From positions 1-64,000 of the forward strand of contig NHNY01000036.1 of the NCBI GenBank assembly GCA_002786065.1: a DNA stretch of 64,000 nucleotides. The letters run 5' to 3'. Position 1 is the stretch's first letter; each line of letters starts with the position of its first letter. Below are positions 1-64,000 of the stretch, piece by piece. Made by a program: the position numbers and the translations under genes. The notes beneath the pieces are model-generated. The model had not been told where the DNA came from. It ran no database searches and was given only the letters and a program-made list of their open reading frames with translations. Source of the stretch: Microcyclospora pomicola (taxonomy: Eukaryota; Ascomycota; Dothideomycetes; Capnodiales).

Positions 1-212
1 GCAATATTAATAAATAAACAAAATCAAAAGTAAGCGATTTAAGAACCAGTTTTAAAGCGTGATAATAGGGATATCACTAGCGTAGATCTAGCGTGATTCT
101 CAACATATGTAAGCTTTTATTCTTAGATTGCTTCTCCTCTTCCCTCTCCTTCCCTCTCTCTCTGATTTCTGACCTCCTCTACCATTCCTTATCAGCTATT
201 AATCCCTCTACA

Positions 213-741
213 ATGCCGCCTCTTACACCTGCATCTACTGCATTGTCTTCTAGCAATGGTATGTAATTTATGCCTTCTTTTAACACACCGATCTTCTAAC
301 TAACGAAAAAAATTAGCTATCATACGTAAAGGGCGCACGAAACTTGTAGCAAAACGCAGTGTCAAGTTCCCTTTAAAACGACCTCGTATGGGACAGCAGT
401 CTCAGTCACGAAAAAAGCGAAGACTTAAGCCTGGCACTGCTGCATTACGCGCTATTCGACAGATCCAGAAAACGACCGTTCTATGTATACCGCGCCTTCC
501 CTTTTCGCGTCTTGTACGTGAGATAATGTCAGATATATCATCAGAGGGTCAGCTTCGCATTCAAGGCTCTGCGTTAGGAGCCTTACAGGAAGCTGCGGAG
601 GCATTTCTTATAACAGAGTTCGAGATGTCCTTACTCGCGACCCTCCACGCAAAACGCGTCACGATGGCAGTTAAGGACATGCGCCTGATCCGGATGCTCC
701 GACATAGGATGAATGGCGACCCATACTACGAGCTAGACTAG
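213..741 (+). CDS. CENP-A-like histone H3 variant (two exons, 156 aa)
   Basis: Exons are 213-258 and 317-741; the intron is GTATGT...TTAG and the joined frame is open for 157 codons. The product is a histone-fold protein of the H3 class. After a basic tail of about 50 residues (rich in K/R, with no ARTKQT or KSTGGK motif) come an alphaN-like segment (KPGTAALRAIRQIQK), [18 protein letters not shown] and HAKRVT. Between REI and LRIQ there are nine residues where canonical H3 has seven. This two-residue longer loop 1 is a known hallmark of centromeric H3 (CENP-A). The C-terminal tail is also unusual and ends in acidic and aromatic residues. The gene is intact although it lies near decayed transposons. 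It could be the centromeric H3 or a diverged paralogue. A canonical CENP-A elsewhere in the genome would decide. Confidence 0.8.
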
Positions 742-1321
742 TGTAAGCTCCTTTTATTCACATGTATATATTACCTAATTGCTAACATTCTTTTCTAGCT
801 TTACTTTGAGATCGTCTCTATTACTAGTGCCAATCACTGCCAATCACACCTTCCACATGTACTGTTCCTTGCTATCTACAGAAATTCATTTTCGCGTAAC
901 CTAACGACTTTGTGTAGCCCCTTATGAGCTAAAAATCACTCTTTACTGCCAATCACTGCCAATCACACCTAGTATGTATACGAAATTTTTATACCCGCTA
1001 TAAGCAAAAGAACTAAATTTCTCCTTCTAGAAAGTTGTAAAACGATTATTAGTACGTCCTTTCGAGCTCTTGTTGTCGATATAGTGCTCTTAAGCTAACT
1101 ATCCTCTCCCTAGAGCTTTTCAGATTTTTCGGTTTATTTTCAAGTTACCCAAAAGCGACAAGTGTCTACAACAGCCTTATTTCGCGCGCTATGCGCTCAC
1201 ACTGCCAGATGTCGCGGGATTCAGCGTCATACACTGCCAATCACAAAGCCAATCACTCTCAGCGGTTTTGGAAAAAACATCCCAGGCTTCACTTCAGGCA
1301 TGTGACGGTTCGCTTACCTGA

Positions 1322-1379
1322 CCAATCAGAGGTCGCCACGTGATTACCCCGCCCCAGCCACCCAATTTTTATGACGTCA
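1322..1379 (+). promoter_or_regulatory. Promoter motif cluster of the second H3 variant gene
   Basis: A single CCAATCA (1323-1329), a CACGTG E-box (1337-1342) and a perfect CRE palindrome TGACGTCA (1372-1379) lie within 60 bp, about 230 bp upstream of the start codon. These match known bHLH and bZIP target words. Their function here is inferred from position only. Confidence 0.45.
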
Positions 1380-1604
1380 CCGCCTCAACGTTCCACCAGT
1401 CATCACCTTCACTTTGACAAACCCCTGCACATCCTTTTGACAAGCTGCCCTACATTGCTGCCAATCACTGCCAATCACACCTGCTGCCCCGCTGTCGTTC
1501 CTCGCATCGCCAGACACTGCGAAACCCATCAAAACTCGTCCGCCATCTACATACCTGCCAATCACTTGCCAATCACAATCCTGGGTACCTCACACTCCCA
1601 CACA

Positions 1605-2283
1605 ATGGCCGACGCCAATCCACCACCCGCGACCACCCAGCAAGACGGCGAGACCCCTTCGACGCGCATCCGGGTCGACGCATCACCCATCAAGCGTACT
1701 GCAGTCAGGAGACAGACAGGCTTCAAATCTACAGGCGGAAAGGGTCCAAGAAAGACTCTCGCTCCAAAAAAGTCTAAGACAGTCCGTAAGAGGCTCACAC
1801 AAGGTCGTGACTGGGTGCCTTTCAACAAGATCCCTGGAAAGTACAGGAAGAACAAGCATGGACAGAAGAAAGCTATCAGGCCAGAGCGTGAGTAATAGTG
1901 ATTGGCATAGTGATTGGCACTTACTAACTTGTGTTTAGTCTCTCAAATCAAAGAGATTCGCCACTTTCAGAAGAGTGTCTCACTTCTCATCCCGAGAACG
2001 CCTTTTGCTCGTCTCGTCCGTGAGATTGGCCTGGGTTACAAGTTCGATCTCAGGTTCCAGGCTAGCGCGCTTGAGTGTCTTCAGGAGGCTGCAGAGGCGT
2101 TCTTGGTTCGAGTCTTCGAGAGTAAGTCGTCTGTTTAGCTTCTAGTTCTTTTACTTAGCTAATCCCCTGTTTCTAGTGACGAACCTGCTTGCTATTCACT
2201 CGAAGCGTGTCACTATCCAGCAGAAAGACATGCAGCTACTTAAGCTTCTTATGGAGAGCCCTGTAAGGATGGACGGCAATTGA
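1605..2283 (+). CDS. Divergent histone H3 variant with extended N-terminus (three exons, 190 aa)
   Basis: Exons are 1605-1887, 1939-2121 and 2177-2283; reading phases join to 191 codons. An N-terminal extension of about 30 residues precedes an H3-type tail: [20 protein letters not shown] resembles the canonical QTARKSTGGKAPRKQLAT. The Lys9, Ser10, Lys14 and Lys18 equivalents are kept, but position 4 is Arg and position 8 is Phe. The Lys27/Lys36 region is replaced by a basic, aromatic linker unlike H3. The histone fold follows ([42 protein letters not shown]), with the normal seven-residue loop 1, so it is H3-like rather than CENP-A-like. The C-terminus ends MDGN instead of RIRGERA. An in-frame ATG at 1371 would add 78 residues made partly from the CCAAT repeats; I prefer 1605. 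Intron 1 contains two of the CCAAT-type words. Confidence 0.82.
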
Positions 2284-2642
2284 GGCTAGACTAGGCTAGG
2301 CTGTTTGCTTAGTTAGGCTCCTAGTAGCAAGGTTGGCTACTAAACAACAATGATACCCATATAGTAGCGTAGATAGCTACTAAAAACCGATGATACCCAC
2401 TATATCGTAATGCCTTGTGTCTTATAAACTATCTCCTACACGTGATATAAGCAGCACTGTGATTGGCACTGTGATTGGCACTGTGATTGGCATTCGAAAT
2501 AGCGTTAGTATAAACGTTTCATACTAGTATGTAAGATTAGCGTCTAACCTTCCTTTTAGAGCTAGCGTAGCTTCTAACGCTCTAACGGTCATTCCCCAAT
2601 TTCTATTAGGGTAACTTCCCCAATTAAACCCAAATTCAGGAC

Positions 2643-2669
2643 CGGGGACCCGAATAACATGGGTCCCCG
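2643..2669. repeat. Perfect inverted repeat
   Basis: The 9-bp arms CGGGGACCC and GGGTCCCCG are separated by 9 bp. The repeat sits at the left edge of the transposon island, just before sequence with strong CpA loss. It may be the end of an older element. I found no matching partner near the right edge at 12.9 kb. Confidence 0.6.
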
Positions 2670-3000
2670 CACAATATAGAGGTTAAATAGAAGAACCCAA
2701 ACAATTGGGTAAGCCCCAAATTTTCCTCCACCTCCGCCCCAACCCGCCCCATGGTGGCCTCTAACAATAGCTAGATACCCCTACAGATCCGCACGGATCG
2801 AGGCGGTAAGACAACCGCTATAGCTAATGCGCACTACGAGATTAGTAGGCGAGTACGGCTACGAGCTAACAGCGAGCCTTTACGTTTTACTAACTGCTTC
2901 TAATATAGTACTAGCAAGCAGAACTAGCGTATTAAGACCTTCTAGGGCTAATTAGCTAACGGTAGTCTTAATCGATAGCAGGATACCTTTCTAGCTATAA

Positions 3001-3315
3001 TGTTACGAGCGTACGGGAAGGCACGCTAAGCACGAGCACTCTGCATTATAGAGCGCGGAATAAGTTCCGAGCTTGTATAACCTCCGTGATCTGTCTAACC
3101 TATCGTCCCCTACAGATCACATAGATTACACAGATTACATAGATTACTTACGATTCTCTTATGTATATAGCGCAGCTAGTTTTATTAGTTAGAATCGTGT
3201 ACAACTTATTGTTCAAACTTAGTAATTGGAATACAAGATCTCCTACCTCGTTAGCTTCAACCGTCCTCTATTTAGAATATCTAATAAGAGCCTCTCTGCC
3301 TAGTCGCCCTTAACA
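3001..3315 (+). repeat. 5' LTR of the Ty3/gypsy relic
   Basis: It starts TGTTAC and ends TTAACA, and is near-identical in layout to 9293-9606. It is preceded by the TATAA target duplication. Confidence 0.92.
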
Positions 3316-6300
3316 ACTTTATACACCCTTAAGATAAGTAATAACCGAAGCATTCGTAGGACTCCCGCTCCTAGCGAAGCAGGAAGCTCGTAGCGCTACC
3401 GACTAACGACTACCTCGTCCGATGTGACTATAACCGATGCCCCCGACATAGGTAACGCCCTTAAGTCACTCGTCGCTAAACCCGACCTCTACTATAGAGA
3501 CCGCGACAAGCTTAAAGACTTTATTAACTAGATGTCGATGTACTTTAGGTTCAACCGTGTAGACGAACAGCAGCAATCCCTATTCGCTACTACGTTCCTC
3601 CGTAGAAGGGCCTAACACTTTGTTAAGCCCTACTTAACTCAACACCTTGTAGGTGACGACGACGACTAGGATGTAGTCCAAATGTTCTTAATATTCGCCG
3701 GTTTTAAAGACAAGATGCGAACCGTATTCGGCATTAGCAACGAACAGGCTAATGCTATGCGAATAATCTAAGTCCTAACTTAGAAGACTTTAGCCGCCGA
3801 CTATACTGCTAAGTTCTAGAAGTATAGACAGATTACTAGATAGGACGACGATGCCCTAATTGTAATGTATAAGAGAGGACTAAAAGATTCGGTAAAAGAC
3901 GAACTTATGCGTATCCCTATATAACCTAGCACGTTAATAGGAATGATCGAGCGTACGATCACCCTTAACGACAGACTGTACAAAAGAAGCATAGAGAGAG
4001 GACGTAGACTAAGAGGATCTAGTGTGATAAGGACCCCTTATTTTAATAAGAACGCTAGACGTTCTAACTACAGCCACTATAGTGATCTAATAGACCTTAG
4101 TGCTACTACTCCGATTCGACGCAAAGGCGCTAGACCTAAGAAAGGGTTTAAGAGCAACAACGCAGGAAAACTAACTTACTACACCTATAGTAAAGAAGGC
4201 TATATAGTAAGGGACTATCGCTCGAAGGGGCAATAGGGGAATGTACAACCCTAATAGTTCAATACTATTGTACGAAAGGTGCAATTCAACGCTATAATTC
4301 CTATAATTAAGGAAGAAAGCGATAAGGAACAGTAACAGGAACAACCTTACTATAGTAGCTAAGTCTAGGCCGTCTACAAGAAAGACGACTACTAGGAGCA
4401 CTATAAGATAAAGGTATTGTTCGAAATATTCCTAAACGAGACGAACCAACAGGAGGTTCGCGACAACGTACTAGACTTCATCGAAAGCCTCTAGGATGAA
4501 CTAACTAAGCTTTTAGAGCTACTAAGAGAAGGACTGACTAACGAGATCTAAAACGATATTACCTCGTGCAGCTATTTAATTACTAGGAACTGGCACGTTA
4601 TCGATACTATTAACGACCTTAGAATAAATAAGCTAGTTACCTTCGCTACCGCGACGGTACTCCACAAAGACGACAACGCTTTTATTAGCTATAATAATAG
4701 GGCCTTTACAGATAAAGAAGTACTAGAAAGTAATAACGAGGACGACTTAGATAAGTACGAGAGTAACGAAGAAAGTGATAGAGACAACGGATTCCTAACA
4801 TTCCGTATCTACACCGCTACTAAAATTAAGAAACTCGTCTTACTTATAGCTAAATCCGCTAATCAGATCATGCTAATCGTAGGAGGAAGGAGATTCCTTA
4901 ACCTATAGAAGTTCGACTAAATGTTATTCGACTTTAGGAGGAAGGTTTAGAGCATGCAACAAGTGCTAACAATCCTAAACTTCAAAGCCTTTATCTAGGA
5001 ATTCCTACTAATCGGTAGTACCTTCTAACAAGACAGAAGTTACGAAGTAAACGGATTCAGGGTTACTAAGGAAATAAGAGCCGCTACTACTAGACTTAAG
5101 GAAGTATATAAGCTTATAGAAGAAGACTAACAAAAAGCTAAGTAAGCTAGTTAAACATCGTTCGAAGAAGCATGTAAGTAGGACCTTGCTCGCGAAGCTT
5201 ACTATCGAAGAACAGGACAATTTATTTCGCTACTACTATTACCCTACTAGGGAAAAGGGAAAGCTCCTACTTAAGAAGTTATAGTAGAGAGCTTAACAAC
5301 ATAAAAACTTTAAAGTTAGTAGTTTTTTGTACAACAGTTACTGTATAAGGACGTACTACTACAGCTATAATAGACTCTAGCGCGGGTAGAAACTTCGTTT
5401 CTAGTAGTTTTGTGAAACGTTAAAGGATCGCTACTAATAACAAAGGAAACGCAGGATACCTAGTAATCGCTATAGACAGCTTATTACTACCTAGCGTAAG
5501 TAAGGAGACAGTACTCTTACGAATGATCGTTTAGAAGTACTAGGAGGAAATTATATTCGACGTTATCGATATAGCTAATTATAACATCGTACTTAGTATA
5601 CCTTAGCTGAAACGACACAATCCGACTATTCTATAGACGTTAGGAATAATCAGATTTAAGCAGTACGGTTACGTGAACCGCGCTTACCCTGCGCAGCGAT
5701 AGAGTACGCTAGTAGATAAGATAAGGGAGTTCAATACAGTAGAAGACTAGAACCTACAGTCGCAACGATAGACTAACAAAATAGATCCATAACTATAATA
5801 GGCACGACAGTAGGATAACATCGACAAGCGATAGGATAGACTACAGGACAACGCCGGCTAACAGAATGTTAGTGTAGTAAAGGAGAATTACGAACCTTCT
5901 AGAATCCCTAGAGAGTACTAACAATTTAAGCAGCTCTTTTAGGAAGAGGAATCGTTAAAGACGTTACCTAAGCACTAGCCGTAGGATCACAAAATACTAC
6001 TTGAACTAGAGAAGTAACCTACGTATAGTCTACTCTATACTTGTTCTACGAAAGAGCTTTACACTATCAAAGAGTATCTAGACAAGTACCTAGCACGAGG
6101 ATGGATCGGGAAATCGACATCCCCTATAGGATACCCTACAATGTTCGTTCTAAAGAAAAACAGGAAATTACGAATAGTTATCGACTACCGAAAACTCAAC
6201 GAGATCACGATTAAGAACAGATATCTACTGCTAAATATAGAAGAACTACAGACATAGTTCTCTAGAGCAAAATAGTATATAGCTATCGACCTATAGGAAG

Positions 6301-9292
6301 CCTACTATCTTGTACGTATAGCCGAGGGAGAAGAATAGAAGACAGCGTTCAAAACACGCTACAGACTCTACGAATACCTTGTTATGCCTTTCGGATTGAC
6401 TAACGCGCTAGCGTTAATATAGGAACTTATTAACGATACACTTAGAGAGTACCTCGACGTGTTTGTAGTTGCGTATCTTAACGACATTATAGTCTACACT
6501 AATAGCATACTCGAACAACATAAGGAACATATTAAGAAAGTATTTGTAAAGCTCGCTTCTCGGAACCTTAAAGTTAGCATCGACAAATGTGAATTCCATA
6601 AAAAGGAAGTTAAATTCCTTAGATTCATTGTCGGAATAAACGGCATTAAACTAGACCCGGATAAGATCAAGTCTATTAAAGAATGGCCTACGCCTAGCAA
6701 CGTTAAGGAAATACAATCGTTCCTAGGACTAGCCAATTACAATCGGAAATTCATTAAAGACTACTCGAAGATCGCGACACTACTTACCGAACTTACCTAA
6801 AAGGACAAGCCTTTTAAATAGGAAGTATAGTAAGAATTAGCATTTAAAGTACTAAAGAAAGCCTGTACAGAACAACCTGTGCTACGGATGTTTAACATAA
6901 TAAAGCTAGTTTAACTCGAAACCGATGTATTAGACATAGCTATAGGCGCCTATCTTACACAGACAACTAATAGTAAACGACACCTAATAGCATACTTCTT
7001 AAAGAAGATGTTACTAGCGGAACAGAACTACGATATCTACGACAAGGAACTTCTTGCGATTGTCGTAGCCTTACAACACTAGAGGATTTATGCCGAAGGA
7101 GCTCTATAGCTTACGATCTACTCCGATTATAAGAACCTACTATACTTTACAACTACTAAGGTCTTAAATCGAAGGCAGACACGTTAGTCGGAACTCTTAG
7201 GACAGTACAAGTTCACTATCTAGTACATACTAGGTAAGGACAATAGCAGAGCGGACGCACTTAGCCGAAGGAGTAACTATATAAGTTAAAAAGAAAACAT
7301 AGAACAACAGATTCTTTAGATAAACGCTAACAGAAGTCTTAGTAGCTACGCTTAGGAATTCAACACGATTCTGCGTATAGCATAAGACACTAAAGAACAG
7401 TTCCTAATATCGAAAGGAAAATATAAGATTACATCTCTAGACAAGATACTAGAATGTATCTAACGACATTACACAGATCCCTTATAAGGACACCCTAGTG
7501 TTGCTCGAACTATTAAAAGAATATAACGACACTTCACAATTAAACATATGCAGAAACATGTGGAGAAATATATTAAGAAATGTATAGAATGTTAATAAGA
7601 CAAATCTTCGCGCCACGCAAAGTACGGAGATATATAGTTCAGACCACTACTAACAGAACTATAGTCGGAAGTCACAATAGACTTCATCGTTAAGCTACTA
7701 AAATCTAAGGATAGAACTTTTAGAGTAACCTACGACTCGATACTAGTTATCGTCGACAGACTAACGAAGTACTCTTACTTTATTCCTTGTTAAGAATCGA
7801 TGAATGCAGTGTAGTTCGTATTCCTTGTTATCGACAGACTAGTGCGATTATATAGAATACCTCGCGTAATCATTACTAACTAAGGAACGCTCTTCACTTC
7901 GAATTATTAGAAGACGTTAACAACACAACTCGGAATACGTTACAAACTGTCTACCGCATTTTATCCTACGATAGATAGACAAACAGAAAGGATAAATCAG
8001 AGTCTAGAAACGTATATGCGACACTACGTTAACTACAATTAAGACAATTAGGTGAGCTTACTACCTCTAGTACAGCTTACGCTTAACGACAGTGTGTCTA
8101 AAACAACCAAATTCTTACTATTCTACGCGAACTATAGAAAGTCACTAAACAACTTTATAACTAGGTTCGACAGACTATTAGCAGCTTAGGCTGTTACAAC
8201 GGTCGAACAACTAAAAGATGTGTTTATAACAGCACAACAGAACATTATCAAATTACAACAGGTAATAACATCCCAAATAGAGAAGAAGAACAAAAATACA
8301 CCTTAGCTTAAAAAGGGGGATAAAGTATACCTTCTTACAAAAAACTTTAAGACAAAGAGACCTTTAAAGAAACTTAACGTAGTTAAAGTCGGTCTATTTT
8401 TGATCAAAGAAGTACGAGGACCTGTTAACTACCTCCTCGACCTACCCAAAGATACAGGACGCATCCACCCTATGTTCTATATATCCTTACTTAAACTAGC
8501 AGACCTAGAAACGCTATTGCAAACGACCTTCTATTACTAGACTAACACAGACGAATACATTATCGAGAAAATCCTAAAGAAACAAGGACAGTAATACCTA
8601 GTCAAATAGAAAGGATATCTAGATTCAGAAAATACCTAGGAACTAAAGGAAAATCTCACGAACTGCTAGAACCTTCTGCGCTAGTTCTACCGAAACTACT
8701 AGGAATAGGCATCTACTAGTTAGAATCCTTAGCGTCTTCCTATATACCTATAGGATACGCAGTCCTAGTCGACATCTTAGGAGGGAAATCCAACAACGCC
8801 GTAGCCTCGGCTAACTCTTGCTGTTAGATAGACGCCTCCTCGAAGGCTAACGCGTTGTTCACACGACCGTTTAGGAATTCTAGTTGCTGCTGCAACCGAC
8901 GCTCTTTTACATACGCCGATACAGCCTTCTTATAAGCAAGCAATACTACTTAGCTCGCCTCTTAAGCTGCTATCCGCGCGTCTTCGATTTGCTTATCTAA
9001 TTTCCTCTTCTCGGAACTTAGAGATTACTACTCTGCTATAGTAATTATAATGTCGTAATCCTTACTATTACGACGATTACATTCACTACAGAGGCCCGAC
9101 TAAATGTGCATACAATATATAGTCTTGTTTGCCTTGTAGTAAGAACATTTCGTTAGCATATCGGTTCCGAAGGTGTTAATTAGATTAGCCCTGTCTAGTC
9201 GTCGTTGCGTACTCGTGCGTGCCGGTACCTTTAGTATAGTTAGTCGAAGGATGATAGTTTATAAGGGCATAAACACTAAAGGAGGGGCTAGT

Positions 9293-9606
9293 TGTTACAA
9301 GCGTGTAGGAAGGCACGCTAAGCACGAGCACTCTGCATTATAGAGCGCGGAATGAGTTCCGAGCTTGCATAACCTCCGTGATCTGTCTAACCTATCGTCC
9401 TCTACAGATCATACAGATTATATAGATTACACAGATTACTTACGATTCTCTTATGTATATAGCGCAGCTAGTTTTATTAGTTAGAATCGTGTACAACTTA
9501 TTGTTCAACCTTAGTGATTAGAATATAAGATCTCCTACCTCGTTAGCTTCAACCGTTCTCTATTTAGAATATCTAATAAGAGCCTCTCTCCTAGACGCCC
9601 TTAACA
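9293..9606 (+). repeat. 3' LTR of the Ty3/gypsy relic
   Basis: This is the partner of the 5' LTR. It follows a purine-rich tract and is followed directly by TATAA. Confidence 0.92.
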
Positions 9607-9611
9607 TATAA

Positions 9612-12420
9612 GTGACAGGGACGAGTATCGCAAAGAGTATTAGTCTAACCGCATTACGCTAATCTTTGTGTACGTTCCGATCCTTTGATCGGAAGTTGTT
9701 ACCTTTGTTAACAAGGTCTAGAATAGCTATAAGATTAGAAAGCAAGCAAATCGTAGCTACTGCGTACCTAGCAATCCGGAGATGCTTTATAAGCATCCGT
9801 AAGTGTTAGGCGGCGAGTAGTGTAGTATCCCTATAGATCTAGGCTATCCAGTTCTACTGCAGCTAAAAACGCAGATTAATAAGTTTAGTAGGTATTCACT
9901 CTGTAGCTACTCGCGCACACACACATATAGGTAGCTAATACGGATATAGATATGTAGGAATATCTCCTAGCGGAGACCCTCGAGTTCTGCTAGCGAGTGC
10001 TGTAAAGTGCTAGGTATCTAGCGGTAATTAATAGCGGTAACTATAATAAACGAGGACGCCTACACGCGTCTACGTACCTCACCCTTCGTAACGCGATTAC
10101 TAACTATATTGTTAGTTAAGCAATACTAGTACTCGCCGAGTCGGAGAAGCTATATACAGCACATCGGAGCTAGTCGGATGTAGCTTAAATAGCGGTGTAA
10201 AAGCTAGTAAGAACCTCGGTTATTACTACGAGTGTAGACGAGTTTAGAGGCATATAAATGCTGCTATAGCCTACTGTATCTATATAGGTACTACTAGTTA
10301 CTACACGAGACTCTACGGCACTCGTAATGACGCTCTAGCTTGATCCGTGTATTCGAGATAGTCGCAATTACTAGTACCGTTACCCTAACGATCTATTCTG
10401 CCCCTAATATAGTCTTCCGAACAGCGATCTAAGCCGGCTAGCGAGTGCTTAGCGAGTAATCCACGATCTAACTTTAAGCCTAATACTAGCTGCTTCTAAG
10501 CCTTCTACGCTAGTAGTAAGCAGTCTAATCGATAGAGCGGCGCACCACTCGTACAGTAATCTATATGTTAATTATGCGGAAGCTTATCGCTAGCTAGGCT
10601 TCAAAAAGGTGTAGCTACTAGCAGTAAATGCCGCATTACGACCTCTGTCGTAACGCGCTATATCTATTGCACTTAAAGACACTCGCAGCGCTACTCGTCT
10701 ACAACTAGCGCCTGTCCGTCTAGCTGCTATTAAGGTAAAAACGAATATATCTATCTACACGTAGACCGTTACTATTAAGCAGCAGAAGCGTACAGTGCTA
10801 CTGTAGCACTACTACTAGTACGAGTTAGTCTACGAGTGTATAGACGGCTTTACAGACTACTTCCTTATTAACACTCTTAAAGGCTAGCTAGTAGTTAACT
10901 AGTTGCTGCTACGCGTTGCTAACGATCAATTGCAAGATCCTTTTAACTATCTAAACTATCGCAACCACTACTTTATTAGTAGCTAGATAGAGGATACTAA
11001 CGCTCCGAAAAGGCTCTTATATAAGGATAGACCCGTAGATAATCTACTCGCAGTGTTAATCCCCTTTCGTAAGGGTAGTACTCGTACCTACGATATTAAG
11101 ATATTATTCGAGCTTAACAGTCTAAAAGCAGTTAAAGCAAAAAAGGCAGTACGCGAGCGTGCTACGAGTACTAAAAGTCTGCCGTCGCTCGAACTGCCTA
11201 CGCGTCTAAGCACTCGCAATAGCGTAGCAATAGCAAGCATTGAACCTATATGTCTAATTATTAAGCAAGAGATTAAGAAGGAGCCTCAAAGAGCACACTC
11301 GCTAGTTACTCGCACTACGGATATCGACACAGTAGATCTTACTAGATCTCCTTCGCGTCCGGACCCTCCACCCCTTCGACGCGAGCTTAAGGATCTACTT
11401 AACAAGTATAAGAGATTAATTGTACGCTACGCACTCGTAGACGCGAGAGCTAGGGCAGCAGCAATAAAAGCGCTAGCGCGTATAGACCGCGAGTGTACGG
11501 AGGTTCCTATAGAGGGTGTCGATAAATCAGACTCTCTACTATTAAACCCTCTATAATTAGACCCTCTGCAATAAGACCCTCTGTAATAAGACCTTCTATA
11601 GCAACCTCCGTAGTAACCTCGAAAGCGTCGTCGTTCGATTGTAGCTTCTAATAGAGTTACGAGACGAAGCAACAAAGTAACGTAGCTACGTACTAACACA
11701 CTCGCAGCTATAGTAAGCCTATACTCGTACCTTTAACAGGCGCAGAACTGCTAGAACGCGTACTTTAATACACTCGTAGCTATAATAAGCCTACACTCGA
11801 AGCTTTAACAGACGTAAAACCAGTGCTAGAACGCGTATAAGTGCTGTTGCTGTTGCTGTTGCTAACGAGGTTTAATAGTAAGATTACAGAGGGAAGATTA
11901 GGGACTAAGAACACATACTCGTAGTACACTCGTATATTAAAAAATTAATCTATGTCTATCTCTTCCTCACCCTCCCCTAATAACGGCGACTCTAATAGAA
12001 ACTCTAAGCTCTTTACAAAACTGTCTAGTAGTTTGCTTAATCTCGCTACCTCCCCCTCTTAAAACTCTACTCGCTACTTAAGCGTAGGTGCACTCGCTAC
12101 TACTATAGTGTAGCTAGACTTCGCCTTAACCTTGCAGAACGCGTAAGCCTTATCCTCCTTGTCGGCGAAGACCTTATACTACACTGTATTGCCTAGGCGA
12201 GTGTACTACGAGCACGCTTTAGCAGTATCCTTTCCCTTACTAGTCTCTATAATGCGGCTAGCCGCATTATACTTACGGAGGTTGTTTAGAGCGGCTTTCT
12301 TACTACTCGCGTTATTACTTGTACTAGCGGCGACCTATTTATCCTACGTCTCTTACTTATAGTACTAAAAATCTGCGGCGTTAGTAGTAGTAGGGCAGTA
12401 GAAGGCGGTAGTTGCTGCTA
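9612..12420 (+). mobile_element. Unidentified, heavily decayed repeat sequence (host of the LTR insertion)
   Basis: This stretch continues the sequence left of the LTR element (about 2700-2995) and has the same extreme dinucleotide pattern: CpA and TpG scarce, TpA and CpG common, the mark of CpA-directed RIP. It reads as degraded coding sequence on the plus strand. The longest open piece is 11053-11556 (167 codons, rich in K, R and short acidic blocks). I recognise no family. A transposon-derived protein is the likeliest origin. It is broken many times. Confidence 0.6.
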
Positions 12421-12422
12421 CT

Positions 12423-12424
12423 AC

Positions 12425-12462
<38 letters not shown>

Positions 12463-12679
12463 TTGCTGCTATTACAGCGAGAGCGAGATTAGCTTAGTCT
12501 TAAAGCTAGTAGCGAGTCTCGTTACGAGTGCGAGGGGATAGGGGCAGTAGCGACAGTAGAGTAGATTCGCGACGCGCAAAAACGCGGAAACAAGCGATTT
12601 CGCTTAGCGAGGGAGAGCGCGAGTCTATTACGAGTGTAGTAGTAGTAGTAGTAGTAGTAGTAGTGTAGTAGTAGTAGTG
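12423..12679. repeat. AGT/TAG trinucleotide microsatellites
   Basis: Two runs of the same trinucleotide occur at 12423-12461 and about 12634-12679, with GCT/GTA-rich sequence around them. They lie near the right end of the decayed island. Confidence 0.85.
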
Positions 12680-12927
12680 CTATTTCTAAGATCTAAGTAT
12701 CCTTAAAAAGCTAGTCGCGAGACTAAGGATATATAGCTAGCTACTGCGAGTGAAGGTAAGAGTGTCTGACAATCGGATGCTTTAAACAATGAGATGTTAA
12801 AGCTATTAGCCTATTATAACAATAGTAAAGACCTACCTTCTTACCTACCTTCTAAATGCGCTAGCGAGCTTATTGGCGCGCGAGTGTGAGCGTGAGTAGC
12901 TGCGCGAGCTTGCGATTCATTGATAAT

Positions 12928-12955
12928 AACAATAGCAGCAATGGCTGCTATTGTT
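12928..12955. repeat. 12-bp inverted repeat (hairpin) at the island boundary
   Basis: Arms AACAATAGCAGC and GCTGCTATTGTT enclose a 4-nt loop. Sequence composition changes from the RIP pattern to ordinary coding-type DNA right here, so this may mark an element end or just a boundary. Confidence 0.6.
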
Positions 12956-13447
12956 GTGTGAGGTTGTTGATTAAAAGGATCTCAAAACTCGGATGTGGAT
13001 GTGGCTGCAATGGCCAACTATAGCCAAATAGAGCTCCGTCGTCGGCATCAACCGTGCCGGTGCCCGGACATGGTCCAGCTTCAGAACAGTCAGCTCCACC
13101 CGCATGACGTCCATCGTTGGTCTCGAACCACATGTACCTGCACCTCATACAACGACGATATCGACATAACGAAGCTGATCTTCTTGTGTGCACCTTAGAT
13201 CGTGGAATAATACTGGAAGGGAACGGCAGACCGGCGTCCGAGCAGTTCTTTCGATTGATCCCCACGAGAACCCATACTGCGTGAGCGCCCCATAGCGTAG
13301 GCGGCGGACATCACAATCAGAAGCCGCCAGTTTCGCGCTCGTAGGAGACCACTTCGCAGGCCCTCTTCCCACTCGAGATCAGCGGATCGGACGTACCGGT
13401 ATAGAAGTCTTCACTGGCAAGAGTTGGGGTAGGCTTGGGTTGCGATC

Positions 13448-14773
13448 ATGGAGGCTGGGGGAAGCCACGACCACGATGATTGGCAACAGGCTGGCCATGA
13501 TGCGACAGTGCAAGATCTTGCAGGACCAGGCGTACACGGACATCTAGACTGTGTTGTGTCGAAACCACAAAAGGAGGCGGAAGGCACACAAAACTCCTAT
13601 GTCTCCTACCTGGTCACAACGGACACAGACTTCAAGTCATTCCAATCGTCCCACTCTGATGTGAGACGAAGGTTTACCGACTTCGTCTTCCTCTACAAAA
13701 CGCTACATAAGGAATACCCACAATGCGCGGTACCACCACTACCCGACAAACACAATATGGCGTACGTTCGAGGTGATCGCTTTGGACCGGACTTTACGAA
13801 CCGCAGAGCATATTCGCTCACCCGCTTCTTGAAACGCCTGACACTGCACCCCGTCCTCCGCCGCGCCACAATCTTGAGTCTTTTCCTCGAGACCAATGAC
13901 TGGAACGCCACAATGCGCAACAGGCCGCAACGTGGCATGTCTGGGTCTGACAGCGGTAACACATCCGTGCTGGAGAACTGGACCGACAGCTTCCTCAATG
14001 CTTTCACCAAGCCCCACAAGACTGATCGTCGATTCCAAGAAGTGAACGACCGAGCATCCAAGCTCGACACAGATCTCGGCACCGTCAGCAAGACCGTGGC
14101 TCGCGTTGCCAAGCGTGAAGGCGATCTCGAAACCGACTACGCAGACCTCGCGCTGCAGATGCAAAAGCTCGCCACCCTCGAGACAGGCGTCGCGGACGAG
14201 CTCACCAAATTCTCCGGCAGCGTCCAAGCCACGAGCGAAGGCTGGAAAGTGCTTAAAGACCACACCGACCAAGACTATCTAGGCTCGCTGAAGGATATGG
14301 AGAGCTACATCACGTCGGTCAAAGCGCTGCTCAAGACGCGCGAGCAGAAGCAGCTGGACTTTGAAGGTCTGACCGAGTACCTCAACAAGGCTGCGTATGA
14401 GCGCGACACTCTCGCGTCGCATGGCAACATGGGCGCCTCGGGCTTCCTCCGCCAGAAAATCGAGGACGTGCGCGGCGTCGACCACGAGCAGAGCCGGCGC
14501 GAGCGACAGCGCAAGCTGGAGGTGCAGATCTCGCGGCTGACGACCGAGGTGGAGGCGGCAAAGAAGACGTCGGAGGCATTCGACGAGGAGGTCGTCAAGG
14601 AGATCAGCGACTTCGAGCGCATCAAGGCGGTAGAGTTTCGAGACACGCTGGGCGGGCTGGCGGAGCAGAATATGGCTTTCTTCCGAGGAAACATGGAGAT
14701 CTGGGAGCAGTTTGTCGCGGAGATGGAGAAGCAAGATCAGCGGACGGGCAGTACGGCGGCGATCGGCGCGTGA
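13448..14773 (+). CDS. SNX4: Sorting nexin Snx4/Atg24 (PX-BAR)
   Basis: The product is a PX-BAR sorting nexin of 441 aa in one exon. In yeast, Snx4 (Atg24) binds PI3P on endosomes, recycles SNAREs from endosomes to Golgi and supports selective autophagy. The PX domain covers about residues 35-155: YVSYLVTTDTDFKSF, the R-R-R-F-T-D-F basic/aromatic core, VPPLPDKH and YVRGDRFGPDF are visible. A long helical BAR region follows (about 180-430), with DHTDQDYLGSLKDME and KALLKTREQKQLDFE as in other filamentous ascomycetes. The length is slightly below the family norm, so a short 5' exon may be missed. The first 35 residues are not well conserved and the start at 13448 is the first usable ATG. Confidence 0.93.
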   Translation: MEAGGSHDHDDWQQAGHDATVQDLAGPGVHGHLDCVVSKPQKEAEGTQNSYVSYLVTTDTDFKSFQSSHSDVRRRFTDFVFLYKTLHKEYPQCAVPPLPDKHNMAYVRGDRFGPDFTNRRAYSLTRFLKRLTLHPVLRRATILSLFLETNDWNATMRNRPQRGMSGSDSGNTSVLENWTDSFLNAFTKPHKTDRRFQEVNDRASKLDTDLGTVSKTVARVAKREGDLETDYADLALQMQKLATLETGVADELTKFSGSVQATSEGWKVLKDHTDQDYLGSLKDMESYITSVKALLKTREQKQLDFEGLTEYLNKAAYERDTLASHGNMGASGFLRQKIEDVRGVDHEQSRRERQRKLEVQISRLTTEVEAAKKTSEAFDEEVVKEISDFERIKAVEFRDTLGGLAEQNMAFFRGNMEIWEQFVAEMEKQDQRTGSTAAIGA

Positions 14774-15360
14774 TAGATGTACATGGGTTGAGGAGGGGAG
14801 ATGTAATACGTAGCATAAATTACTGCATTACGAGACGCATGAACAGAAAAAGCTTTCAGTAGAATATGGTACTATTGTAAGAGATCAAGGAAAACCATGG
14901 TATAGTGTACTGATCGCGCCCACCAACGCCCTATCAATCCGTCAATCCACTCTGCGTTTGGTATCACGTCCCCAAGCATCTTGTGCTCCATCTCCACCCT
15001 GTTAAAGTAGCAGGATGCTCAGAAGACCAATCAACAGTACGGGAACTTGGGCGAGAAGGCGAACGCATATTGGCCGACCGCGATCGCACGTCTCATGCGC
15101 CAGACCACATAGACAATCTTCACCTGGTCGCACGCTGCGCGCGAAACGTACAGATCCAGGAGAAAGATGACATAGGAGTCCGGGCACGTCAAGTCACGAC
15201 CGAGGTATGTGCGTCGAGTCCAGTCAAACGCAGGAAACAACAAGTAAAGCACGATTGATCTAACAATCCAAAGCCCTCGACCCCAGAACCTTACGGACAG
15301 ACAGTCTGGTTCGTCCTGTGGCGTGCGTGGCGGATTCAGCACGGCGTTCGTATACGCTTT
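14774..15360. other. Spacer between SNX4 and the DUF4336 gene
   Basis: This is the convergent 3' region of SNX4 (+) and the DUF4336 gene (-). The only notable feature is a minus-strand open frame (15031-15360) that is in frame with the DUF4336 gene beyond its TAG stop; see findings. Confidence 0.5.
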
Positions 15361-16200
15361 CTACGATGCCTTGGCCGCCGCTTCCAAATGCCACTGCATG
15401 ACCTTTTCGTAGATGCCCTTGCCGCCCGTCTCGATCACGTCGCCGTGGCACGGGATGATGCGGTCGAAGTTCCACTTGGCCATCTTCGCGATGCTGGCGT
15501 TGTAGCCGGGCCGATCGCCGCTGGAAATGGCGTGCCAGATGAAGCGCTTCTGCGCCAGCGCGGTGCCGGCGGTGTTGTTGATGCCCATGAACAGCTTCGT
15601 CAGCAGACCGGTAGTAGCCGACTCGCCAGTGCGGCTCATTTGTTCCGTGGCCGGCAGGTTGAAGATCAGATCTGCTTCGATCAGGGTGCCTGAGGGTCTG
15701 TGGTTGAACACGATCTCGTGGTTTGCGTGGGCGTGCACATACTCCGCGTCGAACTCGGCATCAAATGCAGCGTCAACGCTGAGACTGGCAGGGTCGTTCT
15801 TGCGGAACAATTTCCAGCTGGCCTCGGGAATCTTGGGGTACTTCTGCTTGTCGCGGTATGCGGGTAGAGTCTCGGGCGCAATGACGGTCGCGTTCGGCCA
15901 AGCCTTGTGCCACTCCTCAAGAAAGATATGGTGCTCCTGGTCCAAGGCGGTGATATAGCGGACGTCCTGGCTACCAAGCTTCTCAGTCAAGGATGCCTTG
16001 ACAGTCTCCGTGAGCGCGACCGGAGAGAAAACTGCGAGGGAGCCATTTGCGAGTTTGACGACGGTGCCACGTCCACCGACCTTGATCCGACCAAAACGGA
16101 GGAAAGGAGAGCTGTAGGTGACGATGGAGGGAGTGACTGCGCGGATCACCATGACCTTGTCCGGGTCGGACGGGATGAGCTTGCTTGCACCTGAAGCCAT
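15361..16200 (-). CDS. DUF4336 (metallo-beta-lactamase-like) protein
   Basis: A single-exon protein of 279 aa. It resembles the fungal/bacterial DUF4336 family, which has a metallo-beta-lactamase-like fold of unknown substrate. Recognisable family blocks are GRGTVVKLANGSLAVFSPV near residue 45, the ALDQEHHIFLEEW block near 85, VHAHANHEIVFNH near 155 and DRIIPCHGDVI near 255. The histidines in the last three blocks are the likely metal ligands. No signal peptide is evident. The gene shares a 393-bp divergent promoter with COQ6. The enzyme activity is not known to me. Confidence 0.8.
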   Translation of the reverse strand: MASGASKLIPSDPDKVMVIRAVTPSIVTYSSPFLRFGRIKVGGRGTVVKLANGSLAVFSPVALTETVKASLTEKLGSQDVRYITALDQEHHIFLEEWHKAWPNATVIAPETLPAYRDKQKYPKIPEASWKLFRKNDPASLSVDAAFDAEFDAEYVHAHANHEIVFNHRPSGTLIEADLIFNLPATEQMSRTGESATTGLLTKLFMGINNTAGTALAQKRFIWHAISSGDRPGYNASIAKMAKWNFDRIIPCHGDVIETGGKGIYEKVMQWHLEAAAKAS

Positions 16201-16593
16201 GTTTGTAAAGGAGCTTTGGGATGTTGCTTGGAAGCTATATGGTGATGTTGGTGTTAGGATTTACGACAATCACACTTGGTGAGCTGGCTGGAAAGTTTTA
16301 AATACGAAGGACTGCAGGTTTCAGGCAATACGCGGAAGTGTCAGAGAGTGATCTCGCGGATGTCTATGGAACTGGCCGCGGCGACCGCATCATGATTGCA
16401 GATATCTCGAGCGCAATCTAGAAATGTCAAAGCGACGTCATGGGTAGTTAGAGTTTGATATGCATGCACGAGCGGAAATGGCCGCGGTTGTGCATAATGT
16501 CGAGGTCAAGCAGCAGATGGGCAGAACAACACCTTGATGAGTTGAACGGGGAGACTGTTTAATCGAACGTCAACCATCGGCAAGAAGAAGTCA
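16201..16593. promoter_or_regulatory. Divergent promoter, DUF4336 gene / COQ6
   Basis: A 393-bp gap separates the two start codons. No specific operator is recognised. Confidence 0.5.
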
Positions 16594-18135
16594 ATGGCAT
16601 CGATTGCGCTCCTCCGAAGAGTGCTGGCTCTACCTCCAGCTATAAGACGAAGCCTCTACTCGACTGTATCCACTCCCGAAATCTATGATGTTGTATGCAT
16701 TGGCGGCGGACCAGCTGGTCTCTCTCTTGTTTCGGCCTTGAGATCACATCCAGCTACTCAGAACTTGAAAATTGCACTCCTAGACTCACAAGACCTTATC
16801 AGCCCGCGACCAGTATCAGATCCGCACAGCTTTTCCAACCGGTGCTCGTCGCTCACGCCCTCATCAGTGCGATTCTTGCAACAGATCGGAGCTTGGGATG
16901 ATGTCAAAAGGCAAAGAACGCAGGACTACCATACGATGGATGTGTGGGATGGAGTGAGTGGCAGCAAGATACATTTCGATGGTCTGGATGCACAATCAGG
17001 GCCGGGTCTGCTGGAGTCTCTAGCAGAACTCGTGCCAGGAACTAGGTTTCAAGATGGCCAGAAAAAGTACAAGGCAGAAGACAATGCCGGTGTCATAGCG
17101 ACAATGTGCGAGAACAACAACCTGACGTCCTCACTGTTAGAACGCGCGGGTGTTTCTAGTAGTGAGCCGAACTCGTCGATCACCGTCTTGGACAAGACAA
17201 AGGTCGACTCCATCACTCTTGGTCCTGAACCGACAAGCGAACAAGCGGTCGACCTTTCGCAATGGCCTGTTGTGAACACAGCAACTTCTCGCCTCGCTGC
17301 TCGGCTTCTCATTGGCGCAGACGGAGCCAACAGTCCTGTGCGTCAATTTGCCGACATACCCAGCGACGGGTGGGATTACAACCAACACGGTGTCGTTGCC
17401 ACTCTCACTCTGGACCAGGAATATCCAGCAGACTGCGTTCGCACAGCATACCAGCGTTTTCTCCCAACTGGACCAATCGCGCTACTACCACTTCCCGACA
17501 ACAAAGCCAGTCTTGTATGGTCCACATCGCCTGCGCATGCCGCGCGACTCAAATCTCTCTCACCCGAAGACTTCATCGCAGCGGTGAACGCGGCCTTCCG
17601 CCTCGAAACCATCGACATCAACTTCATGCTCTCTCCTGACTCCGGTTCCTCTCCATCGTCGGAATACTCATGGCGCCTGCCCAACACCAACCCCACCACC
17701 ACCGGCCTGCCCTCGCATTTCCCCACCATCACCTCCGCACAACCAGGTTCGATCGCTTCCTTTCCGCTCCGCATGCGCCACGCATCAACCTATACCGGCC
17801 ATCGCGTCGCCTTACTCGGCGACGCCGCGCACACCATCCACCCCCTCGCCGGCCAAGGCCTCAATCTCGGGCTCGCCGACGCACAGGCTCTCGCGGAGCG
17901 GATTGTCTACGGCATGTCGCATGGCATGGACATCGGCAGCTGCTGGTGTCTCGACGACTACAACGCGGACCGCTGGGCCAAGAACAACGCCGTCATGGGC
18001 GTGTGCGACAAGCTGCAGAAGCTCTACAGCGTCTCTTCCGGGCCCATCGTGTGGGGCCGCAGCCTCGGGTTGAGCGCCGTGGAGAGACTGGGGTCGGTCA
18101 AGGGCATGGTCATGAGTGCTGCTGCTGGTCGGTAA
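16594..18135 (+). CDS. COQ6: Ubiquinone biosynthesis monooxygenase COQ6, mitochondrial
   Basis: A flavoprotein monooxygenase of 513 aa in one exon. Coq6 carries out C5 ring hydroxylation in coenzyme Q synthesis in the mitochondrial matrix, using electrons from ferredoxin. The first 25 residues are Arg/Leu/Ser-rich without acids (ALLRRVLALPPAIRRSLY), a clear mitochondrial presequence. The FAD-binding GxGxxG-type motif is GGGPAGLSL near residue 37. The second FAD motif is RVALLGDAAHTIHPLAGQG near residue 405, followed by LNLGLADAQAL. IGADGANSPVR near residue 240 is the DG motif. Length and motif order match the family. Confidence 0.96.
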   Translation: MASIALLRRVLALPPAIRRSLYSTVSTPEIYDVVCIGGGPAGLSLVSALRSHPATQNLKIALLDSQDLISPRPVSDPHSFSNRCSSLTPSSVRFLQQIGAWDDVKRQRTQDYHTMDVWDGVSGSKIHFDGLDAQSGPGLLESLAELVPGTRFQDGQKKYKAEDNAGVIATMCENNNLTSSLLERAGVSSSEPNSSITVLDKTKVDSITLGPEPTSEQAVDLSQWPVVNTATSRLAARLLIGADGANSPVRQFADIPSDGWDYNQHGVVATLTLDQEYPADCVRTAYQRFLPTGPIALLPLPDNKASLVWSTSPAHAARLKSLSPEDFIAAVNAAFRLETIDINFMLSPDSGSSPSSEYSWRLPNTNPTTTGLPSHFPTITSAQPGSIASFPLRMRHASTYTGHRVALLGDAAHTIHPLAGQGLNLGLADAQALAERIVYGMSHGMDIGSCWCLDDYNADRWAKNNAVMGVCDKLQKLYSVSSGPIVWGRSLGLSAVERLGSVKGMVMSAAAGR

Positions 18136-18505
18136 GCGTCGATCGTGTATTGCATTCGTATTGAGTGGACATTTGCGCGGCGTTTGGAGGGCTTCGCATG
18201 TGAGATCTGACGAGTGTACGAGTAGAGCAGCCACGCGCCAACAGTATATGTATATGTTGTAAAGCTTTGTATATACTTGCATTTCCATAAAGAGCTGTTA
18301 TCCAGTCACAACCCAATTCCTACCGCGTTGCACATTTTCTTTTTGTATCCTTTGATCGTTTGGCCAGAACAAAGCAGTCCCACGCATAGCTATGCATGCA
18401 TTGCCGCATGACAACCTTCCCATCCTGCCGGCATTTTATACAAGAACTTTTACACATCCAAATCCACCACGACAGTCCTGGAGCTTCGACTCGAACCTCC
18501 TCCGT

Positions 18506-19911
18506 CTAGCCTCTCTTCTCTGCCTTCGCCTTCTCCAGCGCTCGCCATTTGTCCTCGGGGATCGTCAAGCAGCGGATCCCGAGATAGTCGCAGATGGCGG
18601 TGATGACGACGTACGCCCAGCGCCAGTAGATGACGTTGGCGAGCGCGAAGTACGCCCAGACGTAGTAGTGCTCCAGCTGGGCGGAGATGGCGGGGAAGCC
18701 GAGGAAGGGGGCGTTGGTCAGGACGGCGCCACCGACCAGCGGCAGCAGCAGGGTGGTCCAGTATGGGAAGGGCTGGTGGGTGAGATGCGCCAGGATCATC
18801 TTGGTGGTCATGCGGCCGAAGACGAGCGAGAGCGTCAGGCAGAGCAGACATAGGTGGTTGTCGCGGAGCAGGGCGGAGTAGGGGGAGCCAAGCCAGGCGA
18901 TCAGCGAGCCTGTGAAGACGAGCATTGGCGTCCACTCGAGGAAGACTGGGGCCATAGGGAGACCCTTAGCGCGGCGAGCTTCCCAGACGTTGTACACGCA
19001 GCCGGGAAGGTGGGCGATGAAGAAACCCGAGAGCAGGATTGTGACCCAGAAGTCCATGAACACCAATGAGCCGAAGAGTTCCGGGTGGCCGAAGAAGTCG
19101 GTCAGTGGCGTGTGCCAGACGACGGGCCCGTAGATGCCGGAGATGATCATGATGGAGGAGGCGAGGATGAGGCCTTCGGTCGGGCCATTGAAGTAGCCTA
19201 GGTAGAGGGTGTGGGTGTGGTAGGTCTCCCAGGTGGAGAAGAACATGGGCAGAGTTGGGATGAGAGCGGTCAACGCGCCGAGTTTGGTAGGGCCGAGTGC
19301 CATGGCAGAGGTCTCCAAGAGGGAAGCCAGAGTGCAGTTTAAGGAGTCAATGCCGTGGTCGAAGAGCTCGCCGAGTCCCGACGATGTGCCGGTGCGTCGT
19401 GCTTGCTTGCCGTCGATGTTGTCCATGGTGCTATACGCCCACACGCCAAAGGCATAGCTGTAGTAGACCCAGGAGTACTTCGGGCCTTGAAGGTCGGGAT
19501 CCATGAAAGATAGCAGTCCGACGTTACCTAGGACGAAGAAGAAGCCCAGGAGCGTAACCATATTGGGCGCCAGCCATAATGGGAGGAATTCAACACATGC
19601 ATTCCACTGCACAGACCACACGATGAGCTTCATCTTCATATGTGTGCTTCGGTCAGATCACGAATCACTCACATAATGCTTCAGGATGTAATTGGAGATT
19701 GGGCTCTTGTCCACAGATGAATATTTGTACGTCTTGAAATGCTGCAATGCATCTTCAGACACGCAATCGGCCGTCGTACCCTTGCCCGTGTCTGTGAGGC
19801 GAATTGGTGTCAGTCTTGCCCACAATAACTTAAGAGAAGCATGAACCCAATGCTCAAAATCTGCACGCCTGGCTTACTGGTAGAACTGAGACTTCTCCCT
19901 CTTTGCGACAT
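18506..19911 (-). CDS. CDP-alcohol phosphotransferase (ethanolamine/choline phosphotransferase)
   Basis: Three exons on the minus strand: 19911-19878, 19791-19673 and 19606-18506, joining to 417 aa. The large open frame begins at an ATG (19639) inside the second intron; true coding resumes at WNACVEF after CAG. The enzyme makes phosphatidylethanolamine or phosphatidylcholine from CDP-alcohol and diacylglycerol in the ER (Kennedy pathway). The catalytic signature DGxxAR-x8-GxxxD-x3-D is complete: DGKQARRTGTSSGLGELFDHGID. The N-terminal block TYKYSSVDKSPISNYILKHY fits the family. Several hydrophobic segments follow and the C-terminus is basic. Sequence alone does not decide between EPT1 and CPT1 specificity. 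Confidence 0.93.
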
Positions 19912-20643
19912 GTCGGCAATGTGTGCTCAGGAGAGCATTGTAGAAGACGTCAGGGTTCACCAACAAGAAGTTTTGACGTGGATGGCTGCCAACCTAGGTT
20001 GCGGCCCCTGCCGCCACTGCTTCGTCTTCGGCTTGTCGCTTCACCTGCAGTAGCTCCATACAGCTCTGCAATATGTTGTCGATCTGTCCTCGGTATACAA
20101 ACTGTAATCATGTCCGCGTATGAAGAAATTGTTGACACTGATCTCGAGATCTTGTTATCAGGGTACTATGCTATCAGGCTAAGCGTACATCTACATGCAA
20201 CAACGTCAAGACCAGAAGCATCATAAATTGGTGCAATCTCCACGAAACGTACTTCTATGTATTGGATGTACACTTTCATCGCATTGATGAAGGCAGCTTC
20301 TCAATACACGAAGCACAGCATGGTCACTGCATTGGAGAAGATCGCATGTATGGGAGTCTGTGTAATATCGTTACGAACAAGATTTGTGATTCATTCCGAA
20401 TTCTTCACATACGCCTCATTAAGCATCATGAGGGCTTGTGCAATTCATCGGACTCTACTGGACTCCCTAGTAGTCCTACAAACGCGCAGATTTTGTGGCT
20501 TTGCTTTTTTCCCGCTGCAACCCTGCCTGTGATGCAACCCTGTCATCAAGCACAAACATGCTTGACGGTCAGCGTAGAGCTCTCGGTCGTCGCTTCTGCC
20601 GGCATAACATCACATGGCGCACATATTACAAGCGTCAGGACAT
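19912..20643. other. Intergenic region, SSB1 3' end to phosphotransferase promoter
   Basis: Both flanking genes are on the minus strand, so this 732-bp stretch holds the SSB1 3' UTR and the promoter of the phosphotransferase gene. I see no gene and no repeat. Confidence 0.5.
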
Positions 20644-22918
<2,275 letters not shown>

Positions 22919-23094
22919 GATTGTGAGTGTCGTGAGTGAGAATGGGAGGTGTAGATGTGTGGTGAACAATCGGGACCACCAGATTTCGCAGGAAAAAGTT
23001 CGACCTCGACTTCAGGTGGAGGTCCAAGCGGCCTTGGCATAATCATAGCGCACTAAACATTTTGAGTTGCCTCACATGTCACTGCGATGGAAAT

Positions 23095-23485
23095 CACATC
23101 ACAGACATACAGCGGTATTCTGCTCAAGTGGCGCGAAACCCAGCACGAAGTCGAAGTGCAGAATCAGGTCATGCAGACAAGCGATGTCAACCTGAGGCCT
23201 GTGTGGGTGGGTTCTATCGAGACTTTTGCCAATATCTGACGACCGTACTCATCTCAAGCACCACTTGGTAAGTGCAGTCAGCGGTCGTGCAGTGGAAGAT
23301 TCTGTAGAGAAGTTTCGTAGAGAGTGGCCATCTTAACCGGATACCACTATGCTCAATCATTGTGTGAAGGCTATTCCGATCCAGCACACTCAGTCCTATC
23401 TCTACGAACGAGAATCTGGCATATTGCGATTTCCCTACCACGAGACTACTATAGTAATATGTTTTAGGGACGTAGTAAGACGGCC
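23095..23485 (+). repeat. Dispersed decayed repeat, copy R1
   Basis: This is the first of two tandem diverged copies. It starts near TACAGCGGTATTCTGCTCA and ends near TTAGGGACGTAG. The same order of blocks recurs in R2 and, in part, at 29.6, 37.2, 48.7 and 50.2 kb. There is no coding content. It is probably a non-autonomous or remnant mobile repeat. Confidence 0.6.
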
Positions 23486-23893
23486 ACCTCCATTTCCTCT
23501 ACGAGATGTCATGATGTTCAGTAGTAACCTGCCTAAACGGTCTCCTCCCTAGCACAAGATTGAAGTGCTTATCTAGGTCATGTATTTAGGCGATCTAACC
23601 TAGCACCTGTGTGGGATAGATGCCAGCAAGATCTATACGACATCGAACTATCCGCTATATCTTAAGCACCATTCGATAAGTGCATTCAGTGGTCGTGCAG
23701 TGCACGACTCTGTTAAAGGGTCTCGTAGGGAGTGGGCCATGTCGACCGGACACCACCGCGCTCGATCATGTTATGGTGGCCATGCCGGTTCAGTACGCTG
23801 GGTTCTATCCCCACTGACGAGAATCTGGCGAACTGCGTTTACCTACCACGACACTGCTGCGATAATTCTTTCAGGGATGTATTCAAGAAGGTT
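23486..23893 (+). repeat. Dispersed decayed repeat, copy R2
   Basis: This is a tandem neighbour of R1. Shared blocks include the GTGCAGTG...TCTGTTAAAG stretch, GACGAGAATCTGGC and CTACCACGACACTGCTG. It ends within about 70 bp of the SNF2 relic. Confidence 0.6.
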
Positions 23894-23938
23894 TCGACAT
23901 TAGGCCTCCCGCACCGCTAGCAGTCACACTTTTCACGA

Positions 23939-24960
23939 GTGTGTTGGGATGCAGAAGGTACTCGCAAGAGAGGCGCATTTCTCTTCCCAGACGAGGCTCA
24001 TCTCATCAAGAACACAGAGTCTCGCACATATGAGGCGATAGTGAGCTTGCGAGAGGGCTACGGCTGCTGCATCTGTGCCACTGGCACACCTCTGAACAAC
24101 ACATGGATCGATTCTCTCGCTCTGTTGAGTTTGCTACGCGGACATCCTTTCACTACAAAGGCTCGGATGCACAAGATCTTCACCAGTCCACATTACGCAA
24201 AGAAAAGCACCAAGACAAAGCCGGTCCCTACGGTGCATTGGCAGAAGCGCTTTGTTCGTTTTTCCCACGCGGTCAGCATCTGCCGACCACCTGAGATCGT
24301 GCAATCAAGGCTACCTCCTGTTCAGCACCACATCATCAATATCCAGTTACCAAGCGATCAGGTCAAACTGAGCGATGACGCTTATTCGAAGTGCAAGAAG
24401 GGTGGTGATGAAGGTGAGAACTTCGACGACGCCGCCTATGGTGGAGGAGATAGCGCCAGTCCTACGTAGCAGGATCAGCGCTTCAGAAACTGGGCGAACA
24501 TGTTCAAAGCAACGCAATATGCCAACCACCCAAAGATGGTGAATATCATGAAGCTCGCACGCAGATCCGCAGCACCACACAAGGACGACGCAGAAAAGGA
24601 CGATGTTATCTTCCAGAAGAGGAACAAAAAGAGCTAGATGTGTGGTACCTACACCTGTGCGAGAATCGGAACAGTAGATCGGCACGAGTAGACGCCATCA
24701 TCGACATCACTGATCGAACTCGCGACTATAATCCGGGCGACTCAATCTTCATCATCGACGAGAGCGTGTGGTACCTTCAGATAATTCGAGCAGCTATTCA
24801 GACCATGGAGGAGCCAGTATCGTTCTGGCAGTATGACGGTAGTCTATCTCCTTCACAGCGTCATGCATCGCTTGAGAGTTTCAACGCAGGACACGGGACG
24901 AGAGTCCTTCCCGCCACTCGTGCGACTTGCGGTGCAGGACTCATCTATAAAGGCGAATCA
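23939..24960 (+). pseudogene. SNF2-family helicase relic
   Basis: The first open piece (23939-24469) shows SNF2 motifs II and III: PDEAHLIKN followed by CATGTPLNN, then a Rad5/Uls1-like spacing. A second open piece in another frame (about 24640-24960) resembles the C-terminal helicase lobe, with FWQYDGSLSPSQRHASLESF. A stop at about 24469 and at least one frame change separate the pieces, and the ATPase Walker A region (motif I) is absent upstream. In life it would have been a DNA-dependent ATPase. It is truncated at both ends and abuts repeat R2 and the 73-bp array, suggesting rearrangement. I call it a host-gene pseudogene. Confidence 0.75.
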
Positions 24961-24986
24961 GCTACTTGGGAAACATCCGTAAAAGA

Positions 24987-25200
24987 GTTATACCGGATAG
25001 AATTCTTACTTAAGTTTCTTATACGCAGGTGAAATTCCTTACATCGCATTTATGAATGAAGTATACGGGATAGAATTCTTCCCTAAATTTCTTATACGCA
25101 GGTGAAATTCTTTAGATCACATTTATAAATGAAGTATACCGGATAGAATTATTCCCTAAATTTCTTGTACACAGGTGAGATCCCTTGAATCGCGTCTCCA
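24987..25200 (+). repeat. Tandem array of about 73-bp units (three copies)
   Basis: Units start near 24987, 25061 and 25134, each with GTATACCGGATAGAATT, CCCTAAATTTCTTATACGCAG and GTGAAATTC blocks. The third copy is cut short and runs into a short acidic open frame (25175-25357) of unknown meaning. Confidence 0.85.
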
Positions 25201-25359
25201 GGATCACTCGACTATCCCACCTGTTGTGCGCGATGACTACGAGTCTGATTCGTCTGGCCTGCCTGACGATGAGGACGATTCTGGGAACTCTGATCAGGAG
25301 GTAGATACTGCCGAGGAGAACGAGTCTGTCAATCGTGGAGTCACAGAAGTTCTGTGACC

Positions 25360-26361
25360 ATGGGCATCAACAGCGAGCAACAAGCCCATCGGCACAGGCC
25401 AGACGCAGGTAACAATACTCATAGTGCTTAGTGATGGTCACAAACATCACCGCATCGATAGCTGGCACTGACATCGTATATACCCACTTTCGCTCTTACG
25501 GCATGTAGACTCGACTGTATGTATTTCCTTGTCTTCTACAAGTCCATGATTCGTCGTGAGTCTCTTTCAATAGTGATTCCTTCCTTCGACTGGTGAACTC
25601 CGATCTCACAAGTGCACCACAATGACTTAATCATGGAGGCGCAGAGCGGCGGCCATACAATCACGATCTCCCCGCCTCAGCAGCGTTTGACATTCCAGCC
25701 CTCGATCGCCGAGACACCATATACAGCCTTATTGCTCAAGAACTTGTAACTACCTCACTCGATCGACTTTCTGGTTGTGTATGTGCGAGCGTTAATTTTA
25801 TTAGCAGTAGCATAGGTCCAGGGCAGTACCGTCCAATTTGTAGCGGATGTAACGTAAAGTGAACACTGTCCATCACCACACATCACGTTTTGAGACACTT
25901 GAGGCGCCCGGCGGTTAGAACTGGGCTACCAACACCAAAGATCACAATGTAAAGCAGAGAAGTCAAGCAGTGGTCTGCATTGATTACACGTGGTGCAGTA
26001 AGGTAACTTAGGTGTCGTCTGTCTAAAGCTACCCTCTATTCTAACCAGATTGAGAACAGTGCCCCCATCCCGTTTCCAAATCGACTCAATTGGACTACAT
26101 CTCCTGTCCATGTCCATTCGAGCCTACTTGTCTGTATTGTCTGGGAAGTCCACGTCGCCACCATCGATGTCGCTGTCACTGTCAGAACTCTCGGCATAGT
26201 TTTATGCAGCTCGCGATGCAACACGCGCACTCCGACGTAGCTCAGGTTGTGGCGCAGGGACAGTGTTGCGATTGGCTTTCGCAGGCTTTTTGGCGACAGG
26301 TCGACTCGTTGTGGTACTCATGCTTGACTCAATCACGTTCTGAGTCGAAAGCTCTTCTTTG
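25360..26361. other. Intergenic region without recognised genes
   Basis: Only short open frames without family resemblance occur here. No tRNA or strong repeat was seen. It may hold more relic sequence. Confidence 0.4.
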
Positions 26362-27048
26362 TTAAACGCTGTCCACCTCTTCTTCCGTACCCATCCCTTG
26401 GGTATTGGTGTCTGCCTCTGCCTCTGCCTCTGTCATCATGGCATCCTTGTCACCTGCGATTGGGCCCAAAGTTCCAGTCTTGGGCCCTTTGTTCTCCGGT
26501 AAGAATGGGTGTTCAGGGTCCGTGGACCTCACGAACACCGCCAACAGTTCTCGCATTCTAGCTCGAGTTTGCTCATCCGGCTTGGTTGTCTCCTCGGAAT
26601 AGTGCTTGTCGACACGTCTAAGCTCTGCAATGAAGTCGCGGAATGGCTGGATGGCTTGCCGAGGCAAGCCGCCGTAATCTGGACGCTTCGGTTGGTTGAG
26701 TGGATTGTGCAATAACGATAGCAAATCGCTTCGAACTTTGTCTTTGAGGTCATCAATCGACTCGCCTGTCTTGTTGTTCGTTTGACGCCTGGTTTTGGTC
26801 GACCGCCGCACAGCATTTTCGAGATCGATCAAATTGTCCCGTAAGCTATCGAACCTGAGATTGGGCACTTCGTCCCCCATCGAGTCCAGGAGTTTCAAGA
26901 AGTGAATAAGAGCTACTGAAGTGGACAGTGTCGTGCCCACAAACAAGAACGGGACGATCTGAAGAGTGTGGTGGATTGAATCATGAGAGATGGGTACGTA
27001 ACAGAAGCGCCGGCGAGAATTGCAAGAAGGCTCGCGCGAGTTAGACAT
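26362..27048 (-). CDS. Uncharacterised protein with possible membrane segment
   Basis: An open frame of 228 aa from ATG 27048. An ATG at 26880 would give 172 aa. A hydrophobic stretch (about residues 36-60, IVPFLFVGTTLSTSVALIHF) suggests one membrane segment. The rest is soluble and charged, with a Glu/Asp-rich C-terminus. A possible 39-nt GTACCC...TTCAG intron lies in frame near the N-terminus, so the exact start region is unsure. I do not recognise the family. It is head to head with the 27258 gene, about 210 bp apart. Confidence 0.5.
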   Translation of the reverse strand: MSNSREPSCNSRRRFCYVPISHDSIHHTLQIVPFLFVGTTLSTSVALIHFLKLLDSMGDEVPNLRFDSLRDNLIDLENAVRRSTKTRRQTNNKTGESIDDLKDKVRSDLLSLLHNPLNQPKRPDYGGLPRQAIQPFRDFIAELRRVDKHYSEETTKPDEQTRARMRELLAVFVRSTDPEHPFLPENKGPKTGTLGPIAGDKDAMMTEAEAEADTNTQGMGTEEEVDSV

Positions 27049-27257
27049 GTGAGTGTAAGTGAAGTCACTCCAGGAATTCACGTGCTCGGGCTTGTGACAG
27101 GCACAAGTGAGTAAAACCTTCTCTTGACTCTTCTTCTCCCCTTCAGCCTTCCACACTTTGCACTCGTCTCTCCTTTTCATCATAGAGCAACCTCCAGCAA
27201 CCGGACAAGCGACCTCGACACTTTGATAAGCGGAACTGATACTGCTTCGATCCTGCA

Positions 27258-28913
27258 ATGGCTACCTCAGCTCCAGGTATTCACAAACTCATTCACAATA
27301 TCTATTGGCTGTGATCTAATCCTCAGATCAGGTCGATCGTCCTCGTCGCTTCCAGCAGACCTGTCCAACGACGAAGCAAACACCATCGTGCATCCGCGTC
27401 ATGCAGAAGATGCCGTCTCTTCAGAGCTCATCAAAAGCGGCCAGACGGATATTGCGATGAACCTGGACGGTGTTCAGATGAGAGTAGATGCAGTAGGACG
27501 TGTCCCGCTGCAGAAGATCTTCATGTGGAATGCTTCGACGCCAGAGATGAAACAAGGCAAGAATCTGCATTATGACAAAGCTTCCGACAAACATGAGGCA
27601 CTTCCTATTTTACCACTTGCCCAGGAGTTACAGTCGAATTCGGATACCAAGGAGTACCTCGAGGTCGGGCTCATCGACGGCAGTGACCCCAGCAAGTATC
27701 TAATGACTGGTAACCGCGACAAAGGCAAGGAAAAGGCACGGAAGGACATCGGGGTCATGGCGCGAGCACCCAACGCAGTCAGAGTCTTCATTCCAACTAC
27801 TGCGAAGGTCACAAAACAGGCGAAGTACTTTGTCGGAGTCTCCTACTCCAGCGGACGACCTCATCCAAGGACGATCGATGCGAAACATGTGTTCTTCTAC
27901 CCTGAATTCTGGCGTGGTATCACCACGACGGCTAACAAAAGGGCCAAAACTTCGCATATCAACAATCGCACGAGAACGCTGGCAGCTCGTGAGCAGATAG
28001 TTGAAGGTCGACCGATAGCTCCGATCACGGTGGACGAGTTGACACGACGAGCGTTGTCCAACCCTATCGCCGTCACACGTATGGAGAACCTGGTATCGAA
28101 GATGATACTCATGTACACCCAGTTTGAACATACGTTGGAACCTAAATATATCCAGGACATAATCAAGATGGCAGAGAGTGCGGCGCCTGACCTGCGATTC
28201 GGTCCACACACAGCCGCTGATGGTGTCGAGGCTTTCTGGGACTTCGAGAAGCCTTTGAGCAGGCAGCAGGCCAATGATGTGAAGCGGGAGCTACAGGTAA
28301 CAAGTCACCCCAGAACTCATGATGGGCAAGTTGATATACTGACCCTCGAACTATCTAGTTTGTTGCTCCTCTGGTCGAGCCTGACATTATCATGCAAGTG
28401 CACGACATATTGCGGCAGATGCAATGGTACGATCGTCTCCCTTACTGCCAGCTCGGATCATTCCTGAAGGCTTGCCAAGCTATGCTGCCGAATACGGACT
28501 TGCCCCCAGACTCTCTTATCTTGACCATCTTGAGAGTTGGTGAGTGTTACGATGGCAGCACTGTCCATGGAGCCGCCTCTACCTCTATCGAAGACCCACT
28601 TGGCAAAGGCAGAAACCGCATGCAGATCACGATGTTCAGAGATGCGTTCAGAGCGATTGGAGAGCATCAAGACGCCAAAGCTGAAGCATTGGCGGAGCAA
28701 CATGGTGGATTGACCAAGCACAGTGACATACAGAGTCTCATGAAGAAAGCTGGTGAAAGCATCGATCGTGTCTCCACACAGAACATACTCGAGCAAGTGG
28801 CGCATATCCACGCTGCACAATGGACCGTGGGCGACAACAGTATCAAGGACATTTCCGACGCTATGGAGGTGTTGTGCGAGCGTATGCTCGAGACTACTGA
28901 GCGGGACGCCTGA
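27258..28913 (+). CDS. Uncharacterised fungal protein (three exons, 512 aa)
   Basis: Exons are 27258-27276, 27332-28296 and 28359-28913; phases join to 513 codons. The long open frame starts 5' of the ATG in a different frame and is corrected by splicing at ATCAG before GTCGATCG. The product looks soluble, with mixed charge. Blocks that look conserved are GRVPLQKIFMWNASTPEM, HVFFYPEFWRGIT and PDIIMQVHDILRQMQWYDRL. No catalytic motif, signal peptide or membrane segment is seen. I cannot assign a function. Confidence 0.75.
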
Positions 28914-30079
28914 AACCTGGACCATAGTGGGGCAAGCGAGTAGTTGGAGTTTGAGAGCTGGCAGTGCAAGCAAATGGCAAGGGGACGGGGTACCGAGAAT
29001 ACTTGGAGGCCATCAACCGAGAGCTGCTCTATCCAAGATGGATGAACAATGTCCACAAGCTGTTACCTTTGTCACCATTGTCTACGACTTCGTTGGTCGT
29101 ATCTACATGTATCATGGAATACGCACTCTGATCTGATTCTCAGAATCAGTGAAAGTGCTAGGGATCAGAGTGTTCTTAGGCTTGTAGCTCAGACCTTTTG
29201 TTGATGCCTGTTCTGGCGATGAACAACGGTCATAATGTTCTCTAACGTGGCTTTTATGCTCTCCATGCTGATTTCGTGACTTCTTTCATGCTTGCCTGTC
29301 AATCATTTCGACTGACGTTTCTGACACTGCTGATCCTGCTATAGAGCGGAGGCCTTACCACCGGGTAGAGTGCCAGATTCTTGCCTCTAGACAAACGCGA
29401 GCGTGCCACCATCAACCTCGACCGCCGCCGTGTTCTTTGTCATCACAGGTAAGGTATGCATGCTGTCTCTACTTAAGGACCAGAACTCTGTACGGCGAGA
29501 AACTGTGCACTTTTACGTCGCTTCTCACAAACAGCATACGAGATTCTAGAACACCGCTAAATATTGATAAGAGTTAGTATAGGAGATGAAGGTAGCCGTC
29601 TCGACAGGGAACCACTGTATATCCCCCTAGCATGCACGCTCGCACACATCCCAGAAACATGCTATCTTTGTAATTTCGTGGTAGGGAAAGGCAGTATGCT
29701 GCACTCTCGTTAACAGAGATAGGACTGAGCGTGCCAAACCGACATAGACCACATAGCATGAGGTGATTTTTAGACGAGCCGGTCGTAAGGTATGTTGCAA
29801 TCCCAGCTTCGTCACACAGCCAGGAACAAGCTACATGTTTGTCATGTGCTTCGCCGTCGGGATGCGGCCATTTGAGAAGCGGCCCCAGCGCAAGCCCTAA
29901 CAGCCTCAGATCATCACGAGAGTGTACTTCATGTTCGACGAACCTCAGCACCTTCTGGATAACATTTATTATACAGCGTTTGGTGGCATCATAGGTACTC
30001 GTTGAACTATTACGACTTGCCACAGCTTGGAGAACTCAGCATACCTACCGCAAAAGATCTGCTCCCTTCAACACAGACG
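28914..30079. other. Intergenic region with one repeat copy
   Basis: About 1.17 kb upstream of the copper transporter gene. A partial minus-strand copy of the dispersed repeat lies at about 29640-29760. The rest shows no gene. Confidence 0.5.
29640..29760 (-). repeat. Dispersed decayed repeat, copy R3 (partial)
   Basis: The reverse complement contains CTCAGTCCTATCTCTGTTAA and TTTCCCTACCACGA blocks in the same order as R1. The copy covers only the 3' third of the family. Confidence 0.55.
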
Positions 30080-30975
30080 ATGGCTCACTTGCACCATGGC
30101 TCCGGGATGGATATGGGCCACGACCACAGCAGCCATGGTGATATGCCCGGCATGCAGCCAATGTGCAGCATGAATGTGAGATCAGTCCCTCGACAGCACT
30201 TCTTGTGCCTGCCTCTTCCCATGCTCAAGACCACTGAGAATATGCGCATTCCGCTGACTTCGTGTAGATGCTGTTCACCTGGGACACGACGAACCTCTGC
30301 ATCGTCTTTCGCGGCTGGCGCATCACGAACACCACTTCGCTGATCCTATCGCTGCTGGCGGTCATGGCATTGACGGCTGGCTATGAAGCTATCCGTGACG
30401 CCACGCGGAGGTACGAAAGCCGACAGGTGAAATTGCTTGAGAATATGCCCAGTAAGTCTCTCGTGCCTTTCAATCTCGACTCCTGTCACAATCACTGCAT
30501 ACGATTCCTTCATCCCGCGTGTCACATACAATAGTCTGCTCATCCACCCCTTTCCAAACCCCGAGTCCGTCATGCAAAAGAAGAAAGCTCATCCTCGGGC
30601 CACCCATCAAGGCGACGTCCACGCCGACACCAGCATGGACAACCACAGTGGCGGCGCGGCGCTCGCCTCTGCCCATCGTCGCACATCCAGCTTACGCTCC
30701 TGGCTGTTCGCAGGGAACGCGTTGGCGGCGGAAGAGCGCAAGGGCCGCACCATCAAGGCCGCGCTGTACGGCGTGCAGGTGTTCTACTCGTTCTTCATCA
30801 TGTAAGTCATGCTTCCAATGGCGAGATGCGGTGACGAGACGCTGACCTGCTGTCTTGCAGGCTTCTGTTCATGACATACAACGGATGGATCATGCTGGCT
30901 GTGGGCTTTGGTGCGTTCTTTGGGCATCTTCTGTTTGGAAATGGATCGGCGGAGAAGTCGGCTGCTTGCCATTGA
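30080..30975 (+). CDS. Ctr-family copper transporter
   Basis: A high-affinity Cu(I) channel of the Ctr family. The clear exons are 30080-30175, 30268 to about 30451, an exon ending at 30801 and 30861-30975. The N-terminus is Met/His-rich (MAHLHHGSGMDMGHDHSSHG) with several MxM-type copper ligands. TM1 follows MLFTWDTTNLCIVF. TM2/TM3 carry the MLLFM (MxxxM) selectivity motif and GFGAFFG (GxxxG packing). The C-terminus ends CH, a known copper-accepting tail. The cytosolic loop exon is uncertain: the good GTAAGT donor at 30452 is in phase 1, but no good acceptor in matching phase was found before the Lys/His-rich loop. The protein probably forms a trimer in plasma or vacuolar membrane. Confidence 0.88.
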
Positions 30976-31205
30976 GGCCATTAAGATGCTCAGTCTGGAA
31001 GTGATGAAGTGTCAGGGAGAAGCGGAGGGTCAAATTTGCCGTGACTTACGCCAATCTAGTATGGAACAGGCCGAAACGTGAGCGCAGCATTTAATGATCT
31101 CACTCAGAGCCACGATGGTGGTGAGGCACATCTCACACAAGCGATCTTCTACAGTAGCTACAAGAACGTTACATGAACTTGGTTCTCCCCACCTCAAGAG
31201 GCTGA

Positions 31206-33288
31206 TCATAATCCCCTCCACGCCACCTTCGCCACGTGATCGACTCTCTTACGCGTGCTCTTCACCATGCCTAGATACCGCAACTCGGCCAGCGCACGCT
31301 GAAACAACGCCATACTCGCCCCGGGGTTGCTCTCGTCCTCCTCAGGGAACTTCTCGCTCATGACAGCCTGGAACGCCGTCCACAAATCACGCACATTGAT
31401 CAAGCTGCCAGACTCGAGGTACAGCTGATACAGCACAGCCGTGGCTGGCTGCGAGGCCGACAGCGTCGCCTCTTCGCCACCCTGCGGCGGAGGCACACAG
31501 CACTCGCAGTCGAGGTAATCGTGTGGCGCAGCGAGTGCCCGCTCCACGGCATGGCGGGGCCGGGGCGTGAAGACCTCACGATGCGGGGATCTGAGGTCGT
31601 AGATGAAGATCTCATGGAAGAGGAGATCTTTTGGATTGAGTAGGGTAGTGCTGAAGAAGGCGTCGAGAGCGTCGGTGAAGGCGCGAAGGAGCGCGGTGTA
31701 GGTCGTGTCTTGCTCGGACAGGGTGGACTTTTGCGTGCTGAGCTCGATTTTCTTGGCGATCAGCGTGGGGCGGTGGGTGGCGTTCTTGACGTCGTCGGAG
31801 CTGCGCAGGGGTGCAGAGGTCGAGGGTTGAGATGCTAGGAGACTTTCGAGTTGGTCGATGATGGGCGATATCGTGATCTGCGTCGGGTGGGAGGCTTCCT
31901 GGAGTACTTGGGAGACGGCCATGATCACATGGAGGCTGACGTCGGATGCAGACTTCCGAATAGTGAGGAGCAACGTACGCAGCACAGCGGAACCACCTAG
32001 CTTGCCGGACATGGCCTGGACATATAGCGTTGATCTCTTCGAGACCTGTACATTTGCAAGATTTTCTTGAATGATCCTCACGACGTCGATGGCGGTCATC
32101 ATGTTGATAAGTCTCTGCTGCCCGACTTGGACATGCTCTTTTGCCAGTGCATACATCGAGTTGTCCGAGTCCAGAAGATCGCGCACCAGCTTGGCTTCGC
32201 TATTATCGAGCTGCTCTCGAACGAAGGCGCGAAAGGAGTCGAGGTTGCGTAGAGCTTCGAAGTGATCACTCGGGATTGAGTCGAATGACAATGTAGGAAT
32301 GAGGAATATGCTCAAGGCGTTGGCGTAGTAATGCGACATGTACGCATACTGCACTGCATCGATGAATCCATCTATGCTTTGAATGTAGTCGTTGTGCCGT
32401 TCCAGCATATTACCCATCAGGCTCGGTCCAATCCGGAGAGGTGTGTCGATACTGACCATAGCGGTGAAAACCCGCTGAACCTCTTCAGCAGAGGGTGCAA
32501 CGTCGAAAAGCCGGCCATCTAAACATCGAATTGCGCCTCTTGACAACCGCTGTTGCAAGAAGTCGAGAGAGGTGGCGATGCTGAATATGCATACAAAGGG
32601 AATGCGATTCAGCCAGCAGCCCATCAACTCGATCAATTCCGAAAGGACGTTGCTGTCGAATGCTTCCGTGTCTTCGAAAGCAACGATGACCTGTTTGCAG
32701 CCGTGTTCCTGCGCATGCTTCGCGAGGATCTCGAGATCATAGTTGAGCAGTCTGGGACCTTTCCTGTTGCTGTGAGTTGCAGCATCATCCTCTTCATCAT
32801 CATCAAGACCTTCGTCACGTGCGGTGGATTTCTGTATGATGGTTTTCAGGGTTGCTTTCAGGTTGGTTCCTGAGCTGGAAGAGAGTGACACATAGAGTCT
32901 TCGCCTATCTCGAGCATCGCCATTAGTGAATTGGTTGGTGATGGACGCATGCGAAGCCGCATCGGGGCCTCCGAGCACAATCGCGGTTGGGATTCGATCC
33001 TTGCCAGGGGTGTCCACCAGCTCATCCAGGAACGCAGAGATATCAGAAATTGTGGCCGAATAAAGTTTTCGCAACGCGTTCTGCGAACGTCAGCAAAAAG
33101 ACCTTGTCCCAAGACATTGACACCAAAACCCTCACATGGATGTTCTGTCGCTGTAGTGACCATGCGGCGTTGTAGGCTGTGCGCCTCCAAGGCCATGAGG
33201 CTTGCAAGCCTGTCAATTCGGTCCGTCTTCGCTTGGCGGGTCGATTCTCATGATCAGGCTGAAACACATAGCATTTCTCATGCTCCAT
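31206..33288 (-). CDS. ORC3: Origin recognition complex subunit 3
   Basis: Two exons on the minus strand, 33288-33136 and 33080-31206, joining to 675 aa. Orc3 is part of the six-subunit complex that marks replication origins and loads MCM. The N-terminal block (CYVFQP, KRRRTE, GLQASWP) and the AAA-like region with VIVAFEDTEAFDSNVLSELI and IPFVCIFSIATSLDFLQQRL are typical of fungal Orc3, as is the C-terminal winged-helix-type end with LRYLGMVKSTRKRVDHVAK. An acidic insert (about residue 140) with EGLDDDEEDD is variable in the family. The ATG at 33074 within exon 2 is not the start because the upstream exon joins in phase. Confidence 0.93.
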
Positions 33289-34729
33289 TGTTGTGAGCAA
33301 TGGGTTTGTCTTGCGATGAAACAATCATTTCGTACTGAACACGAAACGCGCACGAAACCCGGAATGTTGCGACATGTGGTCTGTGCGATGAGCTTCACAA
33401 GACCGCCCGCTGTAGAAATGCCAGGCTTCTTCGCTTTCAGCCGACTTTAAGGTCGCTACACTCATCATCCACATTGTTCTGGTTGGAAATCATGAGGCTT
33501 CAAGCCGATGCATCGCTATCGCAGGTCTCCCACCCTCAGTTCGCATACAGATGCCCAGAAAGGTTGGCATGATAGCGATGCACAACCCTGCAGCCACATC
33601 TACGACACCTCGTATTCCCGCTGGGGTCTAACGATTGCAGTCGAGCATGTCTGGGATTGGAGAATGCGCTGCTAGTCGTTGCGACTCGATGCCAGTCTGC
33701 GGGTAAATCAACCCCCGGCAATAGCAAAGCTCTCACGCGTACGCAGAGACATATGAGGCGGTCAAGCCGTGCATCCCCGAGGCTCTTATCAGCTCCAATT
33801 CCACGATGGCGTAACTGGGCTTCTACAGACCTTCTAGAGCGGCGTCAATGGAACGCTGACATGGCACATCGCCACGGGATTGGGCCGCCGCTGGCGCAGA
33901 TCCACGCAACCATAGATAAAGGTTCGAGGGGAGGGTTCGGAGAGGCCAACGATGCTTCCGCGATACAAAGGCAACGCGGCTGTATCAGAGGTCTAGGCAC
34001 CGCCCGGCCAGCCCGCATTGCGTGCTACTGCGAGCTCGACCTGCTTCTGGGCTATCCTCCGACCCCGATTTCTACCTTATCTCTGGACTAGTGCACGGTC
34101 CCTCGTTGTCAAGTTCTGGTACTCCAGCATTCGCGGTTCTTTGAAGCGAGATTGCGCTACGCCTGTTCTGCCGGATCAGCATATTGCTCGCGCCTGACGA
34201 ACCTTGGTGACCAGGTTCGATGATGCCAGCCTGAACGGTACCGTGCCGCCACCAGTATTGTGTGTCGACCGTCCTCTGCGATCGGGATCCACATACCTTC
34301 CCGATAGGGTTAACAACCCCGCCATTCGGGCAAAGACCACCAGCTCCAACGCAATTCGATCGTCCGAGATACACAGCAATCTCGACGGCCTATCGGTCGA
34401 TGCGTGTGAGTGGCCATGATGATGTCTGCCGACATTTAGCGCATCCCAATCAGATGCCAGACCGATGCCACCGATAATGATGATGCCTCCCTTAGTGCTT
34501 AGGTACCGGTACATTTTACCTTTGGCCGCTAGAGATGCTACGCCACGCGGACCGACCTCGACGCAGGTGATAACAGCTCCCCACCACTTACGAGCGTCCC
34601 TGCTCACGTGGCCGTGCTCCTCTTTAGCTCGTGCATGAGAGCTCTCTTATCTCGCTGCGTTCGCTCTTTCAAAGCTCCTCGTCCTCCGTTCAACATTTCT
34701 TTCCTACCTGACAGAAGTCCACCGCCACG
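33289..34729. other. Intergenic region, ORC3 / permease
   Basis: About 1.4 kb between divergent genes. Open frames of about 143 aa exist on both strands (33657-34091, 34176-34607) but overlap nothing recognisable. I treat it as promoter and spacer sequence. Confidence 0.45.
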
Positions 34730-36742
34730 ATGAGCGACAATCTGGCTTCCGTCGAGAAGAAGGGGCTCGAGACGCCATCGTATGAGCACCCAACATTCGG
34801 CGACCACGTTCGTGGCCGCCAGCTCAGTATGGATGGGGACGATTTGGCCATCATGCACGCCGACCAAAACGCGCTCCACAAGAACTTGAAAGGCAGACAT
34901 ATGCAGATGATTGCAATGCAAGTTGGTCCACTTTCTGCGCGAAGAACGCGATACTGACCCATGCTACAGTGGTGGTGCCATTGGCGCAGGTCTCTTCATC
35001 GGATCTGGTGGTGCTTTCGTTGCTGGTGGCCCTGCTTCCGTCCTGATCGGCTTCATCATCGTCGGTGTCATGATCTATTTGATGATGCAGGCTCTGGCCG
35101 AACTGGCCGTCATGTACCCCATCAACGGAGCATTCACCATGCACATCTGCCGATTTGTTGATCCATCCTGGGGTTTCGCTTGCGGCTGGCAGTACGCCAT
35201 CAGTTGGCTTACGGTGCTTCCCTTTGAAATTTCAGCCGCTTGCAACATTATCCAATTCTGGAAGGGAGCACAAGGTGTCAACGATGCCGCTTGGATCGTG
35301 CCGTTGCTTGTTGCTTTGGTTGCTATTCAGTATTTTGGAGTCAGAGGCTACGGCGAAGTAAGTCTTGCATGAAATGCCGGTCCTCTGGTCCCAAGCTAAT
35401 CGCACTAGGTCGAGTTCGTGCTCAGCTCCATCAAGATTGCTGCATGTATAGGTTTCATTATCCTCGGCATCATAATCAACTGCAATGGCGTACCGACCGA
35501 CACGCGGGGCTACATTGGTGGAACATATTGGTGCGCACGAGTCTCTGCTTCCAAGCTTGTCAGAACTAACGAAGTGTCACAGGCGCGCTCCCTATTCAGC
35601 TTTCCGCAATGGCTTCCACGGATTCTGCAGTGTCTTCGTCACCGCCTCATTCGCGTACACAGGCACTGAGCTCACTGGATTGGCCGCTGCTGAGACAGCA
35701 AACCCGAGAAAGGAGATCCCAAGAGCCTCGAAGCAAGTGGTATACCGTATTGGCGTCTTCTACATTGTCACCCTGCTGCTCATCGGCCTTGACATTGACG
35801 CGAACGATCCTTTGTTTGGCTCGACAGAGAACAAGACTCTTACATCACCATTCGTCATCACGATCATTCGCGCTGGAATTCCTGTACTGCCTTCGATCTT
35901 CAACGCGGTCATCTTGATCTCCGTCATGAGTGTGGCCAACTCCTGCACTTTCGGCTCCACTCGGACAATCCAGGCGCTCGCTGCAAATGGTGTGTCTCCG
36001 TTATTATTACAGTTCAAGTCCAAGTCATGCTAATCATCATTACAGGCATGGCCCCAAAGATCATGGCATATGTGGACAAACAGGGTCGCCCGACCGTTGT
36101 GGTGATCTTACAGCTTCTCTTTGGCTGCTTGGCGTTCATCAACTTGGCCCCAAGTGGTGGTGACATCTTCACCTGGCTACTTTCGCTGTCCGGAATCACG
36201 GTGTTTTTCGTATATGGCAGCATCGCCTTGGCCCATATCCGCTTCCGTATGGCATGGTATGTCTCTCATTCTCCCGATGGCAGTATTGCTCGCAACTAAC
36301 AGCTCGTAGGAAACACAACGGCCACTCATTGGACGAGCTGCCGTTCAGAGCCGTATTCGGTGTGTGGGGTTCCTATATCTGTCTGCTCATCAACTTTCTG
36401 TGCCTAGTCGCCCAGTTCTACACCGCGCTGTATCCAGTCGGCGGCACGAACCTGGATGCTGAGGCTTTCTTCGAGGCATACCTGGCCGGACCTTTCCTCG
36501 TCTTTCTGTACGCCATGTGGAAGATCTACAGCTGGTTCACCCGACCATCAGATCGTCCACTGTACATCAAGATCAAGGACATCGACATCTACAGCGGCAT
36601 GAGAGAAGAGCAAAGGAACAACATCAGTGGAGTTGATGTTTCTGAAGAGCACAGACGTGCGAGCATCACCGACTTGCAGCAGGAGAACAAGAAGAAGGGC
36701 GTTATGGGCTGGGCCAAGGCTGGCGTACGCACCTTGGTTTAG
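34730..36742 (+). CDS. Amino-acid permease (YAT family)
   Basis: Six exons: 34730-34917, 34970-35357, 35409-35530, 35583-35989, 36046-36256 and 36310-36742, joining to 582 aa. This is a plasma-membrane amino-acid/proton symporter of the yeast amino-acid transporter type, with about 12 hydrophobic segments. The signature GGAIGAGLFIGSG near residue 65 and ELAVMYPINGAF are clear, as are SFAYTGTELTGLAAAETANPRKEIPRA in TM6 and the following loop. Intron 1 must use a GC donor (GCAAGT at 34918) to give MIAI-GGAIG; the nearest GT donor breaks the frame. Both termini are cytosolic and charged. Substrate range cannot be read from sequence. Confidence 0.95.
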
Positions 36743-38056
36743 ACGTCCTGGCTCAGCTTCCACGGCAGTCATCCATGTTCCCTTTATGGTATCACGGCGA
36801 CGCAGAAGCGATACTACTGTCCGGTCCGCCGTTGAGCAAGTGTCAGGGTACTTGATCGAGTGTCAAAGATATGTCAGGCAGTCTGACTCGGTCGATAGGT
36901 CGGGATGAATGACGGGTACAGGATGATAGCGATGTAGATGAGTTCATGCATATTGTCAAAGTCTCCATATATCCAACCTCTGTATATCAAGGATTGGACT
37001 TAATCGCGGCTTTTCCAGCACGATCCAGAAATATCGCTTCCAGCACGTTACAGGTAGGTGTGGAGATTGCGACTCTTGGTCGGGGTTCCTAGGAACTCAA
37101 ACCCCCAAAGAACACTATTTTGTAAGCAATAGCACCTTATCCTACCTCAGTTGCCTAGGTATTGAAGACCATTGACTCGCAGTCGCTACACAAGTACAGT
37201 GGCGATCGGCCTAAGTGACCCCCTCCCCAGCACGAGTCAGGAACCTCTCGATACTCCAGGAGCTGTGTAGAATAGCTCCGACCAAGATGGTGTCTCTGGC
37301 TATCGATTATATTTCAAGCGGCACCTGTGTTCATATACTCTCAATAAATGCATTCCTTAGTGCACGCTATTCACGTCAACTACCTTGGCTACACTTAAGA
37401 GAATCTGTGATATGCCTTTCAGACAGCAATGACCCAGACTGGACTCTTTCTGTTTTGCGGCACTCAAGATATCCATTTGATTACACGCAATGCCTTGACA
37501 CCTTCTCTTGTCGAGTATATAGAGAGCTCATAACTGCTGCCGATTGCTCTGATACTTATCCACGATTACAATTATTAGGTGCGTTTGTCTCGATGTTTGA
37601 CTTGTCGCTTATGCAGGGACATAATGTTCACATATACATGTACATACCTTATATACAGAGCATAGAACCTATTATCTTTTGCTTTGCTGCGTGACTTCTC
37701 TTTCTTGCAGCACTCGAGCGAAACCTGCGAATGACTCTGTAGGTAGGCTAAGGTTAATGCTTACCTCGACTGTACTAGAGAGCGTTAACGATTCCTACCT
37801 TGATCATAATAAGCAGAAGCTGGAACGATGGAATGAAAGAATATCTTGTCGTGGCCGGTGGTACTAGAATGTAACTCTTGATCGTGATTGAAGTCGAAAT
37901 CTGTTCGGGTCATGCAGAAGCAAAACGAGGAGCCTGTAGAAGTGACCGCCACATACATTTTGTCGCTTGAATCATCATGCACATCACTCTAAAGCAAAAG
38001 CAGAAGCAAAAGAGAAACGCAAAAGAAATGCGTGTGTGGCACGAAGCAAGTGATTG
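36743..38056. other. Intergenic region with repeat R4
   Basis: 3' region of the permease followed by unique and repeat-derived DNA. A partial repeat copy lies at about 37195-37345. No gene is recognised. Confidence 0.5.
37195..37345 (+). repeat. Dispersed decayed repeat, copy R4 (partial)
   Basis: It begins with a TACAGTGGCGATCGGCCTAA block and shares CCCCCTCCCCAGCACGA and a TTTCAAGCGGC-type block with R6 at 50.2 kb. Confidence 0.55.
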
Positions 38057-38152
38057 CTCCCCCGCGCAGGGTCGAACTGCGAACCTCCCGATTATCTGCT
38101 TGATCTTGCGATCGTAACAGTCGAACGCGCTAGCCAATTGCGCCACGGAGGA
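38057..38152 (-). tRNA. tRNA-Asn (anticodon GTT) with a short intron
   Basis: The minus strand folds as a full cloverleaf. The acceptor TCCTCCG pairs with CGGGGGA (one G-T), the D arm is GCGC...GCGC, and the anticodon loop is CTGTTA-A. The T arm CGCAG-TTCGACC-CTGCG is perfect. About 22 nt (CGATCGCAAGATCAAGCAGATA) lie after position 37, the standard place for a nuclear tRNA intron. The anticodon stem then closes with wobble pairs. Confidence 0.83.
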
Positions 38153-38790
38153 TGAGTAGCTAAGCTACTGTGGCCAATTGAATGATGCTTCGATCGCTTT
38201 GCTTGTATATATACCTCAATAACTTTGCCACCGATGTTCACGCGAGATAATACTGTGAATACGTGGGTCGTGGAAAGGGTAGAAGTGCTGTAAGGTATGC
38301 TTGTATACGATATACATCGGCGCATAGGATTATCATCTTGTAAGACAAATGGATTTCTACCTCGCACATACATGTCCATAATCACTCGCGCTATAGATCT
38401 ACTTGTTCTTGCTGCCTTACTGCTCTGTGCTTTGAAAGCGTATGCCACCTTATGGGACATCTGACACGCGCACGACATGGCAAGTCTGTTCATGGCATCG
38501 CAGACAGTATCGTAGATACTCGAGCATGTAGCTCGGCTCATGCACAAACACATGAGTGCCCTTCAACATCTGTACCACATATAGTGTGCTCTGGGGTCAT
38601 TATGTCTGCTGCATGTGTGTTTGTAAGACCGATCATGAAAGTTACAAGGAAGTCACGAGCTGTTCGCGCCATTGACGTGTTTGCGGCCGACACACGCGAC
38701 ATCACTCGTGCTTCAATGTCGACTACCCGAACTTTCGTTCTACACATGCACTGAGTCCTGCACCCTACAGCTGGGTTCCACGCACCCAGC

Positions 38791-40285
38791 ATGCCAGTAC
38801 AGCTTCGGAGAAAGAATGCAGCACCTCTCCTACGGACTGTACAAAACAAACCACATGCGAAGCCCGAGGACCACCACGAATACCGCCCGCTCTCACCACC
38901 CGCATCGAACCCGAGCAAGACAGATGCCTATGAAGAGGATTATGATCGCGAGCCGGAATCTAGCAGCGACGAAGCTCCTGTGAAGAAAGACTTGTTAGAC
39001 GTGAACAAGCGTGTGGACAATGCAGACCTTGGATCATGTCAGTATGATGGGACGAAAGACCGCCCCGCATCGTACAGCAGTCCGCCCACAAGCGAGAAGA
39101 GAAAAACAACGCATGCTCCGGAGGACAATGACGATGCGATCTTTGCTGAGGTGGATCGATCGAAGCGACGGAAGATGGCCACGCCGGGAGTGAAGAATAT
39201 CCACGCGCAACCGCAGAGCAAGCATGAGCGTGCTGGTGCGATGTTGAACCAGGCGGTCTACAGTCGTCGCAACCGAACGCAGGAAAAGCCTCAGAAGACG
39301 GGGCTGAAGCAGCCAAGAGTCGTGAAAGCGGCCAAGTCTCCTCCGCCAAAGGCAATGTTCAGAATGCCCAAGGCGATCACTGCTGCGAAGAGCTCGGGTG
39401 CAGTGGGCGCTCGATTTCGACCGACGCGTGCTGCATCTGCTGCGAAACCAGCGCGGACTTTGGATGATGACGGTGCCTCTTCATCGTCCTTGAGCTCAGT
39501 CCCGCATAGCCCAGGTGGGGAGGACTTCGAGATTCTACACGCCCCGCCCGAGCAGTACCGCAGCGTAGAAGTCGAGTGCGCGATCTGTGGTGCAGAAGTC
39601 CCGCGTGCCCTGCAAGAAGATTTCGAAGATACATACAACGAGGGCAAGAAGTTGAATTACAAGTGGCAACAGCGGTTCTGTCGACATCACCAGCAGCACG
39701 AGGCTCGAGAAGTGTGGAAACAAAAGGGCTACCCTGAGATTGACTGGGCGAATCTTGGTAAGCGGCTCAAGAAACGAGCATACACAGAACATCTCAAGAA
39801 GGTGTTGGTGGACGAGACTACATCCATCTATCGAGATCGACTGGCGGAGAAGTTGGAAAGTGGGATCATGAGTTTACAGCAGGGTGCGGCGGAGGACGGA
39901 AAGGCTGGCGCTGATGTTGGCTATTATGGGCCGCGAGGCGAAAAGCTCTTGTTTGTGTTCACCCAACCATCAATATGATCCATCCGTGAATTGAAGCTGA
40001 CAGAGAAGCAGAACTGAGTACATCGTCGCCAAGTTCGCGGACGAGATACGTGATCGTTCGACCATGGATCCGCTTGTAGCTGCTGCCGGCATACAAGGTG
40101 GCGTGTCTGGCTTTGTTCAGGCTGTCCTGGTTCCAGAACTTGCAATCTGCCTTATCAAGGACGACCTGGGTCCGGACATGGACAGAACCGCCGCTGAAGT
40201 CGTTGCCGAGAGCAGCGACCTTGGCGAGCTGTTGAATCCGGAGGTTGAGGATGTGCTGCATGAGAGTGAGGATGAAGATCAATGA
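38791..40285 (+). CDS. RTC4: Restriction of telomere capping protein 4 (Rtc4-like)
   Basis: Exons are 38791-39950 and 40012-40285, joining to 477 aa. The donor GTTTGT and acceptor AGCAG join at KLL-TEY. The first 260 residues are low-complexity and basic with a nuclear-type KRRK cluster near 129. The C-terminal RTC4 domain starts at VECAICGAEVP and includes QRFCRHHQQHEAREVWKQKG and YPEIDWANL. It ends with GFVQAVLVPELAICLIKDDL. The CxxC and FCxxH residues may bind zinc. In yeast RTC4 is a nuclear/cytoplasmic protein linked genetically to telomere capping; the molecular role is unknown. The gene is convergent with the mL53 gene. Confidence 0.88.
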
Positions 40286-40653
40286 TAATCGCGACCAAAT
40301 GCTCGACTGAGCTAGACTTGTGCTTCTGAAGCGTTTCTGCATCTCTGGCTGATGGGATAGTGTCAGCGGTGTAGCTGATCTGTATGCGATCTAGCATCTC
40401 TAGCTGTTGCAGCTTGCACATTCTTCCCTCCTTGCCCTGTGGGTATTTGTCGGCTGATTGACCCTACACGCCCTGCCTTGTGTGCATTCACATGCGAGGA
40501 CTCGCCTCTGGCTCTTCCAGGCTCAGCAAGTTCCGCTTCTTGCACGACGTTTCCCGTCACCGAGTGACGCCCTTTTCTTCCGCGGCTTGCTTCCCTCTCT
40601 TCATGTTGTTTTCATAGTGGCCCACACACCAGCCTCAGCATCGAACAACCACA

Positions 40654-41035
40654 TCAACCCGCCAGTTCCTCCTGCCGTCTCAGCGTCCGTGAGTGCCGAT
40701 CCACTTCAATCTGGATGTCCTTGATCTTCATCTTTTCAAGGTCGAGCTGCATTTCTTTGCCATCCTCTACAACGGCAAAGATTCAACTGTCAGTCCATCT
40801 CAATCTCTAATCATCCATGCCGTCACATATTGTCAAGACACTACGCACTGAACTTAAGCGCCAACGTCGCCGGCGTCTGCGCGCCCGCCTGGCCCAGCAT
40901 CTTCACGTCGATGGCCATGCCATTGCGGCGCGCATCGGGCGGCAGCAGCGCGAGGAAGGTGCGCGCGGTCTTGCCGGAGCGGGCGTTAAAGGGGGAGAAG
41001 GTGGTGGTGACGGCGGTGATGTATTTGGTCAACAT
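40654..41035 (-). CDS. MRPL44: Mitochondrial large ribosomal subunit protein mL53
   Basis: Exons on the minus strand are 41035-40849 and 40766-40654, joining to 99 aa. This is the small mL53 protein (Mrpl44 in yeast) of the mitochondrial 54S subunit. The start MLTKYITAVTTTFSPFNARS is a typical basic mitochondrial N-terminus. RTFLALLPPDARRNGMAIDV and KFKDGKEMQLDLEKMKIKDI are family blocks, and the end is EVDRHSRTLRRQEEL. The length fits the family. The intron (GTGCGT...TTGTAG) lies in the KFK codon triplet. Confidence 0.9.
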
Positions 41036-41886
41036 GGTGGGTGGTGGATCATTTATTGCTGATGCTACAGTAATACAGCATGCTGCGTATGTCCATTGAA
41101 GCTCTTTGCGGCGAAGAAACGGAGGTTACGTAATCGGACCTGAGCCCAGCGTCGCATTCAGCTAGGTGGACTTTTGCTGGAGCGTTGCTAGACACACTCT
41201 ACTACTCTACAATCATTTCGGATCGTCGAGCAAGGCTGGCTGAGAATCCCATGTGTTCTTCTACATGTACTTCACGATCGGAATCTCAGCTCCGCGACGA
41301 ACGAGAGGCTGTTCAACCAGACAGCTTCGGGCAAATCCATCAACGGCCTGAGGCGTGCCTGACCAAGCCCGAAGACGCTTCCAGTCGAATTAGCGAAGGG
41401 GGCGGATTTTGAGTTAAATTTGGAACTGCCGATCCTGCAGCGCCGCCGAGCTGTTTTCAGCCTACAGCGGACTCAGCCTTGACTGCTTCGAGGCTGGGGG
41501 CGACGTCTGTTATGACCTCCCTCCATCCCCGGCTCTCCACCAGGCCGGGCAGGACAGATTAGCGCAGCGCAAATCATGCCAAGCGTCGATCGCAAGGGAT
41601 AGCGCTCGTTTCTCCGTGTACTGTCATTGTCAGACTGTCTGCGGTCTACGAATAGGGACTCGCACAGGGCTGACGGCACGCGAGCGAGAGCCACCGACGC
41701 GCCCTCGCCCCCGGTACATATAACCACTGCTTACTCTCACTTCGACCTCGTTCTGCTCCCTTTCTTCTCTTTTCCTGCATCCACTTTACATCTTAATACC
41801 AGCTTCTATCTCAAGCAAGTCATTCATTTCAACAACCACCACCAACAACAAATCTACCTCTTCAATACCACCCACCGACCGCCAAA
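41036..41886. promoter_or_regulatory. Divergent upstream region, mL53 gene / Trp-rich wall protein gene
   Basis: 850 bp. It ends in a long CT/CA-rich leader (about 41740-41885) directly before the wall-protein start, a pattern common in highly expressed fungal genes. Confidence 0.5.
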
Positions 41887-42354
41887 ATGCTCTTCAACGC
41901 CGCCATCCTCTCTGCCGCCACCATGGCCACCTTCGCCATCGCCCAGGACCCATACCACGGCCACGAGTCCGCATGGTCCTCGGATGCCACCAGCTGGGCC
42001 GATGCCACCGCCACCTGGGCATCTGACGCCAGCTCCGCCTGGGCCTCTGCTTCGTCCGCCTGGGCCGAGAGCTCCACCTGGCCAACCTCCGAGTGGTCCT
42101 CTGAGGCCACCGAGTGGTCGTCCACCACCACCGGCTGGACCGAGTCCTCCACCTGGGCCACCACCACCACCACCCCTGTCGCCTGGACCGGTGCTGCCAC
42201 TGGTAGCTGGTCCGCCACCACCAACGGCACCGTCAGCGCCACCGCCACCCCCTCCACCTCCACCACCGTCCCCGTCAACGCTGCTGCCCAGACTGCTTTC
42301 GTCGGTGGTGCTGCCTTGATCGCCGGTCTCGGCGCCGTCGTCGCCGTCTTGTAG
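41887..42354 (+). CDS. Trp-rich, Ser/Thr-rich predicted GPI-anchored cell-surface protein
   Basis: A single-exon protein of 155 aa. A signal peptide (residues 1-19, MLFNAAILSAATMATFAIA) ends at an AIAQ cleavage site. The mature part is built of short imperfect repeats around Trp (SAWSSDATSWADATATW and similar), with about 16 Trp in 85 residues and many Ser/Thr. A Ser/Thr-rich spacer follows, then a hydrophobic C-terminus (last about 20 residues, VGGAALIAGLGAVVAVL) preceded by Asn/Ala, fitting a GPI signal. There are no Cys residues. The codon use is strongly C-ending, suggesting high expression. I know no named family; function in the wall is inferred. Confidence 0.85.
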   Translation: MLFNAAILSAATMATFAIAQDPYHGHESAWSSDATSWADATATWASDASSAWASASSAWAESSTWPTSEWSSEATEWSSTTTGWTESSTWATTTTTPVAWTGAATGSWSATTNGTVSATATPSTSTTVPVNAAAQTAFVGGAALIAGLGAVVAVL

Positions 42355-42693
42355 ATGGATGGCTAGGCATGCTAGGATCGCTGTACGGGTCTGCGAGGGT
42401 CAATCTGGAAGGGATTGGGAGGCCTGATTCCCTGCTTTTCGGAGGATCTGCATGAGCGCGTCGACGTGGAAGTCACCACTGCATTATAGCACTGCTTCTC
42501 TTGCTAATACCCTCTTGCCGCTCGTTGCTGGCAGATCGAACTACAATCATTATTTCTCCTTACCATCGCTGTTTCTCTTCTCGGTCTCGCGCATTGCATC
42601 GACGTGTGTAATGTGATGCATTTTCAAAGATATCTATCTTGTGCTGTGCTGTGCTGCTCTGGCTGATCAGAGTCGTGCTGGTACAGCCGGTAG

Positions 42694-43449
42694 TCATACT
42701 ATATTCTTCTCCAACCACTGCTCCCAATCGTCCTTGGTGAAGCTGCTCGCGATCCCGTTCTCCACCACGCCCTACAAAAGTTCACTTCGTCAGCTTCTCT
42801 CTGCACATGACCACTTGCAACAAAATCACTCACATTGAACAACACCGTCGGCGTGACATGCACACCCTGCAACCGATTGGCCTACACGCACAACACATCA
42901 GCACCACCATCCTCACTCCCCACCACTCTCACTTTCACTCACCTTCACCTGCAACTTCACATCATCCGTCACGCGGTTCCCCCCATTCAACCCCCCATCC
43001 TTCCCCGGCTCACTCGCCACCTCGAGCAACGCATACACCTCCCCCTCATCCAACCCCACCCCAGCCGCCACCTTCGCCAGCCGCCGATACGTCTGATTCC
43101 GCGTCTCATCCACGACGTTGGCGTCAAAATACTCCGTCTGCGCCGCGAACAGCGCCTGGCTGAACGGCCAGAACTGCTGCGGCGCGAGGCGCAACACCGC
43201 GTAGCCCGCCTCGTGCACGAGCGTCGACGACGGATGCCACGGCTGGATCTGCTGCCGGAAGATGAACTGCACTTTGTCCGCGTAGGCGGGCTTGCTGCGG
43301 ATCAAAGGGATGACGTCGCGGTAGATAGTGTGGAACATCTTGGCCGAGAAGGGGCAGACGTAGTCGAGGAAGAGCTCGAAGGTGTGTTGCGGGTTGCTGC
43401 TGGTGCTCAGGGCGAGCTTTTGGCCGGCGAAGCGCGGGTTGAGCGTCAT
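42694..43449 (-). CDS. DsbA/thioredoxin-fold protein with CPFS active-site motif
   Basis: Three exons on the minus strand, 43449-42943, 42881-42834 and 42771-42694, giving 210 aa. The thioredoxin-like fold is shown by FELFLDYVCPFSAKMF near residue 25 and by VHVTPTVLFN near 175, with the cis-Pro as HVTPT. The active site is C-P-F-S, so the second Cys is missing; this points to a monothiol or non-redox role. No secretion signal is evident. The gene is divergent from the MutL homologue with 281 bp between starts. Similar fungal proteins are annotated only as thioredoxin-like. Confidence 0.83.
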
Positions 43450-43730
43450 GGTCGCGGTGGTGTTGCAGTTGTGAAAGAGAGGTGTTGGGATGGGAGCATT
43501 CACGTTGGCGAAGACAATCGGTTCATTAGGTATGTGGCCGGAGCTGGTAGATGGGATGTGAAGTGCTCGCAGCACCCCACTGTCGTCATGCGGGATGAAG
43601 CTCCGCAGGGTCGCGTCCGTCACGTCTCCCACCTCCAGGCGATCATGCGAACTCACGGCTGTAAGGGTTCGCCTCGCTGTCAACGACGGAAACTGAGCAT
43701 GACCCGTTGTCTTGAGAATCACTGGCTGCA

Positions 43731-46379
43731 ATGCCCATCCAAAGACTCGCAGAGGCGACCGTGCGAGTGCTAGGAGCCACACAGGCGCTCACTGATTCAA
43801 CATCGGTGGTCAAAGAGCTGCTGGACAACGCGTTAGATGCCAACGCCACATCAGTCTCGATCGAGATCAGTAGCAATACGTTAGACATCATCCAGGTCCG
43901 CGATACAGGCCACGGCATCCCGCCGGACGACCGTCTCGCGGTGGCCAGACCACATTGCACCAGCAAGATCACGCACGATGAAGAACTGAAAAGCATTGGC
44001 GGCGCTTCGCTTGGCTTTCGAGGCGAGGCGTTGGCCAGTATCGCCGAGGTAAGCGGCTCGCTGACCATCACCACGCGGATCGAAGAAGAGGCCGTCGCGG
44101 CGGTGTTGAGAATCAACCGGCAAGGTGAGGTTGCTGCGCAGGAACGTGTCTCTCACCCGGTAGGAACGACAGTCCGGATCACCGACTTCATCCAGAGCTT
44201 GGCCGTGCGGCGCCAGCACGCTCTCAAGAACTCGGAACGATCGCTCAAGAAAATCAAGCAGCTCCTACAGGCATACGCCTTTGCCCGACCGCATGTGCGC
44301 TTGTCGCTGCGGGTGCTCAAGGCCAAGACCGACCGCGGCAACTGGACGTATGCACCGACAGCCGGCGGAAGCCTGGAGGATGTGGCATGCAAGATCGTTG
44401 GCGCGGCGAGTGCTTCCCAGTGCGTGTCTGCAACCGTCGAAGCACGGGGCTTCGTGATGCGGGCCTTTCTGCCACGATTGGACGCCGATATCAGCAAGAT
44501 CAGCGGGCTGGGTGCGCACATCTCCGTCGATGCTCGTCCCGTCAATGTCAGTCGCGGCATGTTCAAGCAGATCGCGAAGCTCTTCAGGGATGCGTTAAAG
44601 CTCGCTGATGTAGCAGCTGATGGTGTCCGGGATCCGTTTCTTCACCTCGAAATCTCGTGTCCGCGTACGAGCTACGACGCGAATGTCGAGCCGGCGAAAG
44701 ATGATGTGCTGTTTGAGAATCCGGACGATGTGCTTGAGACGGCGAGACGATTGTTTGCTGCTGCGTATCCGTGTGCTGAGAAGCGTGTATCAGCAGCTGC
44801 ACGAATACTGCCAACCCACGAGGGACGTTCAGATGAGGCGGTTCCTGGAGAGGTCAGCCCTTTGATTTCCTCCCACACATCAGGAGACAGAGATCAAAGC
44901 TTTCGAGGTTCCATGCCGAATGGCAATGCAGCAACATTGACGACCTCGTTACCGCTTCAAGAAGCCGAGATACCAACATCACACGTCATGTCCAACATGT
45001 ACGATCACGAAGATATCGGTCCAATCCCTTCGGAAACGGCATCTCGCACTCAAGAAGACGACGACGAGCTCGAAAAACTTCGGCGATGTGGGGAAGACGT
45101 CACGCTCTCGAATCCATGGGTATATGCAGCGTTGAACTCCACTTCTACACGACTACCACAGTCGCAAGGCGTTGGCAGTTCTTCTATACCTGCTTCACCA
45201 CTGTCTGGGGCCATGTCGAGCTCTCCCCCAAAGCAAACCAGCCGCCTTGACTTTGACGATATCCCTTACTTACCGACTCCACAGGTATCCTCGCCGTTCC
45301 CACTCGTCCCTGGGATTCGACCTATCAACCTTGATCACTATTATGGGCATAGCAGTGACGGTGTAGTATCTGATTCCAGTCCGTCCAGATTTCGGGCGCC
45401 GTTCCATTCTCTTACTCAACATGATGCTGGTATGGACACGGAGCAACGACGTGGGCAAGACCAGGCTGTGGAAGAGCGTGGTTATTCAGATTATTCAGCC
45501 TCTGGAACCCCTCTAGAAGCCATACCGGAGAGGACTGCACGACCACGTCGTAGTGCGCAGAAATCCAGTGGGGCCAAGGCGATAAACCCACCTTACAAGA
45601 CACCCCTGAAGGGCCTCCACCAAAAAGAAAAGGCATGGTTCGATCACCTCGAGCATATCGGTCAACAACCACGAGCTTACAACAAACGACAACAGAAATC
45701 TCCGAACAGATCAGACCTGGTCGTACAAGGGGAGCGCTCGGACATGCCGTACAGTATGCAGACGCTGACGCCGCCGCGGAACAATCGTGATATTCGTGAT
45801 TTCGTCGAAACCGTGAGTATGACTCGTGATGAGCCTGTAGCGTCTGTTGACGACGCGCCTCCAAAGGCAAAGAGGCGCAGGACCAGTGACCGGCAAGCAT
45901 TGCAAGAAGTAAGCGGCAACGGTCACGAGCAGGGCGGAGAGGGCAACGAGCAGACTTCTGTGAACTTGAGAACGACTTCTCGCCGACGTAGAAGGAGTTC
46001 GCGCAAGCTGACACGAACGAAATCCTCTCGTCTTCCTCTCGAAAGCACTCCGATCGGTCAGGGGAGCCATGATCTGGTGCGCCAAGTGGTCACATCATGT
46101 CAAAGAATCAGAGAAGCAGTAGCACGAATCGACGAAAAGTTTTCATTGCAAGACTATCGAGATTCTGCGTTCGGTTCGGACGTCTTCAATACTTTGACCG
46201 ATAACCCTAATGCTATCGAGCATTTCACTACCAGGCTCAACGATCTGCTTGTTGCTAGATTTCCTAGCGGCTTGATGGTTCAGGACTTGTTCGCACTGGT
46301 CCAGCAAGCTCTGACAGCTCGGAAGACTACAGTGCTTGCTGATGATATTGTGGATGAGGACATTGAGATGTTGATCTAA
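43731..46379 (+). CDS. MLH2: MutL homologue of the Mlh2/PMS1 type
   Basis: A single-exon protein of 882 aa. The GHKL ATPase domain fills residues 1-340, with VVKELLDNALDANA (motif I), DTGHGIP (motif II) and GASLGFRGEALAS (motif III), then the S5 transducer fold. Residues 360-760 are low-complexity, with Ser/Pro and basic clusters. No DQHAxxER or other MutL endonuclease motif is found in the C-terminus. It is therefore unlike the nicking subunit (yeast Pms1, human PMS2) and fits yeast Mlh2/human PMS1, an accessory partner of Mlh1 in mismatch repair and gene-conversion control. The N-terminal LGATQALTDSTS is variable in this group. Confidence 0.82.
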   Translation: MPIQRLAEATVRVLGATQALTDSTSVVKELLDNALDANATSVSIEISSNTLDIIQVRDTGHGIPPDDRLAVARPHCTSKITHDEELKSIGGASLGFRGEALASIAEVSGSLTITTRIEEEAVAAVLRINRQGEVAAQERVSHPVGTTVRITDFIQSLAVRRQHALKNSERSLKKIKQLLQAYAFARPHVRLSLRVLKAKTDRGNWTYAPTAGGSLEDVACKIVGAASASQCVSATVEARGFVMRAFLPRLDADISKISGLGAHISVDARPVNVSRGMFKQIAKLFRDALKLADVAADGVRDPFLHLEISCPRTSYDANVEPAKDDVLFENPDDVLETARRLFAAAYPCAEKRVSAAARILPTHEGRSDEAVPGEVSPLISSHTSGDRDQSFRGSMPNGNAATLTTSLPLQEAEIPTSHVMSNMYDHEDIGPIPSETASRTQEDDDELEKLRRCGEDVTLSNPWVYAALNSTSTRLPQSQGVGSSSIPASPLSGAMSSSPPKQTSRLDFDDIPYLPTPQVSSPFPLVPGIRPINLDHYYGHSSDGVVSDSSPSRFRAPFHSLTQHDAGMDTEQRRGQDQAVEERGYSDYSASGTPLEAIPERTARPRRSAQKSSGAKAINPPYKTPLKGLHQKEKAWFDHLEHIGQQPRAYNKRQQKSPNRSDLVVQGERSDMPYSMQTLTPPRNNRDIRDFVETVSMTRDEPVASVDDAPPKAKRRRTSDRQALQEVSGNGHEQGGEGNEQTSVNLRTTSRRRRRSSRKLTRTKSSRLPLESTPIGQGSHDLVRQVVTSCQRIREAVARIDEKFSLQDYRDSAFGSDVFNTLTDNPNAIEHFTTRLNDLLVARFPSGLMVQDLFALVQQALTARKTTVLADDIVDEDIEMLI

Positions 46380-46716
46380 AGTGGTCTTTGCTGACAGACT
46401 AGTGACATTTGTTTGCTACCTTTTTTGCTTGATGCTCGACGCTGGGACGATTTGCTCTTACCGATAGCCCAGCCGGCATCACTATATGACATGTCGCTTG
46501 TGATGCGATCTCAGCTATTTCGCTCGATTGTACAATTGACTACACTGTTTTACACACGCTGTGGTGGTCACTGATGTCTTTTTTAGACGCGCGCGGTGAT
46601 TGGCTGCGCATTTGGAGCTATTTGCGGCCTTCACGTGCATCGACAATCACGCATTGTTAGAGCTTACCATTATTTTGCGACCTGTTCCCCTGCAAGTATT
46701 CACCTTACGACATAAG

Positions 46717-48244
46717 ATGAAGAGAACATCTTCAGCACGGCGAGTGCCGCGGAAGATCGGGCAAGATGATGACGAGCCTGAAGACTCGGCGACGGGCATT
46801 TCAAGCCAAACAGCAGGTATGCACAAATCTTCCTTCAAAGGCTGCAATGTTAGGTTCTGACAGCTCTTTCAGTCGTCGAGTCTGGCTGACGGTCGACCAT
46901 GTAGGATCTACCCTCAAGCGGCCAGTTGGCAAGCCGCGCAACTCTTCCTCCCTGCGCGCATCGTTTGGTCCTGGCGCGGTCGACTCTGACGATGATGATG
47001 CGTCGGGTGTCGTGACTCCGAGGAAAGGAGCGCTGGTCAAGAACGCGATCCAACGAAACGCTTCGAAGCGGTCGTCTCTCCTTGCGCAGACATTGCCAAG
47101 ACGCGCATCACCTAGCGGCGACGACGAGGATCGACCCAGCTACAGCGCGGATTCTCTGCGACAGCTGAAAGACAGCACGCCGACGACGCCACGCGAACTC
47201 AGCACGCCCGCCGCACAATCACAGACACTCGATCTATCTTCCAAGTTCGGCTCCTCGCTCGCTCGGTACGAGGTCTCGTCGTCCTCCAGCGCTATCCCTT
47301 CTGCAGCGGAGATCGCGGAGAAGAAGTCTCGGCGAGCACGACTGGCGAAAGAGCAGGCGGCGGAAGAATACATCTCGCTCGATCCTGATGATCCAGGGTT
47401 AGACGAGGATGGTGACGAGGACGACAACGTCATGACGAACGAGCTGGGTCGACTCGTCCTCAAGCCGAAAGATAAGTACCAGCAAGCGGAGTCGCGGCTG
47501 GTTCGGGATGATGAGGATATCATGGAGAACTTCGACGACTTCACCGAGGACGGCAAGATGGCGCTCGGGCGAAAAGCGGAAGTTGAGGCGCAGCGTAAGC
47601 GCAAGGCAGATATGGCGGCGCAGATCGCCGAGGCGGAAGCGGACGAGGAATCGGACGATTCGAATGCGAGCGAACGGGAGCGCAATGCAGTGTTTGAAGC
47701 CGCGCAGACGAAACACGGGACGTACAATGCGGTGGAGACTACGACATCGAACGATCCGTACGGGGATCTACGGCCCAAGACACCCCCGAAGATCTCCCCA
47801 CTACCTACGCTGGACGGGGTGGTGGAGAGGCTGCGAAGACAGCTCGCAGACATGCAGACGGAACGAAGCGGACGGCTGAAAGAGATGGCGGCGCTGCAGC
47901 GCGAGAAGATCCGGCTGGGCGAGGAGGAAGTGCGAATCCAGAAGGCGTTGAAGGAGACGGCGGAGAAGTTCCGGGTCTTGCGGGTGGAGAAGGGGATTGC
48001 TGGTCCGAATCAGGATGCTGAGGTGGGTGGTGGTGGTGGGATGCTCGAGGCACCGCCGGGGGATCCTGAGACGACTGGACCTGACGGCGCATCGTACGAG
48101 ATTATGGTGCCAGACGAGCTGGATACCGAGACAGGGAGTCCTGGTCTCGCTGGTGGTCTGGGATTCCATCCTCCCGGAGCTGGTCTCGGCAGCATGGCCT
48201 CGGGGATGTCTAGAGCGCCCGGAGATGATTCAGATGAGTATTAG
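46717..48244 (+). CDS. NTR2: Ntr2-like spliceosome disassembly factor
   Basis: Exons are 46717-46816 and 46905-48244, joining to 479 aa. Ntr2 forms the NTR complex with Ntr1 and the helicase Prp43, which takes apart the intron-lariat spliceosome. Family features are the basic start (RRVPRKIG) with acidic DDDEPEDS, RPVGKPRNSSSLRASFGPG, the KSRRARLAKEQ-AAEEYISLDP block and the coiled coil VVERLRRQLADMQTERSGRL near residue 365. The C-terminus is Gly/Asp-rich. An SV40-like promoter element is not seen; a CCAAT word (GTGATTGGCT) lies about 125 bp upstream. Confidence 0.86.
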
Positions 48245-49235
48245 CAGTATCTATATCCCTCGTAACCCCTCTCGGAAAGCGACTATAGCGTCCCCTACGA
48301 CGTGGAGTACAACGGTGTCCGGTCGAAGTGCGCCCACTCCCTCATACAAAGCGATGGGATTAATAAATGCACCCAATACACTCAAACAACTCCCTTCACA
48401 CTCGAGCTGTCAGATATCGAACCATGTCGAGATCGGATTTGCATCCGTCTACCGCACCTATCTTTGAGAGTACTGTTGGCCCTCTCCCTGCAGATGTCCT
48501 TTGCAACCTCATGATTCTTCACTGCCACTACTTCTGAATACAAATGCTGCGTGAGATGCAACTCATAGTTAGACATTCAGCAGATCTTGGCTGGATTTAT
48601 CTTAGACAGTTCCCAGGTCAGGAGATTGCCTGACAATATGACCTGGATAGTTGACATAGCACGCTGAACTTCAACTTGTGCTAGGCATTGGGCTATAGGT
48701 AAGACTTTATTGCAGATACACCATATACCTGGTTTCCTTATAGTCTGGGCTATCGGTTGCACCTCAAGCAGGGCTTGTATTGACAGGCCGGCAGGCGGAT
48801 AAGAGCACAATTTCTAGAGGAGCTCCGCAGGCAGTGGCCCCTTCGACCGGGCATCACTGTCTGTGTACGGGCTCTACAAGTTATTTCACCTACCTTATAT
48901 ATGCAGCATCTGAGTGAACATCACCTGTATAAAGACTTTAGGGAAGAATTCCTATTCTGCATATTTCTTTCATGGACCTTCTCTCAGTAGTGAGCTCACC
49001 GTACCTAAGTTAAAGCTCGAGTCACCATAATGTGTGCGACATTGTATGCAGAGCTATTCGCAACACACTTTGCTAGCTCTGTAACACAGATGTTGTTGGC
49101 TATGCGGTCGAGGTGGTCTTGTATTGTGCGGCCGGCGGGGAAGCGCGCAGATGACAAGCGCCGGCTCAACTTCGGGCACTCAACATTCACTGTATATATT
49201 TTTTCGTTGTGATTTCTGCAGCATCAAGAAACCTT
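48245..49235. other. Intergenic region with repeat R5
   Basis: 3' region of NTR2, then repeat-derived DNA (about 48590-48890). No gene is seen. Confidence 0.5.
48590..48890 (+). repeat. Dispersed decayed repeat, copy R5
   Basis: Blocks like GAGCACAATTTCTAGAGGAG, GGCAGTGGCCCCTTCGACCG and ACCTCAAGCAGGGCTTGTA match R2 and R6 in order. Confidence 0.5.
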
Positions 49236-49374
49236 GCCGGGGTAGCTCAATCGGTAGAGCGTGTGGCTCTTATACAGAGACAACCTCAAGGTCGCGGTAA
49301 GTCATGTCCCGCGTTCGATTGCGACTGTGCATCGTACTGATCTCCCTCATAGAGTTCGAGCCTCGCCTTCGGCT
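49236..49374 (+). tRNA. tRNA-Lys(CTT)-like gene split in the T stem by a 56-bp insert
   Basis: The acceptor GCCGGGG pairs with CTTCGGC (two G-T), and the D arm is GCTC-AATCGGTA-GAGC. The anticodon loop CTCTTA gives CTT (Lys), possibly with a 10-nt intron after position 37 (TACAGAGACA); the stem TGTGG/CCTCA then has one mismatch. The T stem GCGAG/CTCGC is perfect only if 49297-49352 is removed. That insert begins GTAAGT, has TACTGATC and ends CATAG, like a spliceosomal intron. Spliceosomal introns are not expected in Pol III tRNA genes, so the locus is either a pseudo-tRNA or something unusual. Confidence 0.55.
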
Positions 49375-49651
49375 ATTCCTACATGAAAAGGCATATTACA
49401 GCTCAATTCGTTCTTTTATTTTTTTTGAATTTTGTCTTTGTCTCTCGATTGCTGAATTTCAAGATGGCTTGTGAAGGCAGCCATCCATCATAAAGTATAC
49501 ATACCTTACCTACCTTATTTGCTACACAAACTGCTTCGCATTTTGTCGACAAGACGACTTTGGTGACGTGACCTTGCTTCGCAGTCCCGACAGCAGGAGG
49601 ATAGATAGATACCCTTCGCTACGCGACTGCTTCGCAGTAAGATACCACGCC

Positions 49652-49711
49652 CTAGCCACAACTGACCTGAGCAACACCCTTCGGGTGTCGCTCAGGGGTC
49701 AGTTGGGCTAG
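49652..49711. repeat. Long near-perfect hairpin
   Basis: Arms of about 28 nt run from CTAGCC to GGCTAG around a TTC loop (ACACCC-TTC-GGGTGT), with two small bulges. The hairpin stands directly before the duplicated tRNA 3' half. It could be a structured RNA, a cruciform or a remnant mobile end. Confidence 0.7.
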
Positions 49712-49713
49712 GA

Positions 49714-49774
49714 CAAGGTCGCGAGTTCGAGCCTCGCCTTCGGCTATTCCTACATGAAAGGCATATTACAGCTC
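49714..49774 (+). pseudogene. tRNA 3'-half copy without the insert
   Basis: CAAGGTCGCG is followed directly by AGTTCGAGCCTCGCC and the same 3' flank (CTATTCCTACATGAAA and on) as the split tRNA. No 5' half precedes it; the hairpin does. It serves as an uninterrupted reference for the 56-bp insert. Confidence 0.75.
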
Positions 49775-50224
49775 CAGAATTCCTTCTTTTTTTGTGCTTT
49801 TTGGCTTCAGACTCTAACCAGGGATGCTACACGTCTTCATTTTTTCACTTTGGATAGATGCAGCAAGAAAGGCACACCGAGACCGAGGACTTACTCCTCC
49901 TTAGAGGAACTGGAGTATCGGGATCCCGACTCCGAACACGAGCGTTCAGTTGCAGTGTACCTTGTGTATCTTACCTTATATAGATGTCATGACTGCAATG
50001 AATGCGTACAGTAATGCCCGGTCGAAGGGCCCGCTCCCTAGGAGCAGAACGGAAACGCTGGAACTCGGCTTGCTTTGTGCTATAAGGATGGCCAACGATA
50101 TGATGAAACTGGCTGAGCCAAATCAACAAGCTGATCACTGGACATCGACGGGACAGCCCACAATCGAACACCACGAATGACCAGCCCGCCTCCGAGATCG
50201 TGGCTTCACAGCAAAATCCAGGCC

Positions 50225-50500
50225 CTGCCGGCATATCCTCTCCAGTACAGTGGTATCTTGCCCAAGTGGCCCCCTCCCCAGCACGAAGTGAGGGTGTCAA
50301 TCAAGGTAGGGTGAACCCTCTCGATAAACCAGGAGTTGGCTGGGAGAGATCCCGACGAAAGCTTTTCAAATCTCTGGTTACCGGGTCTATCTCAAGCAGC
50401 GTTTGAACGTGGAGATCAGTGGGCTTGATGTATAAGAGTTCGCAGAGGGAACCCGCAGGGAGGGGCCATCTCGGCTAGAAGCCACTGTACGCTCGCTCCA
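50225..50500 (+). repeat. Dispersed decayed repeat, copy R6
   Basis: The best-kept left end of the family: TACAGTGGTATCTTGCCCAA then GTGGCCCCCTCCCCAGCACG. It shares its left end with R1 and R4 and its right part (GGAGGGGCCATCTCGGCTAG) with R1/R2. Confidence 0.6.
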
Positions 50501-51438
50501 GAGGTTGCGAGTGCATCTCTCCGCGAGGCAAGCAGTATTGAAGGCTTCGTGTCGGCGCTCAAACGAGTCATCGCAGGTGGGATGCTGGGAAGGGATCGAG
50601 ACGTCGTGCGGTTTCGCAGACTTCTGACCCAGTTACTGTACACGGACAATGTAATGGAGTACTATCCCGGACTGCATCGGACTGATACACTACATAGACC
50701 CATTTCCCTTTTCGCTATTTCACCCTTCACTTCTTCATCTGAAGCACAACCCTCTGGTCCACTCATCCCCACCTTCGTCGCCTCCTTTCGTCCTTTCTTC
50801 CTTCGTATCTTACAAAAAAAAGAGGAACCCTCGCCGTTTTCGGTTATGAAGAAGGGGAAAAAAGAGACCTGCGCGAGCAATTCGTCTTCCGTGGTGCTGG
50901 TTGTTGGGGATCTATGCGAGAAACTCTGAAAAAATCGGGGGCAGTCATGAGCTCTGTTTGGGTGGTGGTATCGTTGTCATTCGTTGTGCTTGTTGTGGAT
51001 GATGGAGATGATGTTCGTGTGAATGTGGATGGCAGCAGGATGTTTGCGGAGTCGTGCGTTCGTGGTCATGGTTGTGAGTATATTGGTGGCGTGGGTGAGT
51101 GAGGACGAGGGGTGTTGTGCCCGAGTGCTAGCTAGAATGCTTTGGCTGTCGAGTTCGAGATCGTGACGTCGTTGGCCTCCTGCTGTCTCGTGTCTCTCTC
51201 TGACGCTATGACACGCGTAAGGTCCGTGGTGTTGTTCACGACTGCAATATGTATGCGTGTCTTGTGAGAGACGACCCGACAGGCCGATTTGCAGATTCGA
51301 CCTGTCCAACATCAAGAGACACCACCAAACAGGTGTTGCTTGTCGATTTCAGCGAGATCATCTCGGCAGGCCATCATTCACTTCTCGATGAACATCTGAC
51401 TCTCCGAAACCACCATCAGCAGACAAAGGCGACCAGCC
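50501..51438. other. Intergenic region downstream of HAP3
   Basis: Short open frames only. A 3' region for HAP3 (minus strand) is expected at the right end. No gene or RNA is recognised. Confidence 0.45.
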
Positions 51439-52529
51439 CTAGTATTGGCCGTCTGCATGACCGACTCCATATGCAAAGTCGGTGCTGCTATCTGGACCCG
51501 GTTCCATGGCATTACCAATGGCATTGTGGTTGTTTTCGTACGATGGCGAGGCGACGTTGGGATTACCGCCACTGCCACTTGCCAGTGGCTTTTGATCACC
51601 TCGAGTGACGAGGTTCTGATGAGGTGGTTAGTGTTGAACATATAGATTCATGCCGAAGCACGGCGGGTCCATCAGGAAGACTCACCTCTCGATATCTCGC
51701 CAGGTAGATTTTGAGTGCTTCTCCGTAGTTCTCGAAGCCCAGCGAGGTCATTGCGAAGAGGATGTCCTCGCCATTCACCGTCTTTCGTTTCTCTTGTTGA
51801 CATTTCTCCGATGCTGATAGATGATAACCATCAGTAATGTCATTCCGCTTGACACACGCAACCACCCTCGCACTCACCTTCGCTCGTGATGAACGAGATG
51901 AACTCGCTCACGCACTCCTGCATACACTCCTTGGCTTCTTTGGCAATCTTGGCGTTATCCGGCAATGCCGTTTTCATGATGCGGGCGACTGGAGCAAAGT
52001 TGCGTATGTTAGCATCGACGTCCGACTTCTGCTTGGCTGCAGTGCAGCGTGGGATGGGCTGGGGAGAGCCGTGCGGTGGCGAGGGAGCGGACATGTCCAT
52101 TCGTCGAGCTGGGCGCGCGGCGGAAAAGGTGCAGGAGAAAGGGGTGGGTGAGGAGCCTCCCATTCGACAGGATACGCGCGTGAAGATGCAGTGTTATAGG
52201 CGATGCGGCGAGACTCCATGCTGGGCGTGACACGCAGGTGTCGCAAGCGCCGCGATGAAACAGCGTGACGAGGGGGAAGGGGGGACGTGAATGATTGCCA
52301 CCAGCACCTCAACATCATCAACAACAACAAGGCAAGGCGTGGTACAGGACTCACCATTGGCAATGGGTAACCAGCGATCCTGCTCCTTGACTTCAAAGTC
52401 GTAACCCAGGCCATGGTCGCCGGGGTCGTCTGATCGGTTCATTCCTTCAGGTGCTTGCGGCTCATGGTCGTCCGGCGATGGAGGGCCCGGTTCCACATCC
52501 TCCGGGTCTCGAGGAGGGCTTTGTGACAT
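51439..52529 (-). CDS. HAP3: CCAAT-binding complex subunit Hap3/NF-YB
   Basis: Four exons on the minus strand: 52529-52355, 51988-51878, 51813-51686 and 51615-51439, joining to 196 aa. Hap3 (HapC) is the H2B-like half of the CCAAT-binding heterotrimer with Hap2 and Hap5. The histone-fold core is complete: [60 protein letters not shown] and [19 protein letters not shown]. The N-terminus is acidic and Pro-rich; the C-terminal exon is Gly/Asn/Ser-rich and ends GHADGQY. Intron 1 is 366 bp, long for this genome, and splits the core at the ANV codons. The gene lies 49 kb from the CCAATCAC array in the same window. Confidence 0.97.
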
Positions 52530-55369
52530 ATTGTATCCGGCTGGCGGCCAGGGGGCGACGGCGGGTGCGCGAACACGAGGAATCGGTCAAGGTGAGCTGG
52601 CAGACTGATTCGCTGGCCGACACGTCACGGCAGCAACGATCTTGGGCTGGCCGTGTCTAGTCTGCGGCGTCGATCCCGGCAGAGCAGTCTGATGCAGCTG
52701 TGGTGGGAATGGCGGTGCAACAAGACCGTGGGGGGACTGCAGGAGTGGAGATGCAGTGGCAGATGGGGGATAGCTTGGGCGCAAGGCCGAACCACAAGCC
52801 GGCGGATGATGTTGGACTGTACGGTGCGTGCTGCAAGGCGGAGCGGCGGTGTAACGGGCTTGGCGGCGATGTGGGAACGGGAGTTTGTGTACCGACGTGA
52901 GGCAGACCAGACCAGGGAGGTTTGACGCGGCGGTGAAGGTGCAGCAGTGGTACGGACGCTAAGGTTGGAATGTGTGAAGAACGGTCAGGGCCGGGATGCG
53001 CGACGGCGGCGATGACGAGGGCCACACGCAGGAAATTGCCGGGGATCCAGGTGGAAGATAGTATGTCGTAGTGAACACAATGTGTCTTCGTGGTGGTGAG
53101 CTGTGTGAGGTCCGTGATGGCCCGGAGGTGCTGGAGAGGTACACAGTGCGAGCACAGGACTGTAGTGACGATGACAACAACAACAACAATCACAACACTT
53201 CCCAGCACGATTTTCACAGCCGCATCGAGGCCCGACAGACGGCGAGCGCAGGAGTGGCGCGACGTTGACGACGACGACAACAACAACAACGGCGGACGTG
53301 GGCGGTCGGGGCTGAAAGAAGCGCGGCGGGCGCGCTGATTAGTGGAGAGGTGAGGTGATGGGATAAAATAAGATGCGTCACAGTAGTTGGTGTGGGAGGG
53401 TAGCGCACCACCTTACACGAGAAGAAGAAGATGCTTGGACGAGCCAGGCAGAAATGAGAGCGAATGAGAAAAATGCGCTGGGCGGAACGAGGTGTGGTTA
53501 GCTGGACGTCGCGGGGACTTTTGGGCTTTGCTTTGCTGTGCGTTGCGTTGCTTTGATTCTCGGCTGTTGGGGCGCGTTTTTTTTTAGCTTTTGCCGCGGT
53601 CGCTTGAGAGAGAGAGATGGATCGTGTAGTCGTTCTACAGGACTATTATCACCTCACTTTCGGGTGTAAAAGCTCTTGTGATATCTCACGCCTGATGATG
53701 CTGTAAATGTCTCGACATGAACGATGCAGTGAAGTGGTGTATCTAGTAAATGCACCTCACCTCCTCGATGATGATACTACACAAGAGCGCCGCCAACCCA
53801 CACTTCGCGTACCGACTCCGATCCCCATGCTAATCAGTTGGGCCGCACTGAAGTAGCAATGACATCTCTGACGGTCACTTCACTTCACTTAGAGGAGATA
53901 CGGGGGATCAACAGGTTCTGCCCCACCGCGGACTGCAATCGACGGCGATCAATGATGACACAGTTTCATTCAACGACAAGACGGAATAGTGGCTGAGTGA
54001 CAATGCTATCGAAGGGGCATCATTCTTCACTTCTTCTTTGAATGTGCCACGTGCGGAGAAGCACTTCACAGCCTGAACTCTCCGATGACTGTTCCATGTA
54101 ATCCCAACACGCAAAGATCAGCCACAGAATAAGCATGCATACCCAATTCGTTGTAAGCTCCCGTTGATGAATGTAGAGTCTTTGCGTACCTTCCCAACCC
54201 CTCGGAAGCTTTTCGCCCTCACCTAGCTGCAGACGATGCGTTGGCGACGATCCGTGGGCATGACGGTTCATCTAGTCCTGCCGTCTTCGACTCGTGTGTA
54301 GTCTGTATGAGTTGTTGTCGTCGTTGGATTGTGAATGTCCGCAGTGATGTCGACGTGCATGTTATTCAGCCTTATCGTTTCCACGCGTGAGGTCAACGCA
54401 GCCAGTGATCGCGTCGCTGTACCTGGCAGCGTCCTTGCCTCGATTAGAGACCCAATCGCCAGCTGGCTGGGGACATACAGTGCCGGCGACCAGCACCGCC
54501 GACACCGAAGACAAACTATTGCGCGACGACTGCTGGTGCGTATCCCGCGGCAAACATGGGCGACAACGTGGGTTACGCCGTCCATGTCATGTTGAGGGAT
54601 CCGATCATGACGCAGAGATCATGTCGCGGGGGTCTGCCAGCACATCCTTGTCCTTGAGCTCGAGCGGAGAAAAGCTCATCAAAAAGGCAGCCCGATCAAT
54701 GTATACATGTACCAATACAGTGGTCGCTTTCAATCACATGACAACATCAGTATGTGTAAGTAGCACGGATGTGCATATCTAGGTGGAGAGGTGATGCGTT
54801 GTTGTGGAGAAAACAGTCTTGATTGCGGCATAGCCGGACGTCCTTGACATGCAGTGTTCCTATACTGGAAGGTACACAAATCTGCACGATAGCAGGTCTA
54901 AGCTGACATGAACGGAGCTCAGACTGAGCAACGTGGAGGTAGAGGTGTGTCAAGTAATCGAAAAGAGTCCTTTCGACTTAGGCTTTGACTCGCATGCGTG
55001 TCAGACACGGTCGACCCACACCCTACTACCGTCACAACAGCTGCATTCCTTGACAACTCACATACTGGTGATCGTCAGTGTTGTCGTTGTTGATCAACAG
55101 ACTGCCGCTGGAGTGTGGTCTAGGTGGCCAGCAGACTCGGCTCGTGTAGTCGAGTATGGACCAGCAGCTCGTTAAACCTGGTTCGTTCGAGCGTCTCTGA
55201 CGGAATGGCTTTCGCAGCTCACAGCTCTGTGTTGCCATGAAGTTGAGGGTCCTCAATGCGTGAAGGTCGTATTCACTGCGCGTCGACCATGACAGAACTG
55301 TCGTCACGGTCCAGTGATGCTCTTCATTTCGAGTCGCTTACGAGACACAAAAGACTTTGATACTTGCCA
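52530..55369. other. Long gene-poor region upstream of HAP3
   Basis: 2.8 kb without a recognisable gene. It holds AAC-type microsatellites (about 53170-53200 and 53264-53292) and many GC-rich tracts near the HAP3 start. Part of it is probably a long HAP3 leader and promoter. Confidence 0.45.
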
Positions 55370-56116
55370 TCACTGCTGAACGACTTGGACGTTGTTCTTC
55401 TTCTATTCAAGAAGTCAGTACACCAGTATGCATGGTCTCAGAACAAGATGCTGACAGACCTTCCACTTCTCCATATCGTCCTGCTTAGTACGATACTGCT
55501 TGACCAGATCCTCAAGCACCTTCTTCAGACCATCGGCATTCGTCTGCAAGGCGGGCAGGACATCGCTCACGGTCCTTTCCACCAGCACTCCATTGATCAT
55601 GCGGAAACACTTTCGACCACCGGGCAACGGCGCCAAGGTTTCCAGAACGAGTCTGTATCGACATGAGGTTAGCAGGCGGGTCGAGCGGTAGCCATGTACA
55701 TAGGACAACACTCGATATGAAAGCGGCAGTTCAACAGTATACGCCACCAGGATTGTCGCAAGTGCCGCATGGGCTGGACGATCAAAAGCCATACACGTGG
55801 CGGTGAGCGAAGGTTTCGCGGAGCGAGCAGGCCGCGCATCAAAGGACTTTTCGACACCGACCCAGACCACCTTGGCGGTGACCCACCGACAGTATGACGA
55901 TGTGATGGTGGAAAAGTTGGAAAGTCACGTACTTGTGTTCTTCAGCTTCTTGCTCGACGTCGCCAATCTTCGAAGCGATGGCTTGAAGGGTATCCTTGTA
56001 GTTGGAATACTGTACTTGCAGTTCTGAAACAGACTTAGCCGACTATTCTGACAGCACTTCTGGATATTGCACTTACCTTGCTGCTTTTTTGCAGACACCA
56101 TCTGTTGTTGTGACAT
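55370..56116 (-). CDS. GIM4: Prefoldin subunit 2
   Basis: Four exons on the minus strand: 56116-56077, 56023-55933, 55652-55460 and 55402-55370, joining to 118 aa. Prefoldin subunit 2 (beta class) is one of six subunits that pass actin and tubulin to the CCT chaperonin. The product is a helical hairpin: ELQVQYSNYKDTLQAIASKI, the beta hairpin LVLETLAPLPGGRKCFRMIN and GVLVERTVSDVLPALQTN, then the second helix KKVLEDLVKQYRTKQDDMEK. The final 33-nt exon encodes KKNNVQVVQQ. The gene is divergent from CMC2 with 222 bp between starts. Confidence 0.94.
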
Positions 56117-56338
56117 GTTTGGCAATTACTTCACGGCAGAAATGGTTGACCTTATTGTACTCATTCAAAGGTATGGACGGAGCTGCGAAGCCTCTCACGT
56201 GACGGACGTGATGATCCGCGCTGCATGTGATGACCTCAACTTCATGTACTGGTGAAAGAAATCCATATTCGCCATCATCTCCGAAGCTATACTGTAAAGA
56301 CACGGAGAAGCTCCTGTAAACGCCGGAATCCATCAATC

Positions 56339-56637
56339 ATGCATCCCCATCTCCACACCAAAGACAATACAGGTACTTCACCACCATTCCATTCAGCACC
56401 TGGAGAACAGCTTCTAACCACGACCCAGGCTGCGAAGAAGTCATGACCGCACTCGACGAATGCCATGCGCGCGGCTTTCTCTGGAAATCCATGGGCATGT
56501 GCAGCGGCATCAAGACCCAGGTGAACAAATGTCTGCGCGCCGAACGACTCGAACGAACGGCGAAGAATCGCGAGGTTGCCCGGGAGAAGAGGAAGAAGGC
56601 CGAGGCGCTCTGGGCGGAGATTGATGCGAACTCGTGA
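56339..56637 (+). CDS. CMC2: COX assembly mitochondrial protein 2 (twin CX9C)
   Basis: Exons are 56339-56372 and 56429-56637, joining to 80 aa. Cmc2 is a small intermembrane-space protein imported by Mia40 and needed for cytochrome c oxidase assembly. The start MHPHLHTKDN is diagnostic. The twin CX9C pairs are intact: CEEVMTALDEC and CSGIKTQVNKC. A charged helix follows (RAERLERTAKNREVAREKRK). The first Cys codon comes just after the intron, so the ORF beginning at 56443 alone misses it. Confidence 0.95.
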
Positions 56638-57952
56638 AAGATTCGTTGTTGAGGCTGGGTAGTGAGCTTATGAGAGAGCAGCGACGCAAGCCGCGGGAAA
56701 GAGGTGTGGCGCTGCTGAAACGCAGAGCTTACACGGTGTGGAAGAAGCAGAGGATGGTTTCGCCTTGCCTCTCCACAATATGTCCAGGCGCATATGAGTT
56801 TGTCACCCATCGCGCCGATGGCCGCGATGCCTGGTACCCTGCACGATGGGATAGTTGCTGAAGAGGCTATGATGACTGCGCGATACTCGAAGTGTGGAAT
56901 GCCGGGTCCACTTCACGGCGCAGTGTAGAAGGAAAATGGAGATCTTCAGAACGAAGGGGCAGCTGCATGCTTACGGGACATGAGAGGGATGGTCAATAAA
57001 AGAAAGAAAGAACACTGCGATGATCCTAGCAAGTGGGAGCCTGGCTATACTAGGGACGCCTTTTTGACATCTAACTCAATATATTGGATAATGCTTGGAC
57101 TCAATGGTCGAAGACTCTTACTGCATACATCTCGTCCCGCACTTTGAAACACATTCTATTGCCTGCGCTACAGTAATCAAGCCTGTTGTGTCTAAGGAGG
57201 GACAAAGCTCTTGAGATAAATGCCTCTTCCACGCCCACCGGTATCGAGATATTCTCCCTTAACCTCCTGCTACTTCCACCTCGAATCAGAAGCAGTCATT
57301 GCTATCATGACTTCTCAACTGCCCAACTTTTACGTCTTTATCTGCCTCTCGAGTTACGGATGTAGATCTATCACCACGTCCTCCACTCCGCTCACTTCCT
57401 CCAGGACAGCCGGGCTCTTATATGTCAAGAACCGGCTCCGCTACGAATCGCTAGATAACTTCTGCGATCTGGACACCATGATCAATATGGCGATGCCGGC
57501 TTTTTGAAACCGTAGGGTCTGTCGAAGAAGCATTTGAGGGTCATCGCAAGTACCCAGCTATACCGTGATCGCAACCATACCGAATGGGGCTCGCGCGATT
57601 GCAGCGCCTAACTTTCAATTGCCATCTGCAGACATCCTCCGAACGGTATTTGAATCTCCGGGCAAGAAAGTCAAAGGGGTATTGACAGCAGAGATGGAGT
57701 GTACCACTGAAGAACGGAGGCCGGCCCATGCCAATGGTGAATTATGCCCTGAAGCATCAAGAGGCTCGTAGTGTGGCAGATCGCACATGAGCAGGGACAT
57801 GTCGCGTGTCTGAATATCCGTTTCCGGCATTACAGTCTGATGGCGAGACGATCAGAGAAGTCCGGTATTAAGACCACAGTACCCAAGTCCATGAGCAATT
57901 GTGCGGTCTCAATCAACGTGCATGGGAGTCATGCTTGAGCCCTTGAGGACCG
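56638..57952. other. Intergenic region without recognised genes
   Basis: About 1.3 kb. A short open frame at 57220-57507 (95 aa) has no recognised family. No tRNA or strong repeat was seen. Confidence 0.45.
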
Positions 57953-58714
57953 TCAATCGATATCCATGCTATCCTCTTCATCATGTTCCCTGCTCTTCTC
58001 CAGGTAACCACTGGTGTAGCCATGTGCAGTCTCGACCGGCACGTGTCCATCACCAAACTCATATCGTCTACTCATATCATGCTGACGCGCCTCTTCTGCC
58101 GCTTTGTCCTGCGCACGATGTCGAGCCTCGAGGATGGCTCTACGCACCGAGTCTCGCTCGTCTTGTGCTGTCAGGAGCTTAGGCACGCTGTACAGCACCA
58201 ACTCTTGATTTCGATGCTCATCGTCCTTCTTCTCAGTCAGGATATGTTTGGGGATGCGATTGAGTCGTTTCTCGATGTCCGGTAGAAAGATCAAGCGCTC
58301 TTCGTCTGACTCGACATCGGCAAGCTCTTCGTCGAGGTTATGGATGAAGACGCGATCGCGTGTTTCCTCCACATGCATCAGGTCATCTGATCCGACCATG
58401 GGTGTGCCAGAAGTCCCGCGGTGAGTCGATCCATCGGGAGGGTATGCCTTGAGACGGTTGCTGGAAACGGGAATGTAGTAACTGCTGTTCGTATGCGCGT
58501 CCGCATTGTCATTTCCGCCTATGCGATAATTAGCATGCTGGTATGCCACAGTCGTCAAGGATCGTTGTCGCGCACCCAAGTTCAGTAAATTGAATCTCTT
58601 GTGGAATCTTTCCTGGTCGCCAATTGAGTCATGGCTCGCTGGTCGCTTTCCTAGAACTTTGCGGTTCACTCCTCCCCCTCCAACTTCACCATCATTTACC
58701 GACGGCGTTCCCAT
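57953..58714 (-). CDS. Uncharacterised acidic fungal protein
   Basis: Exons on the minus strand are 58714-58576 and 58518-57953, joining to 234 aa. The 57-nt intron (GTGCGC...CATAG, with GCTAATT) is in frame and open, so an unspliced 253-aa form is also possible. The central block DRVFIHNLDEELADVESDEE followed by RLIFLPDIEKRLNRIPKHIL and ELVLYSVPKLLT looks conserved among filamentous ascomycetes, but I know no function. The C-terminus is helical, charged and ends EEDSMDID. A basic GKRPASHD near the start could be a nuclear signal. It shares a 131-bp promoter with alanyl-tRNA synthetase. Confidence 0.72.
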   Translation of the reverse strand: MGTPSVNDGEVGGGGVNRKVLGKRPASHDSIGDQERFHKRFNLLNLGARQRSLTTVAYQHANYRIGGNDNADAHTNSSYYIPVSSNRLKAYPPDGSTHRGTSGTPMVGSDDLMHVEETRDRVFIHNLDEELADVESDEERLIFLPDIEKRLNRIPKHILTEKKDDEHRNQELVLYSVPKLLTAQDERDSVRRAILEARHRAQDKAAEEARQHDMSRRYEFGDGHVPVETAHGYTSGYLEKSREHDEEDSMDID

Positions 58715-58845
58715 CACTATTCACAGCCACGCGCATATCTAGCTCTGTGGGCAAGAGTTCTGAATACCACTCGAGACGAGATCTGTGCGAGAACATCAAC
58801 AACTACGTGAGATAGACTTGGGTGAGGACGTCAGGTGCAAGTTGT

Positions 58846-61800
58846 ATGTTCGTGCGGAGGTTGCCCTCGAAACTTCCACCACCAAGCCGCCACACTTTGC
58901 ACAATCACTTTTGGCATTCTATCAAATACACCCCGCGACACTACAGGATGGCCTCCACGACAGGCCAGGAGCCTGAGTGGGTAAGTGAAAGGTCGGATTC
59001 TACTGGATGCATACATGATAGCTAAGTGTACTGTAGACGGCACTCAAAGTGCGCTCCACTTTCATCGAGTTCTTCAAAGCTAGAGGCCATACTTTTGTCC
59101 CTTCTGGCTCTGTAGTTCCTCTCTCGGATCCGACGCTTCTCTTCACCAATGCTGGAATGAACCAATACAAATCGATCTTTCTCGGTACGGTCGATCCAAG
59201 TTCCGATTTCGCTTCCCTCAAGCGTGCTGTCAACTCGCAGAAATGTATCCGTGCGGGAGGCAAGCACAACGATCTAGACGATGTCGGAAAGGACAGCTAC
59301 CATCACACGTTTTTCGAGATGTTGGGTAACTGGTCTTTTGGGGACTACTTCAAGGAGGAAACCATTCACTATTCTTGGGAGCTACTCACCAAAACTTACG
59401 GGATTGATCCTGATCGGTTGTATGTGACATACTTCGAGGGTAAGCCAGACGTGGGACTCGAGCCAGATAACGAGGCGAAGGCGATCTGGAAGGCTGTCGG
59501 TGTGCCAGAAGATCACATCCTCCCCGGCAACATGAAAGACAATTTCTGGGAGATGGGAGATCAAGGCCCTTGTGGACCGTGTTCAGAGATCCACTACGAT
59601 CGCATTGGAGGACGTAATGCTGCTCATCTGGTCAATCAAGACGATCCGAATGTGCTAGAAATCTGGAACAACGTGTTTATCCAATACAACCGGGAGCCGG
59701 ACCGAAGCTTAAAGTCGTTGCCAAACAAACACATCGACACTGGTATGGGCTTCGAGCGACTGGTTTCCGTTCTGCAGAACAAGCTTTCGAATTATGACAC
59801 AGATGTCTTCACACCACTTTTCGACAAGATCAAGGAGCTGACTGGCGCCCGTGAGTACCGCGGCGCGTTTGGCGATGAGGATGCAGATGGTGTGGACACT
59901 GCGTATCGTGTGGTCGCCGACCATGTCCGTCTGCTCACCTTTGCTATCTCAGATGGCGGCGTTCCCAACAACGTCGGCAGAGGGTATGTTGTTCGTCGTG
60001 TGCTGAGACGTGGTGCTCGCTATGCGCGCAAGTATTTCAACGTTGAGATTGGGGACTTCTTCTCTAAGATTGTACCTGCTCTTGTGTCTCAGATGGGAGA
60101 GATGTTCCCTGAGATCAGGAAGAAGGAGGCAGAGGTCAAGGACATCCTCAATGAGGAAGAAATTAGTTTCGCCAAAACTCTAGATCGAGGTGAAGCCATG
60201 TTTGAGAAGTTTGCCGCAAAATGCAAAGCCTCGGGATCCAAGACTTTGGAGGGCGCAGATGTCTGGAGGTTATACGACACTTATGGATTCCCGGAAGATC
60301 TGACACGACTGATGGCTGAGGAGAGAGGACTCGAGATCAACGACGAAGACGTAAGAGCCGCGCAGGAAAAGGCTCGTGAAGCCAGTAAAGGCGAGAAAAA
60401 GGCTGGGGCTGAGCTTGTGAAGTTGAACGTGCACGACATCAACACACTCGAGAAGATGCCGAACGTGTCCAAAACAGACGATTCACCAAAGTTCCAACGC
60501 GAGAACATAAACGGCAAGATTGCTGCGATATACCACGGCGGCAAATTCCTAGAGGCTACAAGTAAAGTCCCTGAAGGAGAGCAACTCGGTGTCATACTCG
60601 ATCGCACAAACTTCTATGCCGAGCAAGGTGGTCAAGAAAATGATACTGGTCGTATCCTGATTGATGGAGAGGCCGAGATCGATGTGCAGAATGTGCAAGT
60701 CTATGGTGGCTTCGTCATGCACACAGGTTATATGAACTACGGGTCACTCAAGGTTGGCGACACGGTTCTGTGCGAGTTTGACGAGCTAAGACGGCAGCCG
60801 ATCCGCAACAACCACACAGGAACACACATCCTCAACTTTGCTTTACGAGAGGTTCTTGGTGATGATGTCAACCAGAGAGGTTCCCTCGTAGCGCCAGAAA
60901 AATTAAGATTCGACTTTAGCCACAAAGCTGGCTGCAATGATGCAGAGCTCGCCAAGATCGAGGAGCTCAGCACCAGTTACATCAGGCAAAACAGTGAAGT
61001 CTACGCAGTCGACGTGCCACTTGCCACTGCACGAGAGATTGAAGGTGTGCGTGCTGTGTTTGGTGAGACATACCCAGACCCTGTCCGCGTCGTCAGTATT
61101 GGTGTTCCCGTGGAGGAACTTCTCGAGGACGTCAAGCGTCCAGAGTGGCGCAACGTCTCGGTCGAGTTCTGCGGTGGTACCCACGTTAAGAACACGACCG
61201 AGATCAAAGACTTGGTCATCCTCGAAGAGAACGGGATCGCGAAGGGAATTCGTCGCATTGTTGCCGTGACGGGAACCACCGCTCATGAGGTCCAGCGTGT
61301 TGGTCAAGAATGGAATGACAAGGCCACGCAACTTGAGAAGATGTCCTACGGCGCGGAAAAGGAGACCAAGACCAAGGAATGGCAGCATGAATTGGGCAGA
61401 GCGGAGATCTCTGCTCTTACCAAAACCTCGCTCCGCGATCGTTTCGCCAAGATCGTCAAAGAGAACCTTGACCACCAAAAGGCCGCCCAGAAAGCCGAGA
61501 ACAAACAAGTCATGGATGCAATCACACAGCACTTCGAATCGAACAAAGATGCGCAGACACTTGTCCTCAGCGTCCCCATCTCTGCGAACTCCAAAGCAGT
61601 ACAGGAAGCTATCAAGACCATCAGCTCCAAGCAGAAGGACAAGACTGTCTACTTGCTCGGAAAGGCCGACGACAAGGTCGTGCACGGCTGCTTTGTTTCG
61701 AGCGAAGCACAGGGCAAGGGCGCCGATGCGTCGAAATGGGCAGGCGAGGTCGCCAGCTTACTCGGTGGTAAAGCAGGTGGCAAGGGAGCGACGTGCGTCG

Positions 61801-61877
61801 GCCAAGGGACAGAGACGTCAAAGGTCGATGAGGCTGTCGAAGCTGCGAGGAAGTATCTGCAAGGCTTGAGCTTGTGA
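58846..61877 (+). CDS. ALA1: Alanyl-tRNA synthetase, probably dual cytosolic/mitochondrial
   Basis: Exon 1 ends at 58980 and exon 2 is 59037-61877. The cytosolic start is ATG 58948 (957 aa, [11 protein letters not shown]...). An in-frame ATG at 58846 adds 34 residues ([20 protein letters not shown] and 14 more) rich in Arg, His and Ser with no acidic residue: a mitochondrial presequence by composition. One gene serving both compartments by alternative starts is known in yeast ALA1. Class II motifs are visible in the aminoacylation core ([46 protein letters not shown]). The editing domain zinc site is present as [13 protein letters not shown] and CGGTHVKNT. The C-terminal C-Ala domain follows. 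Confidence 0.96.
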
Positions 61878-62499
61878 ATAAATCGCTGCATGAGCCGGCG
61901 CATTTCTGGTATCTAGTCCCGGTTCGGCAGAGCAGGGTGTCAGCGCGGCCGCAGATTATCTTCATGCGGATCACATGCAGTCGACTGAGTGCTGGATGTT
62001 CTTGCGATGGATGGCTGTAGCTATAGTGGTTCGGCAGACAAGGTAGGTAGGTAGGTGTAAGGTCTCCAGCTAGGACAGGCTTGATCGTCTCGTACGTTCT
62101 TTTCTCGAATGCGGTTCATTTGAGTACATCTGTCTAGATCAACCACCATATCGTACGATCCTGACATCTACTTGGCAGTTCTTTCAGAGCAGACAGAGAG
62201 GTACTGTGACAGTCTTATTCATGAAGTGAGAGACAGCCAGGAGGCATACTGTACTCACTACGGCTGCTAGGGTTAATAGCCGACGTGGGGTTGAACTTAC
62301 CAACCACGGCTCCACCACGACGCTGATACTTCGGTATTTGTGCTTCGTTCCACACACCGGACAGCACGATGTCCTACTTAACATTGGCTATGAGAAAGGA
62401 GATCTTATGAGGAGATGCAAGGGCGCTGATTGTGTGCTTTGGAAGTGCAGTGGAAAGTTCATTAATTGCAATGTTTTGAATACTGGTATCTCGATGCTT
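61878..62499. other. Convergent intergenic region, ALA1 / ERG10
   Basis: 3' ends of both genes. It contains a short GGTA repeat (GTAGGTAGGTAGGTG near 62043). No gene is seen. Confidence 0.5.

Positions 62500-64000
<1,501 letters not shown>

Follow-up and report, generated by a model that had tools for sequence, protein, structure and literature searches.

Histone H3-like genes have been found inside hAT transposons in two other groups of fungi. Manning et al. 2013 (PMC3538342) described, in the text available to us, a ~5.6-kb hAT in Pyrenophora tritici-repentis that carries a transposase, a central ORF and one H3-like gene, H3L, which its authors suggested has perhaps drifted. Dhillon et al. 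2019 (PMC6710886) reported, again in the available text, that P. fijiensis has hATs of 9.5–9.9 kb holding one or two H3-like genes and that five more Mycosphaerellaceae have related elements, the elements being RIP-inactivated and their carriers falling in Pseudocercospora, Cercospora and Sphaerulina. No third report of an H3-carrying hAT could be recognised by title in a search outside which most subscription papers lie, and none is described in the available portions of PMC4994206, PMC8616336 or PMC12543289. An H3-carrying hAT as such is already known; what is new in the element described here, from Microcyclospora pomicola, is that it carries two clearly different H3s, both of them intact and intron-bearing.

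As far as the available descriptions go, the element resembles both published cases. Like the Pyrenophora hAT (PMC3538342), it is bounded by inverted ends that enclose a transposase, an uncharacterised ORF and an H3-like gene, it is present in many near-identical, little-mutated copies, and insertions in the tail of the H3-like protein can be listed as a further likeness. Compared by description, the Pyrenophora element is ~5.6 kb long with one H3L and also has a 2.3-kb recombinant form, whereas the present element is 8.26 kb with two H3s; moreover, ESTs were reported for the Pyrenophora element, whereas this one was read from genomic DNA. With the P. fijiensis hAT (PMC6710886) it shares its large size, 8-bp target duplications, ~20-bp inverted ends, the frequent presence of two H3-like genes of different length and the AT-rich, RIPped blocks. 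In contrast, the H3 copies of PMC6710886 are described as RIP-inactivated and intron-less, which was read as a sign of a captured transcript, whereas by the same comparison of descriptions both genes here are intact with introns. The second H3 copy of P. fijiensis was published with a 16-aa insertion, which may represent a retained intron, H3-B having a 55-bp intron within its fold. Those elements were also described as being without a recognisable dimerisation domain, whereas Dimer_Tnp_hAT is present here.

The window, by which we mean the whole 64,000-nucleotide stretch that was analysed, begins inside one copy of this element. Window base 1 is also base 1 of its contig (C30), and comparison with the copy on contig C14 places the right third of the element (element bases 5497–8259, + strand) at positions 1–2763 of the window, the remainder of the copy lying beyond the contig break. 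The full element can be read on C14 from 426729 to 434987, a length of 8,259 bp, and carries four genes: the transposase, a gene we call X, and the two histone genes, H3-A and H3-B. Its right terminal inverted repeat (2743–2763, − strand) is 21 bp long and agrees with the left one at 19/21 bp, as expected of the short inverted ends of a hAT. It is followed at 2764–2771 by an 8-bp target site duplication, ACAATAGC, and the same 8 bp precede a left end on contig C10, which we assigned to the window's copy by this duplication. The H3-A/H3-B pair is, with near certainty, the cargo of this hAT transposon, and the element belongs with hATs that hold at least one H3-like gene between their ends.

The transposase lies on the minus strand and was modelled as five pieces, one of which matches zf-BED (E 1.3e-5) and another Dimer_Tnp_hAT (E 1.3e-12), giving the BED finger and dimerisation domain typical of hAT; the other three of the five pieces have no Pfam family match. 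Genome-wide there are seven Dimer_Tnp_hAT matches, all within copies of the element. The transposase of the C14 copy, the sole one readable end to end, contains one in-frame stop; the copy on C37 has a sense codon at this position, but is RIPped elsewhere. Gene X (L021:5557-7011, minus strand, between the transposase and H3-A) encodes 359 aa with acidic stretches. It matches no Pfam family, and no homologue was found at E ≤0.001 among the best 7,999 word-sharing protein candidates scored.

The non-coding parts of the element are marked by an element-specific 10-bp motif, TGCCAATCAC, which occurs 37 times in the whole element, both orientations counted. None of the 37 copies overlaps a modelled exon, though exons make up 4,814 of the 8,259 bp. 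In the window, 14 copies (TGCCAATCAC or GTGATTGGCA) lie between 828 and 2492, either between genes or within the first intron of H3-B. Tandem TGCCAATCAC doublets spaced 10–12 bp run throughout the element but are confined to its introns and intergenic DNA, and genome-wide there are 100 such doublets compared to 0 for the reversed pattern, all 100 falling by position within element copies. The motif may serve as a binding site for the transposase or for the CCAAT-box complex.

A search of the 23.4-Mb, 58-contig genome with PF00125 gave 29 matches: 11 to H3-A, 11 to exon 2 of H3-B, and seven to other histone-fold genes. The H3-A and H3-B matches always occur together, in line with the first-pass annotation of this DNA, which had treated the pair as a unit of genes of different type. 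Window positions 1–2500 are repeated at 11 places with 100% identity, with one additional 90-bp match on C37. The 11 right ends give ten distinct flanks (C14 and C3 have one in common), and left ends were found at eight places, the other seven search rows being short inverted matches inside those places. Six of the eight left ends carry 8 bp that match a right flank exactly, as expected of hAT target duplications: the pairs are C47–C3, shared with C14 (GGGCCGGT), C36–C46 (GCCCTACT), C22–C42 (GCTACGAT), C6–C47 (ATCTAGTA), C10–C30, the window's own (ACAATAGC), and C14–C2 (CTTCTAGC). The remaining two are near matches, C9–C4 being offset by one base and C37–C12 having one mismatch, and the right flanks on C7 and C56 have no partner among the eight left ends. 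There are thus at least ten insertions: ten if both near pairs are true, and more if not. The sequence of the C36–C46 insertion site recurs in a decayed gag-like stretch of the window (3623–3637), so that this copy would have landed in the same retroelement family.

At ten of the 11 places, all but C14, one fixed distance separates the H3 pair from a contig end, and we had suspected a subtelomeric cassette. This was rejected on two grounds: leftward of the pair, C14 can be read on into the transposon, and the contigs end where the assembly broke inside the repeat. Indeed, the contig ends begin at identical element bases (window base 1 and, on the left side, element base 850), which indicates that the repeat was collapsed in assembly. 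The 100% identity may therefore reflect one consensus placed on many ends, and is no proof that each copy is intact. Independent support for the insertions comes from the distinct flanks and their matching duplications, and none comes from identity among the copies.

The element copies sit in DNA decayed by RIP. In the nearest kilobase, the composite index is positive (0.40 to 2.18) in 10/10 right flanks and in all four left flanks measured of the eight; these 14 flanks come from ten insertions, so that a left and a right flank of the same insertion do not count as independent observations. For comparison within the window, 1/51 one-kb tiles of positions 12001–63000 has a positive index. For the element on C14 the composite RIP index is −0.05, and the first-pass annotation was right that the histone pair stands beside RIP-decayed DNA, here the right neighbour, and is itself free of RIP. 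The contrast between the 14/14 flanks and these tiles is what would be expected if H3-A, as a CENP-A-like protein, or a transposase complex with it, steered insertion into safe centromeric or heterochromatic DNA; however, survivorship, through the loss of insertions into genes, yields the same picture. RIP has also acted on the hAT family at least once, since the C37 copy is heavily RIPped: its alignment with the C14 copy shows 259 substitutions over 5,592 columns, C>T and G>A changes accounting for 243 of them, and in 231 of these 243 the context is CpA. The final ~14 bases of the C12 copy are likewise RIP-like. The clean copies fit recent amplification, with C37 as an older, RIPped copy, and the three DNA_methylase loci in the genome make a RIP apparatus possible. 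The C37 copy is also interrupted at C37:95270-102468 by an insert of ~7.2 kb that starts with TGTAAGG, ends with CCTTACA and lies between AAGGG repeats, as would an LTR retrotransposon judged by its ends.

Both histone genes lie on the + strand of the window, with splice sites that we predicted by eye from the DNA. H3-A (213–741; exons 213–258 and 317–741) encodes 156 aa and matches Pfam Histone PF00125 with an E of 5.2e-26; H3-B (1605–2283; exons 1605–1887, 1939–2121 and 2177–2283) encodes 190 aa and matches with an E of 2.2e-30. Each also matches solved H3 chains, and together these matches exclude chance. The description of the locus as two intact, intron-bearing, divergent H3-class genes in the same direction is therefore upheld, as is their spacing (given as 860 bp, measured as 863 bp) and the lack of an H4 neighbour, no further histone match having been found within the stretch. 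Neither gene is a canonical H3, again as first proposed: over the histone fold, H3-A is identical to S. pombe H3 at 51/92 positions and H3-B at 53/92.

The same annotation called H3-A CENP-A-like, and this holds in part. As in CENP-A/CenH3, loop 1 is longer, by two residues compared to H3, and the H3-type tail is missing, hence also any K9 context. However, H3-A has I where CENP-A has W in loop 1, and so lacks the longer loop with W that marks a CATD; over the fold it is closer to H3 than to the host CENP-A (46/97), and it falls in a separate clade. An AlphaFold2 model of 140 of its 156 residues (mean pLDDT 70.7, pTM 0.43) has four helices in the H3 order, at 40–51, 59–74, 83–110 and 118–131 of the modelled piece. 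The 50 PDB matches listed for this model have E values from 3.5e-6 to 1.2e-5 and modest TM-scores of ~0.4 by query length, and their titles are mostly nucleosome or H3 complexes; one is an H3.1 CATD mutant and none is titled CENP-A. While the longer loop 1 would suit a histone that guides insertion towards centromeric DNA, the overall proximity to H3 and the absence of CENP-A among these titles argue against it, and we consider such targeting improbable.

To find where H3-A belongs, we used a tree of 32 proteins, hand-picked from 238 fetched and some of them chosen for likeness to H3-A; the protein searches behind it took the best 120 of 1,155 and the best 120 of 6,370. H3-A is joined first by P0147 and P0149 (98/90) and next by P0150 (96/89), all three of them environmental proteins, and it is identical over the fold to P0147 at 63/102 and to P0149 at 59/97 positions. 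This clade falls weakly on the CENP-A side, at 59/88, and outside both CENP-A and H3 once H3-B is omitted. An earlier tree had grouped P0222, from Pseudogymnoascus, with H3-A (92/66), a placement that the present tree does not repeat. The odd residues of H3-A, FLITEFE or FLVNEFE and KDM, are shared by P0147, P0149 and P0150, and the contigs that encode these proteins (1,195, 2,344 and 6,882 bp) may carry related elements. A viral carrier of the lineage was also sought; viral contigs gave 61 pattern matches, none of which was confirmed. A copy of the host CENP-A was ruled out as the source of H3-A by the tree and by the 46/97 identity. In this tree H3-A belongs to an environmental H3-variant lineage, which may derive from either CENP-A or H3.

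H3-B, in contrast to H3-A, has an H3 tail motif. It keeps K9, S10–K14 and P16–K18, while K4 is replaced by R and R8 by F. The motif is embedded: 30-odd residues lie N-terminal to it, and the fold is preceded by a basic insert. In the tree H3-B sits on a very long branch, weakly with H3 (59/88). Both proteins have the H3 histone fold with its conserved contacts, retaining the H3–H3 contacts H113, R116 and D123 and the DNA contacts R83, K115 and T118; R63 is lost in both, each having P at 63, and each has R at 64 and M at 106. We also considered whether the two are sister duplicates. This was not recovered, and a tree constrained to unite them is worse by 16.2 log-likelihood units (AU p 0.077, not rejected); the two have R64 and M106 in common, as well as RM(N/D)G at the C-terminus, which keeps the idea alive as far as shared residues can.

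The host's own histones bear on the view taken by the first-pass annotation, that the pair represents a chromatin module specific to the host lineage or else a duplicate of the centromere histone. Searching the genome for H3, CENP-A and H4 genes, a check proposed there, was only partly fruitful. A host CENP-A gene is present at C34:521 kb; its partner in the tree is the CENP-A of Elasticomyces (97/79), and over the fold it agrees with CENP-A of Elasticomyces elasticus at 84/98 positions. This similarity would place the host in the Dothideomycetes, to which Elasticomyces belongs; a 5.8S rRNA search gave no match. The sole H4 match in the assembly lies at C55:472 kb and is a divergent one, at 72% and 66% in the two pieces that match, and no canonical H3 gene was found in the assembly with PF00125 and a further search. 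Fourteen proteasome-subunit loci are expected, and 14 are present by our own grouping of 25 matches. The likeliest explanation for the missing canonical H3 is that the stretch is lacking from the assembly, yet the absence is odd. This absence, and the adjacency of two different intact H3 variants, could be cited for a host module. However, both genes lie inside, and move with, one multicopy transposon, recognised by its inverted ends, its target duplications and the transposase that it encodes. The host CENP-A is encoded elsewhere, has a different position in the tree and is not the protein to which H3-A is most closely related. We consequently regard the host-module view, in either form, as very improbable. 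Nor are the two genes recent neutral copies of host histone genes, a possibility the annotation had set against its own proposal.

We hypothesize instead that the histones are kept since they help the element. H3-A and H3-B would most likely enter chromatin with host H4, because H113, R116, D123, R83, K115 and T118 are kept, although R63 is lost. The two variants would be unable to bear the host silencing mark, H3K9 methylation, because the H3 tail is missing from H3-A and the R8 that DIM-5 needs is missing from H3-B; the K9 neighbourhood of H3-B is predicted from its residues to be unusable by this enzyme. The genes of the element could then stay expressed within heterochromatin. The requirement for R8 comes from Neurospora H3 tail mutants, in which, according to the available text of PMC3248561, DIM-5 needs H3 R8 to methylate K9. 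These mutants resemble H3-B in the presence of an extra H3, the altered K9 neighbourhood and the proposed mode of action, but they are engineered point changes of canonical H3, whereas H3-B is a transposon gene.

Several observations argue for retention. Both frames are open, over 156 codons in H3-A and 190 in H3-B, despite divergence from H3 at ~45% of fold residues; H3-A groups with three environmental proteins; and H3-bearing hATs recur in the two published fungal groups, as far as those reports are available. The combination of a kept K9, S10–K14 and P16–K18 with F for R8 and R for K4 in H3-B, and the location of the copies in RIP-decayed DNA, would point more narrowly to anti-silencing. 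That the cargo is maintained by selection, for an element benefit of any kind, seems to us somewhat probable. For the hypothesis as a whole, with its core that the histones help the element, we judge the balance to be even, and anti-silencing, while the likeliest single job for these proteins, is put forward tentatively.

The main rival explanation is that H3-type genes were captured long ago by the hAT through transduplication and have since drifted as passengers without a function for the element, which we regard as a serious possibility that falls short of being probable. Both published cases were read in this way in the available text (PMC3538342, PMC6710886), a burst amplifies anything between the element's ends, and the very long branch of H3-B is what drift would give. 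Against this reading stand two separate H3 genes that are open, with plausible introns, at such fold divergence, the retention of H113, K115, R116, T118 and D123 in both, and the recurrence of the H3-A lineage, with its shared unusual residues, in at least three environmental proteins. Other observations count against a benefit, and against anti-silencing in particular. The tail motif of H3-B is internal, and the C14 transposase has its in-frame stop. The published H3L has, in its authors' view, perhaps drifted, and all published Mycosphaerellaceae copies are described as RIP-dead. Finally, a single R8A copy beside wild-type H3 caused little or no loss of methylation in one assay of PMC3248561, the discussion in the available text calling the effect semi-dominant; the ten or more copies of the element could raise the dose of H3-B.

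The published H3-carrying hATs have been read as gene capture and, in one group, as RIP-dead relics, according to the text available. An element with intact, different histones, one of which has a tail altered at the very residue on which the silencing enzyme depends, makes the question of why fungal transposons carry H3 directly testable. If the anti-silencing hypothesis is true, histones would be added to the counter-defences of transposons, and the recurrent H3 genes in fungal hATs would represent a counter-defence function rather than accidental captures.
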